From Ipomoea triloba (taxonomy: Eukaryota; Streptophyta; Magnoliopsida; Solanales; Convolvulaceae), in NCBI RefSeq assembly GCF_003576645.1, contig NC_044918.1, forward strand, positions 17,678,809 to 17,742,808: a stretch of 64,000 bases of DNA, read 5' to 3'. Both the position numbers and the translations under genes were made by a program. Shown here in pieces: positions 1 to 64,000 of the stretch. The notes under the pieces are model-generated. The model searched no databases. It worked only from the letters and a program-made list of their open reading frames with translations, and had not been told where the DNA came from. Each line of letters begins with the position of its first letter. Within the stretch, counting starts at the first letter, position 1.

Positions 1-234
1 ATTAAGAATTGGATTGAAATAATTGGAAGTTAGGAGCAAAGAATATCTAATTTTATCATTTCATTACTGTTTTTGTTTAGAAAAGAATGCTAGACTTGCT
101 CAAGTAGCATTAAAATAAAGAACAATAACTCCAGGATTCTGCCAAATCAAATCAAATCAAATACAAAACTAAGGAAATTTTAGAGGAAAAAAATAGAAAG
201 AAGAAGTAAAATTAAAGCATGAGTTGTTACATAC

Positions 235-576
235 CAAGAATAAATTCTCCTCTAATTTCTCCAACCTTTCCCTAAATTTATAATCTGACCTTAAACTTGG
301 TTTAGAGCAGCTCCAAACAGCAGACCTGAAACCCCTGACCAAATTATCAAGACCTTTTTGAGACTCCCACCAATATTTCTTGTCAAATTCCTCTTCTTCA
401 CTACCTCCCTCCCCTGATCTAAAAGCCCTGCACGGTTTCAACCTAATTCTCCCACAACCCTCTACACCAAACGGATACAAGACACCCACACTCCGCCGGA
501 AACAGCCCCCCAATGGCGGCGGCCGGCGGTGGTGGCACTCTAGTGATGACAAGTTTAACTTTGCCACCGTGGCCAT
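235..576 (-). CDS. First exon of a probable plastid-targeted protein, function unknown (partial)
   Basis: The exon begins at an ATG at 576 and reads 114 codons leftward to a GTATGT splice donor at 234-233, so the rest of the gene lies beyond the left edge. The first ~55 residues are rich in Ser, Arg, Pro and Gly with almost no acidic residues, which is typical of a chloroplast transit peptide. An acidic run (about residues 57-63) and a Trp-, Lys- and Leu-rich stretch follow, ending in a charged helix-like segment (about residues 98-112). Coding GC is well above the flanks, supporting a real exon. The open frame continues past the donor only into AT-rich, low-complexity sequence. I do not recognise the family and assign no function. 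Confidence 0.6.
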
Positions 577-1832
577 CGTAAATAAGATATTTTTCTTTTT
601 TTTTGTTTGGAACGCTACACTTTATACAGGAAAGGGTACGATTCTATCTTGAAATAGGATCGAATTCTTGCGGTGGGTGGGAGATGAAAACGTTAAAAAT
701 ATGATTTTTATTTTTGGGTTTTAGGGATTGTGGGAGAATATAAACGGGGTTTTGAGGAAGGGGAGAGAAGAGTGTAGTGTGATGACCACACGTTAAAGCT
801 ACCCCAATCTTCGAGGAAATGTAAATGAGCTACCCCAATCTTCATCTCCACGCTTCGAGGTCCTACGTGCTCAACTGGGTCTCATGTTACGTGTCCCTTT
901 TCCGTTAAGGGTTGGGACCTGTACTTGTCCACCTGCTAACTGCTTTGCTTTGCTACGCTGCACTTAACTAACAAGTTGGCTGGATAACTATGAAAGGTGC
1001 CAATTTCCAAATTTAAATTCAAAATCTCTAATTAAGGGGAAAACAAATTCTAAATAACTATAATTCAAATTTTCTGATCTTGTCGAATTATATTTTATAC
1101 TTTAAATTTTTAGGGCTCCTAGTCTGAACCAACATAACATGAAATGATGTAAATTATGGTAACTCAGCTGAACACAAAAGTTAAACATTTACTTACTGCG
1201 TACAAGGAATGCTCTTCACATTTCTAAGGTTCTTAGTCCGAATCAACAGAGCATTTAAAATTATGTAAATCATGGTAACTTAAATGAACACAAAAACTAG
1301 ACATTTGTTTATTATGCACAGTGAGTCTCCCTCACATTGAAAGGTTGCTCTCACTCTATTGCTGATGAAATTCGACTCTATTTTATTTTTCTCAAATTTT
1401 ATTCTTGTGATAAATTGAACAGTCTATACAAGAATATTCTACTGTTGTTGAGACTTTAGAAGATGGAAGTGCCGACCTTATGTTGGTAGGCATTGTGTTT
1501 ACGAAATAAAAATCTTCTCAATTTTCCAGACCACGCATGGGCTGAATTGAAGTTAGTGCATGTCATTTTCATGTGACTAATTATATTCTTAATTTTATTT
1601 TTTAAAGAGTGTAATTGTATTTTTTTTTTTTTGAAAGGAAGAGTGTAATTGTATTTTATATACCTAATATACGTGTTATAATGCTTATTGATTAAAAAAA
1701 CATTTATGAAAATTTACGATTATATTTAAATTTTAAAAAATATGAATATGATCATAATTAAGTATAAATGTTTAAGTTTTTTCACCAATAAATCTTTATT
1801 AAATTTATATATTTTTATTTAATGGGTCACAT
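577..1832. other. Intergenic upstream region with a dispersed repeat
   Basis: This should hold the promoter and 5' UTR of the minus-strand gene ending at 576; I cannot place a TATA box with confidence. At 1100-1430 two imperfect copies of a segment lie in tandem, each containing a variant of 'ATGGTAACT..GCTGAACACAAAA' followed by 'ACATTTACTTACTG'. The same family recurs at 11230-11450. No coding potential was seen. Confidence 0.5.
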
Positions 1833-2270
1833 TTGTGTGAGACCGTCTCACGGATCCTTATTCGTGAGACGGGTCGGGTCAGGTCAAGGCACCATGCAAA
1901 TGTCACACTTATATGTGCGAATGTCATACTTATATGCTCAAATATAACACTAATTAAGAATACAATTTTTGTTACTTATTAGAGAAAAAGTAATACATTT
2001 TTCATAATAAGTAATGTTGATAAGTGACCCTCACTTATAAGGGCAAATATAATACTTTTGTGGAAAAATGTAATACTTTTAAATCGAAATGTAAAAGTAT
2101 TGTATTTTCACATAAAAGTATTACATTTAACCTTATAAGTAACAAAAATTTTATTTCTGATTAGTATTACATTTGAGCATATAAGTATGGCATTTGTGTA
2201 TATAAGTATTACATTTGCACCTTGATGCGACCCGACCCAACCCGTCTCATGGTGAGACGGTCTCACACAA
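1833..2270. mobile_element. MITE-like element, family A, copy 1
   Basis: The ends are inverted copies of TTGTGTGAGACCGTCTCA, and the terminal repeat contains its own short palindrome GAGACCGTCTC. Inside each end lies GACGGGTCGGGTC or its complement. The core is made of AT-rich segments in both orientations built on 'AATGTAATACTTTT'. It has no coding capacity, so it is a non-autonomous DNA element. Related copies lie at 42253-42699 and about 52720-53036. The superfamily is not settled because I see no clear target duplication. Confidence 0.65.
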
Positions 2271-2877
2271 GTTTTTGCCTTATTTAATAATGTAAATGAT
2301 ACATTATTATTATCAAATATATAATACCATACGGTGCATTGAAATTTCTAATTTTATACATACAAGCAAAGTAACCAAACCAAGATACATAAACATACAA
2401 GATTACAAGGTTAGCGTGTTCAAATTGCCATGCCTTAATCGTTCTTTGTCCTCTTCAATTATTTCGGCCACCTAAATTTATTTTCTTTGGAAAAGACAAA
2501 TTAAATTCGTTACATAGTTAATGGTATGCATGTGTAGATCTTATCTTTTAAGTTATTAGAGTTGGTCTAAAATTTGGTTTAGATAATATTAAATTTTTTG
2601 TTAATATTTAAAATATTTTTGGATATATTTATTTGGGTGAAATATATATAATTTTTATTTTGAAATCTAATATATGTGAAATTTTAATATTCGATATTCA
2701 GATCAAACTTATATTAGGATATCACATAACTAAAATATCCATACCAATAATATATTGATGAGTATAGTCAAAATCTAAAACTTAGCTTAGAGTCATAGTT
2801 TTAATTGTGATAATGTGGATAATAAATAACTTTAAGCGTAAATAAATAAGTTATGTTTATATAAGTAAATGCAAGTA

Positions 2878-2975
2878 GCCGAGACCTTGTGGTTTATGAC
2901 ACCAAGTTACACTCGCATATGGGAGGCCTTAGTGAATGTGGTATTGACTCTTTGTGTTTCAGTAGGTTTAGAAAA
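2878..2975 (+). repeat. tRNA-derived SINE, divergent copy
   Basis: It starts with the family head 'GCCGAGACCTTGTGGTTTA' and continues with the diagnostic 'CTTTGTGTTTCAGTAGGTT' seen in the better copies. The tail is degraded. It is recognised by comparison with 53511-53677. Confidence 0.45.
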
Positions 2976-3500
2976 ATAAAGTTCTTTAACTTTCAGTTTT
3001 CAAAATGAAAAATCATACTAGTAAACAATTTTTTTATTTTTTATTCTTCAATTCTCTATTTTCTAAAAAATTGGAGAAATTCTGTAGCTAGTAAACAAGT
3101 AAGTGTTTTTATTTGGGTATCTCCTTTGGAAAATAGAATATGGCCGGAATCTCAGATACTATCAACTATATTGGGTGTACGAGGCACTCTCTTAATAGTT
3201 AATAACTTAATAATAACTTAATACTTTTATTAGTAAAGAATCTGATTAGGATTCTTAGGTTGAGTATGATATTAATAATGGACTAATTTATTCAACTTTA
3301 GTTTTCAATCCCAAAAGAACATAAAAACGTGTAAGCTCGGGTTAACTTTGTATATACGCACTTGTGGATTTGAAATCAAGTGTGAGATTACTGATTTTTT
3401 TATTCAAAATAATTAAAATACATAATTTTTAAATAATAATAATTATAATAATCTAATCTAAAATGTTAAATTAGAGTATTGATTTTTTTATTTTTTTTTT

Positions 3501-3616
3501 GCCAAGGACCTTGTGGTCCAGTGGCATCAAACCCTTCCCTTTATACGGGAGGTGGTGGGTTCGGGCTAGTTATGAACAGATATGCATTGTAATAGAGTTA
3601 GTAGTATTCAAAAAAG
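3501..3616 (+). repeat. tRNA-derived SINE copy
   Basis: The head GCCAAGGACCTTGTGGTCCA is followed by an A-box-like 'GGTCCAGTGGCAT', a B-box-like 'GGTTCGGGC' and the family tail 'ATGAACAGATATGCATTG..GTAGTATTCAAAAAAG'. The same layout occurs at 53511-53677 with a perfect target duplication. Poly-T immediately precedes it. Confidence 0.65.
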
Positions 3617-3779
3617 AAGTATTGATTTTTTTTTTTTAAAATTAAAATTGAATTAACAACTTATTTGGTTGGAGGGAATTATAATTCCACCTCAACTAAT
3701 TTCGAAGGTAAGTAAATTACTTTGTGTGGTTGGGGGATTGCAATTATCTCAACTGTTTGGATGAACTTACTTGCTTAAA

Positions 3780-4388
3780 ATTAGTCATGACTTGTTGGAA
3801 TATTTGGAAGGCAAAAACGAGAAGCTTTGGAACATGAGCATTATCTCTTATGCCCAATGCGTGTAATAAGCAAAATTTTACCTTCGAAGCTGGCTTGAGA
3901 CAAATAATATTAGAAGCAGTTCCAGGATGGTTCATCAAGATGTCAAATGGGATAAACCCCTTGAAGGTTGGTATAAACTCAATGTGGACAATGCTCTATA
4001 TGTAGATTCCAGAAATATGGGATTTTGTTGCATTCTAAGAGATTCTAATGGCATTTTTATAGTAGCTAAGCAGATAAATGGGGCAGGCATTTTTCCTCCT
4101 AAAGTAAAAGGGAATCAAGTTAATCAAGTTCTAGTAACTGATGATGCCCAGCTAGTCATTGATGGGTTGAAGTCCAATGATGATTTTTCTTCCTTTGATC
4201 TTATTGTAAAAGATATCAAGGAAATAACTAAGCATTTTGGTAACATTATATTTTTATTTACTAAGCAATCTACAAATATTACAAGTCATCTTTTTGCTAG
4301 AGATATCATTTTTAGGCCAGGTCGTGTGAAATGGAATTATGTTTCGTTTCCTTCTTTGTTTGATGTAATGTTGGCTGATAATGCCTAG
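3780..4388 (+). pseudogene. RNase H domain remnant of a LINE (non-LTR retrotransposon)
   Basis: An open stretch from 3927 encodes 153 residues with the plant LINE RNase H pattern 'W..P..GWYKLNVD.A', then 'GFCCILRDSNG' and a C-terminal 'NITSHLFAR'. Upstream in broken frame (3780-3926) is a 'TCWNIWKARNEKLW'-like stretch, which normally joins reverse transcriptase to RNase H, interrupted by two stop codons. The catalytic Asp of NVD is present. The usual Glu in the following 'E..A' helix is not recognisable ('KGNQVNQVL'), so the enzyme is probably dead. The reverse transcriptase and endonuclease are absent, leaving a truncated 3' fragment. A second remnant of this kind lies at 35040-35290. Confidence 0.75.
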
Positions 4389-4930
4389 TTTCATAATGAA
4401 TTTACTCATATTCCCTTAATGAGTTGTTGAAAAATATTGAAGGAAAAAGATCGGTAAAAGATATACTTGAATAATGTCCCGACTCCCGAGCACCTTGCTC
4501 TCCAACCAGCTTTGTGGACCACTTGGAGGTGTCCTCCAGAGTAGGTAGGGTGGAGCAAATCCTATCGAGAAGGGACTCCGGCTCCAACCCTGACAAAGAG
4601 AGCATCCAGATCGAAGTATGGTTAGGTGAGCTTGACCCCTTTGACCTCTTCGATCAGTGCTCATTGTTGCTCACAGTGGTTTGTCCTTGCCTCTCTTCGT
4701 GTGCCTGGGTCACGGTCAGGTCGAGCCCTGAGCTCGGCTGCACAGTGGTTGCCAGCAGCATATCGGAAGGCATAGAAGACATGACACCACCAACTATTAT
4801 CTGATCAAATGCTAAAACACTAGAATTGAAATTCTCATAATTCTATTCATGCAAATTAAACACTGGAATTTAAATTTCACTTTTTTTCTACATTATTTCT
4901 CTCTCAAGGAGTTGCAATTCATCACCTTAA
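4389..4930. other. Unassigned GC-richer block
   Basis: Between about 4470 and 4800 the composition becomes distinctly GC-richer than the surroundings, with short open frames on both strands and no recognisable protein family. The contrast and the adjacent LINE remnant suggest a transposon fragment. I cannot name it. Confidence 0.3.
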
Positions 4931-5791
4931 TTCTCTCGTTGCAACCAAAGATCCCGTAATAATGGACATTCTTACTTGAAGGATAGTTAAAATTTGAGGA
5001 CCCAAGCCTTCCACCAAAAGATTCTGAAAGTTTACTACTAGTTGAAAAAAAACATGAAAGTTTTCTCCAGAAATAGTGCTGGAGATAACTAATAAGGAAA
5101 CAACACGTGTTTCATGTACTATATTGTTAATATTTTCCACTTAAATGTTATCTATTTTTAAATGTCATCTATTTTCCACTTTAACGTTAATAGTGTTAAT
5201 TACATTTAAATGTTATCTATTTTTATTGAATAAAATTACCTTTAGCCAAATTTTTGTTGTCCTGAGCAAGTAATTTTAAGCATGTACCATATTAAGATTA
5301 ATTTTCGTTTGCATAGGCCCAAAGCCATTGCAAGTTGTATGATTGTATTTTTGCTCAATGAAGTTGTGGGACCATCAACGTTAGTACAGTGATGGACGGC
5401 TAATATGAATTTCATAGGCAATCAAACGGTAGCGATGTGGGGCCAGCGGTGGAACTCCATGCGCCATAGAAAAAAGATGGAAGAAAGGGAAATTCAAAAC
5501 TAAGCTGGCAAGCAATTGGCAGCCAGCCAAGGCCAGGCAACCGAAGAAATTTCCCTTTTTTTCTCCTATCTTACATTTCTTTTTCTTTTCTTTTCATTTC
5601 GTTTCCACACTCGCCTGACCACCCATGACTTGTTTGTCGAAATTCCTCTGACAACTGACAACCCCCAATTCCACCCTCCGGCCACCCTTCCCCCAGAAAC
5701 GCCGCTTAAACCTCTGTCGGCAAGGCCTCCATTCTTGCTTTTGTTGATTTTTCATTGGGGGAGAAGAAGCTAACAGGAAACGAGGAAAATA

Positions 5792-8363
5792 ATGCAGAGG
5801 GCTAGGGATCAGAGGTCAAAGTCTTCCAGACCCACAACAATCCATGGGTTTGCTCAATCTGGGGATCTCAATGCCTTCCACAAGATGCTTAATGACAACC
5901 CTTCTCTCCTCAATGAACGTAACCCCGTTGTAAGATCTGTGTTTGTGTGTTTATAATCTAATTTACATGTATGCTTTGACTTTGTGATGACTTCTGTTTC
6001 TTGGGAAATGTTTGATTGATTGAGAAATCTGTTGCAAAAATTCAGTTTTTTGGTTTTACTTATGGTTCTTGGGTATCAATTCCGTTGAAATCTTGAATTC
6101 CATAATTGTGTGTTATGGAGAAACATTGCTAGGGAAACAGAAAAGAGCAAAGAAATTGGATGAAAGATAGATCTCATGTGACTATGATTGGGGAAGAACT
6201 ACTGAATCTTGCTAAGTGATAGCCAATTGAACATTTTTCCATTTTGTCTATTTGCTGTGCTAAATTCTGCATAAAGTAGCAACCAAATTGGAAAGAAGTT
6301 ATAGGTTAATAGGCGTTTCAAAGAGGGAGCATGAGAGGTTAATGTTCCAGAAGTTATCACTCTGATAATATGTTAGTTTTCTTTTGTGGAGTCCATAAAA
6401 CCCCAATTGATGACATTATATACACTGTGAAGTAATCTTGAAGGTTCTTTTCAAATGCATTATTCCTTGATACATTGCTTTATTTGGATGTAGATGGCAC
6501 AGACACCACTTCATGTTTCTGCTGGTTACAATAATATTGAGATTGTTAAACTTTTGCTTGGTTTCCAAGGCCCAGAAAAGGTGGAGTTGGAAGCAAAGAA
6601 CATGGTAAATAAGCTCTCTTTAATTTGAATACTGTTGTATTTTCTTTCCAATCAAATGAAGGACTCTAGCTCATCATATATTGCAACCTTATTCTTTCTT
6701 GTTTCATATGTTGCACTTTTGTAGTATGGGGAGACGCCATTGCACATGGCTGCTAAGAATGGATGTAATGAAGCTGCAAAGTTGCTTCTCTCTCATGGGG
6801 CTCTTGTTGAAGCCAGAGCAAATGTGTGTTTCTTTTCCCTATTGCTTTCTCAATTACTTTGACATTGTAAATGCAGTGTCAATCAAAAAAATTTCCAACA
6901 CTCTTTTTTATATGTCTGCAGAATGGGATGACTCCATTGCACCTTGCTGTTTGGCACTCAATTCGAGTCGAAGACTATTCAACAGTGAAGACATTGTTGG
7001 AGCATAATGCTGATTGTAGTGTCAAAGACAATGTATAAAATGTTGTAATTCATTCAAGTATTAATAATTTGCTGGTCCTTTTTCTAATCAATATTGATTG
7101 TGAAACATATGAATTGCAGGAGGGAATGACTCCCTTAAATCATCTCTCTCAAGGCCCTGGAAATGAAAAATTGCGAGAACTTCTTCATAAACATCTTGAG
7201 GAGCAGCGAAGACGTAAAGCCCTCGAAGCATGCGGTGAAACCAAGGCAAAAATGGATGAACTTGAAAATGAACTATCAAAGATAGTGGGCTTACATGAGC
7301 TAAAAGTGCAACTCCGAAAATGGGCCAAGGGGATGCTACTGGATGAGAGGCGTCAGGCCCTGGGACTGAAAGTTGGTGCAAGAAGACCACCTCACATTGC
7401 TTTCCTTGGAAACCCTGGAACTGGTATTGATGCCATTTATATTCTAAATGATTTGTCCAACTGTGAATTCCCTAATTGTTAATGTATGCTTCTGTTTGAA
7501 TGATATATATTCCAAGTTTTATGTTTTGTATAATGTCTAAATGTTGTATGCATTTAGAGGTTCCAATTGGATTCCTTAGTTTTTCTCAACTACTCTCCAG
7601 GAAAAACAATGATAGCTCGAGTACTTGGAAAACTACTTCATATGGTGGGCATTCTTCCGACTGACAAGGTAACTGAAGTACAGAGGACAGATCTTGTTGG
7701 GGAATTTGTTGGTCATACGGGACCAAAGACAAGGAGAAAGGTAAATTTTGTGATTCAGAATGTTTATCTGTTTAACATCACATATTCTAGAGGCTTTTTT
7801 GACCAAGCCAATGGGTGTATCTGTAGATTCAAGAAGCTGAGGGGGGGATTCTATTTGTTGATGAGGCCTATCGACTAATACCCATGCAGAAGGCTGATGA
7901 TAAGGACTATGGTTTAGAAGCATTAGAGGAGATAATGTCTGTCATGGATAGTGGGAAAATTGTAGTGATTTTTGCAGGCTATAGTGAACCTATGAAGCGT
8001 GTAATATCTTCGAATGAAGGCTTTTGTAGGAGGGTGACCAAGTACTTTCACTTTAACGACTTTAGTATCGAAGATCTTGCCACGATTCTTCATCTTAAAA
8101 TGACTTATCAAGCTGAAGGTAGTTTGCTGTTTGGATTCAAGTTGCATCCTTCATGTAGTGTTGAAACTGTTGCAGCTCTTATAAAGAGGGAAACCACAGA
8201 AAAGCAGCGCAAGGAGATGAATGGAGGCTTACTGGATCCAATGTTAGTTAATGCGAGAGAAAATTTAGATTTCAGACTCAGCTTTGACTGTGTAGACGCC
8301 GAGGAATTACTGACCATTACACTGGAGGATTTAGAAGCTGGCCTCCGATTGCTATCTCAATAA
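5792..8363 (+). CDS. Ankyrin-repeat AAA+ ATPase, CbxX/CfqX (CbbX-like) family
   Basis: Seven exons with GT-AG introns join in frame: 5792-5929, 6494-6604, 6725-6823, 6922-7032, 7120-7423, 7601-7740 and 7827-8363, giving 479 residues. Residues about 15-170 hold ankyrin repeats; the clearest carry 'TPLHVSA', 'TPLHMAA' and 'TPLHLAV'. A charged linker with coiled-coil character (about 172-210) leads to one AAA+ module. Its Walker A is GNPGTGKT (250-257), its Walker B ends in Asp313-Glu314 (ILFVDEA), and an 'FAGY' sensor-like segment and Arg-containing stretch follow. Length and layout match the plant 'AAA-type ATPase/ankyrin repeat' proteins such as Arabidopsis At3g24530. CbbX relatives remodel Rubisco in red-type plastids and bacteria; the client of the plant ankyrin form is not known to me. 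There is no evident transit peptide. The ATG at 5792 is the first in frame that starts the conserved N-terminus, and a CT-rich leader precedes it. Confidence 0.92.
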
Positions 8364-9673
8364 GCGGTTGCTAGGCTCAACAAATATCAGAAACACATTA
8401 GAATAAAGTTCTCTCTAATTACAAGTAATGAATAAAATCTGTTGTCTGTGGTTTCAATTTCTGAAGAATCATGGCTATCAAGTTTAAGATCTGCAATGAC
8501 TTGTGGCGGTTTGGCAATGGATTGGCAGAATCTTGATCTTGGATCTCACTTGTCCCATTTTTTGTTTACCTTTGTGGTCATTATAATTGTTTGTTCTTTA
8601 AATTTACTTATGCCCTTTTAGAGTCTATACATTCTTTATGTGATAGGAGAATTCTTTGTGAGGATGTTTATAGATTTATAGGAGAGTAGAATGGTGGAAT
8701 GTATTCTATATTCTTTAATGACAATATGCTGTCTCTATATGTAATTCATGAATTCCCACCTCTCCAGTCATTGGAAAATTCCAGTTTTTACTTGAATTGT
8801 AATCTTGTAATGGCTGAAATGCATCTTTTGTCCATGAGTAATTTGACCATTGTACCCTCTTGGCCTCTTGTGCTGACAGATAACAGCTTGGACCATCTCT
8901 ACCCATAGCATAACCACCATTTTTTAATATATAAATTTATCAGCTTATGCCAGACTAATCCTAGTATTTGTCTCAAGAGTGGTATGAGACAACATAGGTA
9001 TCTTAGACTTTCCCTCATATACGCATATATCGTTGATCGGCACAGTATACTTTCCCATACTGGATCCAGGCGACAGCACATTTGTTAGTCAGTTATTTTA
9101 GTTTGCTTTACATTTGACATGTTTTGGAGTGTCGGAAAAGGTATAGATTCGACAAAAAAAGAGGGGGTACGTACGCAAGATTATTAGCACCAAACAATAA
9201 TAGTAGCCCCCATAAACATCTATCATACCAAACAATTCTTGCCTTTCTTCCTTCCTCAGCTCGTTCCACGCCTAAGGCATTTAAAGGAATTAAAGCCTTA
9301 AATCCTCCCCAAAAACAGCAGAAAAGAAAAGAGAAACAATAATTGGCTGCAGTTAGTACCTTCATTAATTATATTCCTACTACTATATATACATTAGTAC
9401 ATTACCACCACCCTTAATTATGATAAGCTTACTATATATACAGAGATGGAAACAGTGTAAGAATGTAAGTTGATGGAAAAGCATCAGCTGCAGTTAATCT
9501 GGTATGTCTTCTTCTTCTCTCTTTTCCTTTTTCCCCTCTTTCCCATATTTAATTAAATAAGCCTGCTCCTTTCTCTTCCACATTCGCACTTCCATTGCTG
9601 AGTAGCTTGAGCTTATTGTATTTGCAATAGTTTATTCGGTTAATATAAAATATCAGAGACTTAGATCAACAAC
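8364..9673. other. 3' UTR and intergenic spacer
   Basis: The first ~80 bases after the stop include AATAAA-like signals (for example AATAAA at about 8431), suiting the 3' end of the preceding gene. Short open frames at 8700-9360 show no family resemblance. Nothing else was recognised before the tRNA promoter. Confidence 0.5.
9640..9673 (+). promoter_or_regulatory. Upstream signals of the tRNA-Ser gene
   Basis: A TATA-like TAATATAAAATATC begins about 33 bases upstream of the tRNA and CAACAAC directly abuts its 5' end. Plant tRNA genes commonly have a TATA-like element near -30 and a CAA motif at the start site. Confidence 0.55.
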
Positions 9674-9755
9674 GTCGCTTTGGCCGAGTGGTTAAGGCGT
9701 GTGCCTGCTAAGTACATGGGGTTTCCCCGCGAGAGTTCGAATCTCTCAGGCGACG
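9674..9755 (+). tRNA. tRNA-Ser (anticodon GCT)
   Basis: The 82-nt cloverleaf has an acceptor stem GTCGCTT pairing with AGGCGAC and discriminator G. The D-arm/A-box is TGGCCGAGTGG. A five-pair anticodon stem encloses the loop CTGCTAA with anticodon GCT (9707-9709). A long variable arm typical of class II serine tRNAs follows, then a T-arm with GTTCGAATC. It has no intron and no encoded CCA. T-runs at 9764-9767 and 9769-9773 can terminate Pol III. It decodes AGC/AGU. Confidence 0.95.
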
Positions 9756-10307
9756 TATTTCACTTTTGTTTTTCTCCCCCCTTTATTGTTATTCGAATTT
9801 GTTGTACAGGAGCAGGGTGCATTTACCAGAGCTTTAGCAGAATATATAGTGGCATTTGGCAGGTTGTTTCCGTCACCATTTATTGCATTCCTCCTTTATA
9901 TATGCTCGAGGTAATTAAGGATATTGCTTATGATTTTTATCATGAATTAATTACGTAAAATTATGCCATATAATATACAATTTTGAAATATATCACTTTT
10001 TTTGTTATATATATATTAACAACTTAAACACTTAAAATTTCATTTTTTTAAAATAAAATATATGTAATTTTATTCTAGTTCATGATAGAGACAAACCTTG
10101 AAAGATAGTACATAGTATTTCTCATTGTATTTTCCTCTATGTTCCTCACTATTGTTGTTTGTTACACATACATTACATAATTATTTATTATTATTATTTT
10201 TTGGATAACATAATAAAAACACAAATCTAATAAGCATGACAAGCACTTTTAGAGAGCTCAAATGTAATATAACTAATATCTTATATAGTCCAAAATGAAA
10301 ATATGAC

Positions 10308-10344
<37 letters not shown>

Positions 10345-10660
10345 CCGACCACCCAGAAAAATGGTCCAAAAATGACATTTTAAAAATAAATTTTGTCGAA
10401 GGGTTGTGGTGGACGAGAATAGGTCGGAATTTCTGACCATGGTGGTTGAAATTTGCGAACCCTGTAATCTTGTTGAGTGACCAAATTTTCCGATCACTTT
10501 ATATAGTGGACATTATTACTGACCACTTCATGTGGTGGTTGAAAATAGTGATAAAGGTTTTTCCGCATACTCCAAGTGGGCCAAACACGAGTTTCCGATT
10601 GAAATAAGGCTATTTTCGACCACTTTATCGTGGTCGGAAATTAAGTGATTTCCAGCAATG
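10345..10660. repeat. Probable CACTA-type transposon remnant (subterminal repeats)
   Basis: Short motifs of the form 'GACCACTTTAT..GTGGTCGGAA' recur in both orientations (CCGACCACCC, GACCATGGTGGT, GACCACTTCATGTGGT, GACCACTTTATCGTGGTCGG). The block ends near 'ATTTCCAGCAATGTG'. Such nested inverted repeats are typical subterminal sequence of CACTA elements. Intact ends and a target duplication were not found, so this is tentative. Confidence 0.35.
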
Positions 10661-11229
10661 TGTTATTATTTTAAAACATTTTTCATAATGAAAGCAACTT
10701 CAGAACTACCAATAATAATAATGATAAGACAAAATATAATTGTAACTATGTAGGGATATTATAGTGGGACCAATTGGTACGTACTCATCAACTCTATTAA
10801 ATCCTAATAAAATGTGTGAATTGTTGATAATTAGATTTGAGCCATTTCGTTCTGAATAATAGTGAAAATTTAATACTCAATAATGTTTGTATATAGGCAT
10901 AAGTTCATCTAAATATATTTAGATTTAAATTAAAAAATAGTTAAACGGCCGGGAAGTTATCATACCATTGCTTTCTCGTTCTAGATGGTCATGCATGTTC
11001 TCATGGTAAAGCCAGTTCGTGTTGACCAGAGGGTTAGGATTTAGGGGTTTTGGCAGATTTCATTAAAACCAACGGCTAATGACTAACGAGATGGGTCCCC
11101 ACATAGTAATCATTAAATTTATCAGGAAAATAGATCAAAATATTTATTGTATTGTGAACCTCATTTATGTACACACAATTGAATTCTCACACCAGCCTGC
11201 AATTTGAATTCTTTCCTCCCAATGAATCC

Positions 11230-11450
11230 CTAACCTCAAGGGTCCCGACAGAGTATTTGCGAGGATATAAATTATGATAACTGAGCTGAACACAAGATTA
11301 AACATTTATTTACTGTGCACAAGTATTCCCTCACTTCGAGAGGTTGCTTTAACACTGCTGTTGGTGAGACTCGATTCTTGATCTTTCTTTTTAAATTTTA
11401 CCATGTGACCAACTGAGTTGTCCTTACTAAATACAATTTGAATCCTTTAC
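11230..11450 (+). repeat. Dispersed repeat shared with 1100-1430
   Basis: It contains 'AACTGAGCTGAACACAAG', 'AAACATTTATTTACTG', a TCCCTCAC-type segment and a 'GAGAGGTTGCT' stretch in the same order as at 1100-1430. This is a mobile family of unknown class. Confidence 0.45.
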
Positions 11451-11526
11451 ACACAACAACAGTGTTACTCATTTATGTTTGCAGAAATCAAGGAATAAAC
11501 TGTTGCAGCAATTAAGATAGTTGCGT

Positions 11527-11567
11527 GGGGGTGGGGGTGGGGTGAGCTGGGGGAGGGGGTTGGGGTT
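11527..11567 (+). other. G-rich tract with G-quadruplex potential
   Basis: Seven closely spaced runs of four to five G lie within about 41 bases on the plus strand, in otherwise AT-rich DNA. The block is about 640 bases upstream of the transporter start codon. Confidence 0.6.
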
Positions 11568-12201
11568 GCAATAATTAGCATGCATCATATCATATCAGTT
11601 ATCATCTGCATGCTGCTTTAGAAAAGTGATGAATCACTATGCACTACTTAAGAAAGTGAAATGCACTCTGCAGGAAAGTGATGGATCACTCCGCATATCC
11701 TTATAAAGTGCTGTAGGTGATGGGTTAAATCCAAGATAAACAGTGGAAATTTGTGTGAAGAAATGAACTCCACCTTTCATTTTCTCATTTTTCAGAGCTC
11801 AACTATAGAGACATGATTGTTTGATGTGTTATATGCAAATTTAATTTCTAGCAAAATAATTTTTCTGTGACTCCAATTAACACTCAAATTGCATGTCGTG
11901 AACAGAGAAATACCTTGTAAAATGGGTTGATATGATATGATGTTTAATTATGTACTAAACAACCTTATATGGGAGTTTGCTACATCACTTGTTATGTGTG
12001 CGAGTGAAATAAGGAAGTTAGTTTCCTTGTCCTATAATAGCGTTACCTTTTTCAGTCCTTCGTATTGCATGCATTTCCAAGAACGCCATTAGCCCTTTAC
12101 TGCTACTAGTCAGTACAGTAGTTAATCAATTAATGCCTCAATAGTCATCTTTCTTATTCGCCCACAGGATTAGTTGATCCAAACCAGGATTTAGCTGGAA
12201 T

Positions 12202-14058
12202 ATGGATTCGGGAATTGATTCTGCAAAGGGGATACCAGATCCCATGGAAATCACAATGGTTGAATCTCGACCCAACGGTTCCCCTCATCCCCAAAAGCGT
12301 CGTCTCAACAAGTTCGCTTTTCTTTGCGCCGTTTTCGCTTCCACCAATTCTATTCTCTTGGGTTATGGTAAGTCCTTTCACATGATTTCATAATGATAAA
12401 TGCCTTCATGATCCAGTCATTCCACAGTCAAGTTAGTCAGATTGATGACCTGTAAGGTTGTAATTCAATTCTTAATGAGAACAATCCTATTGACCCTGAC
12501 TTCTTAATTTAATTGAGCTGATTAACTATATATAGATAACTTAGACCGGTCAAGATTCAATAGTTTCTTGACAAAATATTTGGATGATTTTTGTAAATTT
12601 GGCTGTTGACTTAGTAGTAATCCAAGTGATTTTGGTTTGAGCTAATCAGCTATAAACAATTTAAACTCCTAGTTTCTTGATCAATTGTTTGGATGGGTTA
12701 TTGTAGATCTTGGGGTTATGAGTGGTGCAGTTCTGTTCATTAAAGAAACGTTCAAGATTTCATCGGTGCAGCATGAATTGTTGGTGAGCTTATTGAACGT
12801 GTCGTCGTTGTTTGGGTCACTGGCGTCGGGGAAAACTTCCGATTTGATTGGCCGGCGATACACCATAGTATTGGCGGCGGCGACTTTCATAATAGGTGCA
12901 CTCCTGATGGGGCTTGCGCCGACCTACGGCTATCTACTGGCCGGAAGAGTGGTCGCCGGGATCGGAGTGGGGTATTCCCTCATGATTGCTCCGGTGTACA
13001 CTAGCGAGCTGTCGCCGGCGATGACCCGCGGATTTCTGTCTTCTTTGCCGGAAGTGTTCATCAACGTTGGGATATTAATCGGTTTCATTTCCAACATTTT
13101 GTTGTCCGGGCTGCCGGCGAACATTAGCTGGCGCCTCATGCTCGGCCTCTCCGGCGTCCCGGCGATCGGCATTGCCGCCGGCGTGATCAAGATGCCGGAG
13201 TCGCCCCGCTGGCTCGTCATGAAAGGGAGGCTCAGCGAAGCCAAGATGATTTTACGGAGGACATCGGAAAGTGAAGAAGAAGCCGATTTACGGTTAGAGG
13301 AAATAACAAAAGCCGCCGCATTTTCCGGCGAGTGGCGCGGGCAAGGCGCGTGGAAAGAGCTGCTCTGCCCGACGGCGCCGATCCGGCGAATGTTAGTTAC
13401 GGCGATCGGAATAAATTTTTTCATGCAAGCCTCCGGGAACGACGCGGTGGTTTACTACACGCCGTTGGTGTTCAAATCCGCCGGAATAGCTCACCGGAAA
13501 GCCCAAATCGGAGTGACAATCATCATGGGGATGGCTAAAACCACTTTTGTTTTGGTCTCAGCACTTTTCCTGGACAATTTCGGGCGACGGCCCATGTTAC
13601 TATTGGGCACAGTGGGCCAGGCCCTATCCCTGGCTGGGCTCGGGCTGGGCTCAACATATCTCCTCCACGCCCATCACAAGCCCATTTGGGCCATCGGGTT
13701 GTGTGTCCTCGCGGTCTGCGCCGACGTCTCGTTCTTCTCAATTGGGCTCGGGCCGATCACGTGGGTCTACTCAGCTGAAATTTTCCCGCTCAGACTCAGG
13801 GCCCAAGGCTCGGCCCTAGCAGTTTCGGTGAATAGGTTGGTGAGTGGGGTTGTCTCGGCCACGTTTCTTAGTATTTCCAAAAAAATAACGTTTGGAGGAA
13901 TGTTTTTTGTGCTTTCTGGGGTTATGGTGGTGGCTACACTGTTCTTTTACTTGCTATTGCCAGAGACCAAAGGAATGAGCCTAGAGGAAATAGGGTCACT
14001 GTTTGAGGACAAACAATCCGATGGTGAAAAGGATAAAGAGATTGAATTGGAGAGATAG
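12202..14058 (+). CDS. Polyol/monosaccharide transporter (MFS sugar-porter, PLT6-like)
   Basis: Two exons, 12202-12367 and 12707-14058, join across a GT-AG intron to give 505 residues. The intron falls inside the Asp codon of GYDLGVMSGA (54-63), the motif of transmembrane helix 1. Other sugar-porter signatures are GRR (104-106), PESPRWL (219-225), GRR again (348-350), ITWVYSAEIFP (406-416) and PETKG (474-478), with twelve hydrophobic segments around a central loop (about 216-280). This matches the plant polyol transporter subfamily, proton symporters of linear polyols and some monosaccharides, usually in the plasma membrane. It looks closest to Arabidopsis PLT6. The loop-7 substrate motif is MQASGND (295-301), where the first position is normally Gln. 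The second exon is notably GC-rich. The ATG at 12202 is the first in frame. Substrate cannot be read from the sequence. Confidence 0.93.
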
Positions 14059-15975
14059 GGCATGGGGCAATTTATTGTATGGTTTTATTAGTTATATATA
14101 GTGTGCTAATCCATAATATTTAGGAGTTTGATGTGATTATTTAGTAGAATTAAGAATATTTGTGTGTTTCACTACGTAATTTATGAAGTTATTTATTCTA
14201 GCTCGGGAAGTGATGATCTGGAAACTGCCAAAAAGGTCCCCTTCATGCATTACTACATAAATTTCTATTTGTTTTTGTAATGATCATGAGATATCACCAT
14301 TATCATCGTTGTTGGAGTAGTATTTTTGGACTTTTCGTTTCACTTCTTTTTTCCCATTTGTCGAGGAAAAGTTTCTTCATTACCAGTTCCACTACCTTAT
14401 ACACTTCCGTAGATGATTTAATTAAGGAGATTTGACGAAGTAGGTACGACGAATTGAATTTCAACAACTAGCTAGTACCCACTCTAATGCACACTATTCA
14501 GAATGTGATACACACAGCAACTCCAACAGACAAATAATTAAACAGAAAGAGGGAAAGAAACACATAGCATTGTACATCAACAGGACGAGGTAAAAAAAAA
14601 GTTCAAAAATTTGATTGACAATGAAAGAACGTGAAGAAAAATGAGTTTTCTCGCAGGTTCTGACCATTGTTTCACAGTGAAAATGAAGCATGATCTCAAA
14701 TGCAGGTATATATATAGGTAGCCTGAGCCTGATTGAGCCTGTGACTTAACTTTAGAAATCAGTGTATGTGGCTTCTTTGCTCTTGTAATATATCATCAAG
14801 TCCTATCACCATTCTGTTTCACAATTTCGTGTTATATATGTTATCAGTATCTTTTTGTTTTTGAATTACTAAATTAAGGAAAAAAATTCATAGAATAAAA
14901 GTGAGAATATTTGAAACTGTCATGAAACAAAGATAGAGCTGTGAATTAGTGGCATCGTGGTCCAGTCCAATTGCTAGACAAAGGTCTCAAAAGGTCACGG
15001 GCACAAATTTTGCCTCAAATGACACCATGGATCGGAGTTTACCTATCAATATAGATCTAATTTAAAAATAACCTTCAGATTGTATGTTTACAGTTGACAT
15101 ATTATGTATCTGCACTTAACATGATAATTACAGACACATAAACTTTTAACTGCAGACACATAAAATGTTAACCAATATCTTATATGTGTCTATAGTACAG
15201 TTAACCTATTTTATACTTGTAATTAACAATTTATGTATTCGTAGTAATCATATTATGTCTATGCAATTACCATGTTATGTGTCTTCAATTTGTTTACAAA
15301 AATGTATACTAACACATATTTTTGGATCATGGTTCACAATGCAATATGAACTCTGGTCCATGCTATAACAATTAAAATTTTACAACGAAAATATTTCAGT
15401 TATGGTGTATAGATGTTGTTTTTTAATAAAAACATTTTGATTGTATGAATATGTTTATCGTAATCACCATATTTACAAAGAAAAATAAAATGAGAAGACA
15501 CTCTCTTATGTCGTGTAAATTTAGTGTCTTAATTATTAGAACAAGTTTTTTAAAAAAATTATTAGAACGTAAATTTAGTCCTTAGGCTTTAATTTTAGTA
15601 AATTTCGAAATAGTACAGAGTTAAAAATACTAGCAACCAAATACTTACGAACCCATGAACTAAATACATACTGAAAAGATTAAATTTAAAGAATTATAAA
15701 GGTGTTATTCCTCCTCCACCAAAAAAAAAAAAACCCAACATAGAGTTGCAAACAATCTCAAGTTGGATATGATTAGTTTTAGGGTACGTAATAAACTTGT
15801 TTAGCAATAAAATTTCTTCTAGTTCTTTAATCTGAGCATTTTATTATCCTATACTAAACCAAATGATAATGCTAATTTCAACATTAAAAATAAAAATAGG
15901 ACAACTTTACAAAATAAGTGAGGTTTACAATTTAACATACTTTTCATCGGTTTTAATGTCAATTGATTGCAAATT
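14059..15975. other. Intergenic region with dispersed repeats
   Basis: Around 14940-15060 is a stretch with weak resemblance to the SINE head ('TAGTGGCATCGTGGTCCAG'). From about 15075 to 15370 short segments related to 'TTATGTGTCTGTAATTA' recur, closing with a 'GGATCATGGTTCACAATG' end. A related block lies at 40940-41110. No gene was recognised. Confidence 0.45.
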
Positions 15976-16440
15976 ATACCGTGGATCATGGTCCAAAACG
16001 GTGCCGCTTCTTTTAATGAAAAGAAATCGCACTCGTTCGCGCTATTCCGCGTAAAGTAGCTCTGTATGTATAACATATTTAGTTTCATTTTATATACGCT
16101 GTAATTTCATTTCAACACAACTACAATTTCATCATTTCGATATAACTATAATTTCATTGGACAATATACATTCAAATATGTGAAACTATTATTCAGTTTC
16201 ATTTTACATATACTATAGTTTCATTACAACACAACTACAGTATCATTTCGATATAACTACAGGTTCATTGGACAATATATACTCAAATATGTGAAACTGT
16301 TATTCCATTTCATTTAATATACATTGCAGTTTGATTTCAACGCAACTACAGTTTCATTTCGATATAACTACAGTTTCATTCGGGAATAACTACAGTTTCA
16401 TTCGACATTATACACTCAAATATGTGAAATTGTAATTCAG

Positions 16441-17025
16441 TTTCATTTTATATACACTATAGTTTCATTACAACACAACTACAATATCATTTAGATATAA
16501 CTACAGTTTTACTGGACAATATACACTCAAATTTAGATATAACTACAGTTTTACTGGACAATATACACTCAAATATGTGAAAAACTACAGTTTTACTGGA
16601 CAATATACACTCAAATATGTGAAATTGTATTTCAGTTTCATTTTATATACACTATAGTTTCATTACAACACAACTACAATATCATTTAGATATAACTACA
16701 GTTTTACTGGACAATATACACTCAAATTTAGATATAACTACAGTTTTACTGGACAATATACACTCAAATATGTGAAAAACTACAGTTTTACTGGACAATA
16801 TACACTCAAATATGTGAAATTGTATTTCAGTTTCATTTTATATACACTATAGTTTCATTACAACACAACTACAATATCATTTAGATATAACTACAGTTTT
16901 ACTGGACAATATACACTCAAATTTAGATATAACTACAGTTTTACTGGACAATATACACTCAAATATGTGAAAAACTACAGTTTTACTGGACAATATACAC
17001 TCAAATATGTGAAACTGTTATTCAG
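16441..17025. repeat. Three tandem 195-bp higher-order repeat units
   Basis: The segment starting TTTCATTTTATATACAC begins at 16441, 16636 and 16831, and the next copy of its start is at 17026, so the spacing is exactly 195 bp each time. The units look almost identical. Each contains three shorter repeats of CAGTTTTACTGGACAATAT. The flanks (16080-16440) hold older, divergent monomers. Confidence 0.9.
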
Positions 17026-17087
17026 TTTCATTTGAGCACAACTACAATTTTATTTCAATTCATTACAGTTTCATTTAATAATATAAA

Positions 17088-17902
17088 TGGAAAAGTGTCA
17101 AATTAACCCTCTAAGTCGGGTGGATAGTGCAATTAGGGGGCCTAAGTGAAAAAAGCTCCATTCAAGTCCCCTAAATCGGTAAAATAGTTCAATTAAGTCC
17201 AAAATGACTTGTTTATCAGGTCAAATTCGTAATGTTTTGACATATGTCTTTTTTTAATCAAAATAAATATTTTTATTTATTAAAAATATTATTTATTATA
17301 AATTAAAAAAATATTATTTTTTTTGGCAAAATTAAAAAAATATTTAAAAACAAAAGAGTAAATAAAGGTGTAGAAATGGTGATATTGACCTGACCTGTTG
17401 ACCTCCATTTCCAAAGCTTGTTTTTGGCGTCAACCCCCCGCCAACAACCGTCGCCGGCGGAAGCCTTCCAACCGTTGATCGGAAACTTCCTCCCACGTTC
17501 AATCTCCTCTTCCAATTCCGACCTGGTATTCACTCTACAGAGCACTACCACGAGCCCATTCGGCTTCACGGTCCACCGTCGTTCCACCGGCGACGTCCTC
17601 TTCGACACCTCGCCGGTGGCCAACCGTCCTGACACTCTGTTCATCTTCAATTTTTTTTAAAATATTATTTATCTTTTATTTATAATAAATAATATTTTTA
17701 ATAAATAAAAATATTGATTTTGAAAATAAAATTAAAAAAGGACACGTGTCAACAACTCATGAATTTGACCTGATAAACAAGTCATTTTGGACTCAATTGA
17801 ACAATTTTACCGGTTTAGGGGACTTGAATGGAGCTTTTTTTCACTTAGGGGGCCTAATTGCACTATCCACCCGACTTAGGGGGCCAATTTGACACTTTTC
17901 TC
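17088..17902. mobile_element. Mutator-like element with long TIRs carrying a host-gene fragment (Pack-MULE-like)
   Basis: A 9-bp direct repeat TAATATAAA flanks the element at 17079-17087 and 17903-17911, the duplication size of Mutator-like transposons. The ends share GAAAAGTGTCAAATT as terminal inverted repeats. The inverted similarity continues for about 230 bp each side (17088-17320 and 17650-17902), including 'GGGTGGATAGTGCAATTAGG', 'AAGCTCCATTCAAGTCCCCT' and 'CCAAAATGACTTGTTTATCAGG'. The central ~320 bp is GC-rich and unlike the ends. There is no transposase. The 9-bp duplication is AT-rich and sits in AT-rich DNA, so chance contributes, but it agrees with the long TIRs. Confidence 0.75.
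17430..17645 (+). pseudogene. Captured fragment resembling a GH31 alpha-glucosidase/alpha-xylosidase
   Basis: The plus strand reads without stops through a stretch containing SNSDLVFTLQ, then PFGFTVHRRSTGDVLFDTSP, then a 'DTLFIF' tail. This is the order and wording of the N-terminal beta-sandwich domain of plant glycoside hydrolase family 31 enzymes, which usually continue into 'KDQY'. Here the similarity stops at the right TIR. Only about 70 residues are present and there is no catalytic domain, so no enzyme is made. It is a transduplicated piece. The family call rests on my memory of the motif. Confidence 0.6.
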
Positions 17903-18837
17903 TAATATAAAAACAATATATGAGACAATTTCATTTTAGATACACTCTAATTTCATTTTGTAATTAATACACCAAAAATATAGACTTCGTTAAAATGTAG
18001 CAACAGTCGTTTCTTTATAAAGATCAGAAACAACACCATTTATGAACCATGATCCACGATATAACGACGGGTCAATTAATAAAACAAGCCTAGCTAAATA
18101 CAAAACATCAAATCAAAAGACAAATGCGTGTGGAGAAAGAATCTTTAAATAACAACAACACTAGACATATTTTCTACCAAAAAATATCATATAATTTGAT
18201 ATATATGTTTTGGTTGACCGATTATTCAATCCCATACTCTCTAATTTGACAATTCACTAATCAACCCACTCACTGACTCACATAAGATTAGAAGCACTAT
18301 CATGTGGTGGGCTTCTAGTAGAAAACGAGTTATAATCGAGCCCTGATAGCTGCAGTGTATGAGATCACAACAATATAGTGGGCTCCTTGTGTATACGAGA
18401 TATTGGTCCTTCCACTTAATGAGTTGACATGATTTATCCTTTCACTATCATGTTGGGTTAGGGGTATGAAGGTCCCCGAGGCAAACAAATTTCACCATTT
18501 GTGAGCAAGAGGCGCCTCATACATTTTCTGAATTGAAATAATTTGTCGAGATAGTACTTAGAAGCATTAAGCATCACAGTTGAACATATATTTGAAATGT
18601 AAATTGGAGCAGGCCATTAAAATAGGTGATTTGAACTTGGGAAAGTTAAACCCAGAATTTGTTTCTACCAAAAAGTGTCTTTTAGCTTTTGTAGGACTAG
18701 TTTTGAGGAGGGTAGAAAACATGCAATAACTGCAGTCAGTGTTTGAAGTGTCTGTTTATATTTGGAAGCTTCTGAGAATTCAAGATGCCCGACACTACTG
18801 TGGATTATTATTGCTACAGCCTTTGCAACTGGGGATG

Positions 18838-18950
18838 CATTTAATAATAATAATAATAATAATAATAATTATTATTATTATTATTATTGTTATTATTATT
18901 ATTATTATTATTATTAAATTATTATTATTTTATTATGGGAGAAATAGTGT
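18838..18950. repeat. (TAA)n / (TTA)n inverted microsatellite
   Basis: About nine AAT units are followed directly by a longer run of ATT units, so the two halves are mutually complementary and can form a hairpin. A reading frame of poly-Ile through it is an artefact. Confidence 0.9.
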
Positions 18951-20763
18951 AAGTTTGTGATGATGTGTGCAAGAGCAGTTTGATTTGTTGGAGAAGCAGA
19001 TAAAATCTCAGAACTACAGACACAGTATCTTAGTCAAGTGTCAAAGATAGATGCTCCAATCTTGAGAATTGAGATTATTACATGGTACAGTTGACATTTA
19101 AAATTGAGTCAAATCAATTGGTCATTGTAATGGGACATCAAAAAGGTGACAATTTTGCCTTTGTCCTTAATCTTCTCTCTCACTTTTCAATACTACACTA
19201 GTACAAAACTTTCTTTAAATCTTGTGAGCACATACATATAATCATGCATGGGTATTTTCGAATTTCTATATTTTATTATTTCTTCAAAATTTTTAGTAAT
19301 TTTTTCAGTTCTTGAATGACATGATATATATTCTCAACTTTTTTTTTTTTTTTTTTTTAAATTTGGGTGAAGATTTAAAGAGTTAAGTCTTACCACACAT
19401 GGGTATTTTAACATACTTTTCCTAATTAATTACCAAACAGCATGTTAAATTACTGAAAAAAATATTTTTTGCTCGAATCCATGATGAAAAAAGAATTGAC
19501 AATAAATTAAAAAAAAAACTATAAATTGTTATACTGAAATTTATAGCCATAGTTAAAATGTTTATAAATATTAAAATCAGAGATGTCAAAACCCCAAAAT
19601 TTTAATTAATTGGTAAAAATTAAAGCATTATTGAGCAAATAAACTACTCCGTATTATTGTATAGCTGTAAAACTGCATATTATATTATTGAGTTGTAACA
19701 TAGAAATAATAAAATATTGAAATGCTGAATGTGATGAGGGGATTGTTGTTTGGATAGATATTGTTGGGCATGATCATATATAATTTCAAGACTTTGGGAA
19801 TGGAATTTCATCAGCACTAGCTGATCTGATCATCACGAATCTCATGATATATAGATACATATATAGATTCAAGTAATTTTGGCTTTTTACATAGTCCAAG
19901 TGTTCATCCGGGGTTTGCTCTGATCTTCATCATATCATGTAATCTATGAAGCTTTCAAAACCCAGCCGTTGGATCATCATCCTCCAAATTTCTCACCTTT
20001 GATTCCACTACAGTCTCTGCTAGCTTCTGAATCCTCATCACATCAAACTTGTAATCGTCCTGCAGAATAAATTAATGAAACAGAATCTTTTTATTTTTAA
20101 GCACCCCACCACTGGATGGGATGAGTACAATATAGAGGCGCAGGCAGGGTTCTGGTACGTAGATTTGTACTGGCTAGCATGGCAATTAAGACCTCCCAGG
20201 TTTTAATTTGCAGGGGGAGAAGACTAGCAGAGGAAAACGTTTCTTAGCGTCGGCACGTTAGTTGAAAGTTATTTTATGTGGACGTGCTACAAAATTATAT
20301 TATTGGATTTGATAAATGAGTGGAACGTAACTCTCCATTGATAATCAAAAAGACTTTGAGTTCAAGTTTTCAAAATTAGCTGCCTTCCCAATGACCTACG
20401 GCTCTCTCGCTCTCTCACACCGGAGGTCATAGCTTTGAGCTCTAGTGTAGTGATGACTCTTGAGAAAATATGTATGAACAGATACTATATTGTAACATAG
20501 TCATTGAAAGACATCTGGATTGAAATGAATGACTTAATCTTTAATGTGGAAGGTTTGATCTTCAATGGAAGGTTAGATCAATACTCTTGACATGATCATG
20601 GAGGAGATTTTAGAAAGGGTTTTATTTTCAAGATTATGGTGATAACTCTCTAGGATGTTTCTAGGAGTGTTGAGAGCTCCTATTTAATTGTAGGATATGA
20701 AGTACAAATGCTCCCGAGACTTGCTTGTACGCCACTTGAGAGTTGTTTATACGCCAAGGAATT

Positions 20764-20873
20764 GAAATCCGTTTCGACTTGTGCTAAGGAGCTTTGGATG
20801 ATATGAGAGGTACGCTAGGGAAGTCCGTTTCAACTTGTGCCAAGGAGCTTTGGATGATATGAGAGGTACCACT
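20764..20873 (+). repeat. 56-bp tandem duplication
   Basis: The segment TCCGTTTCGACTTGTGCTAA and the following ~35 bases, ending GATATGAGAGGTAC, occur twice in succession with few differences. The larger context is unassigned. Confidence 0.75.
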
Positions 20874-21423
20874 AGGTCTGCCAAAATATGTAAACAACAA
20901 AAATCGAGTTACAACAATTATCGTGCCCAGGCCAAATGACTTGATCTTCAAAAGAAACGTCAACTTCAAGATATATATAGTGTCAAGAGAGAACACATGC
21001 AAGAACTTCAATGTGTCTTTTAGAATGAAATGAAGGCATTACTTTTTTCAAAAAAAAAAATGAAGGCATTACTTATATAGTGGTGAGAATGTGAAACTCC
21101 CACTATATCTCAAACTCTTTGATATCTATTCAAAAAATAAATACATATTTAGGATAAGTACAATGCGCTTTCGACTGTTTGCAAGTGCAATCTTTTAATA
21201 CTAAATATGCAAAATGTTAATACTAAAATGTTCAAACCTAGAAAAGTCTAAGAATTGCAAATTTTAATGTTCAAGTTTGCATAGTAAAGTTGGTGATAAT
21301 TATGAAAATCTAACAGCATATTTTTTTTTTAAAAAAAAAGTATGATCTGATATGTTCGATTTTTCTAAATGTAAGGTTGAGAGATTAGTTCTTATTTATC
21401 TTCTAAGGAGTTCTTCTCATTTG

Positions 21424-21429
<6 letters not shown>

Positions 21430-21513
<84 letters not shown>
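21430..21513. repeat. (TA)n microsatellite
   Basis: About 84 bases of uninterrupted alternating AT. Confidence 0.95.
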
Positions 21514-21518
<5 letters not shown>

Positions 21519-21719
21519 TCAGTGACCTATGCTTATCAAATTAAGTAGTTAATTAATTAATGAACATCCTGCTTTCAAAAAAAAAAGAAAAAAGAATGAA
21601 CATCCTACTTGGTGGAATGTTTTCAATTGGGTACTTTGTAAAAGTTATTCAATCTCTAAGTGTGTTAGATGAAACTGATCTTGTAGCCCGGCCTAGTCGT
21701 TGAAGGATCACAAGAAAGT

Positions 21720-21960
21720 AAAATCGATCAGTTAAAATTGTTCATAGGTGACCGGCTCAAATTAAGAAGACCAATAGACAATTCTCATAGCGAGTCGCGA
21801 ACATGGAACTGTGTAATTACCAAGTTAACTATTGGGATTAAGTCTTACCATTACACCAAAAGTTATAGCTCGTAACGAAGTCGTAATTTTATATCTGTAT
21901 ACGACCACATTTTCAAGAGGCAAGGTGCTAAATTTAGCCTTTCACCAGCTTCCGCCCAGG
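21720..21960 (-). repeat. Dispersed LTR-end-like family, minus-strand fragment
   Basis: It contains 'CTTACCATTACACCAAAAGT' followed by 'TATAGCTCGTAACGAAG'. Read on the minus strand this matches the 'TATAACTTTTGG.GTAGTG.TAAG' stretch of the family at 58830-58930 and 61330-61500. A similar minus-strand fragment lies at 22755-22910. Confidence 0.4.
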
Positions 21961-22754
21961 ACTAACTACTCCAGCCTTGAAGTAAAATCTTTGTTACTTA
22001 ATTATTCGTTTATTCTGTTTTAAGGCACAGATCTCCTTAGTGGCTTAGTTTGAATTCAAAATGTAAGGAATATAATGGTGCTTCCACTTATTAAGCTATC
22101 TCCTTCTTAGCTTGGTCCCCCTTAATTATCTAAGCGTTATTCAAATTTAGGTAAGTAATAACTGCTAACCCAAATGGCCAAATCAAGTAGCTTGTACACT
22201 AAACATATGTGGATATGATCTTTCATCTTCGAATTAAATTCCTTCACCAAATCCATTTAAATTTGAATTTTCTATGCTAATCATATCATAATTTCCAAAT
22301 CACAAGTTGGAGAGGACATTCATATATATATGTTAGTTAAAATAGCTCAAGTGTGCGCAACCTATTAAATATAGAGTAACACTATTTTCCTCTCATCATT
22401 CTCTGTAAAAATATTATTCATATCAATTTTTTTACACCAAATAATCTTATATATATATATATGGTCAAATGATATGAGTATATGTACACGTGATTACCAT
22501 GTATATTTCTTTTTACCATTCAATTATTTGATTTATTCCACTTTAATTCATTTATTTATTCTTTGGATCGGAAAACAAAAAAACAAACTACAAGGGTAGG
22601 TGAACTTCTTTCCCTAGGTTTTTACAATTCTAGTCTTAGCTCTAGATGTATCTAAACTCAAGGTCATGTTAATACTCTTTGATGGATCTTCAAACACTAC
22701 TTAGCCCCAACTACTCATCTACTCTAGGGTGTGATATAAGATAAAATCATCCAA

Positions 22755-22910
22755 CATGTGAGGATCAAACACTTACCGCTCATTCAAAAATTATAGCTAG
22801 TAATGAAGACACTACTTTATTTCCTTTATTTCTTTATACTTGCATAGCAGTCAGCATCACATTTCGATGGCAGGATGCTGGACTTGACCCTCCGAACCGT
22901 TGCTCAACAC
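22755..22910 (-). repeat. Dispersed LTR-end-like family, minus-strand fragment
   Basis: 'GGATCAAACACTTACCGCTC' then 'AAAAATTATAGCTAGTAATG' matches the family described at 61330-61500 in reverse orientation. A 'TTTCGATGGCAGGATGCTGG' stretch downstream recurs as 'TTTCGATGACAGGATATTGG' at about 62645. Confidence 0.45.
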
Positions 22911-23392
22911 CACATAATTCGGAATATAAGATTTTATACCCAAAAAAGATGAAGAATAAGAAGCATTTCACACAAATAGATTTAGCAATTACCTATTTAA
23001 CAAATAGTCATGAAAACTTTAAGTTGAAATTTTAAAGATCTATCATAAGCTCCTTAACTCATAAGATGTATCTAACCTTTTACAGAATAAAAGAGGAAGG
23101 ATCTAAGAAGATTAAAGGGTAGTTTGAAAAAAGTTGAATAACATAATTCAGTTTGAATTGGTTTGGTTTAAGAATCATCTTCTGGTGGCTCAGTGGTCCA
23201 GCCTAGATTGGGAAACGAGTTCAACAAGAGAGAATTCACAAGTCATAATCATATAATTCTTATTAGGATATACTTCCAATTCCAATTTGATTTGATATAC
23301 ACAAAATTGGGGAATTTTGTTTTGTGCCTACTGGGTACTATACACTGTAGAATTGGCTAAGAGTTGAGGTGGACTGACTAATGCCACATGCA

Positions 23393-23423
<31 letters not shown>

Positions 23424-23782
23424 CAACTCCATCTCATCAAATTGAGACAATAAACAAGACAAGCAACAGCAGAAAAGTTAAATTTTACCAATGGCCATTG
23501 TCAACCCTTTTAAATTAATCTTTATGCATAACTGTGTTAGTTTCACAACTTGTGCGGTCCATACAATTGTGCGCAAATCAATGTAATGTGCATGTTGCTT
23601 TTAGTAATAACTATTTCAAATCAAGATATTTATACTGATCCGACTAGTTAAGACACTCGGCTAATTAATTAAATTGATTGACAATGGAAAGACGTAAGTA
23701 ATTTCTTTGATTACGGAAACAAATCTCTCTTATAAATTACAAATTAATTGACAATTGAAAAAAGATAAGTAATCTCTTTGTT

Positions 23783-23890
23783 TTGGTAAATCCACCGGAC
23801 CTTTTTTCGTCTGTTTAACGGTTGGGTCCACCCGCCTTCACTCCGGGAGGCACAAAAGCTGGCCCAGGGAGAAGATGGGAATCGAACCCA
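23783..23890 (+). repeat. Dispersed repeat shared with 34033-34165
   Basis: GGTAAAT, CGTCTGTTTAACGGT, GGGTCCACCC, TTC.CTCCG.GAGGCA, AGCTGG.CCAGGGAGAA occur in the same order in both copies. The compact length and lack of inverted ends suggest a SINE or a fragment. Confidence 0.5.
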
Positions 23891-25055
23891 GATAAGTAAT
23901 CTCTTTAATTACGATAACAAATCACCTAGGTTATGACTGCCAAAAATAAGAAAAATGGGTCTCAAGATTTTGAGTTATACCTGTCACCATTGGACTGCTG
24001 CCCTCATCCCATAAGGGACGACTAGCCCTATAGAATTTTTTTTTATGTATATTATTTCTTCATCAACCTAAGTTTTCTTTTACCACTTATTTTTTTTTAA
24101 CAATTTTTTTTTTTTGTTTTGTATTTAATAGAGATTTTTTTGTTTGTCCTTAGGTTCCTCAAGGGCAGCAAATGCACTCCTTGGTGAGTTTTGTGCTATA
24201 TATAAATTTCATCAATTAACAATTAACTTAATTTTTTTAAAAAGTGAATAGTAAATTATTAGAGTGAAACATTCATTTTGAGATGAATGGATTCGATTGT
24301 TTTTTTATTGTTCCGTTTAATAGGCTAGTTTTTATTCTAACTATTTATAGTTTAGTTTTCTCTATCAATTAATTTAAGTAATATATAAATAATATTATAC
24401 ATAAAGTTAATTTAAACACCAAAAAAAAAAAAACAATTTTTCAAAAAGAATAAATAAATGAATAAAGATATTTCACATAACTAATGATTAAGTAATATTT
24501 TTATAAATATACAAAGTAGGGAAAATACTATGATACTAAATAGTAAGAATGTCAACTATTATAAATAAAGATATAAGTAATATTTTTATAAATATAATAA
24601 TAATAATTTTGTTTCTGTTTATGAATATATTTTTGATCTCTCTTATTAAAAAAAAAAAAAAAACTATCAAATTGACTCTATAATTCTAGCAAATAGTACA
24701 ATTGAATTCATAATAAAACAAAACATAATCTTATCTACTCATCATGTTATCGATGCTTTGGCACTGACTAGGGTTTCATCTGTGTTTATTTATTTATTTA
24801 TTGAGATGTGATGATTAGACATTTTTGAAGTAAAAAAAAAAAACTAAAAACATATTATGAAGATAGCTATTATATGGAGGCAGTCGCCCAACAACATCAC
24901 GACCATGGTTGTATTAAAAAAAAAATCAAAAGTAATAAAATAAATCTATATATAAGTATCAGAATATCACAAATCAGTACGTCTAGAGTCTAGTCAACAT
25001 CTCACCCGTGAAAACTTGTCAAATACGGAGTATGTAATATTAGAACCTAGCTAGC

Positions 25056-25202
25056 TTTTTTGAGTACTATTGACCCTGTTACAATGTAGTATCTGTTCAT
25101 AGTTACTTTTTCAACCAAATGAAGCACAAAGAGCCAATATCGAATCCACCCTCTCCTATGTATGGATACAACCGAGTGTCACTAGACCACAAGGTTTTTG
25201 GC
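25056..25202 (-). repeat. tRNA-derived SINE copy, reverse orientation
   Basis: On the minus strand it reads from 'GCCAAAAACCTTGTGGTCTA' through a 'TGGATTCGATATT' B-box-like segment and 'CTTTGTGCTTCATTTGGTTG' to 'TATGAACAGATACTACATTG' and 'AGTACTCAAAAAAG'. This is the full-length layout of the family. It ends about 270 bases upstream of the OVATE gene start. Confidence 0.75.
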
Positions 25203-25378
25203 GAATTTAATTTGATACTTTTTGTTTTTATCTATGGTAATTTGTTTTAGCCTTGGAGATGGTAGAATATTGTTTAGTTATGTATTGTTGTGGACTTGTG
25301 GGTATGACGGTCAACTCATTGGATATAAAGGTTAGGGCAGACTTATACCGATCCCCACCCGCACGTCCACCCTTTTTC

Positions 25379-25386
25379 TATATAAG
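25379..25386 (+). promoter_or_regulatory. TATA box of the OVATE-family gene
   Basis: TATATAAG lies 97 bases upstream of the ATG at 25476, followed by a short leader ending in a CT-rich TTCTTCTTCTTCTTC tract. Spacing and context suit a plant core promoter. Confidence 0.6.
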
Positions 25387-25475
25387 AATATACCGCTTCC
25401 CAAACGACACGTAACTATACTATCTACGTCCAAACCACACTTTCTTCTTCTTCTTCAAAGCTCATTTCCCTCAAA

Positions 25476-26213
25476 ATGTTGTCTTCAATGGAGAACCACA
25501 TCAAACACAAGATCACTCGCATCTTTCGATCCTCTTTCGGCTCCTGCAAGACCAAGAACATCACCGACGTCATTGACGACGACAAGCCTGTTTTTCATCC
25601 TCAAAATCCCCAATTTTTCTCCGACATTTTCCCTCCCAAACCTCGTCCTTTCCCTTCCATTTGCCGCCCCGGACCAGAGGTTGATCATCGCATTTTGTTC
25701 CCACGACCCAAAATCTCCGACCAAAGCTCCCCTCTTTTCCCACCGCCGGCTCCCAGTAAGCACAAGAAGAAGAAGAGAATCGGATACAAAGGTTTGTTCA
25801 GCAGCGACGACGAGGAAACGGAGGACGAAGATGACGATGATAGGGCCACTCTTTTCTCGTCGGTGTCGTTCTCATTCTCGTCGGACTCCTCGGAGTCGTT
25901 CCGGCGGCGGCGGGCGGAGCGGATCAGGCGGCGGCGGCGGAGGGCGGCGCGTAAGAGAAGAGGGGCGGAGGAGAAGGAGAAGGAGGCGGCGATGAAGGAC
26001 AGCATGGCGGTGGTGAAGCGGTCGAGAGACCCGTGCGCGGATTTCAGGGCATCAATGTTGGAAATGATAATGGAGAAACAGATATTCGGAGCCAAGGATT
26101 TGGAGAAGCTTTTGGACTGTTTTCTCTCTTTAAACTCACATCATCATCATGGGGTCATCATTCAGGTCTTCACTGAGATTTGTGAAGCTTTGTTCTCTAA
26201 TTACTGCCCCTGA
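25476..26213 (+). CDS. OVATE family protein (transcriptional repressor, OFP7/8-like)
   Basis: An intronless gene of 245 residues. A basic N-terminus (HIKHKITRIFRSSFGSC, about 8-24) is followed by a Pro-rich region (about 41-93), a Lys cluster (96-101), an acidic run (110-122), a Ser-rich stretch (128-141) and an Arg-rich segment (144-162) that could be a nuclear localisation signal. The C-terminal OVATE domain (about 177-240) carries DPCADFRASMLEMI, then DLEKLLDCFLSLNS and the closing IIQVFTEICEALF. OVATE proteins repress transcription and bind TALE homeodomain and microtubule-organising (TRM) partners to control organ shape. Translation may start at Met1 or Met5. The purine-rich coding strand at 25,900-26,000 is low-complexity but in frame. 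The subgroup assignment is by general layout. Confidence 0.93.
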   Translation: MLSSMENHIKHKITRIFRSSFGSCKTKNITDVIDDDKPVFHPQNPQFFSDIFPPKPRPFPSICRPGPEVDHRILFPRPKISDQSSPLFPPPAPSKHKKKKRIGYKGLFSSDDEETEDEDDDDRATLFSSVSFSFSSDSSESFRRRRAERIRRRRRRAARKRRGAEEKEKEAAMKDSMAVVKRSRDPCADFRASMLEMIMEKQIFGAKDLEKLLDCFLSLNSHHHHGVIIQVFTEICEALFSNYCP

Positions 26214-29200
26214 AAGGCTGAAACAATCCCCCAAAAACCCAAAAAAAAAAAAAAAAAAAACAAGAAAACATATGTTGTTTTCTTGTTCTTATTAATGTTG
26301 TTGTGATGCTAGCTAGGTATCAAGAAAAGAAAAAGAAAAAAAGAGTAGCAGTGTAGTCTTGACTTTTTTTCTTTTTCTTTTTTACCATGTTCATTAATGT
26401 ATTCTATCTTTATCTCTTGTCTTCAACTAGACTGTATCTAAGCAGCCAAGTATTTGCTTTAATCCTTGCTGATCAGTCAAATTTCTGCTCCCTTCACTTT
26501 TATTATTTCTTTATTTATTTTTGCCTAAATTGTGGTGTTTGCATGTTTTACCTAGTAAGGGTAATTATGGGTCATCTGAATTCTGTCCTTTGTAGTAGTT
26601 ATCAAATTAAAATTACTGTTCAAAAATAACTGTAGACTGTACACATACAGGCACAAATATAATCCATTCTTTGCAACTTTGCAATCCTCATCAATGGCCT
26701 TTTATTGCTGTCCTTCATGTCGTCCCATAATGGATTTGTATGTCTTGTGGGGGAAAAGCAAATTCAAGCAATTTAGAAAATTTTACAAAGTAGAATTACA
26801 ATCCTGCATGTGTTTTATAAAGTTATACTGTTGGGCAATAGTCGATAAAGAACCAAGTCTAGTACTCGGTGGCGGGGGATTATTAGGCGGAGGCAAGTAA
26901 AGCCCCACACTCAACTTATCTCGAACAATGTGATGACGAGTAAAGAGAAAAAATTCGCTTTAGCGTGAAGGGCTTGATCCTAACATATATGCCTTATACT
27001 TTGTAAGTTATATTTTCCCGATTAAAATATATTGTATAACTTTTCAATGTTTATGGCATTGTAATTGTAGTATAGAATTCTTCTTATTATTTGGAGGGGA
27101 CGATACATTATTGTCAATTTGAAATTTAGCAGTTAATTTTTTTTTCCCAATGTGGCAGGGAGTTATCTGGAAATGTTCAGATAGTTGGTAGAATGAGGAG
27201 ACTGAATTATCATATTAAAAAATGGACAGATTTTTTGTAATTCTTTTGAGAGAGGGAGAGATCAGAGAGGAGCAAAAGGTGACAAAAAGGCCCATGGATG
27301 GTTCTATAAAGGTTTTTCACTTTTGTGTATGACACTGTTACATCTTTTTAAAATTGATATTTCAATAGGTTTGAGGTTGAATTTTTGCATTTTGTCTCTT
27401 TTGTTGATTTTACATGCCAACTTTTGAATTTTTTTGAAATTGATGCACTTGAAATTTCATAACATTATTCTTTTTGAAGAAACAGGCCGGAAAAACCTAA
27501 TCTGGCTGAGAGTCTGAGACCTAATAACCACAATGTTTTAAGTTTGACTTTCAGTGAGCGTTTAACTACCAATTGGGTTATTAGTATGAACAACTTAGGC
27601 TAGTTTACCTCTTTTTGATCCTTTGTCAACTATGATTACAATGTGCGTTTTAATGATCATAGTAATTTTAATTTTATTGAAGTGTAAAGTTTTCACACAT
27701 CCAACGATTTTATCGATCTCTATCCTATTCTCCTTGTTTTTGAACTAATATAAATTATTCCTATGTGCTGTTGGCACATAAAAAGGACAAACATTGCTGT
27801 ATGTGTTAGGTTTATGGATTTTGTAGCATTATTGTGGATGCACCAAATCCAGTTTAATAGTGTTATTATAATTGTACCTGAAGAGATAGAATAATGTTTT
27901 TTTTTAAAATATAATTATTATTTTCTAATGGTTCCAAATTGTGGAAATTAAAGTGCAAGGAGCTTAGCTAACCCAATATGTACAAAACGTCCACCCAACA
28001 CCCAAGCATGCATAGATCAGAGTATTATCTTGTAACATAGTGCAAAATTGTCAACATTAAACATAAAATGACAACAACCATGGTAGCTGGAGAGTATGTA
28101 ATTAATTAATAATTAGATTGCTAATTCCCAGGAACAAGGGAATAAATTTGAACGGAGGAAAAAAAAATTAAAAAAAAAATCAAGATATAAAAATAGAAAG
28201 TGCAACTTTAATTTGCTAACAACTTGATGGCTAAAAGTGGTACGGTGACACTCATAATGTAAGAACATAATGTGTTACTACCCTATTAACTCAAGGGTCA
28301 AAAGTCAAAATTTACCCAGTGCACAATATCAAGTAGTGGTTGCAGATTTTTCTCAGCTCGTTATAAGAAACAAAAAACAAACATCCAAATTTACTGAATT
28401 TCTAAAAGAAATTTGAATTAAGTGGGGTGCTGACTTGTGAAGAGGTGAGGTAGATATAATTTCCAGTTTCCACTAAGAGAGCAAGGTAGTATTGTGAAAG
28501 GGATGGCTCAAATTTGACCACTTAAACCAAGAAGATGAGATGTCCACCTCAAGGAAAGGGCTGCTCTGATCTGGGATGGATGGGCATGTCTTTTCCAGAA
28601 AATATGAAGTGAAAAAGAAGGCACAATGGAATTAGAAATGGTGGGGAAAGTGCCCAAGATTTGCAGAAGGAATGAATCATACCAAAATGATTTATTGGGG
28701 ATGGGTGAGAGAGGGGTAGGGATCTGTCTGGCCCTGGGCTTGATAGCTATGTAACAACATGTATAGATATGAGTGAGAGTAGTAGGGGCTTCATTGGTAA
28801 ACATTCCATAACATTCCTTTTGAGTTAATGAATTTAGTTAGTGTGTTTTGAGAATTTGAAAATTTGTGTGCATAAAATGGGATATGGCTAATTGAGGAAT
28901 CTCTGCCAAATTGCAGTTTGATGTTTGTGTGTTTTGGTGGGTTGTGTACTTTGCATTAATTGTTGCCATTCCCTCCTTGTTCATCTTAATTAATGCAGAT
29001 AATATAATGCACATGATATGGAAAACCCTATTATATTCTACCTATTCTAATAATTTCTATCTACCTTAATTAGCTTGTATAGTTTGTAGAGTTTCTCAAG
29101 GTTTAATGTAAATCTTAGATTAAGTTCTATGATTTATAGTTGTCTATCTAACTTCAATGCTTTCATAGCCGGTGTTAAACTCATTGAAACCATTTAATAA

Positions 29201-30248
29201 TTTGCCCATAAGTAACTTATTTACGGTAAAGAAATATTTAAATAGTTATACATGGCATATCAACAAAGAAATTTATGGCCGTTTACTAAAGAAAACTGCT
29301 TTCTTTTTTATGTTTTTTTTTGTAATTTTTCAGTTTTTATTTTCTGTTTTCATTATCTGTTTTTGTTTAAAATTACTAACATTTATTTTTTCATACTCCG
29401 TATTTTTTTTTTTAGATTAATGTTATAAAATTAACACAAGTTTAATTTCGAGTGATTTGTAGACCTTAGATTAATGTTATAAAAAATATTTTGTTTAAAT
29501 AGAATAAATATAATTTTTACTTTTAAGCCCAATATGTGTAAGCTTTTTACATTTAATATTCAAACCAAATTTATATATCTATATAATATAAATAAAAATA
29601 TATCTGAACCAATAACCTATTAAATTTTCCTAAAATTTAGTTTAGATATATTAATATTTTTTGAGCTAATATTTAAAATATTTTTCGATATATTTATTTG
29701 AATGGCAAGTATATAAATATATGATTTTTACTTTGAATTGTAATATAGCAAATTTTGTGAAATTTCAATATCCAATATCCGAACCAAACTTGTATTACAA
29801 TATAACATAACTAAAAATATTTGAACCAATAATCAATTTGAGTTCAATAAAAATATAAAATTTGGTATATAGTTCAATTTTTAATTTTGATAATGTGAAT
29901 AATGTCTAACTTTAAGCATAAGCAAATACGTTATGTTTAAATAAATAATGCAAAGTATAAAAGATAGAAGATGGTAATAAGTAAAAGAAGATGATAATGA
30001 ATGTAATTGTGAGAAAGTGGTTATAATGACATATAGCCAAATAAATGATAGATGCTTCTATTTTTCATTTAGAAAATAGTTTTTAATAGTTTCGTGTTGA
30101 AAAAATATTTTCTGTTTTCAAAATGAAAAATTGTTTTCTGTTTTCTGATTTTCAATTCTCTAATTTTTCAGAAAAAATAGAGAAATTTTCTAGTTAGTAA
30201 ACGAGTTACCTTTTTTTTCCGAGATGTTAAGAAATATATATATATATA
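26214..30248. other. 3' flank and intergenic region without a recognised gene
   Basis: Poly-A tracts follow the stop codon of the OVATE gene. Beyond this the DNA is AT-rich with only short, unconvincing open frames (for example 28508-28804 minus). Segments around 29570-29940 resemble 2580-2870 ('ATATATAAAT..TTTTACTTTGAA', 'ATATTCGAACCAAACTT'-type), so they are probably copies of one old repeat. Confidence 0.45.
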
Positions 30249-30678
30249 TGTTAGAATATGATAATTTGGGTGGCTCAAATTTGCTTGGACCATTTCTCCG
30301 TTTTTGTCGAGCGCCTGTACGCATTCCTACACTATGTTCCGTGTTCATCTCTCCACCATGAAATGTCGTTTTTGTCTCCTATTTTGATTGTATAAATAGG
30401 TATAGGCATTTGCTTTGTAATTTGCATCAATACAATTCATTATCAATTTAATTTGAATTCATTTCCTTTCTTTTGTCAGCTTCACGTACGTATATATATA
30501 TATATATTTCCTTGTTATTCTCTATTAAGAGATTAATATATATATATATATATATTTTATAATTTCCCAATTTAGCAATTTCCTTATTTGTCATTATTAT
30601 ATTGTCCCTATTATTTAACTTCTATAATTCTCAATTTTCGATTATTCGCTTCCGCATTATTCCGCTATATTCCTAACA
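30249..30678 (+). repeat. 5' LTR of the Copia element
   Basis: It runs TGTTAGAATATG to CCTAACA, with a TATAAATA promoter box at 30391-30398. It is about 12 bases shorter than the 3' LTR, mainly because of TA microsatellite length. I see about three single-base differences from the 3' LTR. Confidence 0.95.
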
Positions 30679-30680
30679 AG

Positions 30681-30692
30681 TGGTATCAGAGA
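30681..30692 (+). other. Primer-binding site of the Copia element
   Basis: TGGTATCAGAGA lies two bases after the 5' LTR and is complementary to the 3' end of initiator tRNA-Met, the usual Copia primer. Confidence 0.9.
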
Positions 30693-30718
30693 GGTTTAAT
30701 TGAGAATTATTTTCAAAG

Positions 30719-31259
30719 ATGTCGACTGTTACCAAGTTCGATATCGAGAAGTTCGACGGGAAAATTAGCTTTTCTATCTGGAAGGTTCAGATGGAAGTCG
30801 TTCTAACCCAGAACGGTTTGAAAAAAGCGCTAGCTGGGAAGAAGAAGAAACCAGCTACAATGACAGATGAAGATTGGGAAGATTTGGATGAGAAGGCACG
30901 TTCAACCATTCAGTTGTGCCTGTCTAAATCGGTTCTACGTGAGGTGATAGGTGAGACGACTACGTCAGGTTTATGGTCCGAGCTGGATTCGCGCTACATG
31001 GACAAATCTCTGGCGAACAAGCTGCGCCTGAAGGAGCGGCTGTACACAATCCGTATGACAATAGGTACTTCAATTCTATTGACGATGAGGATCGTGCTAT
31101 TTTATTGCTTGTGTCTCTCCCTACATCATACAAGCATTTTAAAGAAATTATGCTGTATGGTAATTCTCTTGGAGTCATAACTTTCGAAAGTGTTAAGTCG
31201 AACCTACTGTCCAAAGAAAAATTTGACTTAGAAACTAAGTCTGGGACAAAGGTGAAGGC
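30719..31259 (+). pseudogene. Copia gag, frameshifted
   Basis: The ATG at 30719 opens a typical Copia gag N-terminus ('FDGKISFSIWKVQMEVVL', 'LANKLRLKERLYTIRM'). Near 31062 a small deletion moves the reading to another frame, where 'DDEDRAILLLVSLPTSYKHF' continues the protein. A second shift near 31258 moves it again. Each junction falls inside conserved gag sequence, so these are damage rather than programmed shifts. Confidence 0.85.
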
Positions 31260-33123
31260 TTGACTGTTAGGGGTCGTTCAGTTGAAACGGATAGTAGCAA
31301 TAAAAAATCTAGATCCAAGTCCAAAGGACGTAAGTCCAACAAATCCTGTAAGTACTGCAAGAAGCATGGTCATGATGTGACTGAATGCTTCAAGTTGAAG
31401 AACAAGCAAGAGAGAGAAAAGAAGTCCGCTGAAGCTAGTGTTGTTGAGAGTGATTCAGAAGGCGATGTTATGTTATCTATTAGCTCCGGTGACAAACGGA
31501 GCGAAACTGAGTGGATTCTGGACTCTGGTTGTACATTCCACATGTGTCCACACAAAGACTGGTTCATCTCACTAGAACCAGTTGATGGTGGAGTTGCCTT
31601 GATGGGTAATGATACCCAATGCAAGGTTAGTGGAATTGGAAGTGTGCAGATCAAAACTCATGATAACGTTATCAGGACTCTTACCAATGTTCGATATATT
31701 CCTGATTTGAAACGCAATCTGATTTCATTGGGCACCTTGGAATCTCTGGGGTGCAAGTACACAACTGAAGGTGGAGTTCTGAAAGTTATTAAAGGCTCTC
31801 TTGTTCTTATGAAAGCTTCTCGTTCTAGAAGCTTGTACGTGTTGCATGGCAGTACTGTGACAGGTTCAGTTGCGGTATCCTCATCGGTGTCTGATGCTGA
31901 TCTCACTCAACTATGGCATATGCGTCTGGGGCATATGAGTGAGAAAGGCATGCATATCCTGAGTAAGAAAGGCCTCCTCTGTTCAGGTACGGGTAAATTA
32001 CAATTTTGTGAGCATTGTGTTTTTGGGAAACAAAAGAGGGTTAGTTTCTCTACTGCTACACACCGTACCAAAGATGTATTGGAATATATACATTCTGATT
32101 TATGGGAACCGACTAAAGTCCAGTCTATGGGAGGCTGTAGATATTTTATGTCTATTATTGATGACTTTTCTCGTAAAGTCTGGGTCTATTTCCTGAAACA
32201 TAAAAATCAGGCATTTTCTATTTTCAAAAAGTGGAAAATTCTCGTTGAGACTCAGACAGGGAAAAAGGTCAAGAAGCTCAGGACAGACAATGGCTTGGAG
32301 TTCTGTGAGAGAGATTTCACTGAGTTCTGTGCAGCACAAGGAATTGCCAGGCACAAGACCTTGCCTGGAAAACCCCAGCAGAATGGTGTTGCCGAATGTA
32401 TGAACAGGACTCTGTTAGAGAGAGCTCGTTGTATGCTCTCTAATGTTGGGTTATGGAAACGGCGTGATTTTTGGGCCGAGGCCGTTTCTACTGCATCCTA
32501 TTTGGTAAATAGGTCTCCACATTCATCCCTCGATTTCAAAATTCCAGAAGAAGTTTGGTCAGGTAATCCTGTTGACTACTCTATGTTAAGAGTTTTTGGA
32601 TGTCCTACATATGCTCATTCCAGTACGGGTAAATTAAACCCGAGAGCTATCAAATGCATTTTCCTTGGTTATGCCTCTGAGTCAAAAGGATATCGTCTAT
32701 GGTCTCCTGATTCCCACAAGATCATTCTAAGTCACTTTTGATGAAAATGCACTACTTTCTTCTGGAAAAGATCGTGTTATTCCCAGTACAGGTGATACGC
32801 AGAGTACTGGAGAGAAGGTGGAGTTTGAGTTCAGGCCTATGAATAATATTACTATCACTGATGGTAATACTAAAGATGATGCATCTACTAGCACCGCGCC
32901 TCTCGTTCAGCCACAGCGAGAGCACTCTATTGCCCAAGACCGGCCTAGGAGGACAATTAAAAAACCTGCTAGATATGCTAGTGATGATGAAACCCACTTG
33001 GTTGCTTATGCTCTTTCAGTTGCACAGGAGTTTGATGGTGATCCATCTTGTTATTCTGAGGCTCTTTCCTGTGTCAACTCGTCCAAGTGGTTGGTTGCTT
33101 ACCAAGCCTCTTCCAATTGCTAA
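31260..33123 (+). pseudogene. Copia zinc knuckle, protease and integrase; RT/RNase H deleted
   Basis: One open stretch (31260-32741) carries the CCHC knuckle '[14 protein letters not shown]', the protease active site [11 protein letters not shown], the pre-integrase '[10 protein letters not shown]' and the integrase core with [13 protein letters not shown] and the Glu of NGVAECMNR. Near 32735 a frameshift moves the reading into a frame holding the linker (about 32743-33123) and ending at the point where reverse transcriptase should begin ('SSKWLVAYQ' then a stop). No YVDD or RNase H motif occurs before the polypurine tract. Confidence 0.88.
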
Positions 33124-33198
33124 GTTCAAACAATGTTTGAATTTAGTTAGCTGTTCCAGCTGTTAATTCTCACAGTGAATTTGATCCAAGGTGGAGAT

Positions 33199-33481
33199 TG
33201 TTAGAATATGATAATTTGGGTGGCTCAAATTTGCTTGGACCATTTCTCCGTTTTTGTCGAGCGCCTGTACGCATTCCTACACTATGTTCCGTGTTCATCT
33301 CTCCACCATGAAATGCCGTTTTTGTCTCCTATTTTGATTGTATAAATAGGTATAGGCATTTGCTTTGTAATTTGCATCAATACAATTCATTATCAATTTA
33401 ATTTGAATTCATTTCCTTTCTTTTGTCAGCTTCACGTACGTATATATATATATTTCCTTGTTATTCTCTATTAAGAGATTA

Positions 33482-33520
<39 letters not shown>

Positions 33521-33640
33521 ATAATTTCCCAATTTAGCAATTTCCTTATTTGTCATTATTATATTGTCCCTATTATTTAACTTCTATAATTCTCAATTTT
33601 CAATTATTCGCTTCCGCATTATTCCGCTATATTCCTAACA
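33199..33640 (+). repeat. 3' LTR of the Copia element
   Basis: 442 bp, TGTTAG to TAACA, preceded by the polypurine tract at 33188-33198. It is nearly identical to the 5' LTR outside the TA repeats. Confidence 0.95.
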
Positions 33641-34032
33641 ATATATATATTATCTTCTTAGTTGTTGTTAAACTAATAAAATTAAAAGTACTTAATAATT
33701 TGCCCTGTAAGTAACCTACCTGCATGCGAAGAAATATTCGATCAGTTATACACAAGTACACAACATATCAGTGAAAAACTGTTGTCTAACACATCAAGGC
33801 ATTTTCGTCAATTTTTTTTCTTCTATCTTTGGTTGCCAATTCACAATGTATAGTTGTAATCAGATTTCAAGAATGGAGTGTTTATATTGTGGAAAAAGAA
33901 ACTTTATTAACCTTAATTAGTCCAGTGTGGGTATTAAATTCCAACTGACAACTGTCGTTTTTCCATGGGAGAGGTACAAAATCTAAGGGGCTGAAGGAAG
34001 GAGTCAGATATTGGCCCATTATTATTTTTTTT

Positions 34033-34165
34033 TGGTAAATTTAGAGGGTCTCTCTCTCCGTCCGTTTAACGGTCCGGGGTCCACCCACGTTCGCTCCGAG
34101 AGGCATGCGAGCTGGTCCAGGGAGAATCGTCACTTGTGGCCAATATCCGCTGTAGCACTGGATAT
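34033..34165 (+). repeat. Dispersed repeat shared with 23783-23890
   Basis: The ordered blocks CGTCCGTTTAACGGT, GGGTCCACCC, GCTCCGAGAGGCA and AGCTGGTCCAGGGAGAA are shared. A flanking 'ATATTGGCCCATTATTAT' occurs on both sides (about 34009-34026 and 34161-34178). This is likely a target duplication of about 18 bp, which favours a retroposon. Confidence 0.55.
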
Positions 34166-35039
34166 TGGCCCATTATTATGAAACTCTTTTCTTCTCTCAA
34201 TTTTTGTACTTTAAAAAAAAATTAAATACAGCTTGATCCATTGTATAAAAGCTTTACCTGGTGGGGTTTCCAAGATTTTTACTTCTTTTTTTTTTTTTTT
34301 TTTTTCTTTGCATTTACAAGTTTATTCTGCTCTTGGTTCTCTCCCCAGTTACTATACAAGTATACATAGGACCAACCTAGCCCATATATATATATATATA
34401 TCCCATTATAGTGCCCAACCCATGAACAGTGTGGGTAGCTTCTACAACAGGCTAAATTAACCCAGCCCAACCCATTTGCCACATGTAGCTGTGTATCTTG
34501 ATGCCAAATTATATTGTGTGCATAACTATATAAAAATAATATTGTAGGTACATAAAAAAATTTAAATATATATAATAATAATGTAAGTATATGTTTCAAA
34601 AAATAATGTAAAGTATTAACAAATGGCACCAACATAATGTATGCGTTAATACTCAATATAATTATTAACTATAGTGATTTTACTCAATTTAGTACTAAGT
34701 GATTTTACATAATCATCAATGATGTCATCCTGATTGTTGGAGGTAATGAGTAGGCCTGGCCCAATTTCTAGCTTGTTCATATGTTCCTCTTGACTTGTGT
34801 TTATTGTTCTATAGTTAATTCAATTGGGTTTTAGGTTGACTACTGATGAGCTAGCAAGGATATGTGGTCCCTCAATAGATAGATATGCGAGCTTTAATTT
34901 AATTCTAGAGATATGTCGTCACCTTTATAGTAAAAATTTATCTTTTTCGTATTGTCTATAAAATAATCAATGTTATCCTTCAAACACAACTCAACTAATT
35001 AATTAATCTAAAATACTAAAATCTCACAAACTTTCAAAT

Positions 35040-35290
35040 TGAATCGGATGCTCTTCAAGTTGTTCAAGGGCTACATTCTATGTCCTTGAATTCTTAGCTC
35101 AATTTAATTTTACTTGATATTAAAGACTTACTACGCTTTTTTAAAATGCGTGTATCTTATTTGCTAAACGGTCAATGAATAGAGCTTCTCACTTGTTAGC
35201 TAGAGAAACTATTTATTTGTCTAATTGTATGGAATGGGTTGATCATCCCCCTTCCTTCCTCTATAATGTTCTATCTTCGGAGATTTGTTG
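35040..35290 (+). pseudogene. LINE RNase H fragment
   Basis: Reading across at least one stop and one frameshift gives 'ESDALQVVQGL' followed by 'FAKRSMNRASHLLARE' and 'CMEWVDHPPSF', the C-terminal half of a plant LINE RNase H domain. It is more decayed than the copy at 3780-4388. Confidence 0.7.
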
Positions 35291-35681
35291 AATGCACTTT
35301 CGTTTATTTTCAAAAAAAAAAATAATTCAAATAAGTTCTTAAATTTTATTTTTCTAGCAACCACAAAGTGTAAGTTTCAAATTCTACGAAGGAAAAAAAA
35401 AGGTATATATTTGATCTTGTTATGGACACCAATGTACAAAATTTTGTAGTCTTATAATAAGTTAAGTAAAATATTTTTGCCATTAGCTTTGTGCTCAAAT
35501 GGCATGTAGTGACTCTCCCGTACAGGAGGTTGCAATACTAACATTTTGTGCTTTAACAGGTGTATTACTACAATGTAATAGGATTAGTTGTATTCAAAAG
35601 AAAAAAAAACAGTAAAACACTTCTTACAATTTAAATCCTCGACTAATTTCATAGCTAGAGCAGTAATAAACTCTTAAAATT

Positions 35682-35780
35682 GCCAAAGACCTTGTGATTT
35701 AGTGGCACTCGGTGTCCCAGTTAACACTCCCACATGAATGATGGGAATGACTTTGTGCTTCAGTAGGTTGAGATATAGCA
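35682..35780 (+). repeat. tRNA-derived SINE, truncated copy
   Basis: 'GCCAAAGACCTTGTGATTTA' head, then 'GACTTTGTGCTTCAGTAGGT', with the 3' part missing. A more divergent copy precedes it at about 35480-35612, where a 'TACAATGTAATAGGATTAGT' tail and poly-A remain. Confidence 0.5.
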
Positions 35781-37152
35781 CATTTGAGATTAAACATATA
35801 AAATAATCGAATCTGAATAATGTATCTAGCTTGTCGGAGAAACATAATAGTGCCACAATTAATAATTTTAAGTTTTTGTTTTTATTCTCCTTGGGTATAT
35901 TTTATCTGTGTACATATGTCACATTGACTAATTTTTGGGTTGGGTATCACAGTTTCCAACAGACTCCAACCAAAATACAGCCTATTTAAATCAAAACTTC
36001 CAACTTGGACCGCACTATTTCAACTACTGAACTACATCCAATTAAGTCTAGCGGTGTCATCGACATTTAAATTAATAAATTTTGTCTGTATATATTTTTA
36101 GAACAAATTAAAATATAAATAATATATATTATACATATTTTATTTTCTATTTTTGTATATGCTGATTAATTTGTAGCTTTAAAGATTGATTTATGTTTTT
36201 TTTTCATTCTTTTTAATTTAATAAATACACGTCGTGAAATTAAAGTATATACTCTTAAAAATATAATTAAATTTTGTTTCATAAAATATTAATTTCTGGT
36301 TTCATAAAATACATTTACTCTCATATTTTACTTCATTTTCTATTCTTTGCTAAAGTATCATTTTCTGATTGATCTAAAAAAAAAAAAAATAACGAGTCAC
36401 TATTTTTATTTACTCACATTTTTTTTCACATTAAAAGTTATACATGTGACCATAATTATATTTTGTAATAGGAAATCTATGCCGTCAACCTAAGAAGTCA
36501 CATTAGACTGTTCAAACACTGAGCATAGGATTCTTAACCATGTAGTGCTGTCAATGAATGTCATCTTTCATTCAACAACTCTGCAATTTCTTTTTAAAGG
36601 AAATTAAAAATTTTGCTTTTGATTTCTGAATAATATAGTGAGAGAATATTTAATTTTTATGTTATACATATTTTCAGTTTTGTCATAATAACGATGAACA
36701 TTTGATCCTTTTATTAATGATTCTATTAAAATTAATTGTTATAATTTAGAGATCATAGTTGACCAGGTAATTATTCAATATTACATCCTATTTATCATCT
36801 TCCGCAAAAATTACTCAACTCCGTGATATAGTAGTTAGAAATGCAAAAATATATATAATTGACCTCCATTAATCTAATAATGTTTTTTTTTTAAATCAAT
36901 ATAATGAATGCTAATGGTTTGCGTTTCTGTCCACTAAAGTGTAAGTTGAAATGTTATTTATGGGCAAAAAAAGATAAATAGAATGCAAACTTTCATCAAT
37001 AGTTTTAATCAACTAAAATTTTTAAAGAGTAACAAAAATTTTGACAGATCTATTTATGAAATCACCATAAGCGCCACTCCAATGACAATTTCGATCAATA
37101 CTAAAAATGACAATACTTATAACAAGTTAGTTGAAGATGCAATTACCTTATA

Positions 37153-37481
37153 GGAAAAATTACACTTTTCGTCCATAAGTTATAAGGTAATTTTAGAATT
37201 AATCCAAGTATTGATCGTGCTCACTTTTCACCTATAAGCTAGCTATCATTGGTGACTTGGCATTGCATTTTTCGTCCTTGAATTAATTTTTTGTGCTCAC
37301 TTTTCGTCTTTAAACTATACTAAAGTTGTAAAATTTTTCCTAATGTTTTGCTAGTAAAATGACGAAAAGTGCAATGCCAATGATAACTTAGATATGAAAT
37401 TAAAGTGAATATGACCAATAATTAAGGATGAATTTTACAATTATCATATAACTTAAGAACGAAAAATGTAATTTTTAATTT
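37153..37481. mobile_element. Foldback MITE, about 330 bp
   Basis: The left end 'AAAAATTACACTTTTCGTCC' followed by 'ATAAGTTATA' is mirrored at the right end ('AACTTAAGAACGAAAAATG' then 'TAATTTTT'). Inverted similarity extends for about 75 bp and includes the 'GTGCTCACTTTT' / 'AAAGTGAATATGACC' pair. It has no coding capacity. Confidence 0.6.
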
Positions 37482-38079
37482 CTACTTTATAATTTTAGGA
37501 CAAAAAAATTTAATTTCTTTAAAAAGGATAAAATAAGGCACCCAAACAATAATTGGCGTCCCATTTGACATAATAAAATACCTAAAGTCATCTTTTAAAA
37601 AAAAGAAAGAAAAAAATGAATGGATATGATCATGATTGGTTTTTCCACATGAATTCAACATTCAACTCCATGTCAATAAGTGTACATATATTATATTGTA
37701 TTATATTGATAAATCATTTGTTTGACCCATACTCTAAATCCCCCGACAATCATGGCATAACCTAATCGGCATCATATTTAATAGTTGTCATCCAAAACCT
37801 ATATAAATTTCACTCCCGCCAACAAAAACTTAATTAGGTTGAACCAACCCCATTATATATTCACGTAGGGGTCTACCTAAATTGTCGTTAAAGTACATCA
37901 CCGTTCGCCAACCTTTTTGTTGCTTTGTTCTTAAAAATGATATAACTATAAATCTATAATACAAACAAATAATGCATCCTATAATTAATTTTCACCGGCA
38001 CTCTTAATATATTATCTATATAGAAATTGCACTTCTTTTTTGGTCACCATATTAATGGGATAATACATTTTTTTTGGGG

Positions 38080-38335
38080 ATGATGAGCAAAATGTGCAAG
38101 TACTTCCTGAAAGTGTGCGTTGTGGAAATCCCGCTACGTGACTTTAGCCGACAAATTAAAGGGCCACTGCACAACGAGGTAAATCAGCCTATATAAGTTA
38201 TTCATAGTTGATCAACTCAAACCAAGAAGGTCAACAAGTCACTCCTAAAAGTCGAAACTGAAATTGACAACCAAACTAACCACCTGACCAACTTGGTTGG
38301 GTTGCCCTGAATGGTTATCATTATTATTGCCCTTT
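38080..38335 (+). repeat. Dispersed repeat shared with 63850-64000
   Basis: 'AAATCAGCCTATATAAGTTA', 'TTCATAGTTGATCAACTCAA' and a closing 'CCAACTTGGTTGGGTTGCCC' match the same order of blocks at the right edge of the window. Class unknown. Confidence 0.5.
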
Positions 38336-39320
38336 AAGTTGGAAATTATTATGCTTAGTGATGTGGTATATCATGTAGTGTACTTTGTATGCAGATACAA
38401 ACAATCAAATAATGTGGGTTGATGTCGGGCTGCTGCAAGTTGGTGATTAGTTGAGGATGGTAAAATAAGTCGTTGCGGATAGATAGATAATGCATGTGTG
38501 TGCACATATAATTAATTAATATATAATGAAGAATCAAAGTGGTTGAAATTAAATTGTGAAGATAGATAGCTAGACATACAAGTCGACATCAAGTGAAATG
38601 GAACGAACTAAGTTAGGAAGAAGATAGAGAGGGTGAAGAAGATTCATTTCAACATCCAAAGCTCCAATCTTTCTCCTAAAGTGCTGCATACCAACTCCAC
38701 CTCCTAAAGTAAAAGTCAAGAAACATTGTTCATTTAACTATTCTAATGGACCCTTTATATTTTATATAGGAAAATTCGTGTCGCTGCTGGTACAATTGAT
38801 ATTATTATTGATCATATAATATAAAACATAAATTTGCAATACAATTATTGATCAACTTAGACTTTACAACATTATGAAACACATTCATCTATCAATTCGT
38901 ATTTTTTTTAAACATGGTGATACTGGAGTAAAAGATATATATATATATATATTTGTGTATATATATACAAACATCTTGAGGGGGAGAGTGTGAATGAAGT
39001 TAAGGAAGGATATGGAAGAGAAGAGAGGCAAACAAGGAGCGTAAGGAGACAGAAAGATTAAAGTGAATCCCCAAAAAAGGGAAAGCTTAAATCTTTATTT
39101 TTTTTTTGTCTACTTTTTGAAGTTTTGATTCATCCTTTTAAACAAACTTGACTATAATACCTATCTACTCCATCCCTCCCATTTTCAATTCTCCCCAAAG
39201 CTATCATCATTTCTATGAAGAATTTTTCAAAAGAGATCGGCCATAGCCCTTGTTGTAGTGGACAGAGACACAATACACTTCTCCATCTTCTTCATCACCA
39301 CTAGAATTGAACCAATTCCA

Positions 39321-39992
39321 ATGCTTCTAAGATCCTCCATTTCCACAACCAAGAAGTTCTTCCAAAAAACCCTAGACACCTTCAAGTCCTTCCTCTCCAG
39401 TGGCTACCAAAAGCTCCCCAAAAGCCCCCCATGCACCCCTTTTCCTTGCCCTGACAATGCACCACACTACAAAGACCTAGAGAGATTCTACTCCGATTTC
39501 ACAGCCCAGTGGGACGAAACCGAAAAGGGAAAATGCAGGAAGAGAACCAAGAAAAAGGACCCTCCAGACCACTCAAAAGCCCATCAAACACAAGGAGATC
39601 AGAAAGGCTCATCTCAGGCAAACTTTAACCCTAATAACCATCAAGGCAAGAAAGGGGAGGATCAGATGGCTCAGAGGAGAAAGAAAATTGTGTACAATGG
39701 GAAAAAGTATCAAGAATTTTCAAGGTTGAGAGAGGAGAGGAGTTATGTGGTGGCACAGAAGCTAAAGGAGCTGAAGATGATTGATAACAGCAATGAAGAG
39801 CACATGTTGGACGTTGAAGAAATTCTTCATTATTACTCAAGACTCACTTGCCCAGCTTATCTTGACATTGTTGATAAGTTCTTCATGGAAATGTACTCTG
39901 AGCTTTTCAGCATTATCCAATCATCCCCTCATCATCATCATCCATACAATTCAAGGTCAGATAATGTGACATCATTTCATGAATTGTATTAG
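39321..39992 (+). CDS. Divergent OVATE-family-like protein (OFP17-like)
   Basis: An intronless frame of 223 residues from the ATG at 39321. The frame is open upstream to an ATG at 39258, but the shorter start gives a basic amphipathic N-terminus and is preferred. A basic N-terminal helix (about 10-35) and a Pro-rich segment are followed by a region around 50-66, a Lys/Arg-rich, low-complexity middle (70-125), 'RKKIVYNGKKYQEFSRL' (120-136) and a conserved C-terminal block 'LDVEEILHYYSRLTCPAYLDIVDKFFMEMYSELF' region (163-196). That last block parallels the second half of the OVATE domain but the 'CADFRASM' half is replaced. This is the pattern I associate with OFP17-type proteins. Probably a nuclear regulator; function inferred only. 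Confidence 0.72.
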   Translation: MLLRSSISTTKKFFQKTLDTFKSFLSSGYQKLPKSPPCTPFPCPDNAPHYKDLERFYSDFTAQWDETEKGKCRKRTKKKDPPDHSKAHQTQGDQKGSSQANFNPNNHQGKKGEDQMAQRRKKIVYNGKKYQEFSRLREERSYVVAQKLKELKMIDNSNEEHMLDVEEILHYYSRLTCPAYLDIVDKFFMEMYSELFSIIQSSPHHHHPYNSRSDNVTSFHELY

Positions 39993-40622
39993 CCCAAATT
40001 TTCTCAATAAATTTATTTTTTGGGTAGCTGATCATATCGCCCAGAAATCAACAAGAGAAACAGATGATATATATATATATATATATAACTTGTGCAATAA
40101 AATTATTCCATGCTTTTAGTTTTTAGCTGCCTAATTTCATTTCCATGCTATTATCTTGAAATACGAATAAATTATGCCTATCAGATCAAAATTCTCTTTC
40201 CTATGCCCATTCTATAGTTTTCTTTTATCTTTGAGTGCCTACTTGTTGAGTCCAGAGTCGAGTTCAACATTTTAGGCATTGACTGCTATGCATGTATTAG
40301 AAAATACAGTTACACTTTTATTATCAGTTATAACTTTTGTGTTATATTACTACACATTTGAGTATGATATTAATTGATATTTGCATGTAAAGTTTCCTTT
40401 AGTAGTCTTTCCTGTCACCTTTTGCTTTATGAGGAATTCAAAAATAGTAGCATGATTGATTATGTTTGTTAAAAGATGAATGGGTTTAAAGAAAGATTGA
40501 AAGTAAATTTTTCAAAATTTAAAATATTTTAATATAAAAGTGGGTTCACGGTGCTTTTCCGTAACGGTAAAATTTCTAAACAATATTTTAGATTAATAAA
40601 CAATTTATACTTTGAGACGTAC

Positions 40623-40666
<44 letters not shown>

Positions 40667-42252
40667 TGATCAAAGAGTGGTTTGACTCACCAAGAAATTA
40701 TGGACAAAGAAATTTTGCCTTTACTCTAAAGTGAAGTGGCATACAAGCATATTCAATCACAAGGCAACTGTCGTTTTCTATCCTACAAAAACTAAGAGGC
40801 TGAATGAACAAGCTGGGCCTTATGAAATTCCTTTTCTTCTCTCTCAGTTTGTACGTAAAAATATAGCCCAGTCCAATAAACAAAAGGTTTTCTGACTTGG
40901 GCTTTCAAGCAAGGCTTGTATAGTAGTCAATTGTTACACGATAGACCGTGATCTATTTTGTATTGTGGACCATATTCTAAAAATTATGTGTTAGTAGTTA
41001 ATCTATCATGTGCATTCAGTTAATAAATTATGTGTCTGTAAATAAGTTGAATGTATATAATAATTTATTAATTGAAGACATGTAATATATATGATAATTA
41101 CAAGCATAATAATTTATTCAATTTTGAGGGCTTCAACTTAAACTTAAAAGTGGGTTGAACGTTATTTTTGTTGTCATAGAAAATGTTAGCATATACATAC
41201 ACGAGTTTAGAAAATTTAGTGTTGAAAATTTTCATCCACCAAGAATTTGGCTGGAAATTTCAATCAATCCACCAAGTTTGGTGGAGAAAGATATATAGTT
41301 TCATTCCTTTGTTATATTAGGCAAAAATTTCCTTCCACTGAATTGAAATAGCTAGGTGGATGGATATGATACTTCTGATCCAACCACTTTTAATTGCATA
41401 ATTCTCAAAGAAAAACAATTGAGATTAAAAAAAAAAAAAAGAAGAAGACAATATTGTTAATTCAAAATACATATTCTCTAGTTGTGGGAGTGTGCATAGG
41501 CTTGGTATTTATACATATTTAATTTTGTCATAGAAGGTAGACAAAGGAGGTTTGGGTGACTTCATCCCCAAAGGGACTTGGGAGATTTATTTCACATTTC
41601 TTTCCTAATATGTAATAAGGAAAATGGTGAAATAAACATTTGAACTATTTATAAAAAAATTAATTAACTCTCGAACTACAAAAGATTTTGTATTAGCCCT
41701 TGGTGGTGTTGGTGGAGCTTCGCTGCAATGACAATGGTGGTGGAGGTTGCAGTGGCGATGGCATCGTCGTCGCTCGACGGTGTGGAGAAGCAGAGCTTTG
41801 GAGAGAAGAGCGGTGTGGAGAAGGAGAGCGTTGTAGACAATCACGATCTTAAATTAGGCTTCTTAAAGAAACAGTCGTAGAAACTACCTGCGTTTTCTTT
41901 TTTTTTTTCTTTTAGTGCGACTGTTTTAGTTAGCAACAATTGTAGATTCTTATTCTAATATTTGCAATTTTGTCATCGTGAATTTTTTTTAGGAATGCAC
42001 GCATCACCCTTCTTTTTAGAAGGTTGCAAAAGGTCACTATTCTTTGTTCATTTTTGTACTACTGACATAACTTTATTACGGAGTATGTTTTATCTAACAG
42101 CTATAAAATTGTGGGTACATGGGGACAGGAGAATTCTTCACAACTTCTTCATCCTAAGTTGCTTGTTGGATCCATATCGTTGCTCTCTCATGGTCTAGTC
42201 ACACACACTTTATATGGACCCAACAATTCTAAATCGTTTCCTGGACAAAAAT
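39993..42252. other. Intergenic region
   Basis: It holds an (AT)n run (about 40068-40087), a (TAA)n microsatellite (40621-40665), a block related to 15075-15370 (about 40940-41110) and a GC-richer patch at 41700-41840 beside 'ACTCTCGAACTACAAAAG', which resembles a transposon end. No gene was recognised. Confidence 0.45.
40621..40665. repeat. (TAA)n microsatellite
   Basis: About fourteen uninterrupted TAA units. Confidence 0.95.
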
Positions 42253-42699
42253 TTGTGTGAGATCAACTATTTCACAGATCTTTACCTGTGATACGGGTCG
42301 GGTTAAGATAAAATGTAATACTTATATTAGCAGATGTAATATTAAATTCTGAATAGAATATTCATTACTTATAAGGAAAAATATAATACTTTTGACGAAA
42401 AGAATAATACTTTTACATCAAAATATAAATTAAAGTAACAAACATTTTAATCTTAATTTTTTTTTATCAAACCAGAAGGGGAAAACCCCGAGGAAAACCC
42501 AAATTTGGGCACTGCCCCTCGCTCTACGGGCACTCGTCACCCGCACAATATCATTAAGGACGAAAGCTTCACTACAAGGAGGGCAAGTTTCTAAATCCAC
42601 TAGATTTGCTTGTTGTACGTTGTTCATTAAGTATTTATATTTGCCCGATTTGACTCGACCCGTCTCATGGATAAGAATCCGTGAGACAATCTCACACAA
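42253..42699. mobile_element. MITE-like element, family A, copy 2, with a nested retroposon
   Basis: The ends TTGTGTGAGAT and ATCTCACACAA, the inner 'ACGGGTCGGGTT' / 'GACTCGACCCGTCTCA' and the AT-rich 'GTAATACTT' core match the copy at 1833-2270. The right half of the core is displaced by a GC-rich insert at about 42455-42640. Confidence 0.6.
42455..42640 (-). mobile_element. Short retroposon (SINE or LINE 3' end) inserted in the MITE
   Basis: On the minus strand the insert ends in GGTTTGATAAAAAAAAA, a poly-A tail after the GC-rich body 'TTCCTCGGGGTTTTCCCC'. The body is open in one frame but resembles no known protein. The composition and A-tail indicate retroposition. Confidence 0.45.
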
Positions 42700-42817
42700 T
42701 TCAAGTATGACCCTTAGGATTGAGTTCGGGATAAAAATCTTATTTAATTGGTAAATAATTTTTTGTGTTAGTTTTTTTATTTTTTGATCCACATTAATGA
42801 ATTATTTGTCCAATCTT

Positions 42818-43021
42818 TGTTGCGGAGCTCAATATTGTGGAGGAAGAATCAAAGAGAATGAATGTTTTCTCATTACTCAGCAAGAAGGGAAAGCAGAATG
42901 TTTTATACACAGAATTGGAGGGAAAGGAAAACTGACTGAACTGCTGCTAACTAACTTCTAACTATAGCTAACAGAAGAGAATTAATACAAAGGCTATTAA
43001 TTCTATTTTATTCTCCTAATA
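42818..43021 (-). repeat. 3' LTR of the minus-strand Copia element
   Basis: 204 bp, and by eye identical to the other LTR. In element sense it runs from TATTAGGAG to CGCAACA, so the ends are TA..CA rather than TG..CA. Confidence 0.95.
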
Positions 43022-43028
43022 TCCCCCC

Positions 43029-45677
43029 TCAAGCTGGATTGTATAGGCTCAACAATCCAAGCTTGGATATGTATTTCTGAAAGGAGCCAGGACAGTGAGC
43101 TTTTGTCAAAATGTCTGCTAACTGATTTTCTGAAGCAACATGTAGCAGTTTGATGATGCCTTTGTTCAACTTTTCTCTAACCAAGTGGCAGTCTAGCTCG
43201 ATATGTTTGGTGCGCTCGTGAAATACTGGATTCTCAGCGATGGCAATAGCGGATTTGCTATCACAATAGACAGTTGCAGTACTTTTGTGATTCACCCCAA
43301 GCTCTGTGAGTAGATAGAGAAGCCACTGGACTTCACAAGTAGTAGCTGCCAATGCCCTGTACTCAGCTTCTGATGAGGACTTGGAGATGGTAACTTGCTT
43401 CTTAGACTTCCAAGATACCAAGGCATTCCCTAGAAATATGCAGAAACCAGTTACAGATCTTCTAGTGTCCACACAGGCTCCCCAATCTGAATCAGAAAAG
43501 GCTTTGAGCTGTAAGTCAGAGGAGGAAGGGAAGAACAGCCCTTGGCCAGGGGCAGCTTTTATATATCTTAGGACTCTTTGAGCAGCTTGTAGGTGCAGAT
43601 GAGTAGGTTTGTCCAGGAATTGAGACAATTGTTGTGTGGCAAAACTAATATCAGGTCTAGTAATTGTCAAGTATAGAAACTTCCCAATTATCCTCCTGTA
43701 TCCAGTGTTGTCTTCAAGTAGTTCTCCTTCATTTTTGTTCAGCTTGTGGGATGGAACTGTTGGGCTATGGACAGGCTTGGAATCTGTAAAACCTGTTTCA
43801 GAAAGCAATTCAAGGGCATATTTCCTCTGACATACTGCAATGCCCTTCTTCTGTCTTGCCACTTCAAGTCCTAAGAAAAATTTCAAAGGGCCTAAATCTT
43901 TTATTTTGAAGTTGGCATTAAGCTGACTTTTAACTTCTTGTATAATTCCCAAATCAGCACTGGCAACTACTATGTCATCCACATAAACAAGTAAAGCTAT
44001 AAATGAATGACCTTCTCCTTTAGTGAAAAGAGAATTATCAGGTATGGACTGCCTAAACCCCATGTTCTGTAGTGCCAGGGTTAGCTTGGTGTTCCACTGC
44101 CTGCTAGCCTGTTTCAAGCCATACAAAGACTTGGTTAATTTGCATACCTGACCAGCCCTTTTGTCTGCAAACCCAAGAGGCAACTGCATATACACTTCCT
44201 CCTGCAAATCACCATGAAGAAATGCATTGTTGACATCCATCTGATGAAGGTGCCACTCTTTTGCTGCTGCTACTGCCAGGAGAGTTCTGATGGTTGTCAT
44301 CTTGGCCACAGGGCTGAATGTGTCAAGGTAATCAATGCCAAGAGTCTGATTGTAACCTTTTGCAACAAGTCTTGCCTTATACCTTTCAATTGTACCATCA
44401 GCTTTGTGCTTAACTTTGTAAACCCATTTGCAGCCAATAGGTTTCTTTGAGGGAGGTAGATTGACTATCTCCCAAGTGTTGTTGCTTTCTAAGGCTTTGA
44501 TTTCCTCTTCCATGGCTTTCCTCCAACACTCATGTTGAACTGCTTCCTTGTAGTTATTTGGCTCAGAATGGCATGATATATTCATTACAAAAGACTGAAA
44601 TGAGGGATCAAGTTTGCTGTAATCCATAACCTTGTTCATAGTGTGAGGAGAAGTCCTTACTTTTAGGTTGTGGCACACATAGTCCTGTAGATATGTGGGA
44701 GTGTGCTTCTGCCTAGTGGATCTCCTGGTGATCTGTTGGTCAGTGTTCACAGAAGGATTGACCTGATGATTTGTCACCCCAGGTGATAGTTCACTGGTTT
44801 CTTCACTCAAGGGACCGTGTTCACAACTGTTTTCATCATTAATTCTGACTTGGTTCTGAGGCTGCATGACATCAGGCACTTCTATGGGAATTTCATTCAT
44901 TGAAGGAAGTATGATTTGGGGAATCCTCTCTTCTTGAGTAGTGTCTTGTTGAAATGGGAAGATGTGCTCATAAAAGATAACATCCCTAGACAGCAGTAGT
45001 TTCTTGGACACAAGGTCATACACTTTGTATCCTTTTGTAGCAGTGGCACATCCAAGGAAAACACATTTCTTGGCCCTAGCATCCAGTTTGGATTTGGGAC
45101 TGACTATAGTGGCATTGGCTAGGCAACCAAACACTTTCAAGTTCTGGTATTGTGGAACCCTTTTAAGTAGCACTTGATATGGAATCTGATCATTGATGGC
45201 AGCTGAGGGCAACCTGTTAATTATGTAAGCTGCATGCAATATGCATTCACCCCAAAAGGCTTCAGGTAGATTGGCCTGAAATATGAGTGCCCTAGCAGTG
45301 GCTAAAAGATGGCCATGTTTTCTTTCAACCCTGCTGTTCTGTTGAGGAGTGTAAGTACATGAGGTCTGATGCACAATCCCTTTCTGACTAAAGAACTCTT
45401 CCATGTTGAATTCCCATCCATTATCAGACCTTATACATTTCACACTGGAAGCAAACTGATTTTCAACAAGCCTGCAAAATCCTGTGATCAAGTCCCTAAC
45501 CTCAGACTTCATCTTCATCATGTATACCCACACTGCTCTGCTATGATCATCTAATATGGTAAGAAAATAGTGATGACCATGAATGGTAGCTACCTTGTAG
45601 GGTCCCCATATATCCACATGTAACAAATCAAAGCAGTTAGTTGACAATGAACTACTAGACTGAAATGGAAGCCTCTT
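43029..45677 (-). pseudogene. Copia pol: integrase, reverse transcriptase and RNase H
   Basis: After a nonsense codon at 45678-45680 the frame is open for about 880 codons. Counting from 45647, the integrase triad is Asp12, Asp75 and Glu108. The GKGY-type C-terminal integrase region follows. Reverse transcriptase spans about 375-620 with 'QMDVNNAFLHGDL' and the YVDD box at 555-558. RNase H has DSDW (719-722), SSSEAEY (758-764) and YCDSKSA (794-800). All key catalytic residues are present and this part looks intact. It belongs to a retrotransposon, not to a host gene. The plus-strand open frames opposite it are shadows. Confidence 0.93.
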
Positions 45678-47061
45678 TTATTTAGCAAAGTGACAACAGT
45701 CACATATCAAACTTTTATTGATCTGAATCATAGGTTCCAATTTCTGTAAGCATACAAGTTTTGAGTATGAAGCATGGCCTAGTCTAGTATGCCACAAAGT
45801 GCATTTATTAACAGTTGAAACTGAATTGCATACAGATGAAGGAGTAGGAAAAACTAGGTGATATAAACCATCTTGCAGCTCAGCTCTTCCAATCATTTTG
45901 CCAAGGGTAACATCCTGTATAATGCACTGATTAGAGTGTATCTTCATAGCATACTTTGAATTCTTAATGAAGGCTCCAACTGACATCAAATTGTAATGAA
46001 AACCAGGAACATATAGCACATTATGCAAAACAAACTCATCAGAAATGTATACTGAACCAGTGAATGTAATGGCAGCCTGATGTCCATTGGGTAGGCTAAC
46101 ATGCAGATTGTGAGCCTTTTCTTGATTACTTAACAGCTTTAAATCACAAACAATATGGTGGGTAGCACCACTATCCACAATCCACTTAGCCTTGTTATAT
46201 TTAACAGAATTAAGTGAGATTGTACCTTCATTTTGGAAATCAGCTGACACTGTGTTGGCTAGAACTTGTGTAGGCTGATCAAGGGGTGAATTCAAGCCCT
46301 CATTACTTGATTTCTGCATCTGCATGAATTCCAAGAAGTTCTTGAAATCATTCTGAGTGAAGGACATGCCTTCATCTTTGACACTGGGCTGCTGTGTTGC
46401 AGGTGAGCATTGGAGTTGGTTAACTGATCCTTGGCTTCTTGATCTTGGTTTCCATCCAGGTGGATAACCATGCTTTTTATAGCATTTATCTTGGGTGTGG
46501 CCTGTGTAACCACAATGAGTGCAGACTGGTCTCTTGTTAGTAGGTTGTGTCCTTTTGTAACCTTGTTGAAATCCCCCATCACTCTTAGCCATGAACACAC
46601 TGCCTGTAACACTGTTTTCACCTGCTTGGTGTAACTGACTGCCAAAACCAACATTGGCCAACTGAAATTGCCTCTCCTGTTGAGCAATCATGGAGTAGGC
46701 TTCATTGACATCTGGTAAAGGCCTCATGAGCATAATCTGGTTCCTAGCTGCAGTATATTTCTCATGTAGCCCAATCAGGAAAATTGAGAGTTTGTCCTTC
46801 TCACTCTGTTCATTGACCTCATCCAATTTTTTGCCACAACCACACCTAGTGGTGCAAGCACAGCTCAAAGGAGGTCTAATAATAGCTAATTCATCCCATA
46901 ACAACTTCTGTCTGGTGAAGTATTCATTCAGGGAGTTATCAATCTATTTTGTTTGGTAAATCTCACATTTAATTTCTGCAATCCGAAACAGATCTTGTTT
47001 GCTAAACCTCCTTTTCAGATCATTCCAAATGCCATATGTTGTTTCTATCCACAGAACACTA

Positions 47062-49460
47062 TGTTAGGAATATTTGTAATAAGATTTTGATGAGCCAAGA
47101 AATGTATTTTAGTTTGAAAAATTAGAAACCCAAAATTTTCGTAAGCTAATGTACCTAAAGAGTCAAAAGTCAACTTGGAAGAATTCTTGGAGAAGGAAGG
47201 AACTTGGTTCGAATCCGATGGAGGTTAAATTTAATTGGAGCACAAGGAGTAACAAACGGTTGAAGCAGTAGAGATAGTAGAAGACTTGTAAAGATGGTTA
47301 AGGGTCTCTAGTTCGAATCCCCTAAGCCACGAAATTTTAGGAAATCAGAACTTCTCATATATTATTTAGAGGCATAGTAAACAAAAGATTGAGCGGAGCA
47401 TTGGAGTTGAACTTGGCAAATAATCTAAGTGGTGCTACGTTCGAATCCCAGGAGAATTTATTTAGAGAAAAATTAATTCAGATGAAAATGCACATTGAAG
47501 ACTGCAAAAATGCACATGGAAGATGCGAAAATTCATGAAGGAATATTACAAGGAAATAAGTCATACAAACACAAAAAGGCAAAGGTGTATAAATCTGATT
47601 TGTTCAAATTATCCCACTTCAACGGATATATTTGACTGATTTGCTCAAAATGGTTTTGAGCTGTGGTGGAGGTACGGAGATACGAAAATAAGGAGAAGAG
47701 GTCTATTTACTACATTCCAAACAGATGAAGAATATCTGGAGATTGAACACTACACTACAAAATGGAATATGTCTACAAACACTACACTACAAAATAATAT
47801 GAATTGTGGAATAAATATATCAACTCAACTCAAAGTAATCTGACTACTACATTGTGGAATATATCAACTCTATATCAACTCAACTCTCCAACGGAATTAA
47901 GGCCAGAAGAGAACAAAATGGAATATGTCTACAAACACTACACTACAAAATAATATGAATTGTGGAATAAATATATCAACTCAACTCAAAGTAATCTGAC
48001 TACTACATTGTGGAATATATCAACTCTATATCAACTCAACTCTCCAACGGAATTAAGGCCAGAAGAGAAGAGGAGCAATTTCAGGAGATTAAGGCCAGAA
48101 GAGAAGAGGAGCAATTTCAGGAGGAATATAAACCAACTCTATATCAACTCAACTCTCCAGAAGAGAAGAGGAGCAATTTCAGGAGGAATATAAACCAACT
48201 CTATATCAACTCAACTCTCCAACGGAATTAAGGCCAGAAGAGAAGAGGAGCAATTTCAGGAGATTAAGGCCAGAAGAGAAGAGGAGCAATTTCAGGAGGA
48301 ATATAAACCAACTGAGCAATTTCAGGAGGAATATAAACCAACTCTCCAACGGAATTAAGGCCAGAAGAGAAGAGGAGCAATTTCAGGAGGAATATAAGGA
48401 AAAGAAGAAGGAGCAATTTCAGGAGGGAAAGGAGGATCAGGAGGAATATCAGGAAGCGGAAGAAATACGGAGACTGCAATAAGCACATCAACAATAAAGA
48501 ATTAATCTTTTCCAACGGATTAATTCTTTCATCAGCTATAAATACGAGACACTTGAGCAAGAAGAAAAACGGAGATATACAAGTGAAAGGCAAGAAAAGC
48601 AGTGTGATACATCTGAGAATAGCAAAGCAAGAAAAATCCGAAAAACCAAAAATCCATATTTTTAGTTCCTGAGAGTTGGAGAAAAATATTTTCTTTTACT
48701 ACCTTGTATCAAAATTTCTACTGAGTGTAGATAGAGGGCTGAGTAACAAGAGGAGCTTGTGAAAACGCTAGGGAGTGTAGCTTTGTGCGAGACACTCGTT
48801 GGTGTAGGAGTATAACTTTGTGCGAGATACTCAAATCTCTACTGGGTGTAGATAGAAGTGCTGGGTTGGCACTTGGTGTTCACTATTGTATCTGGGTGAT
48901 TGAAGATAGTGAAAGGAGTAGAGTGGACGTAGGCTGGGTTTGGCCGAACCACTTAAAAAATCTCTCTCTCATTTACTTACTGCCCATATATGTTTTGCTC
49001 TGTACACATAATATCTGCTTGCACGTACACACACTGATTTGCAAGATTCATATTTGTGAAACCCATTTAATATTCCTAATCTCTACAACTTGCTTATTTG
49101 GTTTTGCTAATTTCCTGCATTCATAATATTTTCAAGACCCAGGCACTATTCATCACTATTCACTCTTATCTGGGTTTACCAATTTCTGTTATCTCCTACG
49201 TCCGCATGCAAGCCAAATTTATTGTATATCATATTTGAGCTATTCAAAGTATTTCTATCGTATTGCATGTGATATATCTCCTCTCTATCACTGAGTTTTA
49301 ATTATAGCACTTTACGTACATTATTCCGCTGTGCATTTCAAGTTGAATTTATTCACTTGAAATTATTTTAGTTAAAGTGTTATTAATTTTTAATTTGCTA
49401 GAAAAGTCTATTCACCCCCCCCCCCCCTCTAGACTTTTCACCACCCATTCGGGACCAACA
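47062..49460 (+). mobile_element. Solo LTR (2.4 kb) of a different LTR retrotransposon, probably SIRE/Maximus-type Copia
   Basis: It begins TGTTAGGAATATTTG and ends TTCGGGACCAACA, flanked by CACTA at 47057-47061 and 49461-49465, a perfect 5-bp duplication. A TATAAATA box lies at 48537-48544. Near the 3' end is a 14-C run in 'CTATTCACCCCC..CTCTAG' context, which I recall from SIRE/Maximus LTRs. No primer-binding site or coding region is present, so it is a solo LTR left by LTR-LTR recombination. The lineage call is from memory. It contains tandem repeats (47758-48470) and three tRNA-like B-box motifs (47206-47448). Confidence 0.85.
47758..48470 (+). repeat. Tandem repeats within the solo LTR
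   Basis: A 156-bp unit starting CAAAATGGAATATGTC begins at 47758 and 47914. From about 48055 shorter units of 'AAGGCCAGAAGAGAAGAGG' plus 'AGCAATTTCAGGAG' repeat at least seven times, joined to 'AATATAAACCAACTC' and 'CAACTCTCCAACGGAATT'. Open frames through the array are artefacts of its length. Confidence 0.85.
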
Positions 49461-49905
49461 CACTACTTCCAATTGAAGGGGATAGGGTTCGTACAATCCA
49501 GGATTTCACCATGTTGTTACATCTTTCCCAAACGAGATACTTCTCTAAATCATCCTCGGATGGTTTCTGGATGGTTCCATTAATGAAAGGTATCTTATTC
49601 TTACAAGAAAGGGCCATAGTCATTGCCCTAGCCCAAGGATGGTAATTCGAACCATCTAACGGGTAAGAAACGAGTTCCAAAGCAGGATTCTCTTTAATGT
49701 GTAAGAAGTAAGGATTCGACTGCGTAAGAGGATCATAGGTTACCTCAGTTGCAGTGGATCTTGTTGCTGGTGTGGAGGAAGAAGGAGTTGCACTTCCGGT
49801 CTGATTTCCAGCAGGATTGCCTGTTGTGTTGTCGATCGGAGTGGATCGGTTGTTGATCGGAGGCCAAGCAGCCATTGCAAGGGAAGGAGGAGCTCATAGC
49901 TTGAA

Positions 49906-49918
49906 TGCTCTGATACCA
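49906..49918 (-). other. Primer-binding site of the minus-strand Copia element
   Basis: The minus strand reads TGGTATCAGAG directly after the right-hand (5') LTR, complementary to tRNA-Met. Confidence 0.85.
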
Positions 49919-50122
49919 TGTTGCGGAGCTCAATATTGTGGAGGAAGAATCAAAGAGAATGAATGTTTTCTCATTACTCAGCAAGAAGGGAAAGCAGAAT
50001 GTTTTATACACAGAATTGGAGGGAAAGGAAAACTGACTGAACTGCTGCTAACTAACTTCTAACTATAGCTAACAGAAGAGAATTAATACAAAGGCTATTA
50101 ATTCTATTTTATTCTCCTAATA
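49919..50122 (-). repeat. 5' LTR of the minus-strand Copia element
   Basis: 204 bp, indistinguishable by eye from the LTR at 42818-43021. Confidence 0.95.
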
Positions 50123-50959
50123 ATCTTTACCCTTAAACCTTAATTAGTACCCCTCCTACAATTCATGCTCACTAGTTCTTTGCCCCGTCCCCCTCATTCG
50201 GACCAAACAGACTTGAAACCCAGGGAAATCTGAATGGTGGGTCTGATGACTCCTGATGATGTTGCTCAGATTGCATACTGTGTGATGAAGATATGGGTTC
50301 AGTGATCTGCAAGGATTTTCTCTGTCAAAAAGACAAGTGTAGCAGAAAATTAGAGCATACCAACAATGAGTAGTCTCAACAATGGAAAATTTGTCGTGAT
50401 ATTTTTAGTGCCATGTAGGAGAGCTTGGAAGAGAAAAGAGGAATGAGTAAAACAAAAGGAAAAAATAAAAAGGAAAAAATTATGACAAGAAAATGTGAAA
50501 AGAAAAAATTTAAATAAATTTACGTGCTCAGCAGTGCCTTTTAGGCACAAGCTACTAGGTAGCTTTCTCTCACTTCCTCAATCAATATATTCCACAAAAA
50601 TTTTGATTTTGTAAGAGATAAATTTGAAAAAAAAAAATCTCACCCCAAGTTTTTTGTTTTGAAAAGAAGAAAAAAATCTTTATAAGAACCTCTATTAGTG
50701 ATGCTCTAACAAATTTATAGTTTTTCAAGGCTGTTTAAGTTGCATAAATCATAACTTTTTGTGAGCTCCACGAAAAAAAAAAGAAAAAATATGATAAAAT
50801 TTGTTGACCGTTGTGAATGCTCTTATAGATTATGAAGTGGAATTGATTGGTATGAACTTTATTGTAAGAGTATCAGGATGAGATTTTATTCCGATGAATT
50901 TTTATTTTTATTTTTTTGTAATTTGTTTAAACAATAATATAAAAATAAATTATATTAAT

Positions 50960-51340
50960 TTACAAGGTGTTTGGTTGGGAAGAGGAAATTATTTAGGAAA
51001 TAAATTGCAATTCCGTGGGAAAAAAAAAGATGTGAGAATAAAGTAAGAATTGAAATTACATTGTTTGATAGGGAAGAATATAATTATTGGGAATGAGAAT
51101 GGAAGAAGTGATATTAAGACTAAAATGTCATTGTATAATAATAATTAATCAAGGGCAATTTATTAGTTATTTTTCTTTTTTTTTTCTTTTCCCACTACTG
51201 TTGAATTGGAGTTTCCTTATAATGTATGAATTCCAGCCAATTCCACGGAAGGAGAGAATTGTATGTAATTACCTCCAACCAAATAAAGTAGTTTCAGTAA
51301 TCAAAAAATTGTAATTATGGTGTATCAAATAGGCTCTTAA
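50960..51340. mobile_element. Probable MITE with 'GTGTTTGGTTGGGA' type ends
   Basis: The left end 'AAGGTGTTTGGTTGGGAAG' and the right region 'CAACCAAATAAAG' ... 'GTATCAAATAGGCTCTTAAT' are approximately inverted. Internal 'GAATTGAAATTACATTGTTTG' also has inverted partners. Similar text lies at 3655-3735. No coding capacity. Confidence 0.4.
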
Positions 51341-52719
51341 TGATCCATGATTGATTATTATTTATTAAGAGAAGCTAATGTTATTGTACCATTTATAATT
51401 AAAGTAAAACTTTGTGCATGCACGTCAACATCTGAAATCTCAGTCGAAAAAACAACTATTCCCTTTGACGTTGCAATGGTGTAAGTTTGTGTTTTGTTCA
51501 TCACCAATTGACCATCTTTCTTATCTTAACAAGTTAAAGTCCATAAGGTTCCTTGTCGTTCTGAAACTTTTCTTGGTTCGAAAGTACTTTATTTTTTCCG
51601 ATCTTTTGATGTGACTATGAAATGATAGATATTGGAAAACGTGATCATAATTATGTGTTTAGGTGTTTGTCGACTTTTCTTGTTTAATGTGATATTGTCT
51701 TCAGCACCCAAGTGCATTTTTATTTTTTTTTTGAAAACAAGAAGTGCATTGTTGCCTAGTTGCATACATGCATATATAGTTGTACTTTATTTTATTTCTA
51801 TTTTTCTATGTTTTGATGTTTAATTCAAGTTATATATCATATAATATTGATAATATAAATAAATTTATTGGTATCAATCCATTTTTAATTTAACATTGCT
51901 TTTTCAAACATTCTTATTTAGTCTCAGTATTATTGTGACATGACCATTTTTATTATTTGTCAACAAAATTATTTAAATTGCAGTAAATACAAGTGCATAT
52001 TGATTTATTCAGTTTTAAATGTTAGGCCTTTTTTCTTTTATGGTTTTAGATTTATATGTGATATTTCACTTTTAGTCATTTTTTTTTTTATTCAAAACAT
52101 TCTTGTTAGTCCTAGCACTATTGTGACATGACCGTTTTTGGTCATTCATTAACAAATATGTTTAAATAACATTAAAATGACGTTATTAACCATTCAAAAT
52201 CTTAATTTTTTTTCTTGGGAATAAAATTATTATCAATACATATATACATCTACTGCAATTTATTTTATTTTTTTTTACACTAAACCCTACAATCTCATGT
52301 CATTGAATATTTTGGGTGGTTTCAACAAAAAATTTCAACATTTTAAAGTTAATATCCTAAATTTTTAATTAAAAAAATAATACATTTACATTAATAAATA
52401 TAACCTAAAATATTGTGGACTGCGGAGCATGCTTGATCGGACAATGGTAGGCGGCTTTTGGTGTAGGCTCAAGTGCCGCCATAGGCCTTTAATTTGACCA
52501 CGCTGCTGACTAAACTAATTCAGACCAAATCCTTATTATCAAATATTATTGGTGATTGGCGTAACCCAGTCCAATTAATCTGGTTATTGATTTGGTAATT
52601 ATTAAGATTTTAAATTCAATTTTTAATAAGAATAATCTAGTGGCCACTTGGTTTTCAAAAAAAAATAATTAGTGGCCACTTAATTTTAGACTGATTTACT
52701 CTTTTGTCTGTTAGGAACT

Positions 52720-53036
52720 AAGGTCACAAGATGAGATTTATCTTATTAGCACTTTTGAATCTTTATCCGTAAAACAGGTTAGATCAAAATGGTTATACTA
52801 AAAATGTAACACTAATCATGCATAAATTGTTTGTTACTTATAATGAAAATGTAATACTTTTAAAACAAAATGTAAAAGTATTACATTTTTCTTCAAAAGT
52901 ATTGCACTTTTCCTTATAAATAACACACTTTATTTCTAATTAATATTAGAATTTTCAGTATAAGTATTGCATTTTTTAGTATAAGTATTACACTTTTATC
53001 TTGACCTGACTCGTCTCACGGATCCTACATACATTT
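52720..53036. mobile_element. MITE-like element, family A, copy 3 (degraded)
   Basis: The core 'AATGTAATACTTTTAAAAC' with inverted partners and the right end 'GACTCGTCTCACGGATCC' match the other copies. The left end has decayed to 'CACAAGATGAGATTTATC'; a similar left-end fragment recurs at about 53068-53105. Confidence 0.5.
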
Positions 53037-53510
53037 TTGCCTTTACTCTAAGGTTGGTTTACCTATTTTGTCGGTTGGTCACAATATGAGATTTACTCAG
53101 TGCGCACTTTCGAATAATGACGATGCATTTTCCCAGCCTCCCCATCAAATATATAAGATTTTGTTTAAGATATTTCAGCTGCTTTCTCTATACTTTGTTG
53201 TTGTGTTGTGTAATTAGAAGATTTTGTTGGCCAACTACTATGTAGTGTGATGATACTTCTGTTATCATTTTAAATGGGTGATCACAAGATAAAACTCTGG
53301 TGGTAGGGGCATTGATTTTGGGCTGAAAAAAGATTGAGAAATTATAAAACATATACTACCTTGACACCTTGTAAAGAATCATGAGTGGTTTTTATTTATT
53401 TATGGGGAAAGCACCGAAGTAGCTTATTTGGAGTTATTTTGACACTTATTAGTTATTATTACGGTATTTACGAGAAATAAGAGAATTCAATACATTTTAG
53501 GAGAGAAATT

Positions 53511-53677
53511 GCCAATGACCTTGTGGTCTAGTGGCATCCGGTAGTGGCATTTGGTTGCACCCCATGTTGGAGGGGGCAGGTTTGAGCCTCAGTGGAGGAA
53601 CCTTTAGTAGGTTGAGAAAGTAGTTTATGAACAGATATTACAATGTAACTGAGTCAGTAGTACTCAAAAAAAAAAAA
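53511..53677 (+). mobile_element. tRNA-derived SINE with intact target duplication
   Basis: The head 'GCCAATGACCTTGTGGTCTA' contains an A-box-like 'GGTCTAGTGGCAT', and a B-box-like 'GGTTTGAGCCTC' lies downstream. The body ends 'TATGAACAGATATTACAATG' then 'AGTACTC' and a 12-13 A tail. GGAGAGAAATT flanks it at 53500-53510 and 53678-53688, an 11-bp perfect target duplication. This is the reference copy for the family at 2878, 3501, 25056 and 35682. Confidence 0.9.
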
Positions 53678-53929
53678 GGAGAGAAATTAAATTTTGCTAA
53701 TTATTTGAACCACATTTATAACAAGCCATTATAATACTAATTATGCCTCAACATATTGCAATTATTTTGTACAATATAAATGAAAAAGCACGTGCCGCTT
53801 GTCCTGTATAATGCCATTTTCATTTTAAGGTAAAAAAAATGACAAATTAAATTAAAGGAAAATGGCGGCTAAATTGCATGGAAAAAGCATGCACGCTTTG
53901 AAAAAAAATTAACGACCAATTCGACGAGT

Positions 53930-54700
53930 GTATCTGCGTGTGTGTTAGTGTTTAGAATTTTAGATGTGTGTTAATGAACAAAGTTTTTGATAAATTATCC
54001 CTATTTGTGTTTAATAAATGTTTATTTATTTTGGTAAACAAACATAAATGAATAAATTTTAGAGTTCGTTTAATAAAGGAACAAAATCTAAACATTTGTA
54101 TACTCGTTTGTATGTTAAGAGCTTATGAACGCATTTGTTAGTGTTCGTTTAAAAATGTTCATGAACAAGTTCGTTTAATGTTCATGTAATATGTTCACGA
54201 ACATGCTCGTTAAGACTATTCACAAGCATGCTCATTTAAGTGTAACTTATTTTATTTTATGTTTCAAAATTTAAGATACTACTTTAGTTTATATATATAT
54301 TTTTAACATATAGACTATTTCTTATTCACATACAAATTGAAGCATGTGCTCATCTCAATTAAAAGCCTAAACTGATAGTTGTATTACAGATTTATATTTA
54401 TTATATATGCTAAACACGCCCCCTCACGTGCGCGGGCTTTGGCATGGGATTGACTCTGATACCAAATTGAAGCATGTGCTCCATCTCAACTAAAAGCCTA
54501 AATTGATAGTTGGATTGCACATTTATATTTATATTTATATATTATATGCTCAACAAAGCAAACACAATTTTCAAAAATCTTAACAAACGAATACGAAGAC
54601 TCCAAAAATCGTAATAAACAAACATGAACAACATCTATTTGTTCGTTTTTAGTTCGTTAAACGCCTAAGTGTTTGTTATAAACAATACTCAGCACTCCGC
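53930..54700. mobile_element. Foldback/hAT-like repeat cluster with a TRIM inserted
   Basis: Variants of GTTCGTTTAATGTTCATG and their complements (CATGAAC, TAAACGAAC) occur many times across 54060-54240 and 54580-54680, on both sides of the TRIM at about 54334-54555. This pattern is seen in plant foldback or hAT-derived elements. Ends were not resolved. Confidence 0.45.
54334..54555 (-). mobile_element. TRIM (terminal-repeat retrotransposon in miniature)
   Basis: Two direct repeats of about 83-88 bp (54334-54416 and about 54465-54555) read on the minus strand from TGTT(T/G)AGCATATA to ACATGCTTCAA. Between them is a ~48-bp body: a primer-binding site TGGTATCAGAGTCAATCC next to the 5' repeat and a purine run GTGAGGGGGCG next to the 3' repeat. 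LTR, primer site, purine tract and LTR in about 220 bp define a TRIM. There is no coding capacity, so it needs enzymes from another element. I found no clean 5-bp target duplication. Confidence 0.8.
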
Positions 54701-54874
54701 AGATTCTTTATTGGCAATTAGACATGGTATAAAACACGAAGATTATTAGTGAGAATATAATATTTATACCTTGGAAACCCTTCAACCTATATAATATTAA
54801 CTATATATTTATACATATAGAAAATGTTTAGGTGACGACTTAACTTGTATCGAGTGTAATTTTACATATTATTG

Positions 54875-55705
54875 GAAATATTGCATTTTTTGTCCTTCAA
54901 TTATATATACATGTGGTACAGGTTTAGTTCTTGAGTTATATGTGTAACTATCTTTTAACCGCTAAGTTATGCACAAGGTGACGATTTAAGACACTGGATG
55001 ACAAAATCATGCTACTTGATTATATTACATATACATTGGTGGCAAACTAGCAATAGAGATAATCATGGTCCGGTTTGAACCGAACCGTGCACGGTAGAAA
55101 TCAAACTGGAAGTGTCCAATTTGATAAAATGAGAACGATTTCCGGTTTGAAACCAGTCGTTTCTGGTTCCAAATTGAAAAAAAAAAAACAAAAACAAAAA
55201 AAAAAAAAAAAAAACAATACTCCAAAGTGGAAGACAATGATTGTTTAAAAATTTCAAAAAAAAAAAAAGTAAGAAAACTGTGTGGCTTTTAATTCTTATT
55301 AAAATTTTGATAAGATAAGTAAACAACTTAATTTTGATAAAATTAAGTGCAAGCTCAAAATTATTGTTATTTTTTGTTTAACTTTAAAGTTTAAATATTT
55401 GATAAAGTACCATTTAAAAAAAATTCAAAATTGAAAAATTCCAAAAAGAAATATTAATTGTTCAATTTGAACTATTTTAAAAATAGAAAATATTACAAAA
55501 AAAAAAAAAAAAAAAAAAAAAAAGAAGAAGAAGTTCAAATAGGCTGTTAAAATCGGAACCAAAACCTTCTTAAAAGGTTTTGATTTTGGTTTGTCATTTT
55601 CCATAATTGTGAACCGGAACTAAACTGCAATTATGGTCTCACAGACACCGTCTTTTACCATAAATATAACTTACAGACACAAAATGCAATTTTTCCTATA
55701 CTATT
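54875..55705. mobile_element. Composite MITE: outer element with a nested hAT-like element
   Basis: The outer left end 'GGAAATATTGCATTTTTTGT' is mirrored near 55680-55705 ('ACAAAATGCAATTTTTCC'). Inside, 'TAATCATGGTCCGGTTTGAA' at about 55060 is mirrored by 'GTGAACCGGAACTAAACTGC' then 'AATTATGGTC' at about 55610-55637. The inner ends resemble hAT non-autonomous ends. Long A-runs lie within. Confidence 0.45.
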
Positions 55706-56237
55706 TGAGTTAATATTAGATACAAGTAACAATTATTTGTCCTATAATATTTAGTACAGTCACATATATAGTGAGCAATTGTCCTAATTAAGTACAAAAC
55801 TACAAATCAACACTATGCCAATCACTACCTTAAAATTTTCATAGATATACGGAGTGAGTTTAAATGAAAATATAATCTTCCTGTATGTAACAATCCATCA
55901 AGATTGTGTTGAATATATAAAACCATAGGCAACTTCAACAAATGACTTGGTTGTTATGACTTATGACCCAAACTAAAACCAAAACCTACCATATGCAAGT
56001 TGAATGCGTTGATTGTTAAGAACCAAACTAGTGGTGGCTTAGCCTAGGGCGGGGTGGTTAGGTGATACGAGCAGTGTGTCAGGCAGGCTGGTTGAAGAAC
56101 ATGCAGAAAGGCAGCCTGGCCTTATATATATCTAAGTGCACCACGAAACATACCTAAATGTATCAACATATCATCAAACTTACCAAAATATCACCACATG
56201 CATTTTTTTTTTATTAATTTATCGCCCCGTTAATCTA

Positions 56238-56370
56238 AGCTCATCAAATGGTCCATATCTGTTTGCATGGTTGCTACACCAGAACCAGGCCCCACACACA
56301 CACAGCTCATCAAATGGTCCAGATCTGTCTGCATGGTTGCTACACCAGAACCAGGCCCCACACACACACA
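56238..56370 (+). repeat. 66-bp tandem duplication
   Basis: AGCTCATCAAATGGTCCATA and the following sequence to CCAGGCCCCACACACAC occur at 56238 and 56304, differing at two or three positions. A CA microsatellite sits at the junction. Confidence 0.85.
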
Positions 56371-58829
56371 CATATATATATAAATAATAGCTAGTAACGA
56401 TGGTGGTGGTGGTGTGCACAAATAAAAGTGGTATGCATGCAGCAAGTTGGAAGTGGCGGTCCCCAATAGGGGATCGAGATAGAAAATTAAACCCTGCAGA
56501 GAAATGAAAAGTGGAGAAGGTGAAGATAGATGTGTATGTGACAGTGCAGTGCAGTGCAGCGTTAATACGTACTGTTACCGCCTCATGCGTTCCTCCCAAA
56601 AATATATATAATTCTCACCAATCTGATCAATAAATGGATGACACAACGCAAACAACAACGTATGTAGTACATATGAGATAAACCAACCATGTCGTTTGCG
56701 CCTGCTTGAGTTGCCCCTTTCATCCACGTAATAAAGCCGCGTTTGCTCAGCTTGCTAGCTTCTTATAACACGCATGCACTGCACACTCGATCATCCCCCA
56801 CTGCACTGCATGCTAACCATCATTCTCCATATGCCTATCCTAGCTTCCATCTCCCACCCCAACTGCATGCTTCCTATCATTTTTCTAGCTCCCATGCATG
56901 CTTTATTGGGGAATATTCTTGAAAATCCAACTACCAAGCTGATGAGCTAGTTCCATCTCACCCAAACAGTTAACCAGTAAATCTACGACTTGGGAGAAGA
57001 AAAGTAAATCTACGACTTTATATACTACTTGCTTAGCTTATTATAGATGAGATGTGACAATCACCCAAATTATCTATAAATATTAGTATACATATTTCTT
57101 TGAATTGATTGGACTTTAAATTCTTCTCCTTTGACCGCACAATATAAATAATAAGTAATAAGGATATTGACCTTTGGTAGTATCAAATTTTGATACGAAT
57201 TCTTAAATCGACTTTATTCTTATCTCCTTATCTTGCATTATTTGATTGGTTTTATTTAGTTAGTATTGTATTATTTACTTTTCTAATTCAAGAAGGATCC
57301 GGGTCCGCTTAATTAGGAAATCAAGTCATGGGGAAATAACATGTATTTTTCTTCTTCAAGTATTTATAGGTACAATGTACAAAATCCGACTATGTATACA
57401 ATCTCTTGTCAAATTACCTCATTATATTGTATGACTATTATATTAGATTTTCTTTTGTGTATTTGATTATTATGTAGATATGTTTGATGATACATTTTTA
57501 CTACATTTCGTTATATAAACACTAAAAATAGGTTCACTAGTATGTTACGAATACAAGTAATACTGTAGCACTTCATGCTAGTTGGAAACCAAGCCAACTA
57601 GGTTACTAGCTATTTCCTTTGACAATTCTTTGAATATATAGATTTCTTCAGCAATATAATCTACCTATAGGTGAATGCCTAGCCTTTTCACTTCAAGGGA
57701 AACCCACTAAGTTGCATTGATAAAAGATTTCCAACCTTCTAGTCATAAAAGATAATATCTACATGATTTTTTGAAACTTCGAATACTTAATTAATAGATG
57801 AAAGTTTGAGAGTTTGATCAAATTGCTTGTGTACATGTCTCTTCTTATCATCACTTGTTCTTAATCTCTAATCTTCTACTAAGTTTCATGAAAGCTCTAT
57901 TTATAGATTGTGGACTGCCAAGATTTAATATCAATTTTAAAATTGTCTTTTGATTTTCTCTAAGATGGTATGTGTTGAAAGATTTCCATCTCTTCCTTTT
58001 ATGTTGAACTTCTTTGACTATTGGTATTTACTAGCTTTTTGGTATAATATATTGCTTTATCTTCAAAAGTAGCTTTGCATCCTTTCAAAAATTGTCTTAT
58101 TCTTAGGAGTCTTGAGGAATGTGCCCAATACTTTCTTTTTTTATAAAGACATTCTTTTTTCCTTGTATTGGATTCTTTCCTATGTACTTTAGGCGGTACA
58201 CCTTGAATTTTGTTGCACTAAGAATATTTGTCCAATTTGGACTTCGATAGTTCTAGTACTAACTCCAATCATAATTAGATGTTAAGACCTCTATCGGAAA
58301 TCTCAACACATAAATTAAAGTTCTACCATTTGCTAGTCTGGGTAATGAGCCAAATTGGTAGATCTTTTGTTAAATAGAGACTACTTAATTGGATATGTTG
58401 GTAAGTTTTTTCTACTGAAAAGTTTTAGGGAATAATCTAAACAAGTTTTAATGGAATCAGTTCTACCATTGTTTGTTGTAAGATCTACCAAATGACTTTT
58501 GCCAAAGTATAGATCTATCGCATTTGGATCTTCCAATTGTTGTATACAATTGTAAATAATGAAGATTACTACGTGGTATTTTGGATTTAACAAATTATCC
58601 TATCAAATAGGAATTACAATTTGCAACAGAATTTTGGAGGTTCTAAAGCAATTAATTATCTTTACACATTATTAGCATCATCAAAATCTAACGAACATTA
58701 TCCCTAACCGTGAGGAGGATGATGAACATGACCAAAGTAAAGGAAACAAAAACGCCAAGAATCCAGTTGAATGACTTAACTAAAGGACCAACTTTAAATT
58801 AAATGTGGTGCTAGTTGTTATGCAAGTAT

Positions 58830-58930
58830 AAGGAATAAAGGAAATAGAGTTGTGTTTTTATTATTAGTTATAACTTTTGACTTAATACTAACAATTGGTA
58901 TCAAAGCATATTGTGCACTTGAGGGTGACA
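58830..58930 (+). repeat. Dispersed LTR-end-like fragment with primer-binding site
   Basis: 'AGTTATAACTTTTGACTTA' runs into 'ACTAACAATTGGTATCAAAG', that is, an LTR-like end followed by a tRNA-Met-type primer site with one change. Downstream gag is not recognisable. A similar fragment begins at 61330, where 'TGATATCAGAGTCGGGGTC' follows. Confidence 0.45.
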
Positions 58931-59446
58931 TGTTTTGAGATGAAATTGTTGGACACACCAGCTTGAAAAGACAAGTTCAGCATTATGTCACTGAAACGTG
59001 ACATTAAATACTAAGTTAGAATAATAAAATAAAATAAAATTTTTGTTATTAATTATAATTGGTGTAACAAAAATTGATGAATAAGTTTAACTAGATAGTA
59101 AAGATTGATCAAGAACTCCACTTGGAAACGAAATCCTTCATTTCTAATTGATTGAACGTTCTAGGATCTTTAACCAATGTTCCATCAGCCTTTCAATATA
59201 ATTACAACATTTTCAAGACCCTTCTAGTTTTAGTTTTAGTTTTCGTTTTCTGTTTGTTAAAATGTCAAATTTGGCGGTGGGTCGACATTTATATACATAT
59301 ATTTGATAATATATACTAGTAGTACATTAAACTAGCAGAAAAACATAGTAATCAAACGGTTAGTAGTAATAAATAAAGTTTAGGACCACGAACAATAAAA
59401 GCAGTAAATCCATCAATTTAGTAGGACCATAATAACCCATGAGGGC

Positions 59447-59592
59447 ATGTGCACCATGTGTACCCTGGTTTAGGGAAAGCTGTTGTTAGGGTTCACATAT
59501 GTTTTTACCCTTGTGGCTTTCACGTGTCCATCTGCCCTCTGGACCAGAAACCACATTGCCCTAAACCATGGCTTTCGCATGCACACACATGC
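59447..59592 (+). other. Imperfect hairpin, possible small-RNA precursor or transposon remnant
   Basis: The arm 'CCTGGTTTAGGGAAAGCTG' at 59464-59482 pairs with the arm containing 'CATTGCCCTAAACCATGG' near 59554-59571, with a loop of about 70 bases and extra pairing outside. It matches no plant microRNA that I recognise. Confidence 0.3.
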
Positions 59593-59866
59593 ATATATAT
59601 TACCACATATATATATATAGAGAGAGAGATAGATAGAGAGATATTAATGATCAAATATGGAGGCTGTGAGAACTTTCAAAAACATGAATATATACCACCT
59701 GTTATACGAAAGCACACAAATTATTCAATTCCAGAGTAGATTGTGTGTATTGTTCACTAGAATAATATATTATGAGCATTTATATATGTAGACTATTGAC
59801 TATTTTGTGTATTCATGTACAAGTTCACAGGTTCTCACGAGAGTAGGGAATCTCATTGGAACATCA

Positions 59867-59867
<1 letters not shown>

Positions 59868-59916
<49 letters not shown>
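59868..59916. repeat. (AT)n microsatellite
   Basis: About 48 bases of alternating AT. Confidence 0.95.
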
Positions 59917-59919
<3 letters not shown>

Positions 59920-59924
59920 ATTTG

Positions 59925-60530
59925 GATCAAATAAGAACCCTGTCGCAAGAGAGAACTAGGAACTAGAGTCATCGATTTAGGAAAATCTAACGGCTTCAAA
60001 ATTTAAAGCATAAAGATAGAAATGTGGTGACATTTTTGTAAATAACTCAAATTTTAAAGTGCAATTGACAACTCTAAATAGTGCAACTAACAACACCGTA
60101 GGGTGCACCCATGAAATATATAAGTGCAGAGATGCACTCTATAGTATTGATAGATGCACTTTATTGGGTTATTAGTTGAGCTTTAAATAAAGTTTGAGTT
60201 ATTTATAAAAATGTCATTGCACTCTATAGCTTTGTTATTAATTGCACCCTATAGTGTTAAAAGCTGCACTTTAACGTTTGAGTTATTTACAAAAAGTGTC
60301 ACGACATTTTTCTCTAGTTGCTTCAGATCTGTTAGATTTTTTAAAATTTATACTCTAGCATTTTCAAATGCACAATTGTAATTACAAAAATGTTACCACA
60401 TACACTTTGTATAAAAAAAATTCAACCATTGATCATCTTAGATGGACAGATAAGAAAAATGAGAATCAATCATATCTGTCGATTTAAAAAGATCAACGAC
60501 TCTTAAGCAAGAAAGAATACAATTGCATTT
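59925..60530. mobile_element. Foldback element with repeated 'TGCACT' segments
   Basis: 'ATGTGGTGACATTTTTGTAA' plus 'ATAACTCAAA' on the left (60022-60055) is mirrored on the right (60265-60315, 'TTTGAGTTATTTACAAAAAG' then 'TGTCACGACATT'). Outer segments near 59985 ('AAAATCTAACGGCTTC') and 60330 are also inverted. Between them 'TGCACTCTATAG' recurs. No coding capacity. Confidence 0.45.
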
Positions 60531-60782
60531 TGGTAATCATTTCAAACTATGAGTGCACTCCGCAAAACTATCGAGTGCATTCTTTGATATCTACATATAC
60601 AATTTTTTGAGTGCATTTATAGAGTCACATATCACAAATGCACTTATACATGGCCTTAAATATACTAGCTTAGGGGTGTTAAAAAGTACATATTCGCACC
60701 AGTTTTTATGCATTATTCAAGTACAAAGATAACATGATTATGTCATAACAATACAATATTTATGCATTATTCAAGTAAAAGA

Positions 60783-61080
60783 TAACGGCCCGCTTGGTAA
60801 ATGATTGTTACTTGATTGGGTTAGAGGGTATGAATAGTTGACAATATTAGCTGAATGTAGAAAGGTGTTTGGTGAATTAACAGTTAACTTATAGTTATTT
60901 GGTATAATTTATTTTCTCAATAAACTAATTGAAAAAGTTATTTTGAGCAGCTTTTTGAATTTTAGAATTTTGGAGGTTTAAAAAGCTGATTAACCAAATA
61001 TTTTATTGACTTTTTAATTAAGTCAAACAGCTAATAGTGATCAAATAAACTAAAATTAATTGATAGGCTAACTATTGGAA
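60783..61080. mobile_element. Probable hAT-type MITE
   Basis: The left end 'GGCCCGCTTGGTAAATG' has the wording of many plant hAT MITEs. Inverted internal segments include 'GTTATTTTGAGCAGCTTTTT' against 'AAAAGCTGATTAACCAAATA'. The right end is unclear. Confidence 0.35.
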
Positions 61081-61329
61081 ACATGATTATGTCATAACAA
61101 TATAATCTGTCAGAAAAGAAGATAAAACCTGCATAGGATTTTTAGGGGATATGATCTTTGGGATATGAACCCTAAGGTGACCGTTTTCCTTATTCATTGC
61201 CTGCCAATATACACATTTATTTGTCTTCCGGTATATATGTCTAAGACTATATATAAATATGTATTGGAATGTGGCTTGGAGAGTCGACATCTGTGGTGTT
61301 AACTGCTACACAGGTATAACAAAATAAAG

Positions 61330-61500
61330 TTGTGCATTTGCTACAAGCTATAACTTTTGACGTAGTGATAAGCATTTGATCCTACAATTGATATCAGAGT
61401 CGGGGTCACATGACGAAGTATAAGGAAATAAAGTTTTTGCTACTAACACTATAACTTTTTGCATAGTGTTAATAAGCGTTTGATCCTATGCTATGGAGTT
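61330..61500 (+). repeat. Dispersed LTR-end-like family, two partial copies
   Basis: 'AGCTATAACTTTTGACGTAG' followed by 'GATAAGCATTTGATCCTACA' and a primer-site-like 'TGATATCAGAGTC' is repeated about 100 bases later as 'ACTATAACTTTTTGCATAG' and 'AATAAGCGTTTGATCCTATG'. The same motif on the minus strand is at about 62600-62690. Confidence 0.5.
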
Positions 61501-62599
61501 ATTTTAAAATTTGAGTTCTATGGTTAAATATGTAAAGTTTCATTAATCTTTTTAACCTCTAAAGATGAGTTTGGCCTGAGCTCAAAAGTCGGCAAGTGTA
61601 GGGTAGAAACCCCAGAACTTTTAAGGATAGATAGCACCACGACTCCACGAGATCCCTCAAATGGTCCAAATATTTAATTGTAGGCCATTCTAATGGTCCT
61701 ATCAATACTGGAATTTATGTTAGAAGGAGGAATAAATAAACCAGAAAAAGAAATAAGTCTTTGAAATGATGTTGATACTCATCTACATCTCTCTAGCGTT
61801 CTCTTATTGAGATTTAATTTTGGGTTGAAGTTATATGTCCAAATCTGCAGTCGTCGGTCGGAATAAACCCTACCATGCATCGTGAAACCCTAACTAATAA
61901 TCATCCCTTTTGCCTTAAACACTTTTGTCATTTTCAACACCATTATATTCATTCTTCCTTCTCAACTCTATATCTATCTTTTTTTGCTTTTCTTTTCTAA
62001 TAATGATGATCTGTACAAGAATACAATTTCTCACTCATTTTCAGCTTGATAGATTATCATATATCAGTAGAGATATTACATTCATTCATACATCATCAGT
62101 CACACTCTTAAAAATTGACCAAATGATTTGTGCCTGTGTGATAAATGATTAAACGCCAAGCCATGATTGGAACTGTTATGCAATATTGACATCGATGTTT
62201 TCATAAACTGTACTGTGATGACCCCATCCATCGCACACCAATAATTTTTGTATTATAATAATTATCCATCTGGCAAATTCCTATGAGTAATATCTATATG
62301 TTATTATGTAATAATGTCTTCATATTCCTAACTTTTGACAATTTAGGGTAAAAGTTTTATCAGATAAGTTTTCCAGATTTTTGTGTGGTGACTCTAAAGG
62401 AATCGAAAAACACATCAGAGAAAGTTGTATAATGCATATGCTTCTTCCAAACCGAAAAAAGTGATATCTATCATATCAACTAAGGTGGAAAACGAAAAGA
62501 AAAAAAAAAGTAGAATAAAAATAGCCATATTTCCTTTTTTAACCAAAAAAAAAAATTGTTTAGGTTGGGCGGAGGTTTGGAGGGTTGAATCTAAACTGT

Positions 62600-62690
62600 C
62601 AGGCTCTTATCACTACGCCAAAAGATATAACTACTAGCAAAGACGTTTCGATGACAGGATATTGGGCTCACTAACATTTTCCCATCAAAA
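62600..62690 (-). repeat. Dispersed LTR-end-like family, minus-strand fragment
   Basis: 'CTTATCACTACGCCAAAAGA' then 'TATAACTACTAGCAAAGACG' is the reverse complement of the family motif at 61330-61500. Confidence 0.45.
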
Positions 62691-63126
62691 CATAATAAAG
62701 TAGAAACTACTACGTTGAAAGCGCTATAACTAATAGCGAATACACAATTTGCTAATAGCAAATGTTACACAAAAAACGCTATAACTAATATCGAATGCTA
62801 AGATACTGTATTTAATTTCGACGAAAAAATATGGCACGAATAAATTTACCCATTTTTATCACAATTCAAGCACCTATACACATCTAAGTCCAGTCCAATT
62901 CTTATATATATGTACTGGTTACTAAATACCTTAAAAAGATTTCCTCCCTGGCCTGATGCCTAATTGCCTATTAATCTCTCAAATAATTAATTTCAACTAG
63001 CATCTATATACAAAGTATTAATGCACCTGTAAATCCAACCCCGGCCCCTACCCCTACTTGCTTGCAACATAGTACACAATCAAAATTAATAATCCTAATC
63101 TATTATTAATTCTTAAGCTAGTTCGT

Positions 63127-63804
63127 TTATAATGTTGAAGTTTTGAAGGCAATTTTACATGCAGGCTTGGCCTTGAGCTTCCATTGTTGTTCAATATCCT
63201 CGGCTATTCTCCTCGCGTCCAATGATGTCCCAAGTAGACCTCGTTTGGTAAATCCGACAGCGTATAAACCATCATCGCCTTTCCACCCGTTTGGGAATGC
63301 TTCATTTGGAAATCCATCTTTCTCCGAAAAGAAATGTTTTCCCTGAGGAACACATAAAACACCGTTCCGTTAATAAGAATCTAACATTCCCCAAGAATGT
63401 GGGGTTCCACCTGAATTTGTAGACACCTCTATGGGGTGAGACAGCTGGCCTAGAGATTTAAGGCTGCTTTATATCCAAAGCCAAGAATCGAATATTGACT
63501 TTTGTTTAAGGATCAATGAGTATCTTCTACTCAACCACACCCTCCAGGTTAATGTATGATTCGAGTTATTCCTTTGAATACATCCTCGATTATGAATTAC
63601 AAATATGGAAATTTGACATTCCGCTAGCTACCTAAAAGATGAATTATGTATCACAGACTTTTTTGATAGATAGTTGTATACCTTTAACCAAGATGGGACG
63701 TTACTTTTATAGCCCGTGGCCAATATGATCGCATCAAAGTTTTCCATCGTTCCATCTATAAACTCCACCCCGTGATGGGTCAATCTCTTTATAGCCGGAA
63801 CAAC
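63127..63804 (-). CDS. YUCCA-type flavin-containing monooxygenase, C-terminal part (partial)
   Basis: Two exons on the minus strand are visible. Exon 63682-63804 (41 codons) starts after a CAG acceptor and ends at a GTATAC donor. It encodes '[20 protein letters not shown]' and KSNVPSWLK, the C-terminal motif of plant YUCCA enzymes. The terminal exon 63127-63342 (71 codons plus TAA) reads [12 protein letters not shown], then [20 protein letters not shown] and a final helix '[12 protein letters not shown]'. They join in phase 0. YUCCA enzymes convert indole-3-pyruvate to the auxin IAA using NADPH, FAD and oxygen. The FAD- and NADPH-binding parts lie beyond the right edge. It appears closest to the YUC2/YUC6 type, but the paralogue cannot be fixed from this part. 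Confidence 0.92.
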
Positions 63805-63849
63805 CTGCGCGCAGGCAATCATATATAAATTATTCCATGAATTTTTAGG

Positions 63850-64000
63850 TGACTATAAGAAGATAAATCAGCCTAATAAGTTGTTCATAGTTGATCAGCT
63901 CAAACAAAAAATGAGCTATTTTAACTGGGAGTCAAATTTGTAATTTTATGGTTATCAAGTCAACCTGCTAATCAACTTGGTTAGGCCGGTTTCCTCCATA
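63850..64000 (+). repeat. Dispersed repeat in a YUCCA intron, cut by the window edge
   Basis: 'AAATCAGCCTAATAAGTTGT', 'TTCATAGTTGATCAGCTCAA' and 'CAACTTGGTTAGG' match the blocks at 38080-38335. It lies upstream (on the minus strand) of the exon starting at 63804, so it is probably intronic. Confidence 0.5.

Follow-up and report, generated by a model that had tools for sequence, protein, structure and literature searches.

The stretch at 17088-17902 of the 64-kb window (by which we mean the whole DNA analysed) is, with a probability of about 0.96, a Pack-MULE, that is an inserted Mutator-like element (MULE, a small cut-and-paste DNA transposon) flanked by a target-site duplication (TSD), bounded by the terminal inverted repeats (TIRs) of a dispersed family, and carrying inside two pieces copied from a GH31 gene on contig C8. 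The anatomy of the element, its family, its parent and the patchwork of its interior were seen directly in our analysis. Pack-MULEs are well known as a kind; what is new is a clean example with the parent gene identified, and we found no published Pack-MULE carrying an alpha-glucosidase fragment in the open-licence papers searched. The parent is located to the base and the breakpoints are readable, so that the element adds one more case of how MULEs capture DNA, without changing any general view.

The element is an 815-bp non-autonomous MULE: TIRs and captured pieces fill nearly all of its length, and the core peptide, a very short piece, matched 0 Pfam families. It starts with TGGAAAAGTGTCAAAT, a near-complement of which stands at the other end, and immediately outside both ends lies a perfect 9-bp direct repeat, TAATATAAA. 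Among the 63,167 pairs of positions that lie 824 bp apart in the window, identical 9-mers occur once, namely at the TAATATAAA pair itself, and 1,550 of 2,000,000 random pairs of AT-rich 9-mers were equal. The two TIRs, of about 240 bp, align with an E value of 2.9e-80 (BLAST within the window) and differ by 10 transitions and 7 transversions (K2P 0.078). The 9-bp flanking repeat announced in the earlier note is thus real, and so are its long TIRs (about 230 bp in its estimate), with the limits of the element exact.

Table 1. Features of the element and its immediate flanks, in window positions.
Feature	Position	Strand	Basis
Left target-site duplication, TAATATAAA	17079-17087	.	exact match to 17903-17911
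Left TIR, outer end TGGAAAAGTGTCAAAT	17088-17320 (aligned part 17090-17320)	+	213/243 columns identical to right TIR; similar ends in other genomic copies
AT-rich junction, left TIR to captured DNA	17321-17354	+	outside parent matches
Captured piece A (element 268-331), shortly before the inferred parental ATG	17355-17418	+	C8:5928122-5928185, 62/64 identical
Open frame through core, 82 codons, no ATG	17412-17657	+	ORF list; given frame open in 12% of 2,000 core shuffles
13-bp junction joining piece A to piece B	17419-17431	+	first 9 bases (17419-17427, TGTTTTTGG) identical to C8:5928401-5928409 in parent exon 1
Captured piece B (element 345-563), from within parent exon 2, encoding GH31 N-terminal domain	17432-17650	+	C8:5928679-5928897, 207/219 identical; PDB 3w37, E=5e-9
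Right TIR	17659-17902 (aligned part 17659-17900)	-	inverted-repeat alignment to left TIR
Right target-site duplication, TAATATAAA	17903-17911	.	exact match to 17079-17087

The whole element was searched against its own 462-Mb genome of 17 contigs, the best 40 of 432 candidates being scored. At least 140 matches were found on 15 of the 17 contigs, C8 holding a match to the core only, and the same TIRs recur at no fewer than some 35 other dispersed places, many of them paired (counted by eye). If the element and the pair of pieces on C8 are set aside, the matches listed are parts of the TIRs and at most their inner edges, reaching no further than element position 279 from the left and beginning at 553 on the right. 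Nineteen family copies were fetched by pairing matches on opposite strands, further pairs and places with a single TIR being left aside. Most of the 19 have outer ends like GGGAAAAGTGTCAAAT. With TSD lengths of 8-11 bp permitted and the ends allowed to shift by a few bases, 13 carry a perfect duplication (9-11 bp), three have one with a single mismatch and three have none recognisable; one of the perfect cases, copy L025, is an AT microsatellite and therefore weak. One might imagine a chance inverted repeat lying beside a GH31 pseudogene, without any capture by a transposon; nothing speaks for this except that the fragment is small. The dispersed places with the same TIRs, at least about 35 in number, and the TSDs of 16 out of 19 fetched copies (one mismatch allowed) speak against it, so that we give this reading practically no credence and, in our view, the TIR family and the TSDs have already refuted it.

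Sixteen of the 19 fetched copies have cores with a GC content of 0.44-0.60, and in this plant genome the cores of the TIR family are mostly GC-richer than their surroundings. The cores of many copies resemble one another, while the GH31 core is shared by none of the 19 (E<=1e-8). The earlier note had named, as fatal to its proposal, a core that belongs to every copy and has no host parent; the core is missing from the fetched copies, and a host parent exists. Against the Pack-MULE reading it can be said that three of the 19 fetched copies are without a TSD, and that further copies of the core could exist, the genome search having covered the best 40 of 432 candidates. A second and commoner GC-rich core, partly palindromic, is common in whole or in part to L010-L012 and L015-L021; one ORF from each of six family cores (L017 and L021 included) was compared with Pfam and none of the six matched. 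Two of these copies, L019 (1-1201) and L020 (1-1811), are neighbours on contig C9, at about 0.70-0.71 Mb. Their TIRs agree at 256/260 and 188/190 positions, no TSD was found, and an internal stretch of 186 bp is common to both at 100%; they perhaps represent a recent local rearrangement or a nested structure.

The interior of the element differs in composition from its ends: GC is 0.59 at 17411-17498 and 0.57 at 17499-17648, but 0.26-0.29 within the TIRs, the whole window having 0.34. The GC-rich core of the earlier note therefore stands, at 57-59% GC, with one refinement: the 64 bp of piece A, to the left of the GC-rich stretch and mostly outside it, were captured as well. The earlier note had also read the core as the N-terminal domain of a GH31 enzyme, a reading that a translated search without any GH31 match would have refuted. 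Such a match was found: the translated core aligns with residues 142-189 of a sugar-beet alpha-glucosidase (PDB 3w37) at E=5e-9, 26 of 48 aligned residues being identical, and the GH31 parent described below agrees with the captured DNA at 95-97% identity. Two further GH31 chains in PDB gave weak scores only (E=0.042 and 0.38). A large protein database, in which only proteins of similar length were compared, yielded one candidate and none at E<=0.01, and no viral contig was matched by tblastn. The first 34 residues of the core frame taken alone found nothing in PDB at E<=10; the stretch that encodes them (from 17432 on) does match the parent DNA. Rearranged TIR pieces were also sought in the spacer at 17332-17440 and rejected, as no score stood out and 16 to 261 of 300 shuffles were as good; most of this spacer is piece A.

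Beyond the element itself, the core matches one place in the genome among the matches listed, two collinear pieces on the same strand of contig C8 at about 5.928 Mb. Judging from its sequence, this locus is a multi-exon GH31 gene of alpha-glucosidase type and the parent of the core, which is the parental gene that the earlier note had hoped to see located. Its putative ATG lies at C8:5928219 and its first intron is predicted at 5928443-5928603, with GT-AG borders and the frame kept. Exon 2 matches residues 85-324 of PDB 3w37 (E=2.8e-97), and within three open frames of the locus Pfam recognises the GH31 N-terminal domain (PF13802), the TIM barrel (PF01055) and the C-terminal domain (PF21365). 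The name alpha-glucosidase, as opposed to alpha-xylosidase, follows that of the solved relative and of the parent's best PDB match, and is no proof of the substrate. Since the fetched locus contains a stretch of Ns and its exons are unassembled, we do not claim the whole gene to be intact. When the element was compared with the 9.9-kb locus, matches fell in pieces A and B only (E<=1e-3), and the gene thus stands elsewhere in the genome without the TIRs; within the 64-kb window itself neither a clear GH31 parent nor a clear further copy of the MULE was seen.

Piece A stops 33 bp before the parental ATG and piece B begins 75 bp inside exon 2 (taking the GT-AG sites as predicted), 493 bp of the parent being skipped between them. 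The skip takes in the last part of the leader, the whole of exon 1 and of intron 1, and the beginning of exon 2. On its right, piece B breaks off within the parental reading frame, after the second base of a lysine codon, and directly abuts the AT-rich inner edge of the right TIR. The TGTTTTTGG 9-mer in the junction between the two pieces could be a third captured patch, from exon 1 of the parent; this is only suggestive, because shuffles of the skipped interval contain that 9-mer in 65 of 20,000 cases, and a match of nine or more bases from the junction area in 105 of 3,000. A retro-capture of the normal spliced mRNA, with clean removal of the intron, is unsupported, for the skip ends inside exon 2 and is not a clean splice, which favours patchy copying. 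On the best reading, an element of this TIR family at some earlier time copied into its interior two pieces of the C8 gene, on the same strand and in the same order, one from the 5' leader or promoter and the other from exon 2. The breakpoints are most simply read as the product of an interrupted gap repair that copied genomic DNA and switched template. The element, with its TIRs of about 240 bp, inserted here with duplication of 9 bp of target, presumably moved by a transposase supplied in trans, and the captured fragment is now probably a non-coding passenger. A contiguous captured segment that later lost the 493 bp may have had the same outcome, since it would look the same. A truncated cDNA may conceivably have been the route of capture, as both pieces could lie in the mature mRNA, one in the 5' leader and the other in exon 2.

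Does the element code for a protein? It might in principle be a new chimeric gene, in which a transcript started from a TIR promoter is translated in the GH31 frame or in an antisense ATG frame of 113 codons. The 82-codon open frame, in which GC at third positions reaches 0.70 against 0.50 and 0.51 at the others, and the antisense ORF itself would suit such a gene. However, the GH31 frame has no ATG, the origin from the parent exon would lead one to expect the high GC at third positions, and 38% of core shuffles leave one or more of the six frames open, which together with the rate for the given frame (Table 1) means that the openness of the core frame says nothing. Over 72 codons, 7 non-synonymous stand against 4 synonymous differences from the parent (the differences being unpolarised), so that neither this comparison nor the frame shuffles gave a clear sign of protein-level constraint on the captured GH31 fragment. 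All ATG frames of 25 codons or more are antisense, with 113 and 39 codons, and we regard a coding function as highly improbable. Nor has the element the make-up of a GH31 enzyme gene: only an N-terminal fragment is present, with neither an in-frame ATG nor the catalytic TIM barrel and its active site. Gene finders could nonetheless wrongly annotate a GH31 fragment or the antisense ORF of 113 codons at this place, which we would see as a risk for annotation.

It is tempting to ask whether the fragment acts on its parent at the level of RNA, as PMC3310237 and PMC13317346 describe Pack-MULE captures that may give rise to siRNAs and regulate the genes they came from. For the RNA of the element, a highly stable hairpin is predicted (MFE -371 kcal/mol, z -28.6, none of 20 shuffles as stable). 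Together with the 95-97% identity of the core to the parent, which includes sequence right upstream of the start codon, this hairpin is compatible with an active regulator, in which the inverted repeats or TIR promoters would give a hairpin or antisense RNA, and small RNAs made from it would lower the expression of the C8 alpha-glucosidase gene or methylate it, leader included. In the predicted fold, however, the stem consists of the TIRs and the loop holds the GH31 part; hairpin-derived siRNAs would thus mostly target the TIRs. Moreover, any element with such TIRs is expected to fold like this whatever its core. A regulatory effect of the captured fragment on its parent is thus possible as far as its sequence goes, and we hold its being an active regulator unlikely. 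One may go further and combine both ideas: a single gap-repair event, switching template along one gene (leader, 9-bp patch of exon 1, exon 2), would have built a hairpin element that feeds small RNAs tuning the parental alpha-glucosidase, because leader-proximal sequence and a coding exon sit together inside a hairpin-forming element. This combined proposal seems to us very unlikely.

We return to the Pack-MULE reading and to how it compares with known systems. In the excerpt of PMC3310237, MULEs have TSDs of 9-11 bp and TIRs typically of 100-500 bp, and the present element has a 9-bp TSD in that class, long TIRs and a dispersed family with the same ends. Pack-MULEs in general are like this element, with its 9-bp TSD, TIRs of about 240 bp, GC-rich exon fragment and parent elsewhere; a fragment of a host gene that is no transposon gene lies inside it, and the parent stands elsewhere without TIRs. 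The GC richness of the capture is a tendency and not a definition, one that excerpts of PMC3310237 and PMC4858842 report as a preference of Pack-MULEs in rice and maize. Nothing essential sets our element apart from Pack-MULEs in general; its core is pieced together from two or perhaps three stretches of one gene and leaves out 493 bp. The Pack-MULE interpretation of the earlier note is accordingly borne out by TSD, TIRs, family and host parent alike. The tomato PM-ZIBP family is of similar size, its copy 1 having 944 bp, the TSD TTTTAAATT and 87% TIR identity (excerpt of PMC3310237). It differs in that, according to the same excerpt, a zinc-ion binding protein gene was captured and several copies exist, some with tandem TIRs, whereas our element has a single TIR per end and no second copy of its core among the matches listed. 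Compared with the sugar-beet alpha-glucosidase, whose N-terminal domain corresponds to what piece B encodes (E=5e-9), the element is without catalytic barrel, C-terminal domain and start codon, and is therefore not an enzyme gene.

An Rfam search over the whole window gave one tRNA gene, at 9674-9755 (+; 57.8 bits), and nothing within the element. A long open frame of the sugar-transporter family (12673-14058, +; Sugar_tr, E=5e-101) lies about 3 kb upstream of the element, and an OVATE-family repressor gene is found at 25386-26213 (+; PF04844, E=7e-25). Two pieces of Ty1/copia-type retroelements were recognised by their Pfam domains, one at 31239-32741 (+) with integrase and GAG-pre-integrase, the other at 43029-46943 (-) with integrase, GAG-pre-integrase and reverse transcriptase. 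The 44 bp at 24660-24703, which lie behind an A-tract, share 73% identity with the outer left end of the MULE. When this left end was the query, the score of 28 was reached by none of 300 shuffles of 24560-24800, the next best place in the window scoring 27; with the right end the score of 23 was reached by 11 of 300, and the 44 bp are perhaps, on this weak showing, the decayed TIR of a related element. Finally, an AT-rich nested tandem array with periods of 42, 111, 153 and 195 bp (98% matches in the 195-bp row) occupies 16076-17033 and ends 45 bp before the left TSD of the element.
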